From positions 1 to 64,000 of the forward strand of contig NZ_JACBGH010000010.1 of NCBI RefSeq assembly GCF_013391695.1: a DNA stretch of 64,000 bases, in the 5' to 3' direction. Each line of letters starts with the position of its first letter. Positions within the stretch are counted from its first letter, which is position 1. Origin of the DNA: Thiomicrorhabdus cannonii. GTDB lineage: Bacteria; Pseudomonadota; Gammaproteobacteria; Thiomicrospirales; Thiomicrospiraceae. Positions 1 to 64,000 of the stretch are shown piece by piece. A program made the translations under genes and the position numbers. The notes under the pieces were generated by a model that made no database searches, had not been told where the DNA came from, and saw only the letters and a program-made list of their open reading frames with translations.

Positions 1-124
1 TATATTGAGTACTATAATCACAAACGCATCAAGCAGAAACTCAAAGGCCTGAGTCCGATAGAGTATCGAAATCAGGCCTTGGGTACCGCTTAACTAAAAT
101 GTCCAAGTTTTTGGGGTCACTTCA
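1..124 (+). mobile_element. 3' end of an IS3-family insertion sequence
   Basis: The first 93 bases encode the last 30 residues and stop codon of an IS3-family OrfB (DDE integrase) transposase: the reading [19 protein letters not shown] is the typical C-terminal block of the rve integrase domain. After the stop, TGTCCAAGTTTTTGGGGTCA at 100-119 resembles the terminal inverted repeats of IS3/IS150-type elements and probably marks the right end near 124. The rest of the element lies outside the window, so completeness and target duplication cannot be judged. The assignment rests on the protein tail and the end motif. Confidence 0.8.
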
Positions 125-175
125 AAACCTTACAGGAATGGCGGTTTTTGATTTTAAACGCGGTAATAAAGACGC

Positions 176-766
176 TTATTTATAGAAATAAGCTTTTTTA
201 GCGTCGATGTTGTATGTCCAAGGCGCGCCGGAGTTCTTCCAACCGTTAACCAGACGGAAACCTTTTTTGTCGCCTTCTTTAGTTTTTGAACCTTCAAAAC
301 CGTCAGTCATGATGTAGACGTTTTTGTAACCGTATTGCCACATCATTTTAGCGGCAGGTTGCGCGCGGGTCGCACCCGAACGGCACATAATAACGTAGGT
401 GCTGTTTTCATCGGCACCCAAATCAGCCGCTTTGGATTCCAGTTCTGAAACGAAGTTGTCGTTATTGACCGAACGATAGCGTGGTTTTTTCTCATCCATG
501 CCATCGTATTTGAAAATGACCGACGGAATCATAATTTGCGCCGCTTCTGTGTAGCCTACAAACTGCCACTCTTCCGGGGTGCGCACGTCAACCAGAATGA
601 CTTTAGGGTCTTTTTTCATCAGCTCGATAGTTTCTTTGGCGTCAATATAAAGCCCTTGTGGGGTGTGTTTCTTGGGGTCTTTTGGTGCTTCGGCCGCAAA
701 AGCGGTCACGGATGAGAATGAAACCGCTGCAGCAAACAGGGAGACAAGAATTTGTTTTTTCATCAT
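176..766 (-). CDS. Periplasmic rhodanese-like sulfurtransferase
   Basis: A 196-residue protein with a Sec signal peptide (about residues 1-25, ending AFA-AEA) followed by a single rhodanese-like domain. The domain shows the conserved LVDVRTPEEW segment (about 59-68) and an active-site loop, CRSGATRA, with the probable persulfide-carrying Cys128. Rhodaneses of this kind shuttle sulfane sulfur in the periplasm, which suits a sulfur-oxidising lifestyle, but the substrate cannot be read from sequence. It starts at one of two consecutive Met codons preceded by an AAAAGGA ribosome site. It appears monocistronic, between the IS end and the divergent Na/Pi transporter gene. Family and export are well supported; the role is inference. 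Confidence 0.88.
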   Translation of the reverse strand: MMKKQILVSLFAAAVSFSSVTAFAAEAPKDPKKHTPQGLYIDAKETIELMKKDPKVILVDVRTPEEWQFVGYTEAAQIMIPSVIFKYDGMDEKKPRYRSVNNDNFVSELESKAADLGADENSTYVIMCRSGATRAQPAAKMMWQYGYKNVYIMTDGFEGSKTKEGDKKGFRLVNGWKNSGAPWTYNIDAKKAYFYK

Positions 767-980
767 TTTTCCTTTTAGGATGGTATTAAATTATTAAGCT
801 ATAGTAATTTATACGAATATATTAGTAAAACATAATATAAATTATAAATTAGAACATTAAGTTGTTTTATCAGCTTTATTTATAGCCGGCGGCGAGCTGG
901 TTTTATGAATTTCTAGGGCGCGCAGGGTGATTGGTTTATGATGGTGAAATGTGCCAATGAGTATTTGCAAGGTGGATTGG

Positions 981-2777
981 ATGAATGTTTTTATCCTTAA
1001 ACAGTTGGGTTCTGCGCGCGCGTTATATTTTGTCGGTTTTATGCTGTTGCTGGGATTTTTTACGGGTCAGGCTCAGGCTGATACGGCCGCTGAGGTGCAA
1101 CTTGACTGGTTTGTGATGCTGATGCAGCTGTTCGGCGGCCTGGCCTTGTTTCTGTACGGTCTGGAAAAACTCATCAAAGGGCTGCTGGTGGTGGCCGGCG
1201 ACCAGATGCGCAATCTTTTGACCACGCTGACCACCAACCGCGTTACCGCCGCTTTAACGGGCGCCGGGGTGACGGCGGTCATCCAATCCTCGTCGGTCAC
1301 CAGTGTGCTGGTGGTGGGATTTGTATCCGCCGGGTTGATGACGGCCGGGCAGGCGGCGGGCGTGATTATGGGCGCCAACCTGGGTACCACCGTCACGGCG
1401 CAGATTGTGGCGTTCAAAGTGACCTCCTTTGCGCTGGTCATGGTGGCGCTGGGTTTTCTCATCCAGTTCACCGCGCAGTTGCGCAAAAAAGTCGCGGTGG
1501 GCGAATTGATTATGGGTCTGGGGCTGGTCTTCTACGGCATGAATTTGATGGGCGACGGTATGGCACCGCTGCGCAGCTATGAACCTTTTCTGCTGCTGAT
1601 GCAGGAGATGCAACACCCGTTGTACGGCATTCTTGCCGGCCTGATTTTCACGGCGTTGATTCAATCTTCTTCCGCCACTATCGCCATTGTGATTGTCATG
1701 GCGGGTAACGGTTTCCTGACATTGCCGGCGGGGATTGCGCTGGCGATGGGGGCGCATATCGGCACCACCGTGACCGCGTTGCTGGCGACAATCGGCAAGT
1801 CGCGCGAGGCATTGCGCACCGCGCTGATACACGTTTTTTTCAATGTGATGGCGGTATTGTTGTGGTTGCCATTCATACCCGAATTGGCGCAGTTGGCCGT
1901 CTGGATTTCAGCGCACGATGCGCTGCAGAACGGCTCGATGCTCGATCTGGCGGCCAATACGCCGCGGGAAATCGCCAACGCCAACACCTTTATGACGTTG
2001 ATCGCCTTATTGGTTTTTTTGCCGTTTATCCCGCTGTTTTTGTGGTTGGTCAACCGTCTGGTACCGGTATTGCCCGAAGAAAAAGGCGTGGGTGAATTCA
2101 AAGCGGAGTTTCTGGATAAGACGCTGATCATGACGCCGTCCTTGGCCATGCACGCCGTCAATTTGGAGTTGGAACATTTCCAAAAACAATTGGGGCTGTT
2201 TTACAAACGGGTTGTGTCGATGATCGCCTCTCCCAATCTTGATAAATTGACGCGCGAAGATCTGGTGATTAGACGCTTGCGTGCCTATCAGGGGCAAATC
2301 GTCAGTTATATGGGACAGTTGGGGCAGGGGGCCTTAACCGCCGACGAGCAGAAAGAGTACATGAAGTTGATGAATGTCGTGAACAATCTCGAATCGTTGG
2401 TGGAGGTAGTGCAATCGCATCTGTTATTGGTATTGCACGAGATGATTGAAGAGGGGATTAAGCCCTCGGAAACCATGTTGAATCTGGTGGGCCAGCTCAC
2501 CAGCGAAGTAGGCAAGGCGTTGGACAATGCCTTGCAAAGCATTCATCAACACAACTCCGAAACCGCAATGGCAGTCATTGCCATCAAACCCACCATTGAC
2601 CATCTGATTCAGGAAGCTCTGGCGCATCAGGTAAAACGTTTTCAACCCAACGAAGAACGCTTGAAGGTGTTCCGTTATGAAATGCAGTTGGTGGACGGTT
2701 TTAAACAGTTGCACACCCTCTCCAAACGCATCGCCCGTTTGCAGTTGGCGGAAGATCAGGCTCCGGTCACCAAATAA
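981..2777 (+). CDS. Na/phosphate cotransporter family protein with C-terminal PhoU-like region
   Basis: An inner-membrane transporter of the Na/Pi-cotransporter (NptA/YjbB) family, about 598 residues. Two homologous membrane halves each carry the diagnostic QSSS signature (VIQSSSVTSV and LIQSSSATIA). The last 200 or so residues are helical, soluble and PhoU-like. I prefer the ATG at 981, which has a good AAGGTGG ribosome site just upstream; an in-frame GTG at 951 and ATG at 957 would add about ten residues without a clear ribosome site. Family members move phosphate coupled to sodium; bacterial YjbB-type proteins can export it. Direction and substrate are not determinable here. No pho genes lie beside it. 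Confidence 0.88.
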   Translation: MNVFILKQLGSARALYFVGFMLLLGFFTGQAQADTAAEVQLDWFVMLMQLFGGLALFLYGLEKLIKGLLVVAGDQMRNLLTTLTTNRVTAALTGAGVTAVIQSSSVTSVLVVGFVSAGLMTAGQAAGVIMGANLGTTVTAQIVAFKVTSFALVMVALGFLIQFTAQLRKKVAVGELIMGLGLVFYGMNLMGDGMAPLRSYEPFLLLMQEMQHPLYGILAGLIFTALIQSSSATIAIVIVMAGNGFLTLPAGIALAMGAHIGTTVTALLATIGKSREALRTALIHVFFNVMAVLLWLPFIPELAQLAVWISAHDALQNGSMLDLAANTPREIANANTFMTLIALLVFLPFIPLFLWLVNRLVPVLPEEKGVGEFKAEFLDKTLIMTPSLAMHAVNLELEHFQKQLGLFYKRVVSMIASPNLDKLTREDLVIRRLRAYQGQIVSYMGQLGQGALTADEQKEYMKLMNVVNNLESLVEVVQSHLLLVLHEMIEEGIKPSETMLNLVGQLTSEVGKALDNALQSIHQHNSETAMAVIAIKPTIDHLIQEALAHQVKRFQPNEERLKVFRYEMQLVDGFKQLHTLSKRIARLQLAEDQAPVTK

Positions 2778-2955
2778 TTTTTTGCTAAGCCGCGAAAAAA
2801 ACGGCGCGTTTAAAGTGGCCTTAAAGCGTTTAACGGCTGTGCGGTAATGCACCGTTTAGGGTTTGATCGTTAAAACTGTGTAAAGAGGTTTTATTTAAGG
2901 ATTTTGTTAATCCCATATTATTAATAATGGAATTTACGTTTAAAAAGGATTAAAA

Positions 2956-3210
2956 ATGCAAAACCACACAAAGCGGTTGTTTAGTCATTTCGTTTTAGGG
3001 GGTGGCCTGTTGAGTTTTTCGGCGCTGTTTTTGGCGGCGTGTTCTTCACACCATTTTGCCAATAAAGAAGGGCAGAGCGAGCAGCAGTTTATTCAGGACC
3101 AAGCTTATTGCCGCGCCATGGCAACCGGCCAGGGCGAAGGACAGATGCAAGGTCAAAGACTCATCCCCTACGACGAATGTATGCGCAATCTGGGGTATCA
3201 ACTCAAGTAA
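2956..3210 (+). CDS. Small outer-membrane lipoprotein of unknown function
   Basis: An 84-residue protein with a type II signal peptide: basic N-terminus, hydrophobic stretch and lipobox LAAC with the lipidated Cys29. The mature part is polar, Gln-rich and has two further cysteines (in QAYCRAM and DECMRN) that could form a disulfide. The ATG follows an AAAAGGAT ribosome site. I do not recognise a named family beyond small proteobacterial lipoproteins. It lies alone, between the Na/Pi transporter gene and an inverted-repeat element. Confidence 0.75.
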   Translation: MQNHTKRLFSHFVLGGGLLSFSALFLAACSSHHFANKEGQSEQQFIQDQAYCRAMATGQGEGQMQGQRLIPYDECMRNLGYQLK

Positions 3211-3247
3211 CGGCGATTTTGGGTAACCGCATTTTTGATTGATTTAT

Positions 3248-3405
3248 TGAACCACAAAGTACACGAAGAGCACGAAGACTTTCTACGTTAATCAGTTTTG
3301 GTGTTATTTTTGCGTTTTAAAGCTGTTTAAAAAACATTTCAAATCAATAAAATGCATTAAGAAGACATATCAATTACTTAGAAAAACTTCGTGTTCTTCG
3401 TGATT
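3248..3405. repeat. Intergenic inverted-repeat element of the CACGAAG type
   Basis: A roughly 160-base non-coding element. A left arm starting GAACCACAAAGTACACGAAG (CACGAAGAGCACGAAG at 3262-3277) is matched by the inverted arm CTTCGTGTTCTTCGTG at 3387-3402, with AT-rich DNA between. It belongs to the same general kind as the ACCACAGAG elements at 20.95 and 25.65 kb but lacks the outer AACAGGCCGGGT arms. It fills the gap between the lipoprotein gene and the convergent yjbQ gene. Confidence 0.7.
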
Positions 3406-3453
3406 TTAATCATCATCAACTTATCAATCACAAAATATGGATACCCGAGGTTT

Positions 3454-3873
3454 TTAATCGCCCTGCACGGTGACCACCAGATTGCGGTTGAAGCGCCCGG
3501 TGCGGTGTTCGTACAGAAACAACCCTTGCCAGGTGCCCAGATTCAAACGTCCGCGGGTCACCGGCAAGGTGTGGCTCATATCGGTAATCAGGCAGCGGAT
3601 ATGCGCCGACATATCATCATCCCCCTCATAGTTATGGCGATAGTTCTGATCGCCGTCGGTCACCGTTTTTGACATCCAGTATTCAATATCCTGGCGCACC
3701 GTCGGGTCGGCGTTTTCGGTAATGATCAACGAAGCCGAGGTGTGTTGAATAAACACATGGCATAAACCGGTTTGGATGCCCGATTCGCTGACGATGTTCT
3801 GAATCGCCTCGGTGATATTAAAGGTGCCGCGTTGCGAAGCGTTAAGGGTGATCTCTTTTTGAAAGGTGGCCAT
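3454..3873 (-). CDS. YjbQ / UPF0047 family protein
   Basis: A 139-residue cytoplasmic protein of the YjbQ (UPF0047) family. The family block QHTSASLIITENAD with DPTVRQD, followed by HNYEGDDDMSAHIRC and the LGTWQGLFLYEHR segment, matches family signatures along the full length. Family members have been linked to weak thiamine-phosphate synthase activity; the in vivo role is unsettled. The gene converges on the repeat element and lipoprotein gene and is divergent from prlC. Confidence 0.87.
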   Translation of the reverse strand: MATFQKEITLNASQRGTFNITEAIQNIVSESGIQTGLCHVFIQHTSASLIITENADPTVRQDIEYWMSKTVTDGDQNYRHNYEGDDDMSAHIRCLITDMSHTLPVTRGRLNLGTWQGLFLYEHRTGRFNRNLVVTVQGD

Positions 3874-3991
3874 GCGCTGATCCCTGCGTTCAATAATGGA
3901 TGATTAGTTTACCAAACCTGCCGGCAAGGCGCTGCCATCAAGGCGGTATGCGTTATAATGTGCCCAATCCAATTCTATTAAAAGATGCGTT

Positions 3992-6046
3992 ATGACACAG
4001 ATTACTTCCTCAAACCCGTTGTTGGATATTAGCGATTTGCCACGATTTGAACTGTTTCACGTGGAACATATTGAACCCGCAGTGGAACAGTTGCTGGCAG
4101 ATAACCGCGCCGAGATCGCGCGTTTGGTAGCGATGACGGAAACGCCAACCTGGGAAAACTTCATTGAACCGTTGGAAATCATCGACAACCGCATGGAACG
4201 TGTCTGGGGGCCTATCGGCCATCTGGATTCGGTCAAGAACAGCGATGAATGGCATGCGGCTTACACCAATTGCCTGCAAAAAATCACCGCGTATCACACC
4301 GAAGTCGGGCAGAACAAAGGCTTGTTCGAGAAGTTCAATGCGATTGCCGACAGCGCGGCCTTTGCCGATTATTCACTGGCGCAGAAAAAGGTGATTGAAA
4401 ACGCGCTGCGCAATTTCCGTCTGTCCGGCATCGATTTGCCCGAGGCGCAACAAAAACAGTATCAGCAGATCAAACAGCAGCTGTCGCAGCTGACCAGCCA
4501 GTTTGGTAATAATGTATTGAAATCCACCCAGGCGTGGAACAAGCCGATCACCGATGCAACAGAATTGGCCGGTCTGCCGGAGAGTGCGTTGGGTTTGCTG
4601 CAGCAACTGGCACAGCAAAAAGGCTTGGAAGGGTATCTGGTGACCTTGGATTTCCCGTCCTATCTGGCGGTGATGACCCATGCGAACAACCGCGAATTGC
4701 GCGCCGAGGTCTACCGCGCCTTTGGCACACGCGCATCGGATCAGGCCAAAGACACCTCGTTTGATAATTCGCAGATAATCGAGCAGATTCGTCAATTGCG
4801 CCACCAGTTGGCCAATCTGTTGGGTTTCAAACAGTATGCCGATTATTCGCTCGCCACCAAAATGGCCGAGAGCACCGAACAGGTGCTGGGCTTTTTGCGC
4901 GATCTGGGCAAAAAATCCAAGCCGCAGGCACAGCGTGAGTTGGATAATCTGAAAGCCTTTGCCAAAGCCGAGCTGGGCATTGATGAGCTGCAGCCGTGGG
5001 ATGTGACCTATGCGTCCGAAAAGCTTAAAAACGCCAGTTTGTCACTGTCGCAGGAAGCCTTGCGCCCGTATTTCCCGGTGGAAGGCGTGTTAGCCGGCCT
5101 GTTCAAAATCACCCAGACGCTGTTTGGCGTGACGCTGCGGGAGAAGCAGGACGTGCCGGTCTGGCATCAGGATGTGCGCTTCTTTGAGTTGGTGGATGAA
5201 GCCGGTGCGGTGATTGGTCAGTTCTATCTGGATCTGTACGCGCGCGAGAACAAACGCGGCGGTGCCTGGATGGATTCGGCGGTGAGCCGCTGGAAACACA
5301 GCGGTGGCGAATTGCAAAAACCGGTGGCGTATCTGGTGTGCAATTTCACTCCGCCGGTGGGCGACAAGCCGGCGTGTCTGACGCATGACGAGGTCACCAC
5401 CCTGTTCCATGAGTTCGGGCACGGCATTCACCACCTGTTGACACAGATGGAGCATCTGGATATTTCGGGTATCAGCGGCGTGCCGTGGGATGCGGTGGAA
5501 TTGCCATCGCAGTTTATGGAGAACTTCTGCTGGGAGCGTGAGGGCTTGGATCTGATGTCGGCGCATATTGAAACGGGTGAGCCCTTACCTGACGATCTGT
5601 TTGCCGCGTTGAAAGCCAGCCGCGGCTTCCAGTCGGCGATGATGATGGTGCGCCAGCTGGAGTTTGCGTTGATGGATTTTGAGCTGCATAGCTTCTATAA
5701 CCCGGAAGAGACGGAAGACATTCTGCAGCTGGCCAAACGCATCCGCGACGAAGTCGCCGTGGTGCAGCCGCCGGAATACAGCCGTATGCTGCACAGTTTC
5801 AGCCATATTTTCGCCGGTGGTTATGCGGCGGGGTATTTCAGCTACAAGTGGGCGGAAGTGTTGTCTGCCGATGCGTTCAGCCTGTTTGAAGAAACGGGAA
5901 TTTTGAACTCGGAAACCGGCGCCAAATTCAAAAATACCATTCTGGCGGCGGGCGGATCGATCGATCCGATGGTGCTGTTCAAAGCCTTTAGAGGCCGCGA
6001 ACCAGAGATTGATGCGCTGTTGCGTCACAGCGGGATTGCGGCGTAA
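3992..6046 (+). CDS. prlC: Oligopeptidase A (M3 zinc metallopeptidase)
   Basis: A 684-residue M3-family metallopeptidase, the usual length of PrlC/oligopeptidase A. The zinc-binding motif HEFGHGIHH begins at His473, with the second metal ligand His477. Flanking features typical of the family include the NFTPPVGDKP stretch before it and HSFSHIFAGGYAAGYFSY near residue 600, which contributes substrate-binding residues. It degrades short peptides in the cytoplasm, including cleaved signal peptides. It appears monocistronic and ends at a strong hairpin built from two inverted copies of the dispersed GAACAGGCCGGGT repeat. Confidence 0.95.
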   Translation: MTQITSSNPLLDISDLPRFELFHVEHIEPAVEQLLADNRAEIARLVAMTETPTWENFIEPLEIIDNRMERVWGPIGHLDSVKNSDEWHAAYTNCLQKITAYHTEVGQNKGLFEKFNAIADSAAFADYSLAQKKVIENALRNFRLSGIDLPEAQQKQYQQIKQQLSQLTSQFGNNVLKSTQAWNKPITDATELAGLPESALGLLQQLAQQKGLEGYLVTLDFPSYLAVMTHANNRELRAEVYRAFGTRASDQAKDTSFDNSQIIEQIRQLRHQLANLLGFKQYADYSLATKMAESTEQVLGFLRDLGKKSKPQAQRELDNLKAFAKAELGIDELQPWDVTYASEKLKNASLSLSQEALRPYFPVEGVLAGLFKITQTLFGVTLREKQDVPVWHQDVRFFELVDEAGAVIGQFYLDLYARENKRGGAWMDSAVSRWKHSGGELQKPVAYLVCNFTPPVGDKPACLTHDEVTTLFHEFGHGIHHLLTQMEHLDISGISGVPWDAVELPSQFMENFCWEREGLDLMSAHIETGEPLPDDLFAALKASRGFQSAMMMVRQLEFALMDFELHSFYNPEETEDILQLAKRIRDEVAVVQPPEYSRMLHSFSHIFAGGYAAGYFSYKWAEVLSADAFSLFEETGILNSETGAKFKNTILAAGGSIDPMVLFKAFRGREPEIDALLRHSGIAA

Positions 6047-6074
6047 TTTCCAAAATTTGAAATTTTAGGAAAGT

Positions 6075-6117
6075 GAACAGGCCGGGTGTGTTGTCATACC
6101 CGGCCTGTTCAGTTTTT
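6075..6117 (+). terminator. Terminator of prlC formed by paired dispersed repeats
   Basis: GAACAGGCCGGGT at 6075-6087 and its exact reverse complement at 6098-6110 form a perfect 13-bp stem with a 10-base loop, followed by AGTTTTT. It looks like an intrinsic terminator 28 bases after the prlC stop. Both arms are copies of the repeat scattered through the window, an arrangement also seen for uptake signal sequences in other bacteria. Confidence 0.85.
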
Positions 6118-6130
6118 AAACGCCTGAAAA

Positions 6131-6161
6131 CAAAAAAGCCCTTGGAAGAATCGCCAAGGGC
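6131..6161 (-). terminator. Terminator of the porin gene
   Basis: GCCCTTGG (6138-6145) and CCAAGGGC (6154-6161) form an 8-bp stem. Read on the minus strand it is followed by a TTTTTTG run, giving an intrinsic terminator about 90 bases beyond the porin stop codon. Confidence 0.75.
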
Positions 6162-6252
6162 AATAGGCAGGGTAAGCTGCCTGGCAACAAAAGAAAGTCA
6201 CACTTAAAACGCATAAGGGATCAAATCCTTTCAATCCCCTTGAGTACTCTCC

Positions 6253-7617
6253 TTAGAACACCATCATTACTTGAGCGGATAAACGGTTATCTATAGCGTC
6301 AACGACTTTGGTGGGGTTTGAACCTGCCAGCGCCGTCGGTGCGGTCAAATCACGAATTTCGTAGTTAATTCGTGCCGACGTTTTCTTGTTAAAGAAATAC
6401 TGCGCACCCAGTGTGGTGGTGGTAAAGACGCGTTTTTTATCAATCGCCGTGCCGGTATTGGCATCTTTTTTAGTCGCACTGTTCAACACGTCGTAACGCA
6501 CGTTCAACTCGATATTGGGTTTAACGCGGTAACCGAAATCCAGCTGGTAAGCGTCTGCGGTTTGATCGGTAAACACCGATAAAGGCGTATTGGTTGCACC
6601 GCCTACCGGTCCGCCCCAGATCATCCCGTCAGCGGTGAAATATTCTGCGGCGGCGCGGTATTTACCGTCAAAATAGGTCATCCCCACACCGGCGCGGTCG
6701 CGTTTGTATGCTGTATTGTCTACGGTGCGTTTGCCCGATTGCGACCAGGCGTACATTTTCAGGCTGTGTCGGCGCGGCCCGTCTGAATTATCGAAGACTT
6801 TTTCGGCAGAACCATACAGATACAAATCCTTATGTTTGTCGTTGTCCGTCAACGCCAGACCATTACCGTTGCCGTACATGACGGCATAGCTATATTCCCA
6901 GTCATTGTGTTTAAAGGTATCGAAAACCTGGATACCGGTATCGCGAGCCGCAAATGCTGCTGCGGTTCTTTCGCCGTAGAGGGTGTCTGCCTGTCTGGCT
7001 CCTGCGGGAACACCATCAGGAAGGGCGGCCACCGCGGCGGAATTATCGACCGATTTCTCGATCAACAGGCGGTCGGTACCATTGGTGAAATTGACATAGT
7101 TGAAGACCGGAATCCCTTTAAAGGATTCTTCCGAACCCGGTGTTTTGAACAGACCGACACGGACGCGTGCGCCGTCGATTTTGTTGATTGTCACGCTGGC
7201 GTCGACCAATTGGCCTTGCGTGCCGCCGCCGGTGGTAATGCCGTTATTGCCGAATTCCGCCATCAGGAAATAGTTGACGTCCTTATCCAGTGGGAAATTG
7301 GCGCCGCGCACACCGATACGCGCACGCTTGATATTGAATCCGGATGAGGTATTTAACTGCGGCGCCATCTGGTTAAACGCCGCCGATGTGCCCGATAGAC
7401 CCGCCGCCCCACCTGTAAGGGTGGGCAGTTTGGTATCATCCGTTTGCTGATAATCAATCTGGGCGAATCCCCACAGTTTGGCAGCCGGTGCCTCATTGGG
7501 TTTCTCTGTTCCCTGAAGCATAAGCCAGTTGGCGGCTTGGGCGGTCGGAGCAGTCAGGGCGCCGGCCAGGGCGATTAACAGCGCCGATTTTTTAACAGTC
7601 GTATAGTTTTTTTGCAT
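6253..7617 (-). CDS. Outer-membrane porin (OprO/OprP-like)
   Basis: A 454-residue beta-barrel porin. A Sec signal peptide ends AQA-ANW (about residue 29), the mature chain alternates polar and aromatic residues, and the C-terminus is VMMVF, with the terminal Phe recognised by the Bam machinery. Motifs such as FNIKRARIGVRG and the final strand sequence resemble the phosphate-selective porin O/P family. It is the last gene of a probable minus-strand unit behind two DsrE-like genes, with an 88-base gap before it, and ends at a terminator. The pore solute is unknown; the context suggests a link to sulfur-compound uptake or envelope response (inference). Confidence 0.83.
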   Translation of the reverse strand: MQKNYTTVKKSALLIALAGALTAPTAQAANWLMLQGTEKPNEAPAAKLWGFAQIDYQQTDDTKLPTLTGGAAGLSGTSAAFNQMAPQLNTSSGFNIKRARIGVRGANFPLDKDVNYFLMAEFGNNGITTGGGTQGQLVDASVTINKIDGARVRVGLFKTPGSEESFKGIPVFNYVNFTNGTDRLLIEKSVDNSAAVAALPDGVPAGARQADTLYGERTAAAFAARDTGIQVFDTFKHNDWEYSYAVMYGNGNGLALTDNDKHKDLYLYGSAEKVFDNSDGPRRHSLKMYAWSQSGKRTVDNTAYKRDRAGVGMTYFDGKYRAAAEYFTADGMIWGGPVGGATNTPLSVFTDQTADAYQLDFGYRVKPNIELNVRYDVLNSATKKDANTGTAIDKKRVFTTTTLGAQYFFNKKTSARINYEIRDLTAPTALAGSNPTKVVDAIDNRLSAQVMMVF

Positions 7618-7705
7618 GAGTATCTCCTTCCCATCTTTTTGACGGGAATCTGTTGTTCTAATGATGATTTAGGTCTTAGATTGACGTTATTTTCGTCAAA
7701 TAAGG

Positions 7706-8194
7706 TTAGGGTCTGATATAGGTAAACCCTTGCTGTTGTAGGCGGGCGAGTTCCGCCACGCCGCTGGGTACGATGTGTTTGTCCTCGACATCGTAGAGAT
7801 CCTGGCTGTAATTGACGTTTTTGCCTTTGAGCGTGTTGGAGCAGACCTCAAATTGCACGCCCTGCAGTTTGAGCTGATCGATTTTCTGGCGCATTTCGGT
7901 TGTGGCATTGGCGTGATTGAACTTGGGCAGGTGCGCCAGCGCTTCCGGTTTAACCAGCAGACTCAGGCCGTTACCGTGCAATACCACGCGCAAATCCAGA
8001 TTATCCGGTTCGACCGCATTAATGTGGTTTTGGATGTTTCGCAGCGCCGAAGACTGCTGTTTGGCATCGTCGAAGTTGATGTGATACACCACCTTTTGCT
8101 TGCCGTAATACTCATTGGCCTGGGCATGGGTGATCGGCAGAATGGTGAACATAGCGATTAGCACCGTTTTAGAAATGTTTGATAATGTCAGCAT
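7706..8194 (-). CDS. Exported DsrE-like protein 1
   Basis: A 162-residue secreted protein: signal peptide about 1-26 (THAQA-NE), then a DsrE/DsrF-like sulfur-carrier fold. Seen directly: a first strand VVYHINFDD, a central LRVVLHGNGLSLL strand-loop and a single mature cysteine, Cys118, in QFEVCSNTL, the position where DsrE-family proteins bind sulfur or a thiol. The C-terminus GVAELARLQQQGFTYIRP closes the domain. It lies 12 bases after its paralogue at 8207-8665 and ahead of the porin gene. Family membership is strong; the ligand is unknown. Confidence 0.85.
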   Translation of the reverse strand: MLTLSNISKTVLIAMFTILPITHAQANEYYGKQKVVYHINFDDAKQQSSALRNIQNHINAVEPDNLDLRVVLHGNGLSLLVKPEALAHLPKFNHANATTEMRQKIDQLKLQGVQFEVCSNTLKGKNVNYSQDLYDVEDKHIVPSGVAELARLQQQGFTYIRP

Positions 8195-8206
8195 GTTTTT
8201 CCCTCG

Positions 8207-8665
8207 TTACGGTTGGAGGATTTGCCAGCCGGCGGCATTGAGCTGCAGAATGCGTCCCGCGCCGGCAGGAACGATTGTCACGCCTTCACTGACTTTCAAT
8301 TCATGGCCGAGCTGTTTGGCAAAGTTTTGCAGGGTGTTGTCACAGGCGCTGAAACGTACACCGCTGGCCATTAAGGATTTCATGCGCTTGATGTTCTCGT
8401 TGCCTTCCAGCATCAGCCGAACCCCGGGACCGAAGGCAACGACTTCGATATCGACGTTTTCAACGCCATAGTAGCGCTGTATGTTTTGAGCCACATTGAG
8501 CACCAGATTCTGTTTTGAAGGGTCTTTGTCACTGATTTGTAAAACCACTTTGTGCGCGGCGAAAGTGTCGGGTAGCGGCGCTTCTGTCTGTGCGGCAAAA
8601 ACAGGCAGTGCCAAAACCAAACCGATTAGCAACGCAAAAAGCCGTTGTGTTTGTTTTGTTAGCAT
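8207..8665 (-). CDS. Exported DsrE-like protein 2
   Basis: A 152-residue secreted paralogue of the downstream gene: signal peptide about 1-25 (VFAAQ), strand KVVLQISD, then IEVVAFGPGVRLML and the lone mature Cys108 in RFSACDNTL, matching the neighbour's FEVCSNTL. The C-terminus GAGRILQLNAAGWQILQP also aligns with it. It is the first gene of the minus-strand unit and is divergent from the ECF sigma factor gene across about 220 bases, so regulation by that sigma factor is likely. A role as periplasmic sulfur carrier or sensor is inference from the family. Confidence 0.85.
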   Translation of the reverse strand: MLTKQTQRLFALLIGLVLALPVFAAQTEAPLPDTFAAHKVVLQISDKDPSKQNLVLNVAQNIQRYYGVENVDIEVVAFGPGVRLMLEGNENIKRMKSLMASGVRFSACDNTLQNFAKQLGHELKVSEGVTIVPAGAGRILQLNAAGWQILQP

Positions 8666-8712
8666 GGTGTAAAACTCCGTTTGTGTAATCGAATTGAGCG
8701 CGCTTACCCCTT

Positions 8713-8740
8713 TAAACGAATGGCCCCCGTGTTTTATTCC
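8713..8740 (-). promoter_or_regulatory. Candidate ECF-type promoter for the DsrE/porin unit
   Basis: On the minus strand GGAATAA (8734-8740) is followed after about 15 bases by CGTTTA (8713-8718), resembling the GGAAC / CGT pattern of many ECF sigma-factor promoters. It is correctly placed, about 50-75 bases ahead of the first DsrE gene. This is a visual match to a loose consensus only. Confidence 0.3.
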
Positions 8741-8883
8741 TTTTTTTTAAAACAGTAATTTTTATTTGTCCACTAAACCACCTTATTTCATAACTTATTA
8801 ATATTTATAAAAAATTTGCACGCACCGTGAAAATGCAGTTAGTATCGAAAAAAGGCGAATTTTTAATAGGTGATGAAACAGTC

Positions 8884-9459
8884 ATGAATTTTTCCAGCAA
8901 GCTTGTCGATCTGTTCTGTGAATCGAAGGAGCGACGCCAGTTTAATCAGGCACTTGAAAGCAAATACCGGCGTTTGTATCGCTTGGCATTTGCCTGGTGC
9001 CATCAATCGTTCATGGCGGAGGATTTGGTGCAGGAAACTCTGCTAAAAGCCATAGAAAGCCGCAAGGATTTAAACAGTTTGGAGCATTTGGATGCATGGC
9101 TGACCAAGATCATGCATAATCAGTTTCTTGACAATATGCGTTTCAATCGCCGCTGGGAGTGGGCGGACGAAGCCGAAATCGACGATCATCTGGTGGTCGA
9201 TTGCAGCGAAACCGAATTGATTAAAAAACAGACCGCCGAGCAATTTTACGACGCCATCGCCAAACTGCCTTTTGCGCAGCGCGAAGCGATTACCCTTGCG
9301 GATTTACAGGGGTTCAGTTATCAGGAAATTGCCGAGATCACCGCCACGCCGATCGGTACGGTCATGAGCCGGATTGCGCGGGGTCGGGAGCGTTTGAGAA
9401 CCTTATTGCAACATCACGACGTTAACCAACCCAACGTTGTGTCGCTACGGAGAAAATAA
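8884..9459 (+). CDS. RNA polymerase ECF sigma factor
   Basis: A sigma-70 family, ECF-type factor of about 191 residues. Region 2 is visible as YRRLYRLAFAWC ... AEDLVQETLLKAIE (promoter melting and core binding), and region 4 as LPFAQREAITLADLQGFSYQ and EIAEITATPIGTVMSRIARG (helix-turn-helix for the -35 element). I prefer the ATG at 8884, about ten bases after AGGTG; an in-frame GTG at 8827 and ATG at 8833 would add 17-19 residues. The stop codon overlaps the start of the anti-sigma gene (TAATG), so the two are translationally coupled. It is divergent from the DsrE/porin unit, its most likely target. Confidence 0.92.
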   Translation: MNFSSKLVDLFCESKERRQFNQALESKYRRLYRLAFAWCHQSFMAEDLVQETLLKAIESRKDLNSLEHLDAWLTKIMHNQFLDNMRFNRRWEWADEAEIDDHLVVDCSETELIKKQTAEQFYDAIAKLPFAQREAITLADLQGFSYQEIAEITATPIGTVMSRIARGRERLRTLLQHHDVNQPNVVSLRRK

Positions 9460-10145
9460 TGGCTAAGGTATTTGAAAGTTATCAGCTTCATGCCTATGTT
9501 GACGGCCAGTTGAGCCGCGAAGAGTGTCTGGAAATCGAATTGGCCATGCAACTGCAGCCCGAATTGGAGCAGGAAATCGCACAGCTGCGTGCCTTGAAAG
9601 CCCAGGTCAAGGAGATGTATCAGGATATCGCTGTGCCCGAAAAAGTGCGCCAAAGCGCCAAACCGTCACGGGTCTGGTCACTGCCCAAAACGGTGGCGGC
9701 CTCTTTGGTTTTGGGGGCGTTTTTGGGCGCGGGCAGCCTGCAGGTGTATCTGAACGGTACGACTTTATTGCCTATGACGCAGCAGCAGGTTGCCGAGGGT
9801 AAATACCTGATCCATCTGGACTCCGACGACCATGCCAAACAGGCGCTGGCGTTGCAGGAGGTGGAGCGCCTTTTGCAGGAGGGCGGCTCGCACGTCAAGG
9901 TGGATTTTATTTCCAACTATCAGGGCGTGACCCTGTTTGATGTCAATAATCCCAACCGTCAGGAGCTGGAAGGGCTGTTAAGCAAGTATGATAATCTGAC
10001 CCTGTATGCCTGCAAACGCGCGTTGGAGCGCGCCATGGAAAAAGGCCAAACCTTGCAGATGTTGCCGCAGGTCAGGCACGAACAACCGGCGATTGATGCG
10101 GTGGCGCAACGTCTGAGTACGGGGTGGAAATACATTAAGATTTGA
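9459..10145 (+). CDS. Membrane anti-sigma factor with a DsrE-like periplasmic domain
   Basis: A 228-residue single-pass protein. Residues 1-60 form a short helical anti-sigma domain (YQLHAYVDGQLS, EIELAMQLQPELEQEI) without the CxxC of zinc-binding anti-sigmas. One membrane segment lies at about 78-97. Residues 115-228 then resemble the two exported DsrE-like proteins next door: strand KYLIHLDSDD, VKVDFISNYQGVTLF, Cys185 in LTLYACKRAL aligning with their single mature cysteine, and the ending RLSTGWKYIKI. The gene starts inside the sigma factor stop codon. I infer that the outer domain senses a sulfur or thiol signal, or binds the DsrE proteins, to release the sigma factor. The domain homology is by eye. 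Confidence 0.8.
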   Translation: MAKVFESYQLHAYVDGQLSREECLEIELAMQLQPELEQEIAQLRALKAQVKEMYQDIAVPEKVRQSAKPSRVWSLPKTVAASLVLGAFLGAGSLQVYLNGTTLLPMTQQQVAEGKYLIHLDSDDHAKQALALQEVERLLQEGGSHVKVDFISNYQGVTLFDVNNPNRQELEGLLSKYDNLTLYACKRALERAMEKGQTLQMLPQVRHEQPAIDAVAQRLSTGWKYIKI

Positions 10146-10233
10146 GCGGATTCAGGGGAGCAATTCACTCAAACAGGCAGAAAGTAAGCATAAAGCGCTA
10201 TACTAGCGTCATCTTGATTTAACGTGATGAATT

Positions 10234-11535
10234 ATGGCCGATTCTGCTTTGCATTCAAAACCTTCCGCGCTTTCCTCTAAAGGCTTTATGGCGCTGTTTG
10301 CGGTGCAGTTTCTCGGCGCCTTCAACGACAATCTTTTCAAAAACGCGATGATTATTCTCATCGCTTTCCAACTCAGTCAAACCCATGAACAGACCGGTCT
10401 GTATATCACTCTGGCAGCCGGCCTGTTCATTTTGCCGTTTTTTCTGTTTTCGTCACTTGCCGGGCAGATCGCCGACCACTATCCAAAGACGCTGCTGATC
10501 CGCAAGATCAAACTGGCGGAAATCCTCATTATGCTCGGCGGTGCCGTGGCGCTGCTTAACAGCAGTCTGGAACTGCTCTATCTGACGCTGTTTCTGATGG
10601 GTGCGCAATCGGCTTTTTTCGGGCCGATCAAGTACGCCATTTTGCCGGAGATGCTGGATGACGCCCAGCTGTTGCGCGGTAACGGCTGGTTCAGCGGCTC
10701 GACCTTTATCGCCATCTTGTTGGGCACGATTGTCGGTGGACTGACGGTCACCGCCGAACAAGGCGTGCAGTGGGTGGCGGCCGGCGTGCTCTTGGTTGCG
10801 GTGTTGGGTTATTTCATCAGTTTCGGCGTGCCGATGACGCTGCAGCAGCAAGCCAGCCTCCGCATCGACAAAAACCTGTGGCGCAGCACGCGAGAGATTA
10901 TCGCCTCCAGCCGCACTTATCCGGCCGCGCTGTTTGCGGTGCTGGCGATCTCCTGGTTCTGGTTTATCGGTGCGGTACTGTTGAGCCAGATTCCGACATT
11001 GGTGAAATACCAGCTGCACGCCAACGAGGACGTGGTGGTGGCGTTTTTGACGGCCTTTTCGGTCGGTATCGCGGTGGGGGCCGGTTTGGCCGGCTGGTGG
11101 TTCAAGCACGGCGTGACGCTGCGCTGGCATACGGTGCTGTTGCTGTTGATGTCCGTTTTGCTGGCGTTGAGCGTCTGGAGCGCGGACAGTATCCAGCAGA
11201 TGTTGCTATCGACATCGAGCTTGCTGACCTTGCAGGACTATCTGCTGCTCTGGCCGCAAAACCTGGCTTTGCTGTTTATGGCCCTGCTGGCCGTGGTCGG
11301 CGGGCTCTATATCGTGCCGCTGTATACCCAATTGCAGCAGCGTACCGAGGCTCATGCGCGGGCGCGCATGGTGGCGGTTAACAATATTCTTAACGCGCTG
11401 CTGATGGTATTATCCTCGCTGGCGTTTATGGCGGGTTTTATGGTCGGCCTGGATCTGCCGGCCATGCTGCTGGCCGTGGCGGTTCTGAATGTGGCTGTGG
11501 CCGTTTGGTTCTATAACAATAAGCAAGAAGAATGA
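10234..11535 (+). CDS. Lysophospholipid transporter, LplT-like (MFS)
   Basis: A 433-residue major-facilitator protein with about 12 membrane segments. The N-terminal FLGAFNDNLFKNAMIILIAF and the MGAQSAFFGPIKYAILPE block are characteristic of the LplT family, which flips lysophospholipids into the cytoplasm for re-acylation. The next gene, 18 bases downstream, is an Aas-like acyltransferase/acyl-ACP synthetase, reproducing the lplT-aas pair of enterobacteria and strongly supporting the role. The start ATG at 10234 is the natural one. Confidence 0.88.
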   Translation: MADSALHSKPSALSSKGFMALFAVQFLGAFNDNLFKNAMIILIAFQLSQTHEQTGLYITLAAGLFILPFFLFSSLAGQIADHYPKTLLIRKIKLAEILIMLGGAVALLNSSLELLYLTLFLMGAQSAFFGPIKYAILPEMLDDAQLLRGNGWFSGSTFIAILLGTIVGGLTVTAEQGVQWVAAGVLLVAVLGYFISFGVPMTLQQQASLRIDKNLWRSTREIIASSRTYPAALFAVLAISWFWFIGAVLLSQIPTLVKYQLHANEDVVVAFLTAFSVGIAVGAGLAGWWFKHGVTLRWHTVLLLLMSVLLALSVWSADSIQQMLLSTSSLLTLQDYLLLWPQNLALLFMALLAVVGGLYIVPLYTQLQQRTEAHARARMVAVNNILNALLMVLSSLAFMAGFMVGLDLPAMLLAVAVLNVAVAVWFYNNKQEE

Positions 11536-11553
11536 TTAGTGTGAGGTGTCACA

Positions 11554-13719
11554 ATGAAGTGGTTGTTTAAAACATTGGCAAAAGGGCTGTTTAAGCTCTG
11601 TTATCGGGTTGAAGTCAGGGGATTGGAGCATTACCATGCGGTCGATCAATCCGAGCGGCCCTTGCTGATTGTCGCCAACCACGTTTCATTGTTGGACGGC
11701 CCTCTGATCGATCTTTTCGTACCCGGTGAAACCACCTTTATGGTGGGCATGAACCACGCCAAGAAATGGTACGGCAAGCTGGTGCTGTTTTTCGGCAAAT
11801 TCTTCACCGTGGATCTGCACAGCCCCTATGCCGCCAAGCACATGATCGCTGAGCTTAAGCAGGGCAAACAGTGCATGATTTTCCCCGAAGGGCGCATCAC
11901 CACCACCGGCGGGTTGATGAAGGTCTACGAAGGCACGGCGATGGTGGCCGACAAGACGCAGGCGGCGATTCTGCCGGTGTTTATCAGCGGGGCGGAGCGC
12001 AGCCGTTTCTCCTATCTGAACGGCCGTTTTCATGCGTTTACCAAACAGTTCTGGTTCCCCAAAATCACCCTGACGATTCTGCCGGCGCAGCACATCAATC
12101 CGCCGGCGTATCTCAAAGGCCATTTCCGCCATCACGCGCTGAAACAGCAGATTTTCACGCTGATGCGCGATATGAGTTTCCACGGTTCGGTGCAGGCGCG
12201 CAGTCTTTATGCGGCTTTGCTGCAGGCGCGCTGCAACTATGAAGCCAAAGCGGTGTGCGTTGAAGATATCAACGACCAGACGCTGAGTCTGAAAAAACTG
12301 ACCACCGCTTCAGCGGTCTTGGGGCAGGCGCTGCAACGCCATCTGGGCGACGAACAGCGTGTGGGGCTGATGCTGCCGAATGTGGCGGGCATGCCGGCGA
12401 GCTTTTTTGCCCTGCAGGCGTTTGGTTATGTGCCGGCGATGATGAATTTCACCGCCGGTCTGCACGCCATGCAATCCGCCTGCCAGACCGCGCAGCTCAA
12501 AACCATCATCACCTCGCAGAAGTTTATCGAGGCATTCAATTTGCAGCCTGTTGTTGAGGCGCTGACGGCCAGCGGCGTGCGTTTTATCACCCTGGAAACG
12601 GTGCGCGCCGAAATCGGTCTAGGTCAAAAACTGCGCGGTTTGCTGCGCAATAAACGCGCCTTGCCGGGTTATAACCGCCAGCAGCAGGATGAGGCGGTGG
12701 TGTTGTTCACCTCCGGCTCGGAAGGGGTGCCCAAGGGCGTGGTGCTGTCGCATCAGAATATCGTCAGCAATATCGAACAGATCAGCGCCATGTTGACGCT
12801 GCTGCCCGGCGAGCGTCTCTTCAACGCCCTGCCGACGTTCCACAGTTTCGGTCTGACGGCCGGAATGTTGTGGCCGATTTTGAAAGGCGCGCGGGTGTTT
12901 TTGTATCCCTCGCCGCTGCATTATGCGGTGGTGCCGGAAATGGTCTATCAGACCAATGCGCGTTTTATTTTCGGTACCGATACCTTCTTCAGCGGCTATG
13001 CGCGCAAGGCCGACCCTTACGATTTCTACAGCATCCGCGCGATGGTCGCCGGGGCGGAGCGTCTGCGTCCGGAAACGCGCCAGCTCTATGCCGACAAGTT
13101 CCATGTACCGATTTACGAGGGTTACGGCGTCACCGAAACCAGCCCGGTGATTTCGGTGAACATCCCGCTGGCGTTCAAGAACGGTTCGGCGGGTCAGCTG
13201 ATTCCCGGTTTGGAATACCAGTTGCAAGCGGTGCCCGGCATCGAAAAGGGCGGCCGCCTGCTGGTCAGAGGGCCGAATGTGATGCTCGGTTATCTGCTGC
13301 CCGATAATCCGGGCGTATTGGTGCCGCCGACGGACGGCTGGCATGATACCGGCGATATCGTTGAGGTGGATGAGGACAATTTCGTGTGGATCAAGGGCCG
13401 TGCCAAACGTTTTGCCAAGATTGCCGGCGAAATGGTCTCATTGACGGCGGTGGAGGCCTATCTGAACAAGGCCAGTCCGGAAGGGCACCATGTGGTGGTG
13501 GCGGTGCCGGATGCCCGCAAAGGCGAGCAGTTGGTGCTGGTGACGGATGATGTCAATCTGAGCCGCAGTACCGTGGTGGAGGCCGCCAAAGCGCAGCAGG
13601 TGGCCGAAATCATGGTGCCCAAAACCGTGATTCTGGTCGAAGCCGTGCCGGTGCTGGGTACGGGTAAGACTAATTATCCCGAAGTGCAGAAAATCGCCGA
13701 ACGCCATTTCGGGCAGTAA
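11554..13719 (+). CDS. aas: Bifunctional lysophospholipid acyltransferase / acyl-ACP synthetase, Aas-like
   Basis: A 721-residue fusion, close in length to E. coli Aas. The N-terminal PlsC-type acyltransferase shows ANHVSLLDGP (the HX4D motif) and IFPEGRITTTGG. The C-terminal part is an AMP-forming adenylation domain with LFTSGSEGVPKGVVLSH (P-loop), YEGYGVTETSPVIS, and the lysine-bearing end region GRAKRFAKIAGEMVS. It activates fatty acid on acyl carrier protein and transfers it to lysophosphatidylethanolamine, repairing membrane phospholipid together with the upstream LplT-like flippase. It ends at a hairpin shared with the convergent batD gene. Confidence 0.9.
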   Translation: MKWLFKTLAKGLFKLCYRVEVRGLEHYHAVDQSERPLLIVANHVSLLDGPLIDLFVPGETTFMVGMNHAKKWYGKLVLFFGKFFTVDLHSPYAAKHMIAELKQGKQCMIFPEGRITTTGGLMKVYEGTAMVADKTQAAILPVFISGAERSRFSYLNGRFHAFTKQFWFPKITLTILPAQHINPPAYLKGHFRHHALKQQIFTLMRDMSFHGSVQARSLYAALLQARCNYEAKAVCVEDINDQTLSLKKLTTASAVLGQALQRHLGDEQRVGLMLPNVAGMPASFFALQAFGYVPAMMNFTAGLHAMQSACQTAQLKTIITSQKFIEAFNLQPVVEALTASGVRFITLETVRAEIGLGQKLRGLLRNKRALPGYNRQQQDEAVVLFTSGSEGVPKGVVLSHQNIVSNIEQISAMLTLLPGERLFNALPTFHSFGLTAGMLWPILKGARVFLYPSPLHYAVVPEMVYQTNARFIFGTDTFFSGYARKADPYDFYSIRAMVAGAERLRPETRQLYADKFHVPIYEGYGVTETSPVISVNIPLAFKNGSAGQLIPGLEYQLQAVPGIEKGGRLLVRGPNVMLGYLLPDNPGVLVPPTDGWHDTGDIVEVDEDNFVWIKGRAKRFAKIAGEMVSLTAVEAYLNKASPEGHHVVVAVPDARKGEQLVLVTDDVNLSRSTVVEAAKAQQVAEIMVPKTVILVEAVPVLGTGKTNYPEVQKIAERHFGQ

Positions 13720-13740
13720 TCGCATTCGGTTTTTTTGCAA

Positions 13741-13765
13741 ACGGCGCTTTTCAGGCGCCGTTTTC
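13741..13765 (+). terminator. Terminator after aas
   Basis: ACGGCGC (13741-13747) and GCGCCGT (13755-13761) form a 7-bp GC stem followed by TTT. It overlaps the last codons of the convergent batD gene. Confidence 0.6.
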
Positions 13766-15415
13766 GTATAGCGGTTTCAAATGGCTTTTGGTTGTCGTTT
13801 GCCGGGCTGAACCAAAGGCTTTCAGCGCTTCGCACAACTCTGTCCGGTCTGTTTCGCTCCAATCCTGCGCATGGTAGAGATGCGCTTCCAGACGGCGTAT
13901 CGCGCCAAGCAATTCGTTATCTTGCAGTTCACTGAAAGCGTTGATGCGATGTTGCCGCTGCAGCCAGCGCTTGAGTTCCGCATAGAGCGCTTGCGGCGGC
14001 AGCGCGCAAAGCGTAGCCATGTCCGACCCGGCCTGTTGAGTTTTTTCGGCCGATGTTTGCGCGCTGTGTTGTTGCGCTTCCTTGAGCGTTTGTCCCTGTC
14101 TGCGCGCTTGCCACCAAAGCCCCAGCGTCAGCAGCCACAAAGCGGCAAACACGGCGCTTAGCCACGGCCACAATCCCCGGTCGGCTGATGTGTCAGGCAC
14201 GGTCGGCTGAGTTGCCGCAGCCAATGGATTGGCGGCCTGCGGCGTCAGTGTGGTGGCGCTGTTTTTGGCCGGTAAAACCGTCAGGGTTTTGGCTTGCAGC
14301 GTAATGCTTTCCAGCCGGTCGCTTTGAGTATTCCACCAATGGAAGGTTTGCGCCGGGATGTGCAATTCGCCCGCTTGGGTTGGAATCAAGGCGCGTTTTA
14401 GCTGTTTGGCGCCCATAATGCCGCTGGTGCTGATTTTCTGATCGGTGGTCGGCTGGTCGGGATAGACTTTGAAATCCTCGCCGATGCTAAAATCCAGCGT
14501 CGGCAGTTGGCTCGCCATCAGGCCGTCGGCCTGCAGGGTCAGGGTTTGCGTCAGACTGTCACCCACATGGATTTCAGCGGGCAGATTCCATTCCTGCTTG
14601 AGCGCCAGGCGTTGCGCCGGCAGCCAAGCATTGTGCGCTTGCCGGGTGAAGTCGGCGGCGACCGGTTTCACCTTGAGGGTCAGGGCATTGGCGTTTTCCT
14701 GTATCTGCTTGAGGCGCCCCTGATACTGGATGCGGCCGTTGAAACTCGGCGTGGTCACATTTAAATCGCCGCTTTTTTGCGGGTAGAGCGCATAAATCCA
14801 CTCGTAGACGGTGTAAGACTGGCCTTGAATCTGTTTGTTGAAGACTTCGCCGTCCTGAAGGAGTTGCACCAGCGCGTTGTCGAATTGCGGCGGACGGATG
14901 GCGCCGTCCACATAGCGCCCTTGATAGTAGAAACGCAGCGTATAGAGCACCTGCTGCTGCACATAGGGTTCGGGGGTGCTGACCTCGGCCTTGAGGAAAA
15001 ACGGCGGCAGGGCGCCTTGTTGCAGCGGCGAGGCCAGCGGTTTGACGCTCAGTTGATAGGCCTGGCTTTTAACGCCGTCGATGTCGATCGGCGGGATCAT
15101 CAACTCGCCGGCCTGCTTGGGCAACAGTTGCACCAGCCAGCGCGTGCTGGTCTGGAAGTCGCCGTTGACGATCTGGATATTGCTGCTGCGTTGGCTGCCG
15201 AGCAGTTCGAACTGGTCCTGCAGCGCGCTCAGATCGGGCTGGCCCAGACGGCTCTGGAAATCGGCGTCGATGGTCAGGGTGACGATATCGCCCATCTCCA
15301 CCTGCTGGCGGTCGGTCTGCACGGTGACGCTGTTGGCCCATACGCTTTGGCTGAGCAGCAGTGCCAGCGCGCTCAAAAGCCATTTTAGGGATTGGGAAAA
15401 GGGGTTGCTTACCAT
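13751..15415 (-). CDS. BatD-like protein
   Basis: A 554-residue protein with a signal peptide (SVWA-NS), a long periplasmic region of beta-sandwich type (QVEMGDIVTLTIDADF, QVLYTLRFYYQGRYVDG), one membrane segment near residues 418-440 (LWPWLSAVFAALWLLTLGLW), and a cytoplasmic helical tail of about 110 residues. This is the BatD architecture of the Bacteroides-aerotolerance (bat) operon, the final gene here. Its start overlaps the end of the BatB/C gene. The tail contains KTQQAGSD at the in-frame copy of the dispersed repeat (14026-14044), probably a DNA-driven insertion between the membrane helix and the tail. Confidence 0.85.
   Translation of the reverse strand: MVSNPFSQSLKWLLSALALLLSQSVWANSVTVQTDRQQVEMGDIVTLTIDADFQSRLGQPDLSALQDQFELLGSQRSSNIQIVNGDFQTSTRWLVQLLPKQAGELMIPPIDIDGVKSQAYQLSVKPLASPLQQGALPPFFLKAEVSTPEPYVQQQVLYTLRFYYQGRYVDGAIRPPQFDNALVQLLQDGEVFNKQIQGQSYTVYEWIYALYPQKSGDLNVTTPSFNGRIQYQGRLKQIQENANALTLKVKPVAADFTRQAHNAWLPAQRLALKQEWNLPAEIHVGDSLTQTLTLQADGLMASQLPTLDFSIGEDFKVYPDQPTTDQKISTSGIMGAKQLKRALIPTQAGELHIPAQTFHWWNTQSDRLESITLQAKTLTVLPAKNSATTLTPQAANPLAAATQPTVPDTSADRGLWPWLSAVFAALWLLTLGLWWQARRQGQTLKEAQQHSAQTSAEKTQQAGSDMATLCALPPQALYAELKRWLQRQHRINAFSELQDNELLGAIRRLEAHLYHAQDWSETDRTELCEALKAFGSARQTTTKSHLKPLYENGA
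14026..14044 (-). repeat. Dispersed AAACTCAACAGGCCGGGT repeat inside batD
   Basis: A copy of the dispersed repeat lying in frame in batD, read as K-T-Q-Q-A-G-S on the coding strand. It is one of three copies in this frame (also BatB/C and the RND adaptor). Confidence 0.85.
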
Positions 15416-17424
15416 ATCTTTTTTCCGGCCTGGGTTGGATTGGTTTCTCGGCTGTTCGCCGAGTTCTTCGTTTCTCGGCTATTCGCCGAGTTCTGCGCTT
15501 GTGACGGCGTACGCGCGGCATTGTCAAACTGATACTGGAATTTGCGTTTGAGGAACAAGCCCGGTTCGTCGGGGATCTGCTGCAGCCAGTTTTGCGTGGC
15601 CTGCTTCTGTTCGGCCAGCGCCTTGCCCTGCTGCGTAGGTGCGGAGGGCATCACTTCACTGTTTGCCTGATCGCCAACGGGCTTGTCGTCCGATTTCTGG
15701 TTGGTGGCCGTTGCCTGGGCGCTGTTGGTATCTTTGCCTTTATCTTTATCCTGATCTGCCGATGGAGACGGTTGGTTTTTATCTGCGGTTTGAGGGTTGT
15801 CATCCTTGTCCGACCCGGCCTGTTGAGTTTTATTTTGCAATTCGCTGCCTGCATTCTGTTGCTTTTCTGATTCAGTTGAAGGTGCTGTTTCGCCATTTTT
15901 TGGCGAATTTTGAGCCGCATTTTCTGGTTTTGGCGTGGCATTTTGCATCGCATCTTGCATTGCATTGGGCTGCTTTTCAGCAGAAGGATTGGCATTGTTC
16001 TCTGAGGACGATTGTTGCTGTTCCAGCAGGCGATTGATGAGGTCCAGATTGGCTTTGGCATCCGCCATCTCCGGCTGACGCTGCAAGGCTTTTTCGTAGG
16101 CCTGCTTGGCCTCCATGAGCTTTCCTTGCTGTGCCAGCGCGTTGCCGAGATTATAGAGGCCGCTGGCGCTCGGGTCTTTTTTGAACTGCTCGGCCGCCTC
16201 TTTGTATTTGCCGTTCTCATATAACGCGCTGCCTTTCCACTGGCTGTTTTCAAACAGCGCCTCGGCGGCGGCGTAATCCTTTTTCTGCCACGCTTTGTAG
16301 CCCTGCTGGTCGGGCGTCTGGAAGACATCGGCCAAGTCGGAGAGCTTGTAGTCGGCAAAACTCGGCGGCGAGTAGAATGCACCCAGCGGCAGTGTCAGCA
16401 GCAGTGTGATTGTGAGCAGCCAGCCGCGGCGGAAGGCGAGCGCAAACGGCAGCAACAGAGCGAGCAGAATGGCACTGCCGTCATCCAGCGGGTGTAGTAC
16501 CGCCTTTTCTTGCGGTTTATTGGTTTCGCTTTCGGCCAGCGCAGAACCGAGCAGGCCGGGTAGCAGGCTTTGCAAATCGCTGTCGTCAACGGTCAGCGGC
16601 GTCAGCGCCGCGCCGCTATGCAGACTGAACTGGCGCAGGGTTTCATAGGGCAGGGCAGGCAAGACAATCGCGCCCTGATCGTTTTTCAGCAGTCCGTAGT
16701 TGGGCAGATTAACCGCGCCGCCCTGCGGCGTGCCCACCGCGAGGATGCTGAGGGTATAACCGCTTTGTTTGAGCCAGTTGGCGAGTTCATCGCTTTGAAC
16801 CGCTTCCAAATCGTCGGTGACCCAGATCAGGTGGCCTTGGGTGATATGTGCGCCTTGCAGCAGTCGACCGGCCTGTTCAAAGGCCGCCAAGGGATCGGAA
16901 CCGTAACTCGGCATCATCAGCGGCGTCAGCGTGGGCACCAGCGCCAGCAGGGTCTGGTTGTCTTCGGAAATCGGCGCGATGGTATGCGCAGTCCCGGAGT
17001 AGGCGACCATGCCGAAAGCTTGTTCGGGATGGGCTTTGAGCAGGTCGAGCAGTTTGAAGCGCACCCGGCTCAGACGGTTGGGTTTGAGGTCGTCGGCCAG
17101 CATCGACAACGACAGGTCGAGCACAATCACCGTGCCCTGCTGGCTTTTCTGCGCCGGCAGTTTGACCGATTTGAGGCTCGGACCCGCCAGGGCGACAATC
17201 GCCATTATCCACAGGGCCGCCAGGCCGATGACTGCCAGGCGGCGTCCGCTCAGCCCTTGCGCGTGGCTATCGTCGCCAAGCAGCAGGCGTTGGAATGGGG
17301 GGGCGATGACCCTTTGCCACTGGCCTTTGGGGTCGCTCAGACGCCAGGCGCGCCACAGCAGCCAGACCACCGGGAGGATAGCCAAAAACCACAGTGGGCG
17401 CAGAAATTCGAGATGCAATTCCAT
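15409..17424 (-). CDS. BatB-BatC fusion: VWA domain plus TPR protein
   Basis: A 671-residue membrane protein. Two membrane segments precede a von Willebrand A domain with an intact MIDAS start, VIVLDLSLSMLADDL. A further membrane segment (about 310-345) is followed by TPR repeats (YNLGNALAQQGKLMEAKQAY, EKALQRQPEMADAKANL) and a long low-complexity Gln/Asn/Lys tail. This joins what are separate BatB and BatC proteins in Bacteroides. The Bat/MoxR systems are thought to be metal-dependent chaperone or envelope-stress complexes; the exact role is unresolved. The tail carries the dispersed repeat (NKTQQAGSD) and a duplicated 9-residue unit near the end. It is two bases from batA upstream and overlaps batD downstream. 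Confidence 0.85.
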   Translation of the reverse strand: MELHLEFLRPLWFLAILPVVWLLWRAWRLSDPKGQWQRVIAPPFQRLLLGDDSHAQGLSGRRLAVIGLAALWIMAIVALAGPSLKSVKLPAQKSQQGTVIVLDLSLSMLADDLKPNRLSRVRFKLLDLLKAHPEQAFGMVAYSGTAHTIAPISEDNQTLLALVPTLTPLMMPSYGSDPLAAFEQAGRLLQGAHITQGHLIWVTDDLEAVQSDELANWLKQSGYTLSILAVGTPQGGAVNLPNYGLLKNDQGAIVLPALPYETLRQFSLHSGAALTPLTVDDSDLQSLLPGLLGSALAESETNKPQEKAVLHPLDDGSAILLALLLPFALAFRRGWLLTITLLLTLPLGAFYSPPSFADYKLSDLADVFQTPDQQGYKAWQKKDYAAAEALFENSQWKGSALYENGKYKEAAEQFKKDPSASGLYNLGNALAQQGKLMEAKQAYEKALQRQPEMADAKANLDLINRLLEQQQSSSENNANPSAEKQPNAMQDAMQNATPKPENAAQNSPKNGETAPSTESEKQQNAGSELQNKTQQAGSDKDDNPQTADKNQPSPSADQDKDKGKDTNSAQATATNQKSDDKPVGDQANSEVMPSAPTQQGKALAEQKQATQNWLQQIPDEPGLFLKRKFQYQFDNAARTPSQAQNSANSRETKNSANSRETNPTQAGKKIW
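15443..15496 (-). repeat. 27-bp tandem duplication in the BatB/C tail
   Basis: Two adjacent 27-base units (15443-15469 and 15470-15496), differing at two positions, encode a repeated NSANSRET-type nonapeptide near the C-terminus. Each unit contains the palindromic CTCGGC...GCCGAG. Confidence 0.8.
15813..15831 (-). repeat. Dispersed repeat inside the BatB/C gene
   Basis: A copy of the AAACTCAACAGGCCGGGT repeat, coding for K-T-Q-Q-A-G-S in the low-complexity tail, in the same frame as the batD copy. Confidence 0.85.
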
Positions 17425-17425
17425 G

Positions 17426-18436
17426 TTACAGCCCTCCCGCGCGATACAAACGCCAACCCGCCAGGAGCAGGCTCAAAACAAACGCCAGCCCCAGCGGCCA
17501 GACGTAAAATTCGCTTTGCAGGCGGTAGCTGTGGACCTCGTGTTCGCTCGATTCCAGCCGGTTGATGGCGGCGTAGATGGTTTGCAGCTCGGTGGTGTCG
17601 TTGGCGAGGAAAAACTGCCCCTGCGTGAGTTCGGCAATGCGGCGCAGCGTGGCGATGTCCATGTCGGCCTTGCTGTTGCCCAGAAAGGCGTCCAAACCAT
17701 GCGGTGCGCGGGTTTGGCCGACACCGATGGTGTAGATTTTCAGCCCCTGCTGTTGCGCCTGTTGGGCGGCTTCAAGCGGATCGACCCCGTCGGTATTGGT
17801 GCCATCGGTGAGCAGAATCAGCACCAGTTTGGGATGGTGGGCGCTCTGCTTCAACGCCAGCCCGATGGCGTCGCCGATGGCGGTATTGTTGCCGGCCATG
17901 CCGATTTCGGCTTCGTCCAGCAGGGTTTGCACGGTGTTCAGATCATGGGTCAGCGGGCTTTGGGTAAAGGCCTGCGAGCCGAACAGGATCAGCCCCATGC
18001 GGTCGCCCTGACGCTGGCGGATAAAGTCGGCCACCACCGATTTGACGGCGGTGAGGCGGTCGACATCACGGCCGCCGAGCTGCATGTCGTTTTTCTGCAT
18101 GGAACCCGACAGATCGACCGCCAGCAGCAGCTCTTTGCCGCTGGCGCTGAAAGGGGTCGGCGACAGATACCAGACCGGACGCATGGCGGCGAGCATAAAC
18201 AGCAGCCAGATCAGCGTCAGTATCAGCGGAATGCGGGTTTTGCGTGACGCTGTATGCTGCGTCGGCGCATGGCTGAAGGTAGCGGCGACGCGCTGCACAA
18301 TCTGCGGCGCAAGCAGGGGTTTTTGGCTTTGCGGCAGGGGTTTGAAGAGCAGTTTGACCAGCCACGGCAGCGGCAGAAACGCCGCCAGCCAGGGCCATAA
18401 AAACTCGAAATTTTGCCAGAATGCGAGCGTCTGCAT
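17426..18436 (-). CDS. BatA-like VWA-domain membrane protein
   Basis: A 336-residue protein. Two N-terminal membrane segments (WLAAFLPLPWLVKLLF and PLILTLIWLLFMLAAM) are followed by a VWA domain with a complete MIDAS motif, LAVDLSGSMQ, and LLTDGTNTDG further on, and a last membrane helix near the C-terminus (WPLGLAFVLSLLLAGW). It corresponds to BatA. It overlaps the DUF4381 gene by one base upstream and lies two bases from batB/C downstream, so the operon is tightly coupled. Confidence 0.88.
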   Translation of the reverse strand: MQTLAFWQNFEFLWPWLAAFLPLPWLVKLLFKPLPQSQKPLLAPQIVQRVAATFSHAPTQHTASRKTRIPLILTLIWLLFMLAAMRPVWYLSPTPFSASGKELLLAVDLSGSMQKNDMQLGGRDVDRLTAVKSVVADFIRQRQGDRMGLILFGSQAFTQSPLTHDLNTVQTLLDEAEIGMAGNNTAIGDAIGLALKQSAHHPKLVLILLTDGTNTDGVDPLEAAQQAQQQGLKIYTIGVGQTRAPHGLDAFLGNSKADMDIATLRRIAELTQGQFFLANDTTELQTIYAAINRLESSEHEVHSYRLQSEFYVWPLGLAFVLSLLLAGWRLYRAGGL

Positions 18437-18936
18437 TAGAAGTGGTGTCCTTTAATCCAGTGTTGCACGTAACCTCTCAGTTCCATCACGCCGATCTGCA
18501 GCTCTTGTGTGGAATCGGCAGGGCGGTAGGCGGCCTGCAGGGTGCCGCCGAGACTGGGCGGCTGGGGGATATGCTGGGCGCTGCGGTGCAGAAATGCCAG
18601 CCAGTCCTGATCGTTCAAAGCGGCCACGCTGTGGCGGCCGTAGGCGGTGATGGCGACCTGTTTCAACAGCGCATTGAGTTGCTGTATCTGCTCCGCCGGT
18701 GTCATGCTGGCATTAATTTCGCGCAGTTTTTGCAGCGCTTCGCGGCGGTAGGCGTGGCGCTTGCGGCGGTCGATCCAGAACCAGATCAGGGCCAGCAGCA
18801 TGGCGCCGAGACTCAGAAACAGCACCCACCAGGTAAACGCCAATGGCCACCAGCCGACCGGCTCGGGCAGGTGTAGGCCGTGGAGTTGTTGCAGCGCCTG
18901 TTGTAGTGCTTGGTGCTGTTGCGGATCAAGATTCAT
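18436..18936 (-). CDS. DUF4381 family membrane protein
   Basis: A 166-residue protein with one membrane segment (about 28-55) followed by a basic, helical cytoplasmic part. It has the position and shape of the DUF4381 proteins regularly found between DUF58 and VWA genes in MoxR/Bat operons. LNDQDWLAFLHR is the most recognisable stretch. Function unknown; probably a subunit of the membrane Bat complex. Confidence 0.75.
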   Translation of the reverse strand: MNLDPQQHQALQQALQQLHGLHLPEPVGWWPLAFTWWVLFLSLGAMLLALIWFWIDRRKRHAYRREALQKLREINASMTPAEQIQQLNALLKQVAITAYGRHSVAALNDQDWLAFLHRSAQHIPQPPSLGGTLQAAYRPADSTQELQIGVMELRGYVQHWIKGHHF

Positions 18937-18948
18937 CGCTTCGCTCCT

Positions 18949-19887
18949 CTAACGCAACAGCTGCTGTTTGAGCAGGGCCTCTAAGGGCGCTTGCTGGGCG
19001 CTGATCAATGTCAGCGGGATGCCGTGCTGGCGAAAGCGCGTTTTGGCCTGCGACCCGGCCTGTTCAAATTGTTCGCGGTAGTGTTGGCGCGTAATCGGCA
19101 GGCTGCTGTCGATGGTCAAAGCGGGTGCATCGAAAGCGCCGTCGCTGAGGCTTAACCAACCCAGCGCCGGCAGTTCCATTTCCAGTTCGTCATACACGTG
19201 GATGGCGCTGAGGTCGCTGTGTTGGCGCAGGCGTTGCAGATTGTTCAGGGTGGCGTCGTTCAGCGAGAGAAGATCGCCGATCAGAAACAGTTTGCTGCCG
19301 GGTTTGACGGTTTTAAGCAGTTGGGCGCTGGCCTGTTGCCAGAAATGCGGCTGGCTTTTGCCGGGAGCTTGCAGCCCTTGTTGCAGTTTGACTGCCTGTT
19401 GCAGCCAATGCAGCCAGGTTTTCTGTTGGCGCTTGGGGGCAACCCAGGCGGCGTGGCCCGGTGAAAACACCAGTCCGCCGACGGCATCGCCCTGTTGCAA
19501 TGCCGTCCAGCCGAGAATGGTGGCGAGATTGAGCACCTGCGCGCTTTTCAGGCGCACTTGCGAGCCGAAGAACAGCGCCGGGCTCTGTTCGCTGATGACC
19601 AGAATCGGCTTTTCGTGCTCTTCGCTGAAGAGTTTGGTGTGGACCTTGCCGGTGCGGGCGCTGACGCGCCAGTCGATATGGCGGATGTCGTCGCCGGCTT
19701 GGTACTGGCGCACTTCGCTGAACACCATACCGCTGCCTTTGCGCAGACTGTGGTGCTGGCCGCTGACCTGATCCATGACTTTTTGCACACTGTTGAGCTG
19801 GCGATGTTTCACGTGGAACCGCCAGCCCATGAGTTCTTGCAGGGAGTTGTAAAGCGAGGAATCAGGCGTGTGCAAAGACATGGGCAA
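18949..19887 (-). CDS. DUF58 family protein
   Basis: A 312-residue protein with the DUF58 hallmark YQAGDDIRHIDWRVSARTGK followed by HTKLFSEEHEK, then a degenerate VWA-like fold (KLFLIGDLLSLND). DUF58 proteins always accompany MoxR ATPases and are probably their substrate or adaptor. An alternative start is the second Met, two codons in. Residues near 288 read FEQAGSQAK, matching the GAACAGGCCGGGT form of the dispersed repeat at 19053-19070. It lies 7 bases from the end of the moxR gene. Confidence 0.88.
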   Translation of the reverse strand: MPMSLHTPDSSLYNSLQELMGWRFHVKHRQLNSVQKVMDQVSGQHHSLRKGSGMVFSEVRQYQAGDDIRHIDWRVSARTGKVHTKLFSEEHEKPILVISEQSPALFFGSQVRLKSAQVLNLATILGWTALQQGDAVGGLVFSPGHAAWVAPKRQQKTWLHWLQQAVKLQQGLQAPGKSQPHFWQQASAQLLKTVKPGSKLFLIGDLLSLNDATLNNLQRLRQHSDLSAIHVYDELEMELPALGWLSLSDGAFDAPALTIDSSLPITRQHYREQFEQAGSQAKTRFRQHGIPLTLISAQQAPLEALLKQQLLR

Positions 19888-19894
19888 TCCCTGT

Positions 19895-20869
19895 TTACAC
19901 CACCGGCACCAGACGCAGAATCTCGTCCACCAGATCGTCGGCGTGCAGGCCTTCCGCTTCGGCCTCGAAGCTCAACAGCAGACGGTGGCGGAACACATCG
20001 TGCACCATCGCCTGCACGTCGTCCGGGCTGACAAAGTCTTTGCCTTGCAGCCAGGCATGGGCGCGGGCACCGCGCGACAGGGCCAAGGTGGCGCGCGGGC
20101 TGACACCGTAGGCGATTTTGTCGGCCAGTTCACGCTGGTAGGCCTGCGGGTTGCGTGTAGCCATGACCAGTTCGACCAGATAGGTTTTGACGGCGTCGGC
20201 CATATGCAAATTCAGAATCTGCTCGCGTGCCGCAAACAGATCGGCCTGGCTGAGGTGTTCCTGCGGGGCGGCCGCGCTGTGACGGGCTTCGTTCTCCACC
20301 AGTTCGAGAATCTGGTATTCGCTCTCGGCACTGGGATAGTCGATTTTGACGTGCAGCATAAAACGGTCAAGCTGCGCTTCCGGCAGCGGATAGGTGCCTT
20401 CCTGCTCCAGCGGGTTTTGCGTGGCCATGACCATAAACAGCGGGTCGAGCTGGAGAGTGCGTTTGCCGACGCTGACCTGACCCTCGGCCATGGCTTCGAG
20501 CAGCGCCGATTGCACTTTGGCGGGCGCGCGGTTGATTTCGTCGGCGAGGATCAGGTTATGGAAAATCGGCCCGGACTGGAACTCGAACACGCCGGTTTCG
20601 GGGCGGTAGACTTCGGTGCCGGTGATGTCGGCCGGCAGCAGGTCGGGGGTGAACTGGATGCGGTGAAAGCTGCCCTCGATGCTTTGCGCCAGCACTTTGA
20701 TGGCTTTGGTTTTGGCTAGTCCCGGCGGGCCTTCCACCAGCAGATGGCCTTCGGCGAGCAGGGCGATGAGCATACGCTGCGTGAGGTGCGGCTGACCGAT
20801 GATGTGGCGGTTGATGTCGGTTTGCAGCGTCTGGAAACGCGTGGCAAGAGGAGTGTCGGAAGCGTGCAT
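19895..20869 (-). CDS. MoxR family AAA+ ATPase
   Basis: A 324-residue AAA+ ATPase with the MoxR-type Walker A EGPPGLAKTKAIKVLA, Walker B LADEINRAPAKVQSALLEAM, sensor MATQNPLEQEGTYPLPEAQLDRF and the C-terminal lid with SPRATLALSRGARA. It is the first gene of a six-gene minus-strand operon (moxR, DUF58, DUF4381, batA, batB/C, batD), with spacings from overlap to 12 bases. It probably acts as a chaperone assembling or metallating targets with the VWA proteins. The substrate is not known. Confidence 0.92.
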   Translation of the reverse strand: MHASDTPLATRFQTLQTDINRHIIGQPHLTQRMLIALLAEGHLLVEGPPGLAKTKAIKVLAQSIEGSFHRIQFTPDLLPADITGTEVYRPETGVFEFQSGPIFHNLILADEINRAPAKVQSALLEAMAEGQVSVGKRTLQLDPLFMVMATQNPLEQEGTYPLPEAQLDRFMLHVKIDYPSAESEYQILELVENEARHSAAAPQEHLSQADLFAAREQILNLHMADAVKTYLVELVMATRNPQAYQRELADKIAYGVSPRATLALSRGARAHAWLQGKDFVSPDDVQAMVHDVFRHRLLLSFEAEAEGLHADDLVDEILRLVPVV

Positions 20870-20953
20870 AGTCTGACGAAGCCGTTTCTATTAAGGGCAA
20901 AGCACTCATTATACCCATAAAGCACGGCGTCAAAAATCCCATTCAAAAATGTG

Positions 20954-21099
20954 CAGGCCGGGTTGCAAAAGCGTGTTGAACCACAGAGACACAGAGGCAC
21001 AGAGTTTTTTGGATAAGAAAGGCCTATTGGTAACTTCCCTTGCTTAATTTCTCTGTGCCTCTGTGGTTCAAACCCTTTAACCCGGCCTGTTGAGTTTTT
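20954..21099. repeat. Nested inverted-repeat element with AACAGGCCGGGT outer arms
   Basis: A 146-base element filling the gap between moxR and the chemoreceptor gene. The outer arm CAGGCCGGGTT (20954-20964) is inverted at ACCCGGCCTGTTGAGTTTTT (21080-21099). Inside, an arm beginning GAACCACAGAGACACAGAGG (20978-21004) faces CTCTGTGCCTCTGTGGTTC (21051-21069). The whole can fold as two concentric hairpins. The same design recurs at 25648-25806. No coding potential is apparent. Confidence 0.85.
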
Positions 21100-21115
21100 A
21101 ACGCGGAATTTTTGC

Positions 21116-23560
21116 CTATTTTTTAGGCAATAGTTTACTGGTGTCGATTTTGAAGGAGTCGATCAGATCGACCAATCGGCTCATCTCGCGGTGCATCTGT
21201 TCGGTGTCGCGGGCGACCTGATCAACCAGCAGGGCGTTTTCCTGGGTGTCGCTGTCCATCGAGCTGATCGCCTGGTTGATCTGGCCGATGCCGAGGGATT
21301 GTTCCTCGGCGGCACGGCTGATTTCGTCGACCATTTCCGAAACGGTGGTGATGCGCTGGTTGATCTGCTGCAGCATTTGTGCCGATTCGGAGGCGAGTTT
21401 GGAGCCGTGGTCGATCTGCCCGGTGGTGTTGGCCACCAGCGAGGAGATTTCTTTGGCGGCTTCCGCGGTGCGTTGCGCCAGGGTTCTGACTTCTCCGGCC
21501 ACCACGGCAAAACCGCGGCCGTGTTCGCCGGCGCGCGCCGCCTCGACCGCGGCGTTCAAGGCCAGCAGGTTGGTTTGGAAGGCGATGCTGTCAATCAGCG
21601 TGGTGATGTCGGCGATCTTGGCGCTGGCGGCGTGGATGCCCTGAACGGCGCTTTGTGCCTGCTGCATGACGGTTTCGCCCTGGTTGGCATCCTGGCGCGC
21701 TTTTTGGGCAAGCTGGTTGGCGTCTTTGGCGTTGCTCAAGGAGTTTTGCACGGTGGAGGTGATCTCTTCCATCGAGGCGGCGGTTTCTTCAATCGAGGCC
21801 GCCTGGCTCTGGGTGCGCTCGTTGAGGTGCTGGTTGCCGTTTGAGAGCTGTTCGATATTGGCCAGCGCACTCGCCGAGGTGGTTTTGATGTCGATGAAAA
21901 TCGTGGCGATATTGTTCAAGGCGGTGTTGATGGTGTTCTGCAATGTGGCCAGTTCGCCTTTGTAGTCGCCGATGACATGTGCCGTCAGGTCGCCGTCGAT
22001 CAGGTTGGTGAGGCTGCCGTTAAAGCTGGTGAAGCCGTTCTGCAAGCTGTGCAGGGCACGGTTGATATTGGCTTTGAGGATATCCAGATCGCCGCTCAGG
22101 GTCATTTGAATCGGGTGGGAGAACTCCGATTCGGCCATGTCTGCCACCACCGCATTGATCGCGGAAACCGCCTGATTCAGGGTTTTCAAGGTGTGCTGCG
22201 CATTGTCGAGTGCGGCTTTGAATTCGCCATTGGCCTGCTGGCTGGTGTGGATTTGCGCACCAAAGTCAGCCTGACCCAGGGCGGTCAAAACCTGGTTGAG
22301 CGTGGTCATGGTGGCCTGCAGCGTGGTGGCACTCTGGTTGACGGTGGTTTTGAGTTTGTCCAGATCACCGACGGTTTCGATGTGGATGCGCTGCGCCAGA
22401 TCGCCGTTTTGGATGGCGTGCATCGTTGCGGAGGTTTCTGCCAATACCTGTTGGGTGTTATCCAGCAGGCGGTTGAAATCTTGTGCCATGGAGGTGACTT
22501 CGTCCTGATTGTCGCTCACCGCGGCGCGGGCCGAAAAATCGCCCTGGCGGGTCACGGTTTCAATGGTCTGTTTCAGGTTGCTCACCGGGTTGAGTACCAT
22601 TTTGCGCAGCGCAATCACATTGGCGATGACCATCAGTACAATGATCAGCAGCAGTAAACCGAACTCTTTGACGATGGTCTGCTGCACGATGTGCATGGCC
22701 GCTTCCAGTTCGGTGGTGGGGGTGGCGATGATCTCAACGCCGACATCCTTGTTTTGCAGGTCTTTAACCATCACCTGACTGATCAGGTAGCCGTCTTGGA
22801 TGACCCAGTTCTGCTTGTTCAACAGCGGCCAGTCAATCGCCTGTGTCAGTTTCACGGCGTCTTCGCTAAACCATTTCGGGTCGCCCAACACGTAAGCGCC
22901 GATTTTGGTATTGTTTTTTGCCTGGGTGCTGATGGTCAGCGCATAGTCGTTCAGCAGCAGCACATAGTGCATATTGCGCGCTTCATATTCGCGCGCCACG
23001 CTGCCCATGCCCTGGATGAATTCCAGCGAACCGATGTAGTTATCGTCTTTGAACAGAGGCGTAATGCCGCGTACCGAAAGGCCGGCACGTCCAAGCTCCA
23101 GCACCGCGATGGCCTTTTGCTTGGCAATGACTTCCGCCACGCCAAAACGGAAGGAGGAGAGGTCGTCGCCGTACTGCTCGGGTTTCCAGGCGCGCAGGAA
23201 CGAGCGGTTGTCGGGCGTATGGATATGGATTTTGACGTTTTTGAAGTCGGTGTTTTGCGCAAAGGTGCGGTTGACTTCGCTTAGGGATTGCAGTGCCGCA
23301 TCACGATTTTGAGCGGAAACGGCGTCAATCAGCTGCTGATTGGCGGCGAAACTCACGGCATTGGTCACGCCGATGGCGAGCTTGGTGTCGATGCTGCGTT
23401 CCACGTCGGTGCGCAGTTCTTTCGCCAGTTGCGCGGCGGTCTCGGCAAACGCATTCTGATACTTCTGGTATTCGGTAACGGCTAAGCCGATCAACACCAG
23501 AATGGAAATCAGGCTGGTGATGAGTAGCATTTTTGATTGTAGACCAAGTGCTTTGAACAT
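21116..23560 (-). CDS. Methyl-accepting chemotaxis protein
   Basis: An 814-residue chemoreceptor. A membrane helix (about 13-29) and a second one (about 300-325, [17 protein letters not shown]) enclose a periplasmic sensor of about 270 residues that looks like a double-Cache type. HAMP and several HAMP-like repeats follow, then a long signalling coiled coil with the methylation-region motif [15 protein letters not shown] and the hairpin tip [20 protein letters not shown]. It would pass a chemical signal to CheA/CheW. The ligand is unknown and no che genes lie nearby. It appears monocistronic. Confidence 0.93.
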
Positions 23561-23769
23561 ACGGCATTCCTATGGGGTTTCGACAATGAAAATAGCAGTC
23601 GCTGCCTGCAAAGGGGGGTATCTTATCTGCAATATAACGAAAATTTAACCTATCGTTAAATGAATATTGCGATTTTGTGACGGTTTTATGAAAAAAACCA
23701 AATAATAAGTAATATCAAATGCTTATTATTTAGTTTTTATGCGAATTCAATAGGGGATAACCCTAGTGT

Positions 23770-24759
23770 TCAGTTGGGTTTTTGTGCCAGCATTACAACG
23801 CGCAGCGGCGCAGGGTAACCTTCGACGGTTTTGCTTGGATCGGTCGGGTCGAGAAAATCCTTGAGCGAGTTCCATTGCATCCAGTCGGTGGAGCGTTGTT
23901 CCTCGATCGAGGTCTGGTTAAGATCGACACTGCGCACGTTTTCAAAACCGCAGCGCTCCAGCCAAATCGCCAGTTCGGAAACCGAGGGGATAAACCAGAC
24001 ATTGCGCATCTGCGCATAGCGGTCTTTGGGAACCAGCAGTTGTCCGAAACTTTCGGGCACCACCAGCGTTTCCAATACCAGTTCGCCGCCGGGTCTGAGT
24101 TGCGCTTTCAGTTCAAGAATGTGGTCTATCGGCGAACGGCGGTGATAGAGCACACCCATCGAGAAGACGGTGTCGAAAGCGCCGCCCTGTTTGGGAACGG
24201 GCAGTTGCTCCAGCGTCAGCGGCAGGAAATAGGCCGGCACCGCTTCGCCGATAAAATGTTTAAGCGCCAGAAACTGGCTCATAAACAGCAGACTCGGGTC
24301 GACACCAACGGCCAGTTTGACGTTTTCGCCGGCCATGCGCCACAGATGGTAGCCGCTGCCGCAACCGATGTCGAGCACCCGCTTGCCTTCCAGCGGTTGC
24401 AGGTGCGGGCGTACGCGATCCCATTTCCAGTCGGAGTGCCATTCGGTGTCGATATGAATGCCGTGCAGCTCGAAAGGCCCTTTGCGCCAAGGCATCAGCA
24501 GACGCAAAGCGGATTCCAAACGGGCTTTTTGTTCGGCCGGCAGATTGTCTTCGCCGGCGCTGACGGTGGCCTGGTTGAGGTCGTACCCCTGATCGCGCGG
24601 GAATGTACGCAGTATGTCGAATGCTTCAAGCCATTTCGGCAGGTTGCCGTTGCCTTCGGGGTTGAGCGCCTCGTCAATCAGCGCCGGCAGTTCCGCCTTC
24701 CATTCCGCTAAACGCGAATCGCCCAGTTTGTCCCAAAAATGCTCGTAATGCTGCTTCAC
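23770..24759 (-). CDS. cmoB: tRNA U34 carboxymethyltransferase CmoB
   Basis: A 329-residue Rossmann-fold methyltransferase-like enzyme, the length of CmoB. It has the SAM-type glycine motif LDIGCGSGYHLWRMAGE and the family blocks FELHGIHIDTEWHSDWKWDR and FDTVFSMGVLYHRRSPIDHI. CmoB moves the carboxymethyl group of carboxy-SAM onto 5-hydroxyuridine 34, giving cmo5U in tRNAs. It lies 74 bases after cmoA, which makes its cofactor; cmoM, a later step, lies at 31580-32443. Confidence 0.94.
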   Translation of the reverse strand: MKQHYEHFWDKLGDSRLAEWKAELPALIDEALNPEGNGNLPKWLEAFDILRTFPRDQGYDLNQATVSAGEDNLPAEQKARLESALRLLMPWRKGPFELHGIHIDTEWHSDWKWDRVRPHLQPLEGKRVLDIGCGSGYHLWRMAGENVKLAVGVDPSLLFMSQFLALKHFIGEAVPAYFLPLTLEQLPVPKQGGAFDTVFSMGVLYHRRSPIDHILELKAQLRPGGELVLETLVVPESFGQLLVPKDRYAQMRNVWFIPSVSELAIWLERCGFENVRSVDLNQTSIEEQRSTDWMQWNSLKDFLDPTDPSKTVEGYPAPLRVVMLAQKPN

Positions 24760-24833
24760 GTGAAACCCTGTTGATCGTTTACTTTTGGGTGAATTTTAAA
24801 CCACGCCGGCCCCAGGGCACGACATTTTTTGTG

Positions 24834-25577
24834 TTATTTGATGGCGATAAATGACGCGAAATTGTAGGCCTGGAACCAGATGCCGGCGGAGGTAAAGCCG
24901 GTTTGCTTGAGGCGTTGGATATGAAAATCGGCGGTGTCGCTGATGAGCACGTTCTCGAGCGAACTGCGTTTCTGGCTGATTTCCAGCTCGGAGTAGCCAT
25001 TGGCGCGTTTGAATTGCAGGTGCAGGTGTTCGATGGCGTGCTGCAGCGCGCTGTCGTCGAAGTGGATTTTCTCGGACAGAATCAGAATACCGCCCGGTTT
25101 GAGGCCGGCGTAAATGGTATCAAGAAGCTGCTGACGTTTGGCCGGGTCGACAAACTGCAGGGTGAAGTTGATCACCACCACCGAGGCGTTTTCAATCGGC
25201 GTGGCGGTGATGTCGGCGCAGTGCAGTTCCACCGCAATATCGGAGTGGTAGCCGTGCAGGTATTCGCCGGCGCGTTTGATCATGGCTTCGGAGTTATCAA
25301 TGGCGATGATTTTGCAGTTGGGTTGGGTGAGTTTGCGGCGCATGGTCAAGGTTGCCGCGCCGAGCGAGCAGCCCAGATCGTAGAGCTGGCTGTTGGCCTG
25401 CGCAAACTGGGCGGTGAGTTCGCCGATGCCGGTCAGAATGGTCTGGTAACCGGGCACGGAGCGCTGGATCATGTCCGGAAAGACGGCCACCACCGATTCG
25501 TCGAACTGAAAGGCGCCGACCGCCTCATGCGGATGGGCGTAAATCGTATCTTTTTTGCTGGTCAGATTTTCTTTCAT
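24834..25577 (-). CDS. cmoA: Carboxy-SAM synthase CmoA
   Basis: A 247-residue enzyme with the CmoA signatures LYDLGCSLGAATLTMRR (SAM motif I), IIAIDNSEAMIKRA and VVINFTLQFVDPAKR. CmoA converts SAM and prephenate to carboxy-SAM. It is the first gene of a cmoA-cmoB pair on the minus strand, preceded by the nested inverted-repeat element at 25.65 kb. Confidence 0.94.
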   Translation of the reverse strand: MKENLTSKKDTIYAHPHEAVGAFQFDESVVAVFPDMIQRSVPGYQTILTGIGELTAQFAQANSQLYDLGCSLGAATLTMRRKLTQPNCKIIAIDNSEAMIKRAGEYLHGYHSDIAVELHCADITATPIENASVVVINFTLQFVDPAKRQQLLDTIYAGLKPGGILILSEKIHFDDSALQHAIEHLHLQFKRANGYSELEISQKRSSLENVLISDTADFHIQRLKQTGFTSAGIWFQAYNFASFIAIK

Positions 25578-25647
25578 AAAACAGGCGCTCTATGGGCGAA
25601 TGGCAATGCGCGTTATTTTACTGCAATTTTAGGTTTTTAAAAAAGTG

Positions 25648-25806
25648 AACAGGCCGGGTTAAGAGCGTTTTGAACCACAGAGACACAGAGGCACAGAGGA
25701 ATTGAGAAAAAAGCGGTTGGCAACCGGCCTTTGTTTTCCACAAAACTCTGTGCCTCTGTGCCTCTGTGTCTTTGTGGTGAAATTTTTTTAGACCCGGCCT
25801 GTTGAG
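25648..25806. repeat. Second nested inverted-repeat element
   Basis: Outer arms AACAGGCCGGGTT (25648-25660) and ACCCGGCCTGTTGAG (25792-25806). The inner arm begins GAACCACAGAGACACAGAGG (25672-25700) and is inverted at 25746-25780, with CTCTGTGCCTCTGTG visible. It is about 160 bases long and sits between mltC and cmoA, ending nine bases from the mltC stop. The left outer arm has the flavour GTGAACAGG and the right one, read on the other strand, CTCAACAGG, as with other copies. Confidence 0.85.
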
Positions 25807-25814
25807 AATTTAAA

Positions 25815-27011
25815 TTAGACGAACTGGCGTTTGTTTTGGGTGACCTTGACCAGATAGCGGCGTGCTTCGGCATAGGCGAGGTGTTGGGTCAAATGGCTGT
25901 AAACCTGCTGGCTGTTCATGCGGTTGATTTTGGCGATGGCGCTTTGGCGGTTGGCGTGAAAGGCTTTGAGCACATTGCCGCTGCCGGTGTTGTAGGCGGC
26001 GATCACACAGTATTCGCGCGATTTGGGGTCTTTAACGCCCGCCAGATAACGGTTGAACAGAATGGAGAGATAGGCGGTGCCGTATTCGATATTGCTAGCC
26101 GGTTTGAAGAGGGTGTTTTTGCTCGGCTGGCCAGGGCGGTTGTGCAGCAGTTGATGGACGTCGCGCCCGGCGGTGCTCGGCACGATCTGCATGAGCCCAT
26201 AGGCGGGCGCGGAGCTGACGGCGTAGGGGTTGAAGGCGCTTTCGGTCTGGATAATGCCGTAAATCAGCGCGGGTTCGATCTTGAAACGGCGTGCCTGGCG
26301 CAGCACCTCGTTCTGGTAGCGGTGCTGCTGTTTGCCCTGATAATCGCTGGTCATGTCAAAATCGACCGCATGGCGGAGTTTGCCGCCGCTTTGATACTGG
26401 CGGTAGCGGTGTTGGATCAGGTAGTCGGCAAAACGGTTGGCGCGCCACGCGTAGCGCACCGCCTGTTTGTCCTGATCGACCACCAGGCCGTATAGGAACG
26501 GGGTTTTGCCGGCGGGCACCGCATTGGTGCTGAACAGATCCACCTGTGTGGGGTCGTCGGGGGTGAGCAGGGTGCTGACAATGGCGTTTTTAAGGGCGGT
26601 TTTGCTGTCTTTTTCGGCCACCGTTTCCACGCGGATATGGCCGCTGGCAAAGTCGATCAGCGCGCGGCTCTGGTAGCGGTCGGTATATTTAACGTACTCC
26701 TTGGGGGTGGCGATCTGTTTGTCGCCCCAGGTTTTGAAGAGCTCGTCGATGAACGCAGTGAGCTGTTTTTGAATGAGGCTGTCCAAGCCGACCACGCCGC
26801 TGCCGGGAATCTGGGCGCCGATTTGTCCGGCGACTTGCGTGGACACCGCTTTGGAGACGTCGCCTTCGGACAATTGCTGCGCCGTGGTGATGCCGCGACG
26901 TACCTGCGACACGGTGCAGCCGCCAAGCCCCGATGCCGCCAGACCGCCGCCGATTGAAGCGACGGCGGTCAGCAGGGTTTTAAACAGTTGGCGGCGTGAG
27001 GCGATGGACAT
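25815..27011 (-). CDS. mltC: Membrane-bound lytic murein transglycosylase C-like lipoprotein
   Basis: About 398 residues from the ATG at 27011 (MSIASRRQLF). The N-terminus has a Tat-like pair of arginines and a lipobox LGGC, so it is probably lipidated. The first half matches the DUF3393 region of MltC; the C-terminal half is a lytic transglycosylase with the catalytic Glu in QTESAFNPYAVS, then GLMQIVPSTAGRDV and CVIAAYNTGSGNV. It cleaves peptidoglycan to anhydromuropeptides from the outer membrane. An upstream in-frame ATG at 27038 would run into the preceding gene, so the internal start is preferred. Confidence 0.9.
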   Translation of the reverse strand: MSIASRRQLFKTLLTAVASIGGGLAASGLGGCTVSQVRRGITTAQQLSEGDVSKAVSTQVAGQIGAQIPGSGVVGLDSLIQKQLTAFIDELFKTWGDKQIATPKEYVKYTDRYQSRALIDFASGHIRVETVAEKDSKTALKNAIVSTLLTPDDPTQVDLFSTNAVPAGKTPFLYGLVVDQDKQAVRYAWRANRFADYLIQHRYRQYQSGGKLRHAVDFDMTSDYQGKQQHRYQNEVLRQARRFKIEPALIYGIIQTESAFNPYAVSSAPAYGLMQIVPSTAGRDVHQLLHNRPGQPSKNTLFKPASNIEYGTAYLSILFNRYLAGVKDPKSREYCVIAAYNTGSGNVLKAFHANRQSAIAKINRMNSQQVYSHLTQHLAYAEARRYLVKVTQNKRQFV

Positions 27012-27024
27012 TGGCAACCCCGGC

Positions 27025-28305
27025 TTAACTGACCACACGGTTCCGGCCGTGTTCCTTGGCCTGATAGAGTTTCATATCCGCCCTCTGGATATAGGTGTTG
27101 ATCTCTTTGTTGGCCTGGCTGTCGGAGATGTTTGGTTTGATTTCGATGGCGCCGATGCTGACGCTGACGTCGATAAACTGGTTGTCGACGGTACAGCAGA
27201 GGTTGCTGAATTCGCGGCGCAGCTGGTCGAGTTTGTCGGCGGCCGGCGCTAAACGGGTGTTGGACATGAGGATAATAAATTCCTCGCCGCCGTAGCGGAT
27301 GATAATGTCGGATTCGCGCAGCAGGTGCTTGCAGGTGGAAACAAACGATTTCAACACCTTGTCGCCGGCCAGATGGCCGTACCGGTCATTGAGCATTTTG
27401 AAGTAATCGAGATCGCACATCGCCATGACGAAATAGGAGTCGGTCGCCAAGGCCAGTTCGTAGTGGTTGCTGAAGACGCTTTCGAGGGCGTTGCGGTTGA
27501 GCGCGCCGGTGAGCGGGTCTTTGGAGATGTCTTTGACGAGGTTGCGGTTGTCGATCAGCGCCAGTTCGGTGCCGATGGACAGCGAGATGAACTCGCACTT
27601 CTCCAGATAACTCATCAGAATGTTGTAGTTGATAAAGGGTTTCTGCATCTGGTTGTGGATAGCGCCGCCCAGCGCGTGCAGGGTGTGGTGAATCGACACC
27701 AGATAGGTGTATTTGGAGTTGTTGCTGATGACCGCTTTGCCGTCGGTGTGCAGCCAGCAGCCAAAACGGCAGAGGTCGGCTTCAAGCTCTGGCATCTGTT
27801 CGGGCTGTTTGGCGTCAATCGCCTTGATCAAGGCATTGAGCCATTCCAGATGGCTCTGGTAGTGCATAATCAGGTCTTTTTTAAGCAGGTCTTTGAGGCT
27901 GTTCATGCGCACCGTGTTGGCGTGCGTGAGCTCGCTCATGTACTGATGCAAATATTCGTAGGCAAAGACGTTTTCAATGTCGTGATAGGTGCGCTGCAGG
28001 GCGAAGACTTCGTCGCGCGCTTCGTGCTCCAGCAAAATCGCCGTCAGACGGTTTTTGATGGCGTTGAGTTCGTTGACCATCACGATATAGGGAATGTTGT
28101 AGCGACTGTTGATCTGCGCCAACTTCCGGCAGTGTTCGCCGAGCGATTGCGAATCCTGTTGCAGTGTTGCGTCGAGCACGCCTTGAATCAGGGTTTTGTA
28201 TTCGTCGTAGGCGCTATCGGGCAGTTTGTTGAAAGAGAGGCGGTAACGCTCGATAAAGTCACTAACGACGTTGGCGATATAAGGCGTGAGATATTTGCTT
28301 GGCAT
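27025..28305 (-). CDS. Diguanylate cyclase with a CZB-like zinc-sensing domain
   Basis: A 426-residue soluble protein. Residues 1-145 are helical and of unknown type. About 148-220 carries the chemoreceptor zinc-binding (CZB) pattern: His152 in SHLEWL, Cys179 in LCRFGCWL, and His206 and His210 in IHHTLH. The C-terminal GGDEF domain is intact: DPLTGALNRNAL, active site GGEEF (339-343), and the inhibitory RxxD site as RESD (330-333). It should make c-di-GMP under zinc or redox control, as known for E. coli DgcZ. The gene ends 13 bases before the mltC start. The CZB call is by residue spacing. Confidence 0.88.
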   Translation of the reverse strand: MPSKYLTPYIANVVSDFIERYRLSFNKLPDSAYDEYKTLIQGVLDATLQQDSQSLGEHCRKLAQINSRYNIPYIVMVNELNAIKNRLTAILLEHEARDEVFALQRTYHDIENVFAYEYLHQYMSELTHANTVRMNSLKDLLKKDLIMHYQSHLEWLNALIKAIDAKQPEQMPELEADLCRFGCWLHTDGKAVISNNSKYTYLVSIHHTLHALGGAIHNQMQKPFINYNILMSYLEKCEFISLSIGTELALIDNRNLVKDISKDPLTGALNRNALESVFSNHYELALATDSYFVMAMCDLDYFKMLNDRYGHLAGDKVLKSFVSTCKHLLRESDIIIRYGGEEFIILMSNTRLAPAADKLDQLRREFSNLCCTVDNQFIDVSVSIGAIEIKPNISDSQANKEINTYIQRADMKLYQAKEHGRNRVVS

Positions 28306-28433
28306 GCGATGACTCTGTTTTTGTATTTTTTAGGCCGGCGCCGCGCTCAATCGGCGGCGAACCATGTTGACGGTGTACATTCCGCCATACTACAACAGCG
28401 CGGCGTTTATGAAAACCGCTGCGCTGGCGTCTC

Positions 28434-29339
28434 TTAGTAACGCGAAGGGCGGTTAGCTACTTCCGGCAGTCGCCAGGCTTCCGGTGTTAGGCTGCTTTCC
28501 AAGGCGTTCTCGATGCTGTCATCCAGATCGCTGAAAAAATCCAAACCGGTTTGCGCTTCAACCTCGTCGATGCTGACCACCAGTTTCATCAGGCTGATAT
28601 TGGCTTTGGCGTTTTGCGGGAAAATGAACGCCAGCGCTTTGGCGGGCTGCTCGGCTGTGGCCGGTTTAAGCAGAATCTTGTAAAACGCTTTGGGGATCGC
28701 CACGCCGCTTTTGAGGCGCTTGGGCTCGGCGTCAAAAACCGGGCCGGTCACGACCCAGAATTCGCCGAACCATTTGGAAAAATCGTTGGCGACCAACTCT
28801 TCCAGCCGCTGCCAGCTCTTCTGGTTGAGATTGGGTTTTTGCGGGGTGATATTGGTCATTTTGAAGGTATCGAGCTGCGCCGAACGCCCGTAACGGCTGG
28901 CAATCACATAGTTGGGCGCCATATGGCCGCGGTCGTAGCCGGTGCCGGTGTAGTCGTCATGGCTCACAAACGCCGGGCTGCGCCAGTCGGTGCTGAAGCC
29001 CGAAGGCCGCTTGCCGGGGATATAGTCCGCCGCGCCGACTTTGTAGGTGACCCACAGCGGGTTTTTGAGCGATTCGGAATAACTCAGCATAAAGCCGTCG
29101 TTGCGCAATACATGGCTCCACTGCCCTTTGGCGGGCACGGCGCTTTCCTGTGGCAAGCCCATATAGGCCATGGCCGGACGGGCGACAGTGACTTCGTAAC
29201 CGTACCAGAGCCCGCCGCCCAACACGGCGATGAGCAGGTATTTGGGATTTTTAATGACCAGGGTGAGCAGAGTTTGCAGCAGTGATAGCTGGTGACGGCG
29301 GTTCATCGACTTTCCATGCGTTGAATTGAAAGCCGTCAT
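28434..29339 (-). CDS. DNA/RNA non-specific endonuclease (NUC1 family), membrane-anchored
   Basis: Up to 301 residues; an internal ATG at 29306 (MNRRHQLSLLQ) is an equally good start. One N-terminal membrane segment (about 33-50, YLLIAVLGGGLWYGYEV) anchors or exports the protein. The catalytic motif is clear: TGTGYDRGHMAPN with the general-base His139, followed by MTNITPQKPNLNQKSW with the metal-ligand Asn. Enzymes of this family (Serratia nuclease, EndoG) cut single- and double-stranded nucleic acids with Mg2+. Likely nucleic-acid scavenging or envelope defence; no immunity gene is seen beside it. Confidence 0.9.
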   Translation of the reverse strand: MTAFNSTHGKSMNRRHQLSLLQTLLTLVIKNPKYLLIAVLGGGLWYGYEVTVARPAMAYMGLPQESAVPAKGQWSHVLRNDGFMLSYSESLKNPLWVTYKVGAADYIPGKRPSGFSTDWRSPAFVSHDDYTGTGYDRGHMAPNYVIASRYGRSAQLDTFKMTNITPQKPNLNQKSWQRLEELVANDFSKWFGEFWVVTGPVFDAEPKRLKSGVAIPKAFYKILLKPATAEQPAKALAFIFPQNAKANISLMKLVVSIDEVEAQTGLDFFSDLDDSIENALESSLTPEAWRLPEVANRPSRY

Positions 29340-29398
29340 TATAGGCGCGCTTAAAAGTCAGTCAACAGATGACTTTTGCGGGGTTGCCAGCTTGCAGG

Positions 29399-31417
29399 TC
29401 AAGGCTTTCCGGCGGCAAACCGTTCTTGTAGTTGGTCTAGCGTCAGGACATGGCTGAAAAAGTAGCCTTGGTAGAGAATCTGCGACGGCAGTTTTTTCAG
29501 GGCGTTGAGCTTTTCCTTGGAATCGACAAATTCGGCAATAACCGGCTGCAGACCAAGATGTGCGGCCATATCGGTGATGAAACGTACCACCCGTAATTTG
29601 GCTTCATCGGTTTGTATGCCTTCAATCAGGGAGCCGTCGAGTTTGGCTTGTTGGACGGTGTGGTTGCCGGCCAGTTCGGCCAGTTTGGCAAGGTTGGAGT
29701 AACCGGTGCCGAAGTCGTCGATGGCAAAGAGGATATGGTGTTTTTCATGTAGTTCCTGCAAAACCTGGTCATGCATGAGGGCTTCGTGCTCGGTGATTTC
29801 GACCATCAGTTTGAGATGGTTTTGATGGCAGATAAGCCCCAGTTCAATAATCTGCTGAATGAAAGAGAGCTGCCCGAGGGACTGGGGGTAGATATTGACG
29901 TTGATCATCGGAGTGATGCCTTTTAGGCGTGGAATGTCCTGTTTGAGCAGTTCGAATACCAGTTGGTCGATTTCCAGGGTGAGCCGATGGTTTTCTACCA
30001 GTGTCAGGAATTGTTCCGCCGGGATGATACGGTCGTTTACCGACATGCGGATAAGGGCTTCGACGGTTTGGCATTTACCTAGGTCATCGACAATAGGCTG
30101 GTAATGCATCTCGAATTTTTTCTGGTCGAGATGGGCCTGTACAATTTCCAGCAGCTCCAGGTCTTTTATGACTTCATCGCGGTAGCGTTGTATTTTTTTG
30201 GCGTCGATGGTGCAAATGGCCTTGTGGCATTGGTCGCGAGCCATTTTTTGGAGTATGGAGTCGAAATGGCGGCCATCGCATATCGGCATTTCATGCAGTT
30301 CGAAGAGTTTCACCCTGATGGGTTCTGCCAGAATTTTCCCAAAATTTTTGCGGAGTTTCTTTAGCGCGTGTTTGGCCGGCTCCAGCCGGTCATATTTGAC
30401 AGCGCCCTCCCTGATGACGACGTGCAGGCTTTCATTTTGTTGCAGGCTGATGAAGTCGACAGCATCCTCTTTAAGTTTTTCCTGAAAAAAGGTGGCAAAA
30501 CTGTCGAGAATCTCTTTTTTGCGTTTGTAGTAAATATCCGACTGGTGAAGCAGGCCGAAGTGGATAACGAAATAGTAGTCCAGGCGTTTCTGACGTCTGG
30601 TTTCGGAAACGACAAAGTCGATGAAATGACGGTAAGGGTCGGACAGGTAGTTGAAATGCGCCTCGTTGATGTATTTGTCGAGCATCAGAAATTCGCGGAT
30701 CATCGCTTCAAAGTGGGTCAGCGCTTCGAAGTAACTGTTCTGCTTGAGGTAGTTATTGACGTATTTGGCTTGTTCATGCACATTGCGATGCGCCAGCAGG
30801 ATATTGCCATGCAGATCAAAGGACTTTTCTCCGGAGGCATACAATATGAGTTTGGCTTCCATGCTTTCCAGCCATTTCGCGAAAGCGCACTGATTGTGTT
30901 CTATTTCGGGTATGCAGGATGCCGCCGTATTGAGAAAATGCGTCTGAAGTTGCAGCAGCCAGTTTTTGTGCATCGACATGACTCGACTTGGACCGATAAA
31001 GCCGTTTTCGAGATGGTGGATGAATTCATTCAGTGTGGCTTCGAAAAAGCCTTGCGTCAGTGCCGATTTAAGGGCTTTGACGTTTGCATAAATACGCTCT
31101 TTCTCGTCTTTTTCAGCGAACTGGTCAAGATTGTTGAACAGATAGTCCTGCGCCAGATCGATGACTTTAAAAATGTCACTCAGGTTGAGTTGGTATGTCT
31201 GTTTGAGGGCCGTGCCGATCTGCTTGAGTTCTTGAAGATCATGTTCATCCAGATGATGGGTTATGATCTGTTTGAGCCAGTAGGTTTCCTCATTGTAGAG
31301 TGCGTGCAGCTCTTCCAGAGAATGAATGACATGCGTCATTGAAGGCTGTTGGATGATCTCGTTTTCCAATGAATCCAGCAGTGCCTCGATAAAAAGTTCG
31401 ATTTGTTCGGTTTTCAT
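29399..31417 (-). CDS. EAL-domain c-di-GMP phosphodiesterase with a CZB-like domain
   Basis: A 672-residue soluble protein. A helical N-terminal part (1-145) is followed by a CZB-like block with the same residues as the cyclase at 27-28 kb: His150 in MHKNWL, Cys177 in CAFAKWL, and His210 and His214 in AHRNVH. A middle region (about 260-400) may be a decayed GGDEF domain. The C-terminal EAL domain has EALIRM, EITEHEAL, AIDDFGTGYSNL and KLDGSLI, so hydrolysis of c-di-GMP is likely. Together with the nearby cyclase it suggests opposing enzymes under one kind of zinc or oxidant signal (inference). Confidence 0.87.
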   Translation of the reverse strand: MKTEQIELFIEALLDSLENEIIQQPSMTHVIHSLEELHALYNEETYWLKQIITHHLDEHDLQELKQIGTALKQTYQLNLSDIFKVIDLAQDYLFNNLDQFAEKDEKERIYANVKALKSALTQGFFEATLNEFIHHLENGFIGPSRVMSMHKNWLLQLQTHFLNTAASCIPEIEHNQCAFAKWLESMEAKLILYASGEKSFDLHGNILLAHRNVHEQAKYVNNYLKQNSYFEALTHFEAMIREFLMLDKYINEAHFNYLSDPYRHFIDFVVSETRRQKRLDYYFVIHFGLLHQSDIYYKRKKEILDSFATFFQEKLKEDAVDFISLQQNESLHVVIREGAVKYDRLEPAKHALKKLRKNFGKILAEPIRVKLFELHEMPICDGRHFDSILQKMARDQCHKAICTIDAKKIQRYRDEVIKDLELLEIVQAHLDQKKFEMHYQPIVDDLGKCQTVEALIRMSVNDRIIPAEQFLTLVENHRLTLEIDQLVFELLKQDIPRLKGITPMINVNIYPQSLGQLSFIQQIIELGLICHQNHLKLMVEITEHEALMHDQVLQELHEKHHILFAIDDFGTGYSNLAKLAELAGNHTVQQAKLDGSLIEGIQTDEAKLRVVRFITDMAAHLGLQPVIAEFVDSKEKLNALKKLPSQILYQGYFFSHVLTLDQLQERFAAGKP

Positions 31418-31579
31418 AGATCCCCCTATTTGACCTATGGGGTCAAATAGCCTGCATTTTGCGGAAATACGCGCATTTGATCACGCTTTAGGTGCATTTA
31501 TTACGTATTACCTTATCACTGCAGGGGATAAAAAACCCATCAATTTTTTCGCGTTGATGATAATTTTTATGAATAAAAA

Positions 31580-32443
31580 TCAATCACTTGCTCGGCGCTT
31601 GGCGAGCAGGTGGATGTATCGCGCCATATTGCGGTAGGTGGGTTGGCGGCAGAAGCGGTATTCGAGTGCCAGCAGCTCGTCGATATTGCTCTGTTGGAGC
31701 GCTTCTTCGCTCATGTAGTCGTGGAACACGCGGATGCCGGTGTGGATTTCGATGTCAAATCCCCAATCCTCCAGCCATTGGCAGACCTCTTCGGGAATTT
31801 GTGGATTCGGCGGGGTGAGTTTTTTGCCTTTGCCGAGGTATTCGTCGCTGAGTACGTAAGGCAGGCGCCAGCCGCCGCGCAGGGTGTTGCGGATGACCAC
31901 GGCGTTGCGGTTGTAAAACAGCAGCGAGAGAGTCCCGCCGGGTTTGACCTTGTCGGCCACCGCTTTAAGGGTGTCCTGCGGCTGGGCGAGCCATTCCAGT
32001 ACGGCGTGGAACAGTACCAGATCAAATTGCGGAAGAGTCGGGGCGATTTCCTGCGCGGCGGCATGGATGAAGTGGCCTTGTAACCCGGCCTGTTCAAAAT
32101 TCTGCTGCGCGCGCCACAGCATTTGGTAGGAAAGGTCGCATAGCGTGGTTTCATGCCCCGCTTCGGCGAGCCATTGACTGATCTGCGCAAACCCGCAGCC
32201 CGCGTCCCAAACCTGCAAGGGGTGTTCTACCCGGCCTGTTGAGTTTTTTTGAGCCGTTTCGTCACGATTTTCTTCTCCGCCATCGTGCGCAGTTTGCGGC
32301 ATAAAACGCTGCAGATCTTCCTTGAGCAGTTTCAAACGCCATTCGCCTTTGACGGTGCTGTAAATTTTGGATTCAAACTTATCGACCAGTTTGTCAAAGT
32401 TGCGGTCTTGCTGGCCGCGCGGTGTGGGGCGTTTGGAGGTCAT
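31580..32443 (-). CDS. cmoM: tRNA 5-carboxymethoxyuridine methyltransferase CmoM
   Basis: A 287-residue SAM methyltransferase. The start QQDRNFDKLVDKFESKIYS and the run up to KEDLQRFMP match CmoM (SmtA); motif I is WDAGCGFAQISQWLAE, and CDLSYQMLWRAQ and FHAVLEWLAQPQ follow. CmoM methylates cmo5U34 to mcmo5U34, the step after CmoA/CmoB. It is longer than E. coli CmoM partly because about 25 extra residues lie between the N-terminal block and motif I; this segment contains the dispersed repeat, here read in a different frame as N-S-T-G-R-V. FEQAGLQGHF further on holds the GAACAGG form. Confidence 0.88.
   Translation of the reverse strand: MTSKRPTPRGQQDRNFDKLVDKFESKIYSTVKGEWRLKLLKEDLQRFMPQTAHDGGEENRDETAQKNSTGRVEHPLQVWDAGCGFAQISQWLAEAGHETTLCDLSYQMLWRAQQNFEQAGLQGHFIHAAAQEIAPTLPQFDLVLFHAVLEWLAQPQDTLKAVADKVKPGGTLSLLFYNRNAVVIRNTLRGGWRLPYVLSDEYLGKGKKLTPPNPQIPEEVCQWLEDWGFDIEIHTGIRVFHDYMSEEALQQSNIDELLALEYRFCRQPTYRNMARYIHLLAKRRASD
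32229..32248 (-). repeat. Dispersed repeat inside cmoM
   Basis: A copy of AAACTCAACAGGCCGGGT inside the cmoM reading frame, read as N-S-T-G-R-V, a frame different from the batD copy. Confidence 0.85.
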
Positions 32444-32465
32444 GAAAATGGACTCTATGAAAAGT

Positions 32466-32479
32466 GAACAGGCCGGGTT
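32466..32479 (+). repeat. Dispersed GAACAGGCCGGGTT repeat upstream of cmoM
   Basis: A copy of the GTGAACAGGCCGGGTT arm in the short gap between cmoM and the divergent ABM-family gene. Confidence 0.8.
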
Positions 32480-32513
32480 ATTGTAGTAAAGCGAATGTTA
32501 AAAGGAGAGAAAA

Positions 32514-32870
32514 ATGTCATCCAAAGTTTACTGTTTAGCGCAGTTTTTACCTAAACCCGGCCAGGAACAGGCGTTGTTTGCGGTGTTGCAGGGGCTTGAG
32601 CCGAATACGTTGCGCGAGGACGGTTGTTTGCAGTATCGGGTGACGCGGCAGATTGCCAGCCCGTTTGCCGAGGGCACGGGTTTTCCGATCGTGTTTAACG
32701 AAATCTGGGCGGATATGGCGGCGTTTGAGGCGCACTGTCAGCGCCGCGAAATCGTCGATTTCTTCAATACCTACTGTTTGGCCGAGGACGGTTTGGCGGC
32801 GGACTGGAATGTGTGCGTCTATTCCGACGAGCCGGAGGCGTATGACCGTCCGTCACTACGAGCCGTTTGA
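32514..32870 (+). CDS. Antibiotic biosynthesis monooxygenase (ABM) family protein
   Basis: A 118-residue single-domain protein of the ABM / putative quinol monooxygenase family. The signs are LAQFLPKPGQEQALFAVLQG at the N-terminus, the TLREDGCLQYRV strand with its glutamate/cysteine region, and FNEIWADMAAFEAHCQ. Such small dimeric proteins act on quinones or as ligand-binding stress proteins; the substrate cannot be inferred. It follows an AAAAGGAGAG ribosome site and overlaps the 3' end of the convergent atpG by 15 bases. Confidence 0.8.
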   Translation: MSSKVYCLAQFLPKPGQEQALFAVLQGLEPNTLREDGCLQYRVTRQIASPFAEGTGFPIVFNEIWADMAAFEAHCQRREIVDFFNTYCLAEDGLAADWNVCVYSDEPEAYDRPSLRAV

Positions 32871-33722
32871 TGCCTTCCTATCGCCGTTTTCGGTTTGGTC
32901 GGGCGCTATTAAGGTAGCTTGATTGAGCAGAATCACCTCGATTTCTTCAATAATCGCTTCCTGACGCAGCACGTTCATGCGTTTTTGCAGCTGTTCGGTT
33001 TTCTGATCGAGATGCTGGGTGGCGTTTTCCAGGTGGTGGATGCGCTGCTGGTTTTCGGCCATCAGCGATACATAGAAAATGCGTTGCAGGGCGTGATGCA
33101 GTGCATGATCGGTCAGTTCCAGCATAAACTCATCGGGCGGCAGGTTTAGTTCGGGCGGGTGGCGGCTGACTTGGTTGGTTGGCGCCATTTCGGTAAAAGC
33201 CGGCAGCAGTTTTTCGACGACGGGTTGTGCCTGTTTTTCGCTGTGGAATGCGGCATAAAGGGTATTGGTTTGCAGTTGTTCGGCCAGGGTTTTGATGACC
33301 AGTTCCACCAGCGTGCCGATCTCTTCGGTGACATTGGCGCCGGGCAGCGTCAGGGTGTTTGCGCGTGCTTCGACGAGCGGTTGCAGCTTATTGCCGATAG
33401 CGACTAGCTGCACGCGATCATCCGTAAATTTCTCGTTGAATGTTTTCAGCAGTTTGGCATTGAAATCGCCGCAAAATCCGCGCTCCGAACCCACCAAAAT
33501 CACGGTTTTGCCAACAGGGTCATCGGCGCTCAGGGCGGTGGGAAAAAAATGCAGGAAATCCTGCGCGACGTTCTCAATCTGCGCTTTTAGGGCGCGTTGT
33601 TGCTGAATGACGCGTGACAGCTTATGCGCCTCCATCTGCGCGAGGGTTTTCATGGAGTGCATGATCTCGCGGATATCGTTGAGCTTGTTGCGGTAGAGGT
33701 TGAGTTCGTGATACCGGGCCAT
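32856..33722 (-). CDS. atpG: N-ATPase gamma subunit
   Basis: A 288-residue gamma (central stalk) subunit. It starts with NLYRNKLNDIREIMHSMKTL, a variant of the RIxSVxxTxKIT region, has VILVGSERGFCGDFNAKLL (the conserved SDRGLCGxxN block) and ends in a helix with LRQEAIIEEIEVILLNQ. It is the last gene of the operon; the order atpD-C-Q-B-E-F-A-G is that of the laterally spread N-ATPases and not of the housekeeping atpIBEFHAGDC. It transmits rotation between the c-ring and the alpha/beta head. Confidence 0.92.
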   Translation of the reverse strand: MARYHELNLYRNKLNDIREIMHSMKTLAQMEAHKLSRVIQQQRALKAQIENVAQDFLHFFPTALSADDPVGKTVILVGSERGFCGDFNAKLLKTFNEKFTDDRVQLVAIGNKLQPLVEARANTLTLPGANVTEEIGTLVELVIKTLAEQLQTNTLYAAFHSEKQAQPVVEKLLPAFTEMAPTNQVSRHPPELNLPPDEFMLELTDHALHHALQRIFYVSLMAENQQRIHHLENATQHLDQKTEQLQKRMNVLRQEAIIEEIEVILLNQATLIAPDQTENGDRKASNGS

Positions 33723-33731
33723 CTGCGTACC

Positions 33732-35225
33732 TTAAACGTCCGCTACGGTTTCACGTGAAGCAAACCACTCCGATAAGGCCGATTTCCACAGTTCACGCGG
33801 GCTGTCGATGGTCAGGCGGCTGTTGCCGACCCGCGCTTCCAGTTGTTGTAGTTGTTCGCCGAGTTGTTCGAGCGGGATGTCGTCAAACAGGTTGTCGTTA
33901 AAGGCGATCAGCCAGGCAAGCTGGAATTCGATGGATTTGGGTGCCAGATGCCCCTGTTTGAGCAGTTCGCGCAGGGTGCGGCCGCGCTGGATGGCTTTCT
34001 CGATGCGCGCTTCGAGCCGCGTGCCGAAGCGGGTGAAGACCTCCAGTTCCATAAACTGCAGGTAATCGAGTTTCATGTGGCCGGCTTCCTCCTTGATGCG
34101 CGGATGCTGTGCCTGCCCGCCGATGCGCGACACCGAGCGGGCGATGTCGATCGCCGGGCGGAAACCGGAGACGAAGAGTTCGCGGTTGAGGTAAATCTGC
34201 CCGTCGGTAATGGAAATGAGGTTGGTGGGGATGAAGGCGGCGATTTCACCCTGTTCGGTTTCGATAATCGGCAGCGCCGTCATGCTGCCGCCGCCATGCC
34301 GCGCGTTGAGGTTGGTGGCGCGTTCCAGCAGGCGCGCGTGGATATAGAAAATGTCGCCCGGATAGGCTTCGCGCCCCGGCGGGCGGCGTAGTAGCAGGGA
34401 GAGTTCGCGATAGATTTTGGCGTGGGTGGAGAGGTCGTCGTAGACCACCAGCGTGTCCTTGCCTTGTTGCATCCAGTGTTCGGCCAGCGCGCAGCCGGCA
34501 AACGGCGCCAGATATTGCAAACCGGGCAGGGTGCTGGCCTGCGAGGTCACCACCGTGGTGTATTCGAGCGCGCCGTGTTTGCGCAGCAGTTCGATAGTGC
34601 TGACGATGGTGGAGCGTTTCTGGCCGATGAGCACGTACACGCAGCGCACGTTTTTGCCGCGTTGGTTGATGACGGTGTCGATCGCCAGGGTGCTTCTGCC
34701 CAAGCCTTCGTCGCCGATGAGCAGCTGGCGCTGGCCTTTGCCGATGGGAATCAGGGTGTCGATGATTTTATTGCCGGTGTAGAGCGGCTGATTGACCTTT
34801 TCGCGCGCGAGGATGGGCGGCGATGGTCGCTCCAGCGGCAGGCGGCTCTGCGCCGCAGGCGCCGCCTGGCCGTCCAGCGGCATGCCGAGTGGGTCGATAA
34901 TTCTCCCCAGCAAGCCGTCGCCGACCGGGATATCGAGAATGCGCCCGGAGAGGCAGGCGTCATGCCCTGCGGTCAGGGTGCGGGTTTCGTGCAGCAGAAT
35001 CACGCCGATCAGCGTCTGGGTGAGTTCGAAGACAAAACCACGGCTGCCGTCTTCAAAGAGGATGATTTCGTCCATTTTGGCGCTTGGCAGGCCGCTGACC
35101 CAGACAATGCCGTCGCCGACCGACACCACATAACCGCGTTCCGCCATGCCGATCTTCAGGCGGTAATCGTTGAGCCATTCGTCAATGTCGTGAAACACCG
35201 TGCGCTCAGACGCTGGCTTTTTCAT
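33732..35225 (-). CDS. atpA: N-ATPase alpha subunit
   Basis: About 497 residues from the ATG at 35225 ([10 protein letters not shown]), which overlaps the end of the b/delta gene by 20 bases; a longer in-frame reading to 35330 has no family similarity. Alpha-subunit features include [28 protein letters not shown], and [18 protein letters not shown]. The P-loop is unusual: [13 protein letters not shown] where GDRQTGKTAIAID is usual, so the nucleotide-contacting lysine is Arg177. Alpha P-loops sit at the non-catalytic sites, so activity may be kept with altered regulation. The shorter length compared with housekeeping alpha is normal for N-ATPases. Confidence 0.92.
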
Positions 35226-35961
35226 TGTCCAACTCCGCAAAACCGGTGAGTTCATCATGCAAATTGAGGCGCAGACTCCAAGCTCCGATATGGATGCGGA
35301 ATCCGGCGAGCAGCTCGCTGTCCTCTTCAAACTTCAGCTTGACCGGCTCGATGCAGAAGCCCGCGAGCTTGTCGTGCAGCGTTTGGCGTTGTGTTTCCGA
35401 CAGCGGATAGGCGCTGACGATGGACAGTTGGTGTGAAGAGGCGTCACAGGCGCTTTTTAAGCGTTTTAGATCCTCTTCGTCCAGCTGTTGCAATTGTTGC
35501 AGCAGGAAATCCAGCAGACGCGCTTCGACTTCGGGCGAGGCGATGCTTTGCAGCAGCTTGCCGGCAAAACGCGCGCCTTGCTGATGGGCGGTGCTCTGGT
35601 AATGTTGCAGGGTTTGTTCGAGTTCGCTGGCCTGGTTGACGCGGGATTTTTCGCGTTCTGCCGCCAGCTCCTCCTGCAGTTGCGCCAACTGGGTGCCGCG
35701 TTGGGTTTGCAGTTCTTCCTGCAAGTTATTTTGCAGCAGCTGTTTTTCTTTATCCCAGGCTTGCAGACGCTGCTGATAGCGGTTTTGCAGCGCTTCCGCT
35801 TCGCTCATTTTGCGGGTGGCGTCCTCCAGCGTCTGGTTGATGGCGTTGCGGCGTTTTTCCAGGGCATTGAGTACCGGACGGTAGAAGAACCGCTTGAGTA
35901 TCCACATCAGAATCAGGAAGTTGATGACTTCCAGCACAAAGGTCGAGAGGCTAAATTCCAC
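35206..35961 (-). CDS. atpF: N-ATPase subunit b/delta fusion
   Basis: A 251-residue peripheral-stalk protein. One membrane helix (about 8-26, [18 protein letters not shown]) leads into a charged coiled coil (about 30-130) typical of subunit b. The C-terminal part from about 150 ([20 protein letters not shown], then [19 protein letters not shown]) resembles the delta subunit's C-terminal domain. This fits the absence of a separate atpH gene and is the known arrangement in N-ATPases. It links the a subunit to the top of the F1 head. Confidence 0.9.
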
Positions 35962-35988
35962 GGCGCTTTTCCTTGCTCAAAAGGGTGT

Positions 35989-36258
<270 letters not shown>

Positions 36259-36969
36259 TTACTCCGAGGGATTAGTGGATTGTGTGGATTGTTTTAAACT
36301 CTGCGCACTTTGCGTTTGCAGGCCGCTGGCGATATAGACCAGTGCGAGCATGCCGAAGATATAGGCCTGCACCAGTGCTTCGATAATGTGCAGCGCGAGA
36401 ATCGGAATGGGGGCGAGAAACCCCGCCACCATCAGAATCAGCAGGGCGGTCATTTCCAGGCTCATCATATTGCCGAACAGACGCACTGCCAGCGCCACCG
36501 TGCGGGTGATTTCGCTGACAAGATGAAACGGCAGCAGGAAAGGCGTGGGGGTCAGGTAGTGGTGCAGGTAGGCCTTGAGGCCGGAAATGCGGATGCCGTA
36601 CCAGTGCACCGACAGGAACACCAGCGCGGCGAGCGCGGCCGTGGCGGAAAAGTCGCGGGTGGGCGAATGGGCGCCAGGAATCAGGCCGATGAGATTGGAC
36701 ACTACCAGAAAAATCCACAGACTGCCGACAAACGGCAGCAGGCGTTTGGCGTGTTCGGGGGCGACGGCGGCAATGGCGTCTTCCATGGCAATCACCACCG
36801 CTTCGATGGCGGTTTGCATTTTGCCGGGTGCGGCGGCCAGGTGGCGGGTGTAAACGCCGATAAACAGCGTCAGGCCGAGCAGAATCGCCCAGGTGGTGAC
36901 CACCGTGCTGGTAATGCCGATAGGACCAATGTTAAATAGGCTTTGGATGGCGATTTCCGATGCATTCAT
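36259..36969 (-). CDS. atpB: N-ATPase subunit a
   Basis: A 236-residue polytopic membrane protein with five to six helices. The fourth helix region SEITRTVALAVRLFGNMMS holds the essential arginine (ALAVRLFGNM), and the last helix has HIIEALVQAYIFGMLALVYI. It forms the ion half-channels against the c-ring. It matches the shorter a subunits of the alternative F1F0 family. No AtpR gene intervenes between it and atpQ, as the genes are only 15 bases apart. Confidence 0.92.
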   Translation of the reverse strand: MNASEIAIQSLFNIGPIGITSTVVTTWAILLGLTLFIGVYTRHLAAAPGKMQTAIEAVVIAMEDAIAAVAPEHAKRLLPFVGSLWIFLVVSNLIGLIPGAHSPTRDFSATAALAALVFLSVHWYGIRISGLKAYLHHYLTPTPFLLPFHLVSEITRTVALAVRLFGNMMSLEMTALLILMVAGFLAPIPILALHIIEALVQAYIFGMLALVYIASGLQTQSAQSLKQSTQSTNPSE

Positions 36970-36984
36970 CTTGGCTGATTCCGC

Positions 36985-37281
36985 TTAGGGGTTGCGTTTG
37001 ATAAACAGATAGACGTTCATGGCGCCGATAAAGACACCGAGCAGTATCAGACTGACCGTCCAGCTGGTAGAGTAACGTAGCGCTTCCTGCTGGTCGAGCC
37101 AGTGGCCGAGATAGGCGCCGACCACAATCGGCAGCGCAATTAGCAAGCCGATGGTGCCCAGATAGACGGTTTGCGCCAGCAGGGTCGAACGCTGTTTTTC
37201 CGCCTGCTGCAGGCGGTTAACCTGGCGTTCGACCTGTTTTTTGAGAGTTTCTTTATCGGTCATCTCAGTCATCTCAGTCAT
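36985..37281 (-). CDS. atpQ: N-ATPase small membrane subunit AtpQ (AtpI-like)
   Basis: About 98 residues starting at one of three closely spaced Met codons (37281, 37272, 37263; MTEMTEMTDKETL). A charged helix (KKQVERQVNRLQQAEKQRS) is followed by two membrane segments, TVYLGTIGLLIALPIVVGAY and SWTVSLILLGVFIGAMNVYL, with GHWLDQ between: the AtpI/AtpZ-type pattern seen for N-ATPase AtpQ. It probably helps c-ring assembly or Mg2+ handling. A second small gene, atpR, normally follows but is missing here. A repetitive CATCTCAGT run covers the start codons. Confidence 0.78.
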   Translation of the reverse strand: MTEMTEMTDKETLKKQVERQVNRLQQAEKQRSTLLAQTVYLGTIGLLIALPIVVGAYLGHWLDQQEALRYSTSWTVSLILLGVFIGAMNVYLFIKRNP

Positions 37282-37300
37282 CTCATTACCATCACAGCGC

Positions 37301-37696
37301 TCAGCCACCCGGCCTGTTGAGTTTCCAGAGGCGTTTGAGCACCTCTTCTTCCATGCGCCGCAGGCTCTGTTTTTGCTGCAGCAAGGCCATTTCTTCTTCC
37401 AGAATCTGCTCCTGCAATATCCGGCTGATGCGGGTGTAGTCGTCGTCAATCACAAAGTGGCGCGTCGAGAGCGTCAGCACATTGTCGTCAAAATAGAGCA
37501 GGGCGCCGGGGGTGGCCAGATAGTGCCAGCCATCCTCCTCTTTAAAACGCGCCAAGCCGATCTGCAGCGAGGTCATAAAACGCGCATGACCGCTTAACAA
37601 GCCGAAACTGCCGCTGGCATCCTCGCCGACAAACGCCGTGACCGCCTCGAAGGTCTGGCTGTGGGTGCTGTCCTGGAGTTGCATCACAAACGGCAT
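37301..37696 (-). CDS. atpC: N-ATPase epsilon subunit
   Basis: About 131 residues from the ATG at 37696 (MPFVMQLQDS). The beta-sandwich part shows VGEDASGSFGLLSGHARFMT (the usual GxxGILPxHAP region) and WHYLATPGALLYFDDN, then a helical tail. The final residues KLNRPGG and the stop lie in a copy of the dispersed repeat, read in a third frame, so the repeat has set or replaced the natural C-terminus. It lies 11 bases after atpD. Epsilon couples rotor and head and can inhibit hydrolysis. Confidence 0.88.
   Translation of the reverse strand: MPFVMQLQDSTHSQTFEAVTAFVGEDASGSFGLLSGHARFMTSLQIGLARFKEEDGWHYLATPGALLYFDDNVLTLSTRHFVIDDDYTRISRILQEQILEEEMALLQQKQSLRRMEEEVLKRLWKLNRPGG
37307..37324 (-). repeat. 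Dispersed repeat at the end of atpC
   Basis: AAACTCAACAGGCCGGGT on the coding strand, read as K-L-N-R-P-G just before the atpC stop: the third reading frame used by this repeat in the window. Confidence 0.85.
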
Positions 37697-37707
37697 GGTC
37701 TGGTCAC

Positions 37708-39111
<1,404 letters not shown>

Positions 39112-39187
39112 CTACTTAACAAATGAAGTTCCATTATAGTCATTGCCATCCTGAGGACTGGGTTTTTCACTGCTTTGTTGAGCCAGG

Positions 39188-40285
39188 TCAATCGAGGCGT
39201 TTACGGAAACGCTTGAGCGCGAGCAACATCGTCACGCTTGCAAAAGCGATTAAGGCCAACAGCTCCGGCCACAGTTCGCTCAAATCGGCACCGCGCAGAA
39301 TGATGCCGCGTATCAGACGCTCGAAATGAGTCAGCGGCAGGATCTCGGCAATCCACTGTGCGGCTTCGGGCATGCCGTCAAACGGGAACATAAAGCCGGA
39401 GAGCAGAATGGACGGCAGCATAATGAAAATCGTCATCTGCAAGGCCTGCAGTTGGCTTTTGGCAAGGGTGGAGAACAACAGCCCCAAGGTCAGATTGGCG
39501 GCGATGAACACCAGCGCGGCGATATAGACATCCACCAGCTGGCCGCGCACCGGCACATCAAAAATCACCAAACCGAGCAGCATAATCAGCGTCACCTGGA
39601 AGAATCCAATGGCGATATAGGGCAACATTTTGCCGAGCATCAGTTCGTTGGAGGTGATGGGGGTGTTGATGAGCAGTTCGAGATTGCCGCGCTCGCGTTC
39701 GCGCACCAGCGAGATGGCGGTGAAAATCACCATGGTCATGGTCAGAATCACGCCGATTAACCCCGGAATGGTGTTCATGGCGGAGCGTTTTTCGGGGTTA
39801 TAGAAGTGGCGCACTTCAAATAGGCGGTTTTGGGGCGGCACGCTCTGGCTGTTAAGGTGGAAAGGCATGGCGGTGAGCTGCTTGGCAGCTCCGAGAATAA
39901 TCGGGTCGCTGCCGTCCACCAGCAGTTGTGCGGCGGCGCGCGAGCTATCCTGTAAGCGCCGCTCGAAGTCGGGCGGGATGACAATGCCGATACTGATTTT
40001 TCCCTGTCTTAAAAGGGTTTCAATTTCCTCGACATGGTGGACGTTACCTTTCAGTTTTATGACTTGCGATGCCTGCAAATCGGAAAGCAGGTCGCGGGAG
40101 AGTTGGCTGTGCGACTGGTTGAGCACCACCGTGGGAATGGCGCGGATATCGGTGTTGATGGCATAGCCGAACAGCAGGATCTGGATAATCGGGATGCCGA
40201 AAATCATGGCGATGGTCAGGCGGTCGCGCTTGAGCTGCCAGACCTCCTTGCGGAAAACGGCCAGTAAGCGGCGCAACGACATCAT
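39188..40285 (-). CDS. ABC-2 type transporter permease
   Basis: A 365-residue membrane protein of the ABC-2 (YhhJ/YbhR-like) family. An N-terminal helix (LTIAMIFGIPIIQILLFGYAIN) is followed by a roughly 150-residue extracytoplasmic domain and then five helices, with LVRERERGNLELLINTPITSNELMLGK typical of the family. It overlaps the ATPase gene by four bases. With the HlyD-like lipoprotein it forms a three-gene exporter for an unknown drug, lipid or other compound. Confidence 0.9.
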   Translation of the reverse strand: MMSLRRLLAVFRKEVWQLKRDRLTIAMIFGIPIIQILLFGYAINTDIRAIPTVVLNQSHSQLSRDLLSDLQASQVIKLKGNVHHVEEIETLLRQGKISIGIVIPPDFERRLQDSSRAAAQLLVDGSDPIILGAAKQLTAMPFHLNSQSVPPQNRLFEVRHFYNPEKRSAMNTIPGLIGVILTMTMVIFTAISLVRERERGNLELLINTPITSNELMLGKMLPYIAIGFFQVTLIMLLGLVIFDVPVRGQLVDVYIAALVFIAANLTLGLLFSTLAKSQLQALQMTIFIMLPSILLSGFMFPFDGMPEAAQWIAEILPLTHFERLIRGIILRGADLSELWPELLALIAFASVTMLLALKRFRKRLD

Positions 40286-41241
40286 TTGGGTGCATCCATT
40301 TTGCGCGGTTTTTGGGTAGCTACCACAAACACGTCCTCCAGGGTCGGTTCCGTCAGACTGATGGCATGCTGCGCAATTTCAATTTCGGACAGGCCGGCTA
40401 ATTGCTGTTGCACATAGGTTACCGGATCGGCAATGTTTTTCTTGACCAGCAGGCGCAGTTGGCCGCCCATTTGCGACAGGCTAATGACCTCCTTGGCCTG
40501 TGCCAAGTGCTGTTTGAGGGCGGGGATCGAGCCGTTGTCGATTTTGACGACCCACGCATCGAGATTGGCAATCATCTCGGCAGGCACGCCTTCGGCTGCT
40601 TTGCGCCCGTGGTCAAGAATGGCCAGTTGGTGGCAGCGTTCCGCCTCATCCATATAGTGGGTGGAGAGCAGTACAGTGACGCCATCATCCACCAGATTGA
40701 ACAGGGCTTCCCAGAGGTCGCGGCGGCTTTGCGGGTCGACGCCGCTGGTCGGTTCGTCCAGAAACAACAGTTGCGGTTGGTGCAAGGTCGCGGCTGCCAA
40801 GGCCAGCCGCTGTTTCTGGCCTCCGCTCAGGGTGCCGGCAAGTTGATGGCGTAGTTCGTCCAGTTGGTAGGCCGCCAAGGTTTCTGCAATGCGGCTCTTT
40901 TGCGTGTTGGTCGGCAGCGCGTAGGCTTGAGCCATAAAACGCAGGTTTTCCTGAACGGTCAGGTCGTCATAGAGCGAAAATTTCTGCGTCATATAGCCGA
41001 TGCGCTGCTTGAGGGCTTCGGACGCTTCGGGCAATTTGAGTCCCAAAACTTCAATCTCGCCAGCGGAGGGCAGCAACAAGCCGCAGAGCATACGCATGGT
41101 GGTCGATTTGCCGGAGCCGTTTGGCCCTAAAAAGCCGTAAATGCTCTGCTTGGGAACCGTCAAATCCAAATGATCCACCGCCACCAAGTCGCCAAAACGG
41201 CGCGTCAGGCCGTGGCATTTGATGGCGGCTGTTGAATTCAC
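40282..41241 (-). CDS. ABC transporter ATP-binding protein
   Basis: A 319-residue ATPase with Walker A GPNGSGKSTTM, Q-loop YMTQKFSLYDDLT, signature LSGGQKQRLALAAATL, Walker B LLFLDEPTSGVDPQ and H-loop LSTHYMDEAE. The C-terminal 90 residues form the extra domain usual for ABC-2 exporters. Both ends overlap neighbouring genes by four bases (ATGA), so it is translationally coupled to the HlyD-like and permease genes. Confidence 0.93.
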   Translation of the reverse strand: MNSTAAIKCHGLTRRFGDLVAVDHLDLTVPKQSIYGFLGPNGSGKSTTMRMLCGLLLPSAGEIEVLGLKLPEASEALKQRIGYMTQKFSLYDDLTVQENLRFMAQAYALPTNTQKSRIAETLAAYQLDELRHQLAGTLSGGQKQRLALAAATLHQPQLLFLDEPTSGVDPQSRRDLWEALFNLVDDGVTVLLSTHYMDEAERCHQLAILDHGRKAAEGVPAEMIANLDAWVVKIDNGSIPALKQHLAQAKEVISLSQMGGQLRLLVKKNIADPVTYVQQQLAGLSEIEIAQHAISLTEPTLEDVFVVATQKPRKMDAPK

Positions 41242-42236
41242 CGTGCGGCTCCTGCATCGGTTGTTTGCACTTTGTCCAGATCAAAGACCACAGTGAGCGG
41301 CAGGCCGGCGGGCAAGTCGTGCAGATCGGCCTCGATATCAAGCTTGGCGGTGTAGCTTAGGCGTGAGCGGTCGCCTTCGGTGAGTGCGTAATAGGGGGTG
41401 AAATCGGGATCGCTTTGAATGGAGCGCACCTTGGCGCGCATGACATTTGCCACGCCGTCAATCTGCACCTCGGCCGGCGTGCCGGGTTTAATAAAGGCGC
41501 GAATCTGTTCCGGTACATGCACGCGGGCATAGGGTTGTTTGCCTGAAAGCAGCACGGCGACCACACTGTGCGGTGCGGGTTGTTCGCCAAGTTGGAACGG
41601 TAGGCTATCTAAAATACCGTCAACCGGCGCGCGAATCTGATGGCGTTCAAGATTAATCTGCAAATGGCTGACTTGTTCATTGGCGGCGTCCAATGCTTGT
41701 TTGGCCTGTTCAAGCTGTTCGCTCCGCGTGCCGCTCTGCAGCAGGGTCAGATTGGCCTGGTTGGCATTGAATTCGGCTAATGCGGTCTGATAGTCGTTTT
41801 TGGCGCGGTCCAAGTCGTTTTGGCTGATGAGTTTTTGAGCCAGCAGTTTTTGCAGACGGTTCAGTTCGAGTTGCGCCAGATTGAGCTGGCTTTGCGAGCG
41901 CAACACGGCTTGTTTAGCTTGCTCAATCTCTTCAGGACGTGGCCCGTGTTGCAGTTCGTCGAGTCTGGCGGCGAGTTGCTGCCGGTTGGCCTGCGCCTGT
42001 GCCAGATCGGCCTGGGCGCGGCGGTCGTCCAGTTTAAGAATGACCTCACCCGTGGACACGCGGCTGCCTTCTGCGATGCTTCTCTCGACAATCGATTCAC
42101 TGGCTTCATTAATCAGCTCGACGCGATCCCAGGCGAGTTCGCCGAGTGTTGTGCCGTTTTCATGTTTTGAACAGCCTGTCAGCAAAGCCGTCAGCCAAAA
42201 CGGGATAAGAAAAGCCGCAAACCAATTCATACGCAT
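41238..42236 (-). CDS. HlyD-family periplasmic adaptor lipoprotein
   Basis: A 332-residue membrane fusion protein. A lipobox LTGC (Cys22) follows the signal helix. Next come a lipoyl half (SRVSTGEVILKLDDRRAQAD), a long coiled-coil hairpin rich in Gln/Ala/Leu (about 75-190) and the returning lipoyl half (IRAPVDGILDSLPFQLGEQ). This is the YbhG type that pairs with the downstream ABC-2 exporter genes. First gene of the operon; divergent from the WYL regulator gene. Confidence 0.9.
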   Translation of the reverse strand: MRMNWFAAFLIPFWLTALLTGCSKHENGTTLGELAWDRVELINEASESIVERSIAEGSRVSTGEVILKLDDRRAQADLAQAQANRQQLAARLDELQHGPRPEEIEQAKQAVLRSQSQLNLAQLELNRLQKLLAQKLISQNDLDRAKNDYQTALAEFNANQANLTLLQSGTRSEQLEQAKQALDAANEQVSHLQINLERHQIRAPVDGILDSLPFQLGEQPAPHSVVAVLLSGKQPYARVHVPEQIRAFIKPGTPAEVQIDGVANVMRAKVRSIQSDPDFTPYYALTEGDRSRLSYTAKLDIEADLHDLPAGLPLTVVFDLDKVQTTDAGAAR

Positions 42237-42410
42237 AAACGATCTTGTGGGATTTGATGGTTTTTATCTTACTCCAATCGCCCTTCATATTGAGTGGTTT
42301 TGCTTTCATAGAGAGAGGGTTGTTAAAAGTTAAACCGATCTTTTACTTGTGAGCCAACGCGTTTTACGTTAAAAATTCATTTTCATGGGTTTTTATACGT
42401 AGTTGTGTTT

Positions 42411-43382
42411 ATGGATAAAGAAGAGCGTCAAAAAAGTTTGTTGCAACGACTTCCTAAAAATCACCGCGGAATAGCACTTAATTGTTTAGCGCAGGCGTTT
42501 GGGAAAAGTCAGCGTACTATCCGGCGGGATATTGAAGAATTGGTCGAAAAGCGCCATGCGCCTTGGTTTATCAGCGATGGGGTGGTGTACCTTGATCTTT
42601 CCAGACAGCAGCAAATCGAATTGGAAGGTTACTGGTTTACCTCAGACGAACTGTTTTCGCTGCTTGCGCTCTATCATGCAATGGATAGTCTGTCGGAGGG
42701 GTTGCTGGCAGGCCATTTTGCACAGATGAAACAACGCATTCTTGAGCTCTTAGGAACTCAAAATGAGAGCCGCTATTTAACGCAGCACGTTAAGATCGTG
42801 CCGATTGCCAGCCCGCCGATCAATAATGTTAACCTCAATCAAATCACCGCGGCTATTGCTGCCCAAACGCGCTTGAAAATTCATTTTTGGAACCGTCACC
42901 AAGATCAGCAAGATTGGCGCGAAATTTCACCGCTGCAACTCGTGCGCTACCGCGACCGCTGGTTTGTGGACGCGTTTTGCCACCAACGCGACGCATTGCG
43001 CAGTTTCTCGCTGGAAGCCATTCTCGACATCAAGCCGCTGAATAAAGCGGTTTACATGCCACAAGCCGACGCTCTGAACCGATTTTATCAATCCAGTTAC
43101 GGGATTTTTAACGGCAATGCCGACAAAACCGCCGTGCTCCGTTTCAGCGCCTATCAGGCGCGTTGGGTCAAAGACCAGCAGTGGCATCCGCAGCAAGTAT
43201 CACGGGTGTTGGAAGACGGCCGTTTGGAACTGCATTTACCCTACGGACAAGATGCCGAATTAATTCAGGATATTCTCAAATTCGGCCCCGAAATTGAAGT
43301 CGTCAGCCCACCCGAATTGCGCGGTAAAGTCGCCAAAATACTTTATGAGACCTTAAAACACTACAGTGATGTGCTAGCGTGA
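42411..43382 (+). CDS. WYL-domain transcriptional regulator at the CRISPR locus
   Basis: About 323 residues from the ATG at 42411 (an in-frame GTG lies two codons upstream). An N-terminal DeoR-like helix-turn-helix (HRGIALNCLAQAFGKSQRTI, RRDIEEL) precedes a WYL domain with ISPLQLVRYRDRWFVDAFCH, the classical nucleic-acid or ligand-binding block in which WYL is degenerate to WFV, and a C-terminal WCX-like region (HPQQVSRVLEDGRLELHLPY). WYL proteins regulate CRISPR and other defence loci; this gene ends 55 bases before the cas3 remnant, in the same direction as the cas genes. Control of the locus is inference. Confidence 0.87.
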   Translation: MDKEERQKSLLQRLPKNHRGIALNCLAQAFGKSQRTIRRDIEELVEKRHAPWFISDGVVYLDLSRQQQIELEGYWFTSDELFSLLALYHAMDSLSEGLLAGHFAQMKQRILELLGTQNESRYLTQHVKIVPIASPPINNVNLNQITAAIAAQTRLKIHFWNRHQDQQDWREISPLQLVRYRDRWFVDAFCHQRDALRSFSLEAILDIKPLNKAVYMPQADALNRFYQSSYGIFNGNADKTAVLRFSAYQARWVKDQQWHPQQVSRVLEDGRLELHLPYGQDAELIQDILKFGPEIEVVSPPELRGKVAKILYETLKHYSDVLA

Positions 43383-43417
43383 CAGGATTTGTCACAACCA
43401 TGTGATAGAGTCATGAC
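43379..43417 (+). promoter_or_regulatory. Candidate operator/promoter region ahead of the cas genes
   Basis: Between the WYL gene and the cas3 remnant lie two short palindromes: GTGACA-N5-TGTCAC at 43379-43395, overlapping the WYL stop, and GTCATGAC at 43410-43417. They are good candidates for a dimeric repressor site. No clear -10/-35 pair was identified by eye. Confidence 0.35.
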
Positions 43418-43437
43418 TACTATTTAGTAAGGAAGCT

Positions 43438-43611
43438 ATGCAACATTTTTACGCACACTCGGGCCGTAATGCAGATAAATCTGATTGGCAGACTCTCCAA
43501 GATCATTTGCAAGTGGTGGCCAATCTCGCCAAACACAATGCTCGCTATTTTTGTGCGCAAGAATTGGCGTATTTGGCAGGCTTGTTGAGCGATTGGGAGA
43601 GGTTTGAATGA
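43438..43611 (+). pseudogene. N-terminal remnant of a second type I-C cas3
   Basis: A 57-residue open frame starting after a TAAGGAAGCT ribosome site. It reads FYAHSGRNADKSDWQTLQDH and LAYLAGLLSDWERF, matching the first segment of type I-C Cas3 HD domains (YAHSGR...DWQPLxxHL...LAGLLHDLGKY) but not the full cas3 that follows, which begins FIAHPSNKGEDQ. The HD pair is damaged (HD to SD) and the reading breaks off at once; one extra T would restore S-D-L-G. It overlaps the cas3 start by four bases (ATGA). Probably the stump left when the cas3-to-cas7 block was exchanged; it might still serve as a leader peptide coupling translation. Confidence 0.75.
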
Positions 43612-46052
43612 ATAATTTAAAAACGAGTAATGTAGAGTTTATAGCTCACCCTTCAAATAAAGGAGAAGACCAATCATTAGATGGTCACCTGTTTGATGTA
43701 GCAGAACTTACTGAAAAGTTGGCAGGAAAGGTAGGGCTACCGAAAGCGGGGTATTTGATAGGATTGTTACATGATTTTGGTAAGTATAGCTTTTCATTTC
43801 AAAATTATTTACGTTCAGCCGTTGGGCGTATTGATCCCGATTCTGAAGATTATATTGATCCAATAAGCCATAAAGGCCATATAGATCATTCCACAGCAGG
43901 TTCTCAGTATTTATTTCATTCGTTAGCAAGTGAGTTTAAGGGCGAAGGACAGGTTGTGGCACAAGCCTTATCGCTTTGTATTGCCTCTCATCACAGTGGT
44001 TTAATTGATTGTTTTAAGTTGGATGGTACAAATCACTTCGTTAAGCGAATTAAAAAAACAGATTATGAAACTCATCTTCAGGAGTGCCTGCAAAATGCTT
44101 CAGAGATATACACTCAGCATCTCAAATCCCATCTCAATAAGGATTTGGTAGTGGAGTTTCTTGAGCAGCTTAAGCGAGTTAGTGAGGAACAACGTCATTC
44201 TTGCATTTCGGCATTTAACAAGGGTTTTCTAGTTAGGTTTCTGTTCAGTTGTTTGATTGATGCTGACCGCATCAATAGTGCGGATTTTGAAACGTCTGAA
44301 AACGCGGATAGGAGGTTTAGAAAACCCGACTGGAAAGTTGCTATCCAGCGTTTGGAAACGAAGCTTAACGAATTTAAATCAAGCTCTCAAAAAGACCCGG
44401 TATCACCGATACGAGAAAAAATTTCGGATGATTGTTTTCAGCGTGCTACCGAGTCACAAGGTTTGTATTCCTTAACCGTCCCAACTGGTGGAGGAAAAAC
44501 CTATGCTAGTTTGCGCTATGCATTGCATCATGCCAAGCATCACGGGCTTGAGCGGATTATCTACATCATTCCATACACTTCGATCATTGAACAAAATGCT
44601 CAAGCAATTCGAAATGTGATTGAACATGAAGCTGATGACCTTTCGTGGGTGCTGGAGCATCATTCTAATTTAGAACCTGAACATCAGACTTGGCACAACA
44701 AAATAGCCAGTGAAAATTGGGATTCGCCAATTGTTTTAACAACCATGGTTCAATTTTTAGAAGTTTTGTTTGCAGGCGGAACAAGCCGCGCGCGGCGATT
44801 ACATCAATTGGCTAATGCAGTTTTGATTTTTGATGAAATTCAAACCTTGCCAGTTAAAACCACACATTTATTCTGTAATGCGCTTAATTTTTTGACGGAT
44901 TATTGTGGCACAACCGCCTTACTGTGTACGGCTACCCAGCCCTTATTGAATAGGCTAAAACGCCCAGATAAAGGACAGCTAAATCTCTTGTCTGAAAATG
45001 AATTGATTAGTGATGTAAGTCAGTTGTTTGAAGATTTAAAGCGTGTAGAAGTCAAAAACTTATGCAAGTCATCTGGCTGGACTGAGGCAGAAATTTCAGA
45101 TTTGGCGTACAAACAATTTGACGTTTTAGGCAGTTGCTTGGTAATCGTAAATACCAAGGATTGGGCGAGCAAGCTGTATCAATCATTGCAAAACCAAGTA
45201 GATAGTAAAGCGCTTTTTATTCTAAGTACAAACCTTTGTCCGGCTCACCGCAAAGCGATTTTTGCAGAAATGAAACAGCGTCTAAACGATGATTTGCCGG
45301 TCTTGTGTATTAGTACGCAGTTGATTGAGGCAGGCGTTGATGTAGATTTTGCTTCGGTTATTCGATTTTTAGCAGGGTTAGATTCTATTGCACAAGCCGC
45401 TGGGCGTTGTAACCGTAATGGTAAACGTGAGCTATCGACAGTCTATGTCGTGAATCCCGACGAAGAAAAAATAGACTTATTACACGAGATTAAAGTAGGG
45501 CGCGACAAAGCAAGGCTAGTCCTAGACTCAGGTGTGCAAGATATTCTTTCCCCGCAAGCTATGTCGCTTTATTTTGAGCATTATTTTTACCAGCCAGACC
45601 GTGAGAAATTAATGGTTTTTCCATTAAAACATGACCCTGAGGAAAATATTCTGAATTTATTAAGTTCAAACGTAAATATTCCAGTAAGCGGCCTTAATAA
45701 CTCTGATTACCCATTTCTAAAACAGTCTTTTATGACCGCAGCTGACGAATTTGAAGCCATTGATTCACCCACAAAAGCGGTTATTGTGCCTTATGGTGAA
45801 GGGGAGGCGGTGATTGCAGAGCTTTGCCGAGTGGAAAAGCGTTTTGATTTAAAAGCCTATAAAAAAGCCTTAAAGCAGGCCCAACAGTACAGTGTGAATG
45901 TCTTTCCAAATGTCTGGAGTCGGTTAATTGATGCGCAAGCTATTGTCGAAATACAAGGAGAAGGTATCTATTACTTAAAAAATGAACACTACAGTAAAGA
46001 GTTTGGCCTGTCGGAAAAGGTAGTTTCGACAATGGCATTTTATGATTGTTAA
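43608..46052 (+). CDS. cas3: CRISPR-associated nuclease/helicase Cas3 (type I-C)
   Basis: An 814-residue Cas3. The N-terminal HD nuclease shows GHLFDVAELTEKL (His27), GLLHDFGKYS (His55-Asp56) and CIASHHSG. The SF2 helicase follows: Walker A VPTGGGKTYASLRYA near residue 291, DEIQ box near 407, TATQPLLNRL, and the C-terminal helicase half with CISTQLIEAGVDVDF and AAGRCNRNGKREL. It unwinds and degrades target DNA recruited by Cascade. Its base composition is visibly AT-richer than the flanking chromosome. Confidence 0.95.
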   Translation: MNNLKTSNVEFIAHPSNKGEDQSLDGHLFDVAELTEKLAGKVGLPKAGYLIGLLHDFGKYSFSFQNYLRSAVGRIDPDSEDYIDPISHKGHIDHSTAGSQYLFHSLASEFKGEGQVVAQALSLCIASHHSGLIDCFKLDGTNHFVKRIKKTDYETHLQECLQNASEIYTQHLKSHLNKDLVVEFLEQLKRVSEEQRHSCISAFNKGFLVRFLFSCLIDADRINSADFETSENADRRFRKPDWKVAIQRLETKLNEFKSSSQKDPVSPIREKISDDCFQRATESQGLYSLTVPTGGGKTYASLRYALHHAKHHGLERIIYIIPYTSIIEQNAQAIRNVIEHEADDLSWVLEHHSNLEPEHQTWHNKIASENWDSPIVLTTMVQFLEVLFAGGTSRARRLHQLANAVLIFDEIQTLPVKTTHLFCNALNFLTDYCGTTALLCTATQPLLNRLKRPDKGQLNLLSENELISDVSQLFEDLKRVEVKNLCKSSGWTEAEISDLAYKQFDVLGSCLVIVNTKDWASKLYQSLQNQVDSKALFILSTNLCPAHRKAIFAEMKQRLNDDLPVLCISTQLIEAGVDVDFASVIRFLAGLDSIAQAAGRCNRNGKRELSTVYVVNPDEEKIDLLHEIKVGRDKARLVLDSGVQDILSPQAMSLYFEHYFYQPDREKLMVFPLKHDPEENILNLLSSNVNIPVSGLNNSDYPFLKQSFMTAADEFEAIDSPTKAVIVPYGEGEAVIAELCRVEKRFDLKAYKKALKQAQQYSVNVFPNVWSRLIDAQAIVEIQGEGIYYLKNEHYSKEFGLSEKVVSTMAFYDC

Positions 46053-46066
46053 CACAGGAGGTTCAC

Positions 46067-46783
46067 ATGCACGAAACCCCGAAGAATACGGTCAGTTTTA
46101 AGGTAAGTGGGCGCTATGCGTTATTTACTGACCCGGTTACAAAAGTGGGAGGAGAAAAGTGTTCTTATCACATTCCGACCTACGAAGCGATTAAAGGCAT
46201 TTTAAAGTCCGTTTATTGGAAGCCAACTTTGATTTGGCACGTAGATAAAGTAAGAGTTATGAAGCCTATGCGCACGCAAACTAAAGGAACGAAGCCTTTA
46301 GTGTGGGGAGGAGGCAATAGTTTAGCGATTTACACTTTTTTGCATGATGTCGAGTATCAAGTACAAGCACATTTTGAATGGAATGAACATCGTCCCGAGC
46401 TTGAGCGTGATCGTATTGATGGTAAGCATTTTGCAATGGCGAAAAGGTTCATTGATAAGGGTGGTCGCCAAGACATTTTTTTAGGGACACGCGATTGTCA
46501 AGGTTATGTAGAAGCCTGTGAATTTGGTGAAGGTGAGGGGGCGTATGACCAAATAGATGAACTTGGATTCGGTCTAATGTTCCACAGTTTTGGTTACCCT
46601 GACGAAACAGGAAAGGATGAGTTGAGTGCCAATTTTTGGCAAGCAACCATGAAGCAAGGTGTTCTGCACTTTCCTCGCCCTGATGAGTGTGAGCATAGTC
46701 GCGTTGTGCGGCCTATGACAGCAAAAACGTTTGAATTGGATGAAAATCAGAAACCTGTTGAACAGGAAGAGGAGGCGATATGA
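46067..46783 (+). CDS. cas5c: Cas5c (Cas5d), crRNA-processing Cascade subunit
   Basis: A 238-residue type I-C Cas5 starting at the ATG at 46067, which has a strong AGGAGG site; an upstream TTG reading is less likely. The N-terminal RAMP block FKVSGRYALFTDPVTKVGG and SYHIPTYEAIKGILKSVYWK is diagnostic. In type I-C this subunit replaces Cas6 and cuts the repeat hairpin to make crRNAs, then stays on the 5' handle. It overlaps cas8c by four bases. Confidence 0.93.
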   Translation: MHETPKNTVSFKVSGRYALFTDPVTKVGGEKCSYHIPTYEAIKGILKSVYWKPTLIWHVDKVRVMKPMRTQTKGTKPLVWGGGNSLAIYTFLHDVEYQVQAHFEWNEHRPELERDRIDGKHFAMAKRFIDKGGRQDIFLGTRDCQGYVEACEFGEGEGAYDQIDELGFGLMFHSFGYPDETGKDELSANFWQATMKQGVLHFPRPDECEHSRVVRPMTAKTFELDENQKPVEQEEEAI

Positions 46784-48708
46784 GTTGGTTATCTAGTCTT
46801 TACGCTACCTACGAAAAAGCTCAGCAGCTAGATATTTCTGATGACCTTAAACCTTTACCAATCAGTCATACATTGCAAAATGCCCATATCAAAGTAACGA
46901 TTGATTTAGACGGTAATTTTAAGCGTGCTGAGGTGTTAGAAAAAATGCAAATTGTATTGCCTGCAACTGAAAAATCAGCAGGAAGAAGCAGTGGCGAGGC
47001 TCCTCACCCCTTGGCAGACAAAATTCAATATGTTGCTGGTGATTACGCAGTGTTCGGAGGGCTCAAAAACGCCTATTATCAAGGGTATTTGGATCAGCTT
47101 ACAGCTTGGTGTACATCTGAATTTGCACTTGAGCAAGTTAGAGCAGTACAAAAATATGTAGAAAAAGGCTGTTTAGTGGCAGACCTCATTGCCGAGAAAA
47201 TTTTATTTGTTGATGCTGAAAATAAACTATTAACAAGTTGGCCTAAAGAGTCGGATTTAGAACCGCCAAAAATATTTAAGGTTTTACCGAAAGAAGCGGG
47301 GAGCTTGGATCAAGGTAATGCTTTGGTTTGCTGGAATGTTGAAGATGTGAAGTTTTTAACGAGTGAAACTTGGTTAAATCCTGATATTCAATCTTCATGG
47401 ATTCAATACGATAGCCAAACGGCAGGACAGCAAGGTCTTTGTTATATTACGGGTAAAGTCATGCCGTTGGCATCGAATCATCCAGCAAAGCTACGTCATA
47501 CGGGCGATAAAGCGAAACTCATTTCTTCTAATGACAGCTCAGGTTTCACATTTAGAGGGCGCTTTACAGATGCTTCGGGTGATCAAGCTGCGAGTATAGC
47601 CTACGATGTCACCCAAAAATCTCATAATGCGCTCAGGTGGTTAATTTCACGACAAGGTTACCGCAATGGTGATCAAGCGGTGGTCGCATGGGCGCTTTCC
47701 TGTAAAGAAATACCCGATCCGATGACAATGAGCTTTGATTTACTTTCGGACGAAGCTAGTCAATTAGCTATAGACCATTCGATTGATATTGGCAAAAAGT
47801 TTGGCTTAGAACTTAAAAAGTACATCGCAGGTTATAAAGCAAAGCTTGATCAAAGTGACAGTGTGATCATTATCGGCTTAGATTCCGCAACACCGGGTCG
47901 AATGGGGGTGACTTATTATCAAGAGTTCATGCCCGAAGAGTACCTTTCACGTATTGAAAAATGGCATCAGGACTTTGCTTGGTTTCAAAGAGTTAAACAA
48001 GAAATCAATGGCAAAGAGCAAACAACTTGGTCAATTAGCACGCCCGCGCCCAAGTCGATTTATGAAGCGATATTTGGCTCTACCATTTCTGATTCATTAA
48101 AAAAGCAAACTATTGAACGGATCTTACCCTGTATTGTCGAGGCAGTCCCTTTTCCGAGGGATTTAATGCAAGGCGCGGTTCGTCGTGCTATTAATCGCCA
48201 AGGTTATAAATCGGATGAAGGTTGGTTATGGGAAAAAAATCTGGGCATTGCTTGTGCCCTGTTCAAAGGTTTTAAAAAACGTCAGATACCGTCAAAGGAG
48301 TATGAGATGGGGTTAGAAAAAGAGAACAGCAGTCGTGATTACTTGTTTGGCCGATTGTTAGCGATTGCCGAAAAAATCGAAGAAACCGCACTTTATGTCG
48401 CAGGTGAAAACCGTTCAACAACCGCCGCAAGGTTAATGCAACGATTTGCTGACAGACCGTTTTCAACTTGGCGCAATATCGAGTTGGCGTTAAATCCCTA
48501 TATTCAACGGTTAAAAGTCACTCGTGGAAGATTTTTACACAAAAGGCTAACTGAGCTTGACGAGGTGATGGGCATGTTTAACTCAGCGGAGTTTAATTCT
48601 GATAAATCACTGTCTGGTGAGTTCTTGTTGGCCTTTCATGCTCAAAGGCTTGAGCTAAATAAATCTAAAGAAGATACATCTGATTCACAAACTCATTCTG
48701 ATCAATAA
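46780..48708 (+). CDS. cas8c: Cas8c (Csd1), large Cascade subunit
   Basis: A 642-residue type I-C large subunit. Family traits are the N-terminal LSSLYATYEKAQQ, the middle LCYITGKVMPLASNHPAKLR and GDKAKLISSNDSSGFTFRGR, and RLMQRFADRPFSTWRNIELA near the end. It recognises the PAM and opens target DNA; an internal start inside csd1 genes often yields the small Cas11c subunit, so Met codons late in this gene are worth noting. It is coupled to its neighbours by overlaps with cas5c and the TAATG at cas7c. Confidence 0.93.
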   Translation: MSWLSSLYATYEKAQQLDISDDLKPLPISHTLQNAHIKVTIDLDGNFKRAEVLEKMQIVLPATEKSAGRSSGEAPHPLADKIQYVAGDYAVFGGLKNAYYQGYLDQLTAWCTSEFALEQVRAVQKYVEKGCLVADLIAEKILFVDAENKLLTSWPKESDLEPPKIFKVLPKEAGSLDQGNALVCWNVEDVKFLTSETWLNPDIQSSWIQYDSQTAGQQGLCYITGKVMPLASNHPAKLRHTGDKAKLISSNDSSGFTFRGRFTDASGDQAASIAYDVTQKSHNALRWLISRQGYRNGDQAVVAWALSCKEIPDPMTMSFDLLSDEASQLAIDHSIDIGKKFGLELKKYIAGYKAKLDQSDSVIIIGLDSATPGRMGVTYYQEFMPEEYLSRIEKWHQDFAWFQRVKQEINGKEQTTWSISTPAPKSIYEAIFGSTISDSLKKQTIERILPCIVEAVPFPRDLMQGAVRRAINRQGYKSDEGWLWEKNLGIACALFKGFKKRQIPSKEYEMGLEKENSSRDYLFGRLLAIAEKIEETALYVAGENRSTTAARLMQRFADRPFSTWRNIELALNPYIQRLKVTRGRFLHKRLTELDEVMGMFNSAEFNSDKSLSGEFLLAFHAQRLELNKSKEDTSDSQTHSDQ

Positions 48709-48725
48709 TGCTGGAGGATATAGCC

Positions 48726-49565
48726 ATGAGCTTACGAAATAAAATAGATTTTGCTGTTATTTTTAGTGTTAAAAATGCCAACCCTAATGGTGACCCGTTG
48801 AACGGTAATCGTCCGAGAACGGATTATGAAGGGTTTGGTGAAATTTCTGATGTGTGTTTAAAGCGTAAAATTCGAGATCGCCTGCAGGATGTGGGTGAGT
48901 CGATTTTTGTACAATCGGATGAAAAGAAAACCGATGGACTGCCAAGTTTAAAAGCGCGTGCGGAATCTGAAGAGTTTGGCTTGGGTAAAAATGCACTCAA
49001 TGTAAAGAAAACTAAACCTGAAGAAACGGCTCAATTAGCGTGCCAAAAATGGTTTGATGTTAGAACATTTGGACAATTGTTTGCGTTCAAAAGTGAAACT
49101 AAAGATGGCGTATCTATACCTATTCGCGGACCTGTTTCAATTCAATCGGCATTTAGCATTGAACCGGTGAGCATTACGAGCACACAAATTACAAAAAGTG
49201 TTAGCGGTGAAGGAGATGGCTCTAAAAAAGGCTCTGATACGATGGGCATGAAACACCGTGTTGACAAAGCCGTGTATGTAACCTTTGGTGCCATGTCGCC
49301 ACAACTAGCTGAACGCACAGCCTTTAGCGATGGTGATGCAGAAAAAATTAAAGCAACCCTTCCAAAGTTATTTGAAGGGGACGCATCTTCCGCGCGCCCT
49401 GAAGGAAGTATGGTTGTTGAAAAAGTCATTTGGTGGCAGCATAACTCGAAGGCGGGACAATATTCATCTGCCAAGGTGCATCGCACTTTGAATGTAAAAC
49501 CTGATGGTAGCTATGAGTTACATAACTTGGATGGTTTAGTGCCTGAAGAAATTGACGGATTCTAA
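48726..49565 (+). CDS. cas7c: Cas7c (Csd2), Cascade backbone
   Basis: A 279-residue Cas7 (Csd2). I use the ATG at 48726 after GGAGGATAT; an ATG at 48708 in the cas8c stop codon lies before that ribosome site. Typical blocks: FAVIFSVKNANPNGDPLNGN, RPRTDYEGFGEISDVCLKRK, DVRTFGQLFAF and GPVSIQSAFSIEPV. Several copies line the crRNA spacer. It is the last gene of the AT-rich block. Confidence 0.94.
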   Translation: MSLRNKIDFAVIFSVKNANPNGDPLNGNRPRTDYEGFGEISDVCLKRKIRDRLQDVGESIFVQSDEKKTDGLPSLKARAESEEFGLGKNALNVKKTKPEETAQLACQKWFDVRTFGQLFAFKSETKDGVSIPIRGPVSIQSAFSIEPVSITSTQITKSVSGEGDGSKKGSDTMGMKHRVDKAVYVTFGAMSPQLAERTAFSDGDAEKIKATLPKLFEGDASSARPEGSMVVEKVIWWQHNSKAGQYSSAKVHRTLNVKPDGSYELHNLDGLVPEEIDGF

Positions 49566-49567
49566 CC

Positions 49568-50206
49568 ATGCAAGACACCCGCTTGATTCCTTTGTCGGCA
49601 TTACAGCATTATGCTTTTTGTCCGCGGCAGTGTGCGCTTATTCATAATGAACAGGTCTGGTCGGAAAACTTTCTGACGGCGCAAGGTCAGCAATTGCATC
49701 AGCGGGTGGATCATGGGCTACCTGAATCCCGTAAAGGGATTCGTTATGAACGCGGGGTCGAAGTGTCCGCTCCGTCACTTGGCTTAACTGGAAAGCTGGA
49801 TTTGGTGGAGGTAGATATCGCCACTGGAGTCTGTTTTCCAGTTGAATATAAGCGCGGAAAACCTAAACAAGATCATATCGATTTGATTCAGCTTTGTGCT
49901 CAGGCGTTATGTTTGGAGGAGATGCTGGGCTTGAATGTTTCACATGGAGCAATTTGGTATTGGCAAACACGTCATCGTCACCAAGTTGAAATCTCCGAGA
50001 CGCTTCGAGAGGAAACCTTATCTATTATCGAGGCAACTCGAAACCTGCTCAATTCAGGAAAAACCCCAAAAGCTAAATACGAAAAGAAGTGCGATGCTTG
50101 CTCATTGTATGAGTTGTGCAATCCCAAGCTGACGTTTCGGGATAAAAGCCGCTCTTATGTGCAGGCGATTTATCAGGAGAGATCGTTTGAAGAAACTGAA
50201 AAATAG
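49568..50206 (+). CDS. cas4: Cas4 adaptation nuclease
   Basis: A 212-residue Cas4/RecB-family nuclease. The first iron-sulfur cysteine lies in FCPRQCALIH and the C-terminal cluster cysteines in KKCDACSLYELCNPK; the nuclease core is LGLTGKLDLVEVD, PVEYKRGKPKQDH and DLIQLCAQALCLEEM. It trims prespacers and ensures PAM-dependent orientation together with Cas1-Cas2. It overlaps cas1 by 20 bases. Confidence 0.93.
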   Translation: MQDTRLIPLSALQHYAFCPRQCALIHNEQVWSENFLTAQGQQLHQRVDHGLPESRKGIRYERGVEVSAPSLGLTGKLDLVEVDIATGVCFPVEYKRGKPKQDHIDLIQLCAQALCLEEMLGLNVSHGAIWYWQTRHRHQVEISETLREETLSIIEATRNLLNSGKTPKAKYEKKCDACSLYELCNPKLTFRDKSRSYVQAIYQERSFEETEK

Positions 50207-51206
50207 CCTGTACATCACTCGCCAAGGAGCCTACCTGCATAAAGAACGCGAAACGTTGGTGATTGAGGTTGAACATGAAAAGGCGATGCAGGTGCCGATT
50301 CATGCCATTCAAGCGATCTATTGTTTCGGTAATGTGATGGTCTCGCCGTTTTTGATTGGTTTTTGCGGCGAAAACGGCGTGCATTTGGCCTTTTTTACCG
50401 AATATGGCCGTTTTCTTGGGCGTATGCAAGGAAAGCAAACCGGCAATGTGCTGTTGCGTAAAGCGCAATACAACGTGGCGGAGTCTTCTCCCGAAAAAAT
50501 TGCCCGCAATATCATCGCCGCCAAAATCAGCAACTCCCGTTCTGTGTTGTATCGTCATTTACGCAATCATGGCGAAAATCCATCGGTTAAACAGGCAATC
50601 ACGCAAATTTCGTCAGCATTGAATCGGCTGCAACGGGCTGAAAATTTGGATTTGATTCGCGGCATAGAGGGCGAAGCGGCGGCCTTCTATTTTGGAGTGT
50701 TTAATGAGCTGATTTTGCCGGCCGTTGAGGCGGATTTTGCATTTTCCACCCGTTCGCGCCGTCCTCCTCTAGATCGAACTAACGCCTTGTTATCGTTTAT
50801 TTACAGCATTGTTGGCAATGATATTTCGGCGGCATTACAAGGGGTAGGGCTTGATCCGCAAGTGGGTTTTTTGCATTTGGACAGGCCGGGTAGGGATAGC
50901 TTGGCGCAAGATGTTTTGGAAGAGTTTCGTGCCTGGTATGCCGACCGTTTAGTGCTGAGTTTAATCAATCGTAAACAGATTAAAGCCAATGATTTTGTGA
51001 TTGAAGCGAGTGGGGCGGTCAAACTAAAAGACGATGTGCGTAAAACCGTTTTGGTTGCATTGCAAAATCGAAAACAGGAAACCGTAATGCATCCTTATTT
51101 GAATGAAGAGGTTCCAATTGGTCTCTTGCCGCATGTTCAAGCGATGTTGCTTGCACGCCACTTGCGCGGTGATTTGGCCGAATATCCGCCGTTTGTACCG
51201 CGTTAG
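50187..51206 (+). CDS. cas1: Cas1 integrase (type I-C)
   Basis: About 339 residues if started at the TTG at 50187, which follows CAGGAGAGATCG and gives LKKLKNSLYITRQGAYLHKE, aligned with type I-C Cas1 starts; earlier in-frame codons lie within cas4. The active site is visible: Glu in GIEGEAAAFYFG, His in VGFLHLDRPGR and Asp/Glu in LAQDVLEEFRAW. Integrates spacers at the leader end of the array together with Cas2. Confidence 0.93.
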   Translation: MKKLKNSLYITRQGAYLHKERETLVIEVEHEKAMQVPIHAIQAIYCFGNVMVSPFLIGFCGENGVHLAFFTEYGRFLGRMQGKQTGNVLLRKAQYNVAESSPEKIARNIIAAKISNSRSVLYRHLRNHGENPSVKQAITQISSALNRLQRAENLDLIRGIEGEAAAFYFGVFNELILPAVEADFAFSTRSRRPPLDRTNALLSFIYSIVGNDISAALQGVGLDPQVGFLHLDRPGRDSLAQDVLEEFRAWYADRLVLSLINRKQIKANDFVIEASGAVKLKDDVRKTVLVALQNRKQETVMHPYLNEEVPIGLLPHVQAMLLARHLRGDLAEYPPFVPR

Positions 51207-51218
51207 GAGTGGTAAGTT

Positions 51219-51512
51219 ATGATGGTATTAATCACGTATGACGTTTCATTTGACGATCCGGGTGGGCAGCGCCGCTTGCGACACATCTCCAAAGCCTGTC
51301 TCGATCACGGAGTCAGGGTGCAGTATTCCGTTTTTGAATGCGAAATTGAGCCCGATCAATGGGTGCGGTTAAAAGCAAAATTATTAGAAATTTATAACGC
51401 AGAGACCGATAGCTTGCGTTTTTATATGCTTGGAGCGCGTTGGCGTGGCAAGGTTGAGCATTTTGGGGCTAAAAAGACTTTGGATGTTTTTAAAGACACG
51501 TTGATTTTATAA
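51219..51512 (+). CDS. cas2: Cas2
   Basis: A 97-residue Cas2 with the ferredoxin-like start MVLITYDVSFDDPGGQRRLR (conserved Asp in YDV), VQYSVFECEIEPDQW and the C-terminal SLRFYMLGARWRGKVEHFG. It bridges two Cas1 dimers. It is the final cas gene; 37 bases later begins a toxin-antitoxin pair instead of the leader. Confidence 0.94.
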   Translation: MMVLITYDVSFDDPGGQRRLRHISKACLDHGVRVQYSVFECEIEPDQWVRLKAKLLEIYNAETDSLRFYMLGARWRGKVEHFGAKKTLDVFKDTLIL

Positions 51513-51549
51513 GGTTATCTTTTGTGATAACATTGTTTCGGAGCTAAAC

Positions 51550-51894
51550 ATGGCAAACGAATGGAAAGTAATTCTATACCCGGGGGTTGAAAAAGCGATT
51601 TTGAGCATGCCTGACAAGCTGCAGTCTCGTGTGCTATAAACTATAGATCTTGTTGCAGAAAAAGGTACATCGCTCGATGAACCTCAGTCAAAGGCTCTAG
51701 GTAAGGGGGTGTTTGAGTTGCGTGCCAAGTCTGCAGAGGGTATTGCGCGAAGTTTGTATTGCTTTCAGAGAGGCAAGCATATTTATGTTTTGCATGCTTT
51801 TGTTAAGAAAACACAAAAATTACCCAAGCAAGAGTTGGAATTGGCTCTTAAACGAAAAAAGGAAATAGAAAATGCAGATGATGACATTAGATGA
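51550..51894 (+). pseudogene. RelE/HigB-like toxin gene broken by a stop codon
   Basis: A 115-codon frame that reads as a Gp49/HigB-type toxin: MANEWKVILYPGVEKAILSM, then after an in-frame TAA at 51637-51639 (codon 30) LVAEKGTSLDEPQSKALGKG, VFELRAKSAEGIARSLYCF and KHIYVLHAFVKKTQKLPKQE. The block GVFELRAK...R..Y is the catalytic core of these ribosome-dependent mRNA interferases. The single nonsense codon probably inactivates it, unless an internal start gives a partial protein. It overlaps the antitoxin gene by 23 bases. Confidence 0.82.
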
Positions 51895-52153
51895 GTTAAA
51901 AAAAGAAGCGTTTAAAAATCCGAATGTTAAAAAAGAGTACGATGCGCTTGAGGAAGAGTTTAAATTGATCGAAGCCTTGGTCGATATGCGTCAAAAAGCT
52001 GGTTTAACGCAAGAAGAAATTGCGCAAAAAATGGGCACTCAAAAAAGCAATATCAGTCGCTTAGAATCTGGAACTGGCAATCCGGGTTGGAAAACCCTTC
52101 AGAATTATGCCCATGCGTGTGGATTTAAAATTCAGCTGCAATACACCCAATAA
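51872..52153 (+). CDS. HigA-like XRE antitoxin
   Basis: A 93-residue helix-turn-helix protein: DMRQKAGLTQEEIAQKMGTQ and SNISRLESGTGNPGWKTLQN form a complete XRE domain (about 37-85), preceded by a helical toxin-neutralising arm. Possible starts are the Met codons at 51872, 51878 and 51881. It follows its toxin, the HigBA order, and remains intact while the toxin is broken. It is the last gene before the CRISPR leader and might repress its own promoter upstream of the pair. Confidence 0.87.
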   Translation: MQMMTLDELKKEAFKNPNVKKEYDALEEEFKLIEALVDMRQKAGLTQEEIAQKMGTQKSNISRLESGTGNPGWKTLQNYAHACGFKIQLQYTQ

Positions 52154-52346
52154 GTCTTTTCCGTCTATCGCTAACCTAGAGTGCTCTTTAAAAACTCGGA
52201 ACTTTAGCGATAAGGCGCAAATTGCCTGTCCTTCAAACCTTAAGTCTCTTCTTCAAGCAAGGTTTGCTAAAATGTATAAGCTTATTTTCAAGGTTAGCGA
52301 ATTCCCGCCTAAATCCATTCGATTTGCTGGGCTTGAAAGATAAGCG
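52154..52346 (+). promoter_or_regulatory. CRISPR leader
   Basis: A 193-base non-coding stretch between the antitoxin stop and the first repeat. The repeats end in ATTGAAAC, the usual crRNA 5'-handle side, so the array is transcribed rightward and this is the promoter and leader end where new spacers enter. A 9-bp inverted pair, CGCTAACCT (52169-52177) and AGGTTAGCG (52291-52299), brackets most of it. No promoter boxes were assigned. Confidence 0.75.
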
Positions 52347-56926
<4,580 letters not shown>

Positions 56927-56929
56927 GGC

Positions 56930-57535
56930 ATTTGGGTGAGTACTAGAGTCTCCTGGTGGCGTCATCGCGAAGGATGTCGTTGCCGCTGTTAGCGTTTTGC
57001 AAAAACCGTCCAACTCGGCAAGACTTTGTTGGTAACGCTGCGAAGGTTTCGACGACCTGGCCTTATATGTTGAGTTTTTTGATCGTCGTTTTCGGTATCG
57101 TAATGCGCACGTTTATAGACGTTTTGGTCGCGGTCGATAATCGGCACGATTAGCATGGATTCCGGTTTTTTGGTCGAACGCCTTGGTGTCGCTGAAATCG
57201 AGGCGCGGTATTTCGTAAACATTGTGGATGTTGATGGGGTGTTTGTTGAGCGCGCAGAGCACGGCTGTCATGCGGATATTGGGCACACCGTCCTCGAGAT
57301 AGAGTGGCAGACTGATCCCATTCGATCAGATTGCCGCTGCCAACCATCTTGATGCCTAGCGAATGATTGATAATCACCCTGAACTCAAGTTCTTGTGCTG
57401 GTAAAGGGTGCTGGCATCGGCCTGAGAAAAAGCGATGGCTTGCTCAAGAATCTGTTTCAGCAGGTGTTCAATCCGGGATTCCGAGGTGATCGATTGGGCG
57501 ATCGACAGCAAGATACGCAGCTGATCGTTCGAATG
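56930..57535 (-). pseudogene. Decayed GAF-domain signalling gene
   Basis: On the minus strand, successive short frames read as one GAF domain: LLSIAQSITSESRIEHLLKQ and SQADASTLYQH, then FRVIINHSLGIKM, LYLEDGVPNIRM and NKHPINIHNVYEIPRLDF, then SMLIVPIIDRDQNV, and finally SLAELDGF. At least three frameshifts separate them, and the domain expected next (HD-GYP or similar) is cut off by the CRISPR array. It directly follows the MBL-fold gene and was probably its operon partner. A copy of the TATAA-containing variant of the dispersed repeat lies inside it (57055-57080). Confidence 0.75.
57055..57080. repeat. Variant dispersed repeat with TATAA insertion, copy 1
   Basis: ACCTGGCCTTATATGTTGAG followed by a T-run: the dispersed repeat with five extra bases in the middle. 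It lies in the GAF pseudogene. Confidence 0.7.
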
Positions 57536-57556
57536 GCCTCCAAGGCCAGTCGGATG

Positions 57557-58354
57557 TTACAAAGGTGTGACCTGCGGGGTGGCGCGGAAAACATCGAGCT
57601 GGTCGCCGCGTTGCAATATGCGGCTGATCAATGGACGAATCTGGCGGCGGTTGAGTTCGTCGAGAATGGTTTCCTGATAGGCCGGTTTCAAATGGTAAGG
57701 ATAGATTGCCAGCGGGCGGTTGAGCTGCTTAAGGAGTTTCTCCAGCAGCTTCGGGGTCATGTGACGGCTCTGTTCGGCCAATTTCTCGAGGCTGGACGGA
57801 AACGAGGTCTCGACAATCAGGCTGCGAATGCGGTCATCTGCATTGATGCGTTCGGCCAGCTGCGGTGTGTAGTAGGTGTCCCCCGTCAGCAGGCAGCCGA
57901 AGCCATCGCAAAGAATGATATAGCCGCAGGCGGCTACTCCGTGTTCGGCGGCGATGGGCGTAATTTCATAGCCATACAGAAAGATGCTCTGTTCCAGCTT
58001 GATTTCAACAAATTCGAGCATCGGTTTGCCGCAGACTGCGTGATGGATGGCATGGAAAGCCGGCCAGATGACATCGTTGAAAATATGACGTTTGAGGCTG
58101 TCGATGACCTCGGCCAGTGCGTAGACTTTGAGCGGTTGGCGGCGGCTGTCGAAATGGGTTTCTACCAGAAACGGCAGATCGCGCAAATGATCAAAGTGGG
58201 CGTGGGTCAGGAAAACGTGTTCAATGCGGGTGCTGGCTTGACCCAACTCCTGCATGACATGACCGGCATCAATAAGGATGGCGTCGCCGAGCAGGAAGGC
58301 AGTGCATTCGTGGCCTTTATCCAAACTGCCGGCGGCGCCCAGTACTGTGATCAT
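57557..58354 (-). CDS. MBL-fold hydrolase, cyclic-nucleotide phosphodiesterase-like
   Basis: About 265 residues from the ATG at 58354, which follows GAGGAAAACC; an in-frame start at 58417 would add 21 residues. Metal-binding motif LTHAHFDHLRDLPF (HxHxDH), then AAEHGVAACGYIIL and LLTGDTYYTP. The overall pattern (VLGAAGSLDKGHECTAFLL at the start, HLKPAYQETI at the end) resembles class II 3',5'-cyclic nucleotide phosphodiesterases of the metallo-beta-lactamase superfamily. The substrate remains a guess. The gene is bracketed by the two TATAA-type variant repeats and followed by the GAF remnant. Confidence 0.82.
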   Translation of the reverse strand: MITVLGAAGSLDKGHECTAFLLGDAILIDAGHVMQELGQASTRIEHVFLTHAHFDHLRDLPFLVETHFDSRRQPLKVYALAEVIDSLKRHIFNDVIWPAFHAIHHAVCGKPMLEFVEIKLEQSIFLYGYEITPIAAEHGVAACGYIILCDGFGCLLTGDTYYTPQLAERINADDRIRSLIVETSFPSSLEKLAEQSRHMTPKLLEKLLKQLNRPLAIYPYHLKPAYQETILDELNRRQIRPLISRILQRGDQLDVFRATPQVTPL

Positions 58355-58450
58355 TGGTTTTCCTCGATTGAAAGCATGGCCTTCAATATAGAGAGTCGTG
58401 GCTTTAAAGTAAAGCAACCTCTAAACCCGCCTGTGTAAAAGTTGCAGCAT

Positions 58451-58475
58451 ACCTGGCCTTATATGTTGAGTTTTT
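58451..58475. repeat. Variant dispersed repeat with TATAA insertion, copy 2
   Basis: ACCTGGCCTTATATGTTGAG plus TTTTT, the same orientation as the copy at 57055, in the gap between the RND pump gene and the MBL gene. It touches the RND stop codon. Confidence 0.75.
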
Positions 58476-61400
58476 ACAACGCCTGATTTTTGTCCTGCAA
58501 CGCTCTTTCCAGTTGATGGGTGCTGGCCAGCGGCGAGCCGCTGCGTTTGGCGATGAGCGCGTAGGCGGCGGGGATGATGAAGAGGCTCAGCAGGGTCGAG
58601 AAGGCCACGCCCCAGAAAAGCACGATGCCGAGCACATAGCGGGTTTCGGAGCCGGCGCCGCTGGAGAAAATCAGCGGAATCATGCCGACGATGGTGGTGA
58701 TAGCGGTCATCAGAATCGGTCGCAGGCGCAGTTGCGTAGCGCTGACCAGTGCGCGGTACAGCGGCAGGCCGCGGTCGCGCAGCTGGTTGGTGAATTCCAC
58801 AATCAGAATGCCGTTTTTGGTGGCCAGTCCGAGCAGCAGTACCAGCGCAATCTGGCTGTAAATATTGAGGCTCATGCCGTAACCCAGCAGCGCGAACAGG
58901 CCGCCTGCCAGTGCCAGCGGTACGGTCAGCAGAATGACCAATGGATGGATAAAGCTCTCGAACTGCGCGGCCAGCACCAGAAAGATGACGACCACACCAA
59001 ATAAAAACACGAAATAGAAGGAGCTGGAGGCGGTCTGGAAATCACGCGATTGGCCTTTGTAGTCCACATTGGCTTCCGGCGGCAGGGTTTTGCGGGTCAG
59101 GGCATTGAGGTAGTCGAGCGCCTCGCCCAGCGCCAGCCCGTCTTTGAGGTTGGCTTCGAGCGTAATGGAGCGCACGCGGTTGTAGCGGTTGAGACTGGAG
59201 GCGACGCCGGAGGTGGAGAGTGTGGTGATGGCCGATAGCGGCACCATCTCGCCGGTGAGTTCGGAGCGCAGGTAAATCTGCTCCAGATCCTGCGGCGACT
59301 GGAACCATTCATGTTCGGCCTTGAGGTAGATGTCGTACTCCTCGCCTTGATGCATAAAGGTGGTGGCGCGGATACTCCCCAGCAGAATCTGCAGGGTTTC
59401 CACCACGTCCTGATGCGTCAGGCCGAGCGCTTCGGCTTTTTCGTAATCCACCTGCAGGCGCAGTTGCGGCTTGTTGGGTTCGTAATCCCAGTCGATGCCG
59501 GTCAGACCGGGGTTGGATTCGCTGATGGCCTGATCCATCAGGGTTTTCCATTCGGCAAGCTTCTCGTAACTTGGCCCGCCGATGACAAACTGCACCGGTT
59601 TCTGGATGCGCCCGCCGATGGGCGAGCGCATAATCGGGGTGGCTTTAACGCCGGTGAGGTCGGCGAGTTTTTTGCGCACCTCCTCCATAATGACATAGGC
59701 GTTGCGGCGTTTTGACCAGTCTTCGAGCACTACGATGATAAAACCGCTGTTAAAGATTTCGCTGTTGCCGAACGAACGCGGGCTGCGCACCAGTAGGCGT
59801 TTGGCCTCGCCGGTTTCCACCAGCGGCATCAGGCGGTTTTCAATCTCGTTGATGTAGCTTTGCATATATTCAAACGTGGCGCCTTCCGGCCCTTTGATGG
59901 ATACAAAGAACACCCCCCGGTCTTCTTTGGGCACATATTCCTGCGGGATTTGCGGTGCGTAATAGGCGCTGGCACCGATTACCGCGAGCAGCGCCAATAA
60001 CGCCAGCCACGGATGGCGCAGGTTCATAATCAAGATTTTCTTGAAACGGTGCTTGCGGGGTTTAAGGGTGGCGGCATGCGCGGCATTGCCTCCGGCCGAT
60101 TGCGTGGGTCGGTTTTGCAGCAGTTTGGAGGCCAACGCAGGCGACAGCGTCAGCGCCACCCAACTGGAGAACAGCACCGCCACGGCCAGTGTGACCGCAA
60201 ACTCCGAGAAAAGCCGCCCCAACTGCCCTTCCAGAAAGCCGATAGGCAGAAACACCGCCACCAACACCAGGGTGGTGGCCACCACCGCAAAACCGACCTG
60301 GCGCGTGCCCAAAAAGGCGGCGGCAATGGGCTTGTAGCCCATATCCAGATGACGCTGGGTGTTTTCCAACACCACGATGGCGTCGTCCACCACCAGACCG
60401 ATGGCGAGCACCAGTGCCAACAGGGTGAGCAGGTTAATGGAAAAGTCCATAGCCCAAAGCACGCCAAAGGTGGCAATCAGCGATACCGGCAGGGTAACCA
60501 TCGGCACCATCGCGGCGCGCCAGTTTTTAAGGAAAACGAGCATGACCAGCGCCACCAGACCGAGCGCGATGAACAGGGTGTTGTACACCTCGTTGACGGC
60601 CTGCTGCACAAACACCGAGGAGTCGTAACTCGGTGCCAGTTTAAGGCCTTCGGGCAGGGTGGCATTAACCTGCTGCATGCGTTCGCGCGCCAGTTCGGCC
60701 ACGGTGAGCGTGTTGGCGTTGGATTGTTTGACAATGCCGATGCCCACCATCGGTTGGCCGTTGCCCCGGAACAGGCGGCGGCGTTCGATCGCACCCAGTT
60801 CGACTCTGGCGATGTCTTTGAGTTTGGCCTGACCGATCTGACGATCCTGTTTGATGATCAGATTCTGAAAGTCTTCAACCGTCGATAGCGGACGATCGGC
60901 TTGCAGCGTATAGAGAATCTGCTGGCCTTGCAGACTGCCTACCGGCAGTTCGATATTGGCCTGACGCAGGCGTGCTTCCACATCCTGCGCATTGATGCCG
61001 TAGAGCGCCATCTGCTTGGGGTCGAGCCAGATGCGCAATGCATACGACTGGCCGCCGCCGACGCGCACCCGCGCCACGCCGTCGAGTGTGGCGAAACGGT
61101 CTACCAGATAGCGTTCGGCGTAGTCGGTGAGTTCGGTGACCGTCATCTGGTCGCTGTTGAGGTTGAACCACATGATCGGGCTGTCGTCGCCGTCCACCTT
61201 CTCGACTTCGGGCGGCGAGGCTTGTTCGGGCAGGTTGTCGCTGACGCGGGAGACGCGGTCGCGGATGTCGTTGGCGGCGGCGTCAATATCGCGTTCGATG
61301 GAAAATTCCACCTTGATCTGCGATTTGCCGTCGCTCGAACTGGATTCGATAAAGCGGATGCCGGAGATGCCGGAGATGCGGTTTTCGATGAGTTTGGTGA

Positions 61401-61587
61401 TGCGCGACTCCACCACGGCAGCCGAGGCGCCGAGGTATTCGGTGTCGATGGTGACGATGGGCGCGTCCACATTGGGGTATTCGCGCAGGCTCATGCGGTC
61501 GAACGCCATCAGGCCGAAAGCGAGCAGCAGCAGCGAGGCGACGGTGGCCAGCACCGGCCGTTTGACCGAGGTATCGGATAACCACAT
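58474..61587 (-). CDS. RND-family multidrug efflux pump (HAE1 type)
   Basis: A 1037-residue inner-membrane RND transporter. The start LSDTSVKRPVLATVASLLLL, two large periplasmic loops, the proton-relay pair in GLVVDDAIVVLENTQRH (transmembrane helix 4) and the repeated C-terminal half with LLGLATKNGILIVEFTNQLR identify the HAE1 (AcrB-like) subfamily. It exports hydrophobic compounds with the adaptor encoded three bases upstream and a TolC-type channel, which is not in this window. Confidence 0.95.
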   Translation of the reverse strand: MWLSDTSVKRPVLATVASLLLLAFGLMAFDRMSLREYPNVDAPIVTIDTEYLGASAAVVESRITKLIENRISGISGIRFIESSSSDGKSQIKVEFSIERDIDAAANDIRDRVSRVSDNLPEQASPPEVEKVDGDDSPIMWFNLNSDQMTVTELTDYAERYLVDRFATLDGVARVRVGGGQSYALRIWLDPKQMALYGINAQDVEARLRQANIELPVGSLQGQQILYTLQADRPLSTVEDFQNLIIKQDRQIGQAKLKDIARVELGAIERRRLFRGNGQPMVGIGIVKQSNANTLTVAELARERMQQVNATLPEGLKLAPSYDSSVFVQQAVNEVYNTLFIALGLVALVMLVFLKNWRAAMVPMVTLPVSLIATFGVLWAMDFSINLLTLLALVLAIGLVVDDAIVVLENTQRHLDMGYKPIAAAFLGTRQVGFAVVATTLVLVAVFLPIGFLEGQLGRLFSEFAVTLAVAVLFSSWVALTLSPALASKLLQNRPTQSAGGNAAHAATLKPRKHRFKKILIMNLRHPWLALLALLAVIGASAYYAPQIPQEYVPKEDRGVFFVSIKGPEGATFEYMQSYINEIENRLMPLVETGEAKRLLVRSPRSFGNSEIFNSGFIIVVLEDWSKRRNAYVIMEEVRKKLADLTGVKATPIMRSPIGGRIQKPVQFVIGGPSYEKLAEWKTLMDQAISESNPGLTGIDWDYEPNKPQLRLQVDYEKAEALGLTHQDVVETLQILLGSIRATTFMHQGEEYDIYLKAEHEWFQSPQDLEQIYLRSELTGEMVPLSAITTLSTSGVASSLNRYNRVRSITLEANLKDGLALGEALDYLNALTRKTLPPEANVDYKGQSRDFQTASSSFYFVFLFGVVVIFLVLAAQFESFIHPLVILLTVPLALAGGLFALLGYGMSLNIYSQIALVLLLGLATKNGILIVEFTNQLRDRGLPLYRALVSATQLRLRPILMTAITTIVGMIPLIFSSGAGSETRYVLGIVLFWGVAFSTLLSLFIIPAAYALIAKRSGSPLASTHQLERALQDKNQAL

Positions 61588-61590
61588 GGC

Positions 61591-62760
61591 TTACGGCTCC
61601 TGCTTGCTATTGCTGTTATTAGACCCGGCCTGTTGAGTTTTTTCGGCCGGCTTTTTCACCGGTTTCAGCAACTCTTCCTGATTGTGGCCGTTTTCCATTG
61701 CTTTGATGCGCACGGCCATTTTGGGTTTGAGACGCATCACGCCCTGGCTGACGACCAGATCGCCGGCGTTCAGCCCTTGGGTGATTTCGGTCATGGCGCT
61801 GCCGATCTGGCCGCTTTTGACTTCCACTTTCTCGGTGATATAGCTATCGTCCTTGCCGTCATTCTTGGCTTGCAGACGGTAGACGAATTCGCGGTCGCCG
61901 ATCATCAAAAGCGCGCTGTTGGGAATCTGCAACTGGACTTGCGGCGGCAGTTGCAGTGTGGCTTCCACCAGCATATTGGTTTTGAGCAGATGGTCGGGAT
62001 TGGCGACCAGCGCGCGCACCTGCACCATGCGCACGTTCTGTTCGATGCGCGGTGAAATCGCCTGGATTTGTCCTTGGAAAACGCGGTTGGGGTAGGCGCT
62101 GGTGGTGAGGTTGACGTTTTGTCCGCGGGAGAGATTGGCGAGGTATTTGACCGGCACCAGCAGGTCGAGTTTCATGCTGCGGGTGTCGTCCAGGCTGACA
62201 ATCTGCTCGCCGGCCGTAACCAGCGCGCCGACGGCGACCTGACTCAGGCCGAGTTCGCCGTCAAACGGGGCGTAGAGGCGGCGGTCGGCCACCTGCGCTT
62301 CATACACTTTGCGCTGCGCGGTCGCGGTCTGCCATTCGCGGTATTTCTCGTCCACCTGCGCCTGCGTCACCGAGCCGCGGCCGACGACGTTCTTGACGCG
62401 CTGGTATTGCAGCCAGGCCTCTTCGGTCTGGGCTTTGGCCTGTTCCAAGCGCGCCAGTTCCTCGGCGCTGTTAAGTTCCAGCAGCAGTTGACTTTTGTTG
62501 ACCCATTGGCCGTCGGTGAAATGGATCGCCTGAATTTTGTCGGTGACATTGGCGGCAATCTGAATCGACTGGCTGGCTTGCAGGGTGCCGAGCGCGCGAA
62601 TCTGCTGGGGTTGGGACACCGTTTGGGTTTCAAAGGCGATAATCGGCAGTGCCGTTTTGGCTTTGGCGGCGCTCTCTTCGGCGGCGTGCGCCGTGGTGAC
62701 AAACGTCAGTAGCGGGCCGAATGCGATAGCAGTGAGAAAGTGGCGTAACAGCATGGTCAT
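61591..62760 (-). CDS. RND efflux periplasmic adaptor
   Basis: About 389 residues from the Met at 62760 (or 62754), which opens a signal peptide, LLRHFLTAIAFGPLLTFVTT, ending AHA-AEE; the longer frame to 62895 lacks sense. Lipoyl halves are seen in ITDGQW-type IHFTDGQWVNKSQLLLELNS and LYAPFDGELGLSQVAVGALV, with a short hairpin between and a beta-barrel (PVKYLANLSRGQNVNLTT). The last residues carry EKTQQAGSN, an in-frame copy of the dispersed repeat (61623-61642), as a C-terminal extension. First gene of the two-gene efflux operon. Confidence 0.92.
   Translation of the reverse strand: MTMLLRHFLTAIAFGPLLTFVTTAHAAEESAAKAKTALPIIAFETQTVSQPQQIRALGTLQASQSIQIAANVTDKIQAIHFTDGQWVNKSQLLLELNSAEELARLEQAKAQTEEAWLQYQRVKNVVGRGSVTQAQVDEKYREWQTATAQRKVYEAQVADRRLYAPFDGELGLSQVAVGALVTAGEQIVSLDDTRSMKLDLLVPVKYLANLSRGQNVNLTTSAYPNRVFQGQIQAISPRIEQNVRMVQVRALVANPDHLLKTNMLVEATLQLPPQVQLQIPNSALLMIGDREFVYRLQAKNDGKDDSYITEKVEVKSGQIGSAMTEITQGLNAGDLVVSQGVMRLKPKMAVRIKAMENGHNQEELLKPVKKPAEKTQQAGSNNSNSKQEP
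61623..61642 (-). repeat. Dispersed repeat inside the RND adaptor gene
   Basis: AAACTCAACAGGCCGGGT near the adaptor's 3' end, read as K-T-Q-Q-A-G-S. Confidence 0.85.
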
Positions 62761-62893
62761 GGTATAAGTGTCATTTGTAATGAGTGATAAACCGATTGTA
62801 TGCATGTGGCCTGGCTTTGCAAAGCGCTTTAGCCGGATGGGAGGCGTTTTGCTTAATTTTTTCATAATTGACGACTGAGTGGCGACGAACGAC

Positions 62894-62913
62894 ACCCGGC
62901 CTGTTGAGTTTTT
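62894..62913. repeat. Dispersed repeat between the RND operon and yebC
   Basis: ACCCGGCCTGTTGAGTTTTT in the roughly 235-base divergent region between the RND adaptor and yebC genes. It is a single intergenic copy without an inverted partner nearby. Confidence 0.85.
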
Positions 62914-62995
62914 GCGCGACGATTTTCGCGTGCGCAGCAGCGGTTAGTTCGTGTAAAATTAACGCTTTGTTTGGATTTGTTAAGGAATTACCCCG

Positions 62996-63712
62996 ATGGG
63001 AAGAGCGTTTCAGAACCGTAAGGAATCGATGGCGAAAACCGCCGACATGAAGACCAAGATTTACGGTAAATACGGCCGTAGTATCTATGTGTGTGCTAAA
63101 CAGGGCGGCACGGATCCGGCAGCGAATCTGACGTTACGCGGCTTGATTGAGCGCGCCAAAAAAGACCAAGTACCGGCACACGTTATCGAAAAAGCCATCA
63201 CCAAAGCGTCCGGTGCGGGCGGTGAAGACTTTGCGGTGGCGCGTTATGAAGGTTACGGCCCGGGTAATTCGATGGTCATCGTGGACTGCCTGACTGACAA
63301 CCCTAACCGTACTTTCGGCGACGTGCGTCATGCGTTTACCAAGGTGAAATGCAAAATCGGTACGCAAGGCAGCGTCATGCACATGTTTGACCACAGCGCG
63401 ATCTTCTCGTTCACGTTCGACGATGAAGAAGCGGTGCTGGAAGCGCTGATGGAAGCGGATGTCGACGTCACCGACATCGAAAACGAAGACGGCAAGATCA
63501 CCGTGTTCGCGCCGCACACCGAATACGCCAAGGCCAAAACCGCCTTGAACAGCGCTTTCCCGAATGTGGAACTGGAAGTGGATGAAATCCAGTTCCTGCC
63601 GCAGATGGCCAAGCAGCTGGAAGGTGAAGACCTGGAGATGTTCGAGAAGTTTCTGGCGTTGCTGGAAGACTTGGACGATGTGCAGAACGTCTATCACGAC
63701 GTGGAGCTGTAA
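62996..63712 (+). CDS. yebC: YebC/PmpR-family regulator or translation factor
   Basis: A 238-residue protein of the YebC family: N-terminal [20 protein letters not shown], then [40 protein letters not shown] and the acidic C-terminal domain with VYHDVEL at the end. The family binds DNA as a regulator and, in more recent work, relieves ribosome stalling at proline-rich stretches. It follows TTAAGGAATTACCCCG and ends at a strong terminator; appears monocistronic. Confidence 0.94.
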
Positions 63713-63746
63713 GTTGCTGGAGTTTTGAACTTTAGCGCTGAAGAAA

Positions 63747-63776
63747 AGGCCGGTTTTTACCGGCCTGTTTGTTTTT
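63747..63776 (+). terminator. Terminator of yebC
   Basis: AGGCCGG (63747-63753) pairs with CCGGCCT (63760-63766), followed by GTTTGTTTTT, 35 bases after the yebC stop. Confidence 0.85.
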
Positions 63777-63805
63777 CAGACCAAAGAATTTACCATCGGA
63801 ACCTA

Positions 63806-64000
63806 TTAGAGCGGATGTAATTCGGCTTCAAGCACGCCCAGTTCGCCGAACTGTAATTGAAACGGGATATTCGGCAGAACATCAAAAAAGCCGGCATAGG
63901 AGCCGGTAATGACATGCTGTCCGGCCTTGAGGCCGATGCCTTGTTGGCTTAAAAAATTGGCAAGCCAGAAAAGCGGCTGTTGCGGCAGGCCGTTGGGGTG
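63806..64000 (-). CDS. 3' end of a 2-keto-4-pentenoate hydratase-like gene
   Basis: The last 64 residues of a protein running off the window edge. HPNGLPQQPLFWLANFLSQQ and GIGLKAGQHVITGSYAGFFD match the C-terminal part of 2-oxopent-4-enoate hydratase / FAH-superfamily decarboxylases (usual form HPxxxLxWLAN...GLKAGDxVxTGS). Such enzymes act in meta-cleavage catabolism, but small solitary members have other roles. It converges on yebC. Confidence 0.8.
   Translation of the reverse strand, partial: HPNGLPQQPLFWLANFLSQQGIGLKAGQHVITGSYAGFFDVLPNIPFQLQFGELGVLEAELHPL

Follow-up and report, generated by a model that had tools for sequence, protein, structure and literature searches.

ECF sigma factors with membrane anti-sigma factors and proteins of the DsrE fold have each been described. 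In pairs of the RpoE–RseA type, a sigma factor with regions 2 and 4 is followed by the gene for its anti-sigma factor, which has a cytoplasmic domain, one membrane helix and a periplasmic part. The DsrE fold is known from the MTH1491/ST0148 group (PDB 1l1s and 2pd2), from Pfam family PF02635, and from DsrEFH (2hy5) and TusBCD (2d1p), which carry sulfur in the cytoplasm and are tied to Dsr or to tRNA thiolation. The ECF26 proteins RpoE1 and RpoE4 of Sinorhizobium meliloti and SigE of Starkeya novella are described as belonging to ECF/anti-sigma pairs that answer sulfite or related compounds and control sulfite-oxidizing enzymes (PMC3511301, PMC6527743), and the ArsR-type repressors SoxR and sHdrR of Hyphomicrobium denitrificans are reported to place thiosulfate oxidation under sulfane-sulfur control (PMC10451225, PMC12423496). 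How sulfur oxidizers sense thiosulfate is described as little known (PMC10451225), and Hydrogenovibrio genomes are reported to contain five dsrE homologues while lacking all other components of a Dsr system (PMC6501319).

Here we describe a locus of Thiomicrorhabdus cannonii, located in a 64,000-nucleotide stretch of contig NZ_JACBGH010000010.1 (the window), that combines an ECF pair with the DsrE fold. Gene order and membrane layout follow RpoE–RseA-type pairs, except that the periplasmic part of the anti-sigma factor is a DsrE-fold domain. This domain shares its fold and cysteine position with the MTH1491/ST0148 group and PF02635; however, MTH1491 stands alone and is titled in its entry as a protein of unknown function, whereas here the fold is fused behind a helix to an anti-sigma domain. 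DsrEFH and TusBCD have the same fold (Z 13.1 and 12.8), but the DsrEFH relay occurs with dissimilatory sulfite reductase, and DsrA had no match in the window genome. ECF26 systems, as they are described, are likewise ECF/anti-sigma pairs for sulfur compounds, but they belong to Alphaproteobacteria, target sulfite oxidases and have an anti-sigma release mechanism that is there called unknown; the term 'DsrE' is absent from the main text of PMC6527743, and in PMC3511301 the sole match to it is DsRed, within a cited reference. SoxR and sHdrR, by their published descriptions, also provide sulfur-responsive control of thiosulfate oxidation, but as transcriptional repressors, in contrast to the candidate membrane sigma switch presented here. 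The apparently new element is the DsrE fold as the periplasmic part of an ECF anti-sigma factor; among the matches listed, no title or abstract opening describes an anti-sigma/DsrE fusion, with subscription literature mostly outside this scope. We consider the locus to be, probably, a membrane ECF switch of thiosulfate oxidizers with a periplasmic DsrE sensor.

Gene layout of the locus

The sigma and anti-sigma genes lie back to back with a divergent three-gene operon, and the features of the locus are as follows:

6253..7617, minus strand: porin-like outer-membrane beta-barrel protein, gene 3 of the divergent operon (beta model; kept beside DsrE genes)
7706..8194, minus strand: secreted DsrE-like protein, gene 2 of the divergent operon (PF02635, E 6.3e-11; Cys118 in 31/31)
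8207..8665, minus strand: secreted DsrE-like protein, gene 1 of the divergent operon (PF02635, E 1.4e-5; Cys108 in 30/30)
8715..8740, minus strand: putative promoter GGAATAAA-N14-CGTT (motif match, ~50 bp upstream of gene 1 of the divergent operon)
8884..9459, plus strand: ECF sigma factor (Sigma70 r2 and r4_2 Pfam matches; relatives' lengths)
9459..10145, plus strand: anti-sigma factor, 228 aa (ORF; zf-HC2 below cut-off; AlphaFold model)
9690..9752, plus strand: membrane helix, residues 78–98 (AlphaFold helix; hydropathy; K/R count)
9795..10142, plus strand: DsrE-fold outer domain, residues 113–228 (profile, AlphaFold and structure matches)
10011..10013, plus strand: Cys185 codon (invariant; aligned with the MTH1491 cysteine)

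The coordinates that a first-pass annotation had assigned to the anti-sigma factor and the two DsrE-like genes were correct, and the cysteine-containing segments on which it had built its comparison (LTLYACKRAL, QFEVCSNTL and RFSACDNTL) are all present. The sigma protein matches Sigma70_r2 (4.7e-13) and Sigma70_r4_2 (2e-17) in Pfam, scores above the cut-off of TIGR02937, and consists of regions 2 and 4 only in ~190 aa, as is typical of an ECF sigma factor. Its open reading frame opens at GTG 8827, but relatives of ~191 aa favor ATG 8884, so the start may lie at the latter position.

The anti-sigma factor runs from a cytoplasmic anti-sigma domain through one membrane helix to the periplasmic DsrE-fold domain. 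Its zf-HC2 match falls under the curated cut-off in the window protein, and the domain was found in 28 of 37 relatives at E ≤ 0.01. AlphaFold confidence for the helix at residues 78–98 is low (pLDDT 50–57 per block); the best hydropathy window starts at residue 78, and the distribution of lysine and arginine, with five in residues 60–79 and zero in 99–113, places the N-terminus inside. Pfam assigns both divergently encoded neighbors (7706–8194 and 8207–8665) to DsrE, and both have signal-like N-termini, as judged by eye. Neither Pfam nor NCBIfam matched the third protein of the operon at E ≤ 1; its model is mostly beta, with porins and AlgE as best Foldseek matches, which at a pLDDT of 52.8 indicate the barrel class only.

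A DsrE-fold outer domain with an invariant cysteine

Residues 113–228 of the anti-sigma factor form a DsrE-fold domain. This claim would not stand on pairwise sequence alone, because BLASTP of the outer domain against each secreted neighbor as single sequences was not significant (E 0.47 and 0.26). PF02635 gave no match to the window anti-sigma factor at E ≤ 1 and matched 4 of 37 relatives at E ≤ 0.01, such a match being a detection threshold rather than a defining feature of the fold. When the anti-sigma factor was compared with the whole PDB by phmmer, MTH1491 ranked first, but at E 0.088; the Pfam-confirmed DsrE protein at 7706–8194 has the same top PDB match (9.9e-9), and a profile built from 37 anti-sigma sequences reached MTH1491 at 5.8e-12, with ST0148 and its engineered 'DrsE like' relative ranking next. 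Profile–profile alignment with hhalign paired the outer domain with the two secreted DsrE families at 99.6% (E 4.4e-24) and 98.9% (E 1.9e-17), compared with 0.1–2.0% in four control pairings. AlphaFold2 modeled residues 111–228 with a pLDDT of 88–98 per ten-residue block, and Foldseek returned five matches at E < 0.001 for this domain: MTH1491, ST0148, its engineered relative and two entries with DsrE or DsrE/DsrF-like titles. The model matched 1l1s (MTH1491) at Z 18.1 over 110 residues at 1.7 Å; YchN, TusBCD and DsrEFH were among the further structure matches, and those outside the DsrE group began at Z 7.1. Profile, hhalign, AlphaFold and Foldseek results all agree with the earlier claim that the outer domain resembles the neighboring DsrE proteins, with a DsrE fold found rather than an unrelated one, so that the sensor and the likely products of its regulon share a fold. 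A chance resemblance is ruled out by the controlled profile comparisons, the structure and the class-wide conservation.

The cysteine of this domain, Cys185, is invariant in 37/37 sequences of the window's family and in 83/83 wider anti-sigma sequences, and it aligns with the cysteine of MTH1491 in both phmmer and profile alignments. The anti-sigma alignment leaves out L051, where the anti-sigma ORF is split. Trp223 is also invariant in the 83 wider sequences, and each secreted DsrE family has an invariant cysteine of its own (Cys118 and Cys108). Conservation in relatives, on which the first-pass annotation had staked its proposal, is complete for Cys185 in these sequences. Its description of this residue as a lone cysteine applies to the outer domain and not to the whole protein, which has a second cysteine, C23, on the cytoplasmic side. 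Two points count against a sulfur role: carrying sulfur need not be common to every protein with the DsrE fold, and Cys185 could also serve in a disulfide or in metal binding.

Distribution, origin and a shared promoter-like motif

The fusion is carried by 66 of 369 Gammaproteobacteria genomes spanning 40 families, with carriers hand-picked by full-length coverage at 1e-15 and partial matches (including G150, G318 and G323) not counted. Outside the window's family, 82 of 83 copies were read, leaving out the full-length G238:C4. A sigma match lies near 81 of these 82 full-length anti-sigma genes, the single miss having 124 bp of upstream sequence. The divergent order of DsrE and then porin is found at 27 of 37 loci in the window's family and at 34 of the 82 wider copies, and to this extent the genome survey confirms that the neighborhood is kept in relatives. 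A DsrE gene is present in the flanks of 51/82 copies; the other 31 have none in flanks of up to ~6 kb, and one could lie elsewhere. At 26 of the 82, the flanks contain neither a DsrE gene nor a porin gene, which counts against our main reading.

In a FastTree phylogeny, the 119 anti-sigma DsrE domains formed one clade, separated without exception from 110 secreted ones (support 0.888). Because all anti-sigma domains cluster apart, a recent duplication of the neighboring DsrE gene into the anti-sigma gene is ruled out, and the topology points to one fusion event for these domains; given a single run on short domains, we rely on this one split and not on the inner branches.

A promoter-like motif, GGAATA-N-CGTT/C, is oriented towards the divergent DsrE or porin gene, at a corresponding position, in 32 of the 32 regions of the window's family that have such a gene (0.1 expected), and across the wider class it occurs before sigma in 50/80 regions and divergently in 27/80 (~0.3 expected each), with all expected counts derived from mononucleotide shuffles. 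Transcription of its own operon is common for an ECF sigma factor, though not a defining trait; in the window's family, 2 of 32 regions have the motif pointing towards sigma, and the window's own region is not one of them. Counts vary with extraction: a stricter position rule yielded 41/82 sigma-ward and 18/82 divergent sites, while 11 sites lay elsewhere and the reversed pattern matched 7 times across 0.91 Mb. The motif is presumably used by this sigma factor. A scan of the window genome for GGAATAA-N14..18-CGTT gave 6 sites versus 7 for the reversed control, and a relaxed pattern gave 25 matches, fewer than the 40 for its reversed counterpart; of the five sites other than that of the operon, the two that were inspected each fell, by our reading, within a gene encoded on the other strand, one flagellar and one for an aminotransferase. 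A wide regulon in this genome thus finds no support.

These data bear on an indirect form of sensing, in which a ligand-free anti-sigma DsrE domain would sit in a mixed oligomer with the secreted DsrE proteins, and the oligomer would break when those proteins become sulfur-loaded or scarce, freeing sigma and making the products feedback partners. The fold shared by the outer domain and the secreted proteins, the DsrE gene flanking 51 of 82 copies and the motif preceding the divergent DsrE operon are consistent with such an arrangement, and known DsrE-fold proteins form homo- and hetero-oligomers. We nevertheless regard it as rather unlikely, given the 31 copies with no DsrE gene in flanks of up to ~6 kb and the separation of anti-sigma from secreted domains into different clades.

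Link to sulfur oxidation and proposed mechanism

The fusion shows a strong genomic link to sulfur oxidation. SoxB is present in 65 of 66 carrier genomes versus 85 of 303 non-carriers (odds ratio 167), and SoxB or DsrA in 66/66, both counted at E ≤ 1e-100, which admits truncated copies; for SoxB this threshold gives 150 genomes versus 148 above the curated cut-off, with G159 under it. A link to DsrA in place of SoxB was weaker (51/66 versus 63/303) and does not extend to the window genome. The control trait, RuBisCO, is found in 60/66 carriers versus 127/303 non-carriers (odds ratio 14). Autotrophy is also enriched in carriers and the genomes share ancestry, both of which weigh against the main reading. 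In G326 (L306), the sigma and anti-sigma genes head a run of soxX, soxY, soxA and soxB, and the same run is led by the pair in G216 (L305), by ORF reading.

In a minority of carriers, the motif also precedes sox genes. Strict sites at most 3 kb upstream of soxB, on its strand, are present in at least 11 of 63 carriers versus at least 1 of 63 SoxB-bearing non-carriers (Fisher 0.004), a comparison in which site-to-soxB pairs were chosen by eye, 19 of those pairs were measured, and the non-carrier scan covered 63 of 85 SoxB-bearing genomes. Among the soxB positions listed, 52 of 63 carriers have no strict site in this range, which weighs against our main reading; the listed positions include none for carriers G191 and G349, soxB was not found in carrier G115, and second soxB copies may be missed. 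The sole non-carrier with such a site among the matches listed, G424, belongs to a family (f10) that holds three carriers. In a sample of 30 carriers and 30 non-carriers, the pattern was found near soxB in 9 versus 1 (p 0.012), where one of the nine carrier matches, that in G216, corresponds to the promoter of sigma at a distance of 3.8 kb upstream, and three non-carriers (G176, G218 and G219) had <700 bases upstream; reversed-pattern controls gave 1 and 0 in carriers and 1 and 2 in non-carriers. A weight matrix at score 14 gave 10 carriers versus 1 non-carrier, and on the other strand 1/30 and 0/30. The window genome has no site near the two soxB copies read or its two soxY genes.

The same association might reflect habitat: Cys185 would then belong to an envelope switch for thiol or oxidative stress, reacting with oxidants, metals or incorrectly formed disulfides, and the DsrE–porin operon would serve in stress defense or detoxification. 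The ECF26 sulfite response has been classed among stress responses, and its release mechanism is there called as yet unknown (PMC6527743), a single invariant periplasmic cysteine would suit such a role, and RuBisCO shows that an association can arise from habitat alone. However, the SoxB odds ratio is far above that of RuBisCO, and sites precede the sox genes themselves in some carriers, and we consider this explanation improbable.

A merely structural or protease-regulated DsrE domain with no sulfur role, the signal being anti-sigma proteolysis as for RseA, is improbable: regulated proteolysis often brings about release in one-helix anti-sigma systems, but the invariance of Cys185 and Trp223 in 83/83 sequences argues for a kept chemical function, and the link to SoxB genomes is strong. 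Proteolysis could still be a downstream step of the main model.

In the membrane ECF switch that we favor, the cytoplasmic end of the anti-sigma factor would hold the sigma factor at the membrane, while the periplasmic DsrE-fold domain would sense a sulfur species that arises in or enters the periplasm, with thiosulfate, tetrathionate, polysulfide and sulfane sulfur as candidates. An outer sulfur-carrier-like domain together with apparent control of sulfur genes makes a sensor of outside sulfur likely, and sensing could be direct, through an adduct at Cys185, or could proceed via the secreted DsrE proteins. The change would release sigma for transcription of the divergent DsrE–DsrE–porin operon, and in some relatives the released sigma may also transcribe its own gene as well as soxXYZA and soxB. 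We infer the ligand, the direction of the response and the chemistry of the cysteine, including sulfur binding at Cys185. The periplasmic sulfur- or thiol-sensing switch suggested in the first-pass annotation gains from the shared fold, the invariant cysteine, the kept neighborhood and the SoxB link, and loses from the missing site at the window genome's own soxB and soxY. A more far-reaching version, which we offer tentatively and with some doubt, is that a sulfur carrier has become a sensor: Cys185 would acquire a sulfane-sulfur or thiosulfonate adduct, formed directly or received from a secreted DsrE protein, and sigma would thereby be released to drive the DsrE–porin operon, together with the sox pathway in some members of the lineage, as a main thiosulfate-sensing route in much of the sulfur-oxidizing Gammaproteobacteria.

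The sigma/anti-sigma pair may help to explain the dsrE homologues that Hydrogenovibrio carries without a Dsr system. As a gene pair found in 40 families, it is a concrete candidate sensor that offers one cysteine as a target for mutagenesis and a promoter sequence that can be assayed. If our reading is true, it would add a new sensory domain to the repertoire of ECF anti-sigma factors, one whose fold is common to the products it likely controls.

The outer domain of the anti-sigma factor

The 2.49-Mb genome containing the window belongs to a family that, judging by the named loci, includes Thiomicrorhabdus, Thiomicrospira and one Hydrogenovibrio MAG. The locus pairs an ECF sigma factor and an anti-sigma factor, whose sigma ORF and anti-sigma gene overlap by one base (9459), with two DsrE-like genes and a porin-like gene on the opposite strand.

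Genes of the locus in the window
8827-9459, + strand, ECF sigma ORF, probable start 8884 (Pfam)
9459-10145, + strand, anti-sigma gene (ORF; sub-threshold anti-sigma domain by Pfam)
8207-8665, - strand, secreted DsrE-like gene (Pfam DsrE)
7706-8194, - strand, secreted DsrE-like gene (Pfam DsrE)
6253-7617, - strand, porin-like barrel gene, divergent from sigma

The anti-sigma factor has the layout usual for its class of protein: an anti-sigma domain, a helix (residues 78-98) preceded by five basic residues, and an outer domain. Pfam made no assignment for the outer part, and pairwise BLASTP against the two neighbouring secreted DsrE proteins was not significant. The outer domain has the DsrE fold. 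A phmmer search of the PDB with the anti-sigma factor ranked the DsrE-like protein MTH1491 (1l1s) first, spanning the full domain (E 0.088); a 37-sequence family profile matched MTH1491 at 5.8e-12, followed by ST0148 (2pd2) and an engineered relative, and a broader 20-sequence profile reached 3.1e-19 for MTH1491. Cys185 aligns with an MTH1491 cysteine in both the phmmer and the profile alignments. With hhalign, the outer domain matched the two secreted DsrE families at E 4.4e-24 and 1.9e-17, and four control comparisons, which drew on the anti-sigma part and on the sigma and porin families, scored 0.1-2.0%. The AlphaFold model of the anti-sigma factor (mean pLDDT 85.3; 88-98 per block in the outer domain) aligned in VIA-align to 1l1s (Z 18.1), 2pd2 (18.0), YchN (14.7), the DsrEFH entry 2hy5 (13.1) and the TusBCD entry 2d1p (12.8); rows 1-10 ran from Z 18.1 to 12.2, with a drop to 7.1 at row 11. 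The porin-like protein had no Pfam or NCBIfam match, and its relatives adjoin the same genes in other families of Gammaproteobacteria.

Conservation and spread of the fusion

Matches to the anti-sigma protein were found in 38 of 62 genomes of the family. The order sigma, anti-sigma, divergent DsrE gene(s), then porin recurred in 27 of 37 family loci read, the remainder being truncated by contig ends or variant, such as a DsrE gene downstream without a porin. Cys185 is invariant in the family's anti-sigma sequences (37/37), and the corresponding cysteine is kept in its secreted DsrE proteins (31/31 and 30/30).

Across Gammaproteobacteria, 89 of 369 genomes had a match at 1e-15; 66 of these, spanning 40 families and picked by reading the match rows, encode a full-length anti-sigma/DsrE protein (carriers). 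An earlier scan gave Thiogranum, Thiohalobacter and Acidihalobacter MAGs among the named members. Outside the family, 80 loci were read, yielding 82 full-length copies, with one further copy left out. Both Cys185 and Trp223 are present in all 83 sequences (these 82 and the window's), and a sigma gene adjoins 81 of the 82. Within flanks of up to about 6 kb, 51 of the 82 copies have a secreted DsrE gene and 39 a porin; 34 have divergent DsrE plus porin, and 26 have neither. Because 119 anti-sigma domains split without exception from 110 secreted ones in a tree of 229 DsrE domains (support 0.888), the phylogeny points to a single old fusion.

Individual loci vary. The anti-sigma gene of L051 (genome G034) is split into two ORFs (1863-2234 and 2278-2550), either because the gene is disrupted or through faulty assembly. 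In three Thiogranum MAG loci (L081, L085 and L089; Pfam covered L081 and L089), MBL-fold hydrolase genes flank a secreted DsrE-like gene downstream of the anti-sigma gene. A family of ~540-aa proteins is encoded divergently from sigma at loci L087 (408-2039), L190 and L219 (3593-5206), with no Pfam match in the two members scanned.

A promoter-like motif at the sigma locus and before some sox genes

A motif of GGAATA and CGTT or CGTC at nearly fixed spacing faces the divergent gene in all 32 family regions with a divergent target (0.1 expected); that target is the DsrE gene, except at L069 and L070, where it is the porin. Of 80 regions read in the wider class, 50 have the motif pointing towards sigma and 27 have it pointing to the divergent side, where about 0.3 would be expected in either case. 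Loci L211 and L231 each carry a tandem of two sigma/anti-sigma(DsrE) pairs, then a DsrE gene, with the motif at each pair. At L206 (1-1362), L222 (3047-5218) and L247 (4494-6623), a SoxB-like gene divergent from sigma replaces DsrE and porin, and the motif faces it; all three have a metallophosphatase domain, L222 also a 5'-nucleotidase domain, and this gene is a putative alternative target of the sigma switch. A second pattern match in the window (29076-29102, + strand), with a longer spacer, is probably due to chance.

SoxB (E<=1e-100) occurred in 65/66 carriers versus 85/303 non-carriers (odds ratio 167, Fisher 5e-29, such p values being overstated because genomes share ancestry), and 39 of 40 carrier families contain a SoxB-bearing carrier. 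DsrA was present in 51/66 versus 63/303 (odds ratio 13), every carrier having SoxB or DsrA, and RuBisCO, a control trait for lithoautotrophy, in 60/66 versus 127/303 (odds ratio 14).

We scanned 63 carrier genomes and 63 SoxB-bearing non-carriers with the strict pattern GGAATAA-N15..16-CGTC, counting same-strand sites within 3 kb upstream of soxB, with soxB positions among the matches listed. Sites were found in 11 carriers (G070, G140, G182, G211, G227, G264, G296, G322, G332, G369 and G418) versus one non-carrier (G424; Fisher 0.004). In G140, G182, G264 and G296, a relaxed pattern placed one site 2.5-2.6 kb before soxB, heading the sox genes, and a second immediately before soxB. In G140, Pfam identified SoxY, the cytochrome domain of SoxA and, in the soxX position, a cytochrome c, and it found a 5'-nucleotidase domain within the SoxB protein; genes upstream of soxB in the other three were named from ORF reading. 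In a sample of 30 carriers and 30 non-carriers fixed beforehand, the pattern search found soxB sites in 9 versus 1, one of the nine (G216) being the sigma promoter itself, with none on the other strand; with a score cut-off of 14, a weight matrix trained exclusively on sigma-locus sites found them in 10 versus 1 (Mann-Whitney p 0.007).

In genome G326, sigma and anti-sigma lie directly upstream of soxX, soxY, soxA and soxB and share their strand, and DsrE and porin are divergent; ORF reading gives the same layout for G216. The motif precedes soxX in the soxX-soxY-soxA-soxB run of G227 (locus L307), where a DsrE-like gene (8624-9064), not recognised as DsrE by Pfam, lies directly behind soxB.

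In the window's own genome, no site was found at the two soxB copies read or at its two soxY genes, and genome-wide motif scans found no excess of sites; the sox link therefore belongs to part of the system's lineage. In this genome, the DsrE-DsrE-porin operon is all that can be seen of the regulon. It also has a third secreted DsrE-like gene, some 0.7 kb away from a soxB gene on contig C1, with an acetyltransferase-like ORF between them and no promoter motif found in the region.

Third DsrE-like gene and soxB (locus L071)
3821-4369, + strand, secreted DsrE-like gene
5055-6968, - strand, soxB

Known sulfur-responsive systems and a proposed switch

The nearest functional parallel is ECF26 of Alphaproteobacteria, whose ECF/anti-sigma pairs respond to sulfite and control sulfite-oxidising enzymes, by a mechanism of sigma release said there to be unknown (PMC3511301, PMC6527743). 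In Hyphomicrobium, thiosulfate oxidation is described as controlled by ArsR-type repressors (PMC10451225, PMC12423496). Among the matches listed, in partial literature coverage, no description of an anti-sigma/DsrE fusion was found. We class the system as an ECF membrane switch, in which the sensory domain would be the new feature.

Sulfur handling is known for DsrE-fold proteins that have a reactive cysteine: Metallosphaera DsrE3A and TusA react with tetrathionate and transfer thiosulfate (PMC4175335). A sulfur adduct at the outer domain would release sigma, possibly by way of proteolysis; alternatively, a sulfur-loaded DsrE partner at this domain may be the trigger. Fold and context suggest that the secreted DsrE proteins and the porin serve the uptake or carriage of sulfur compounds.
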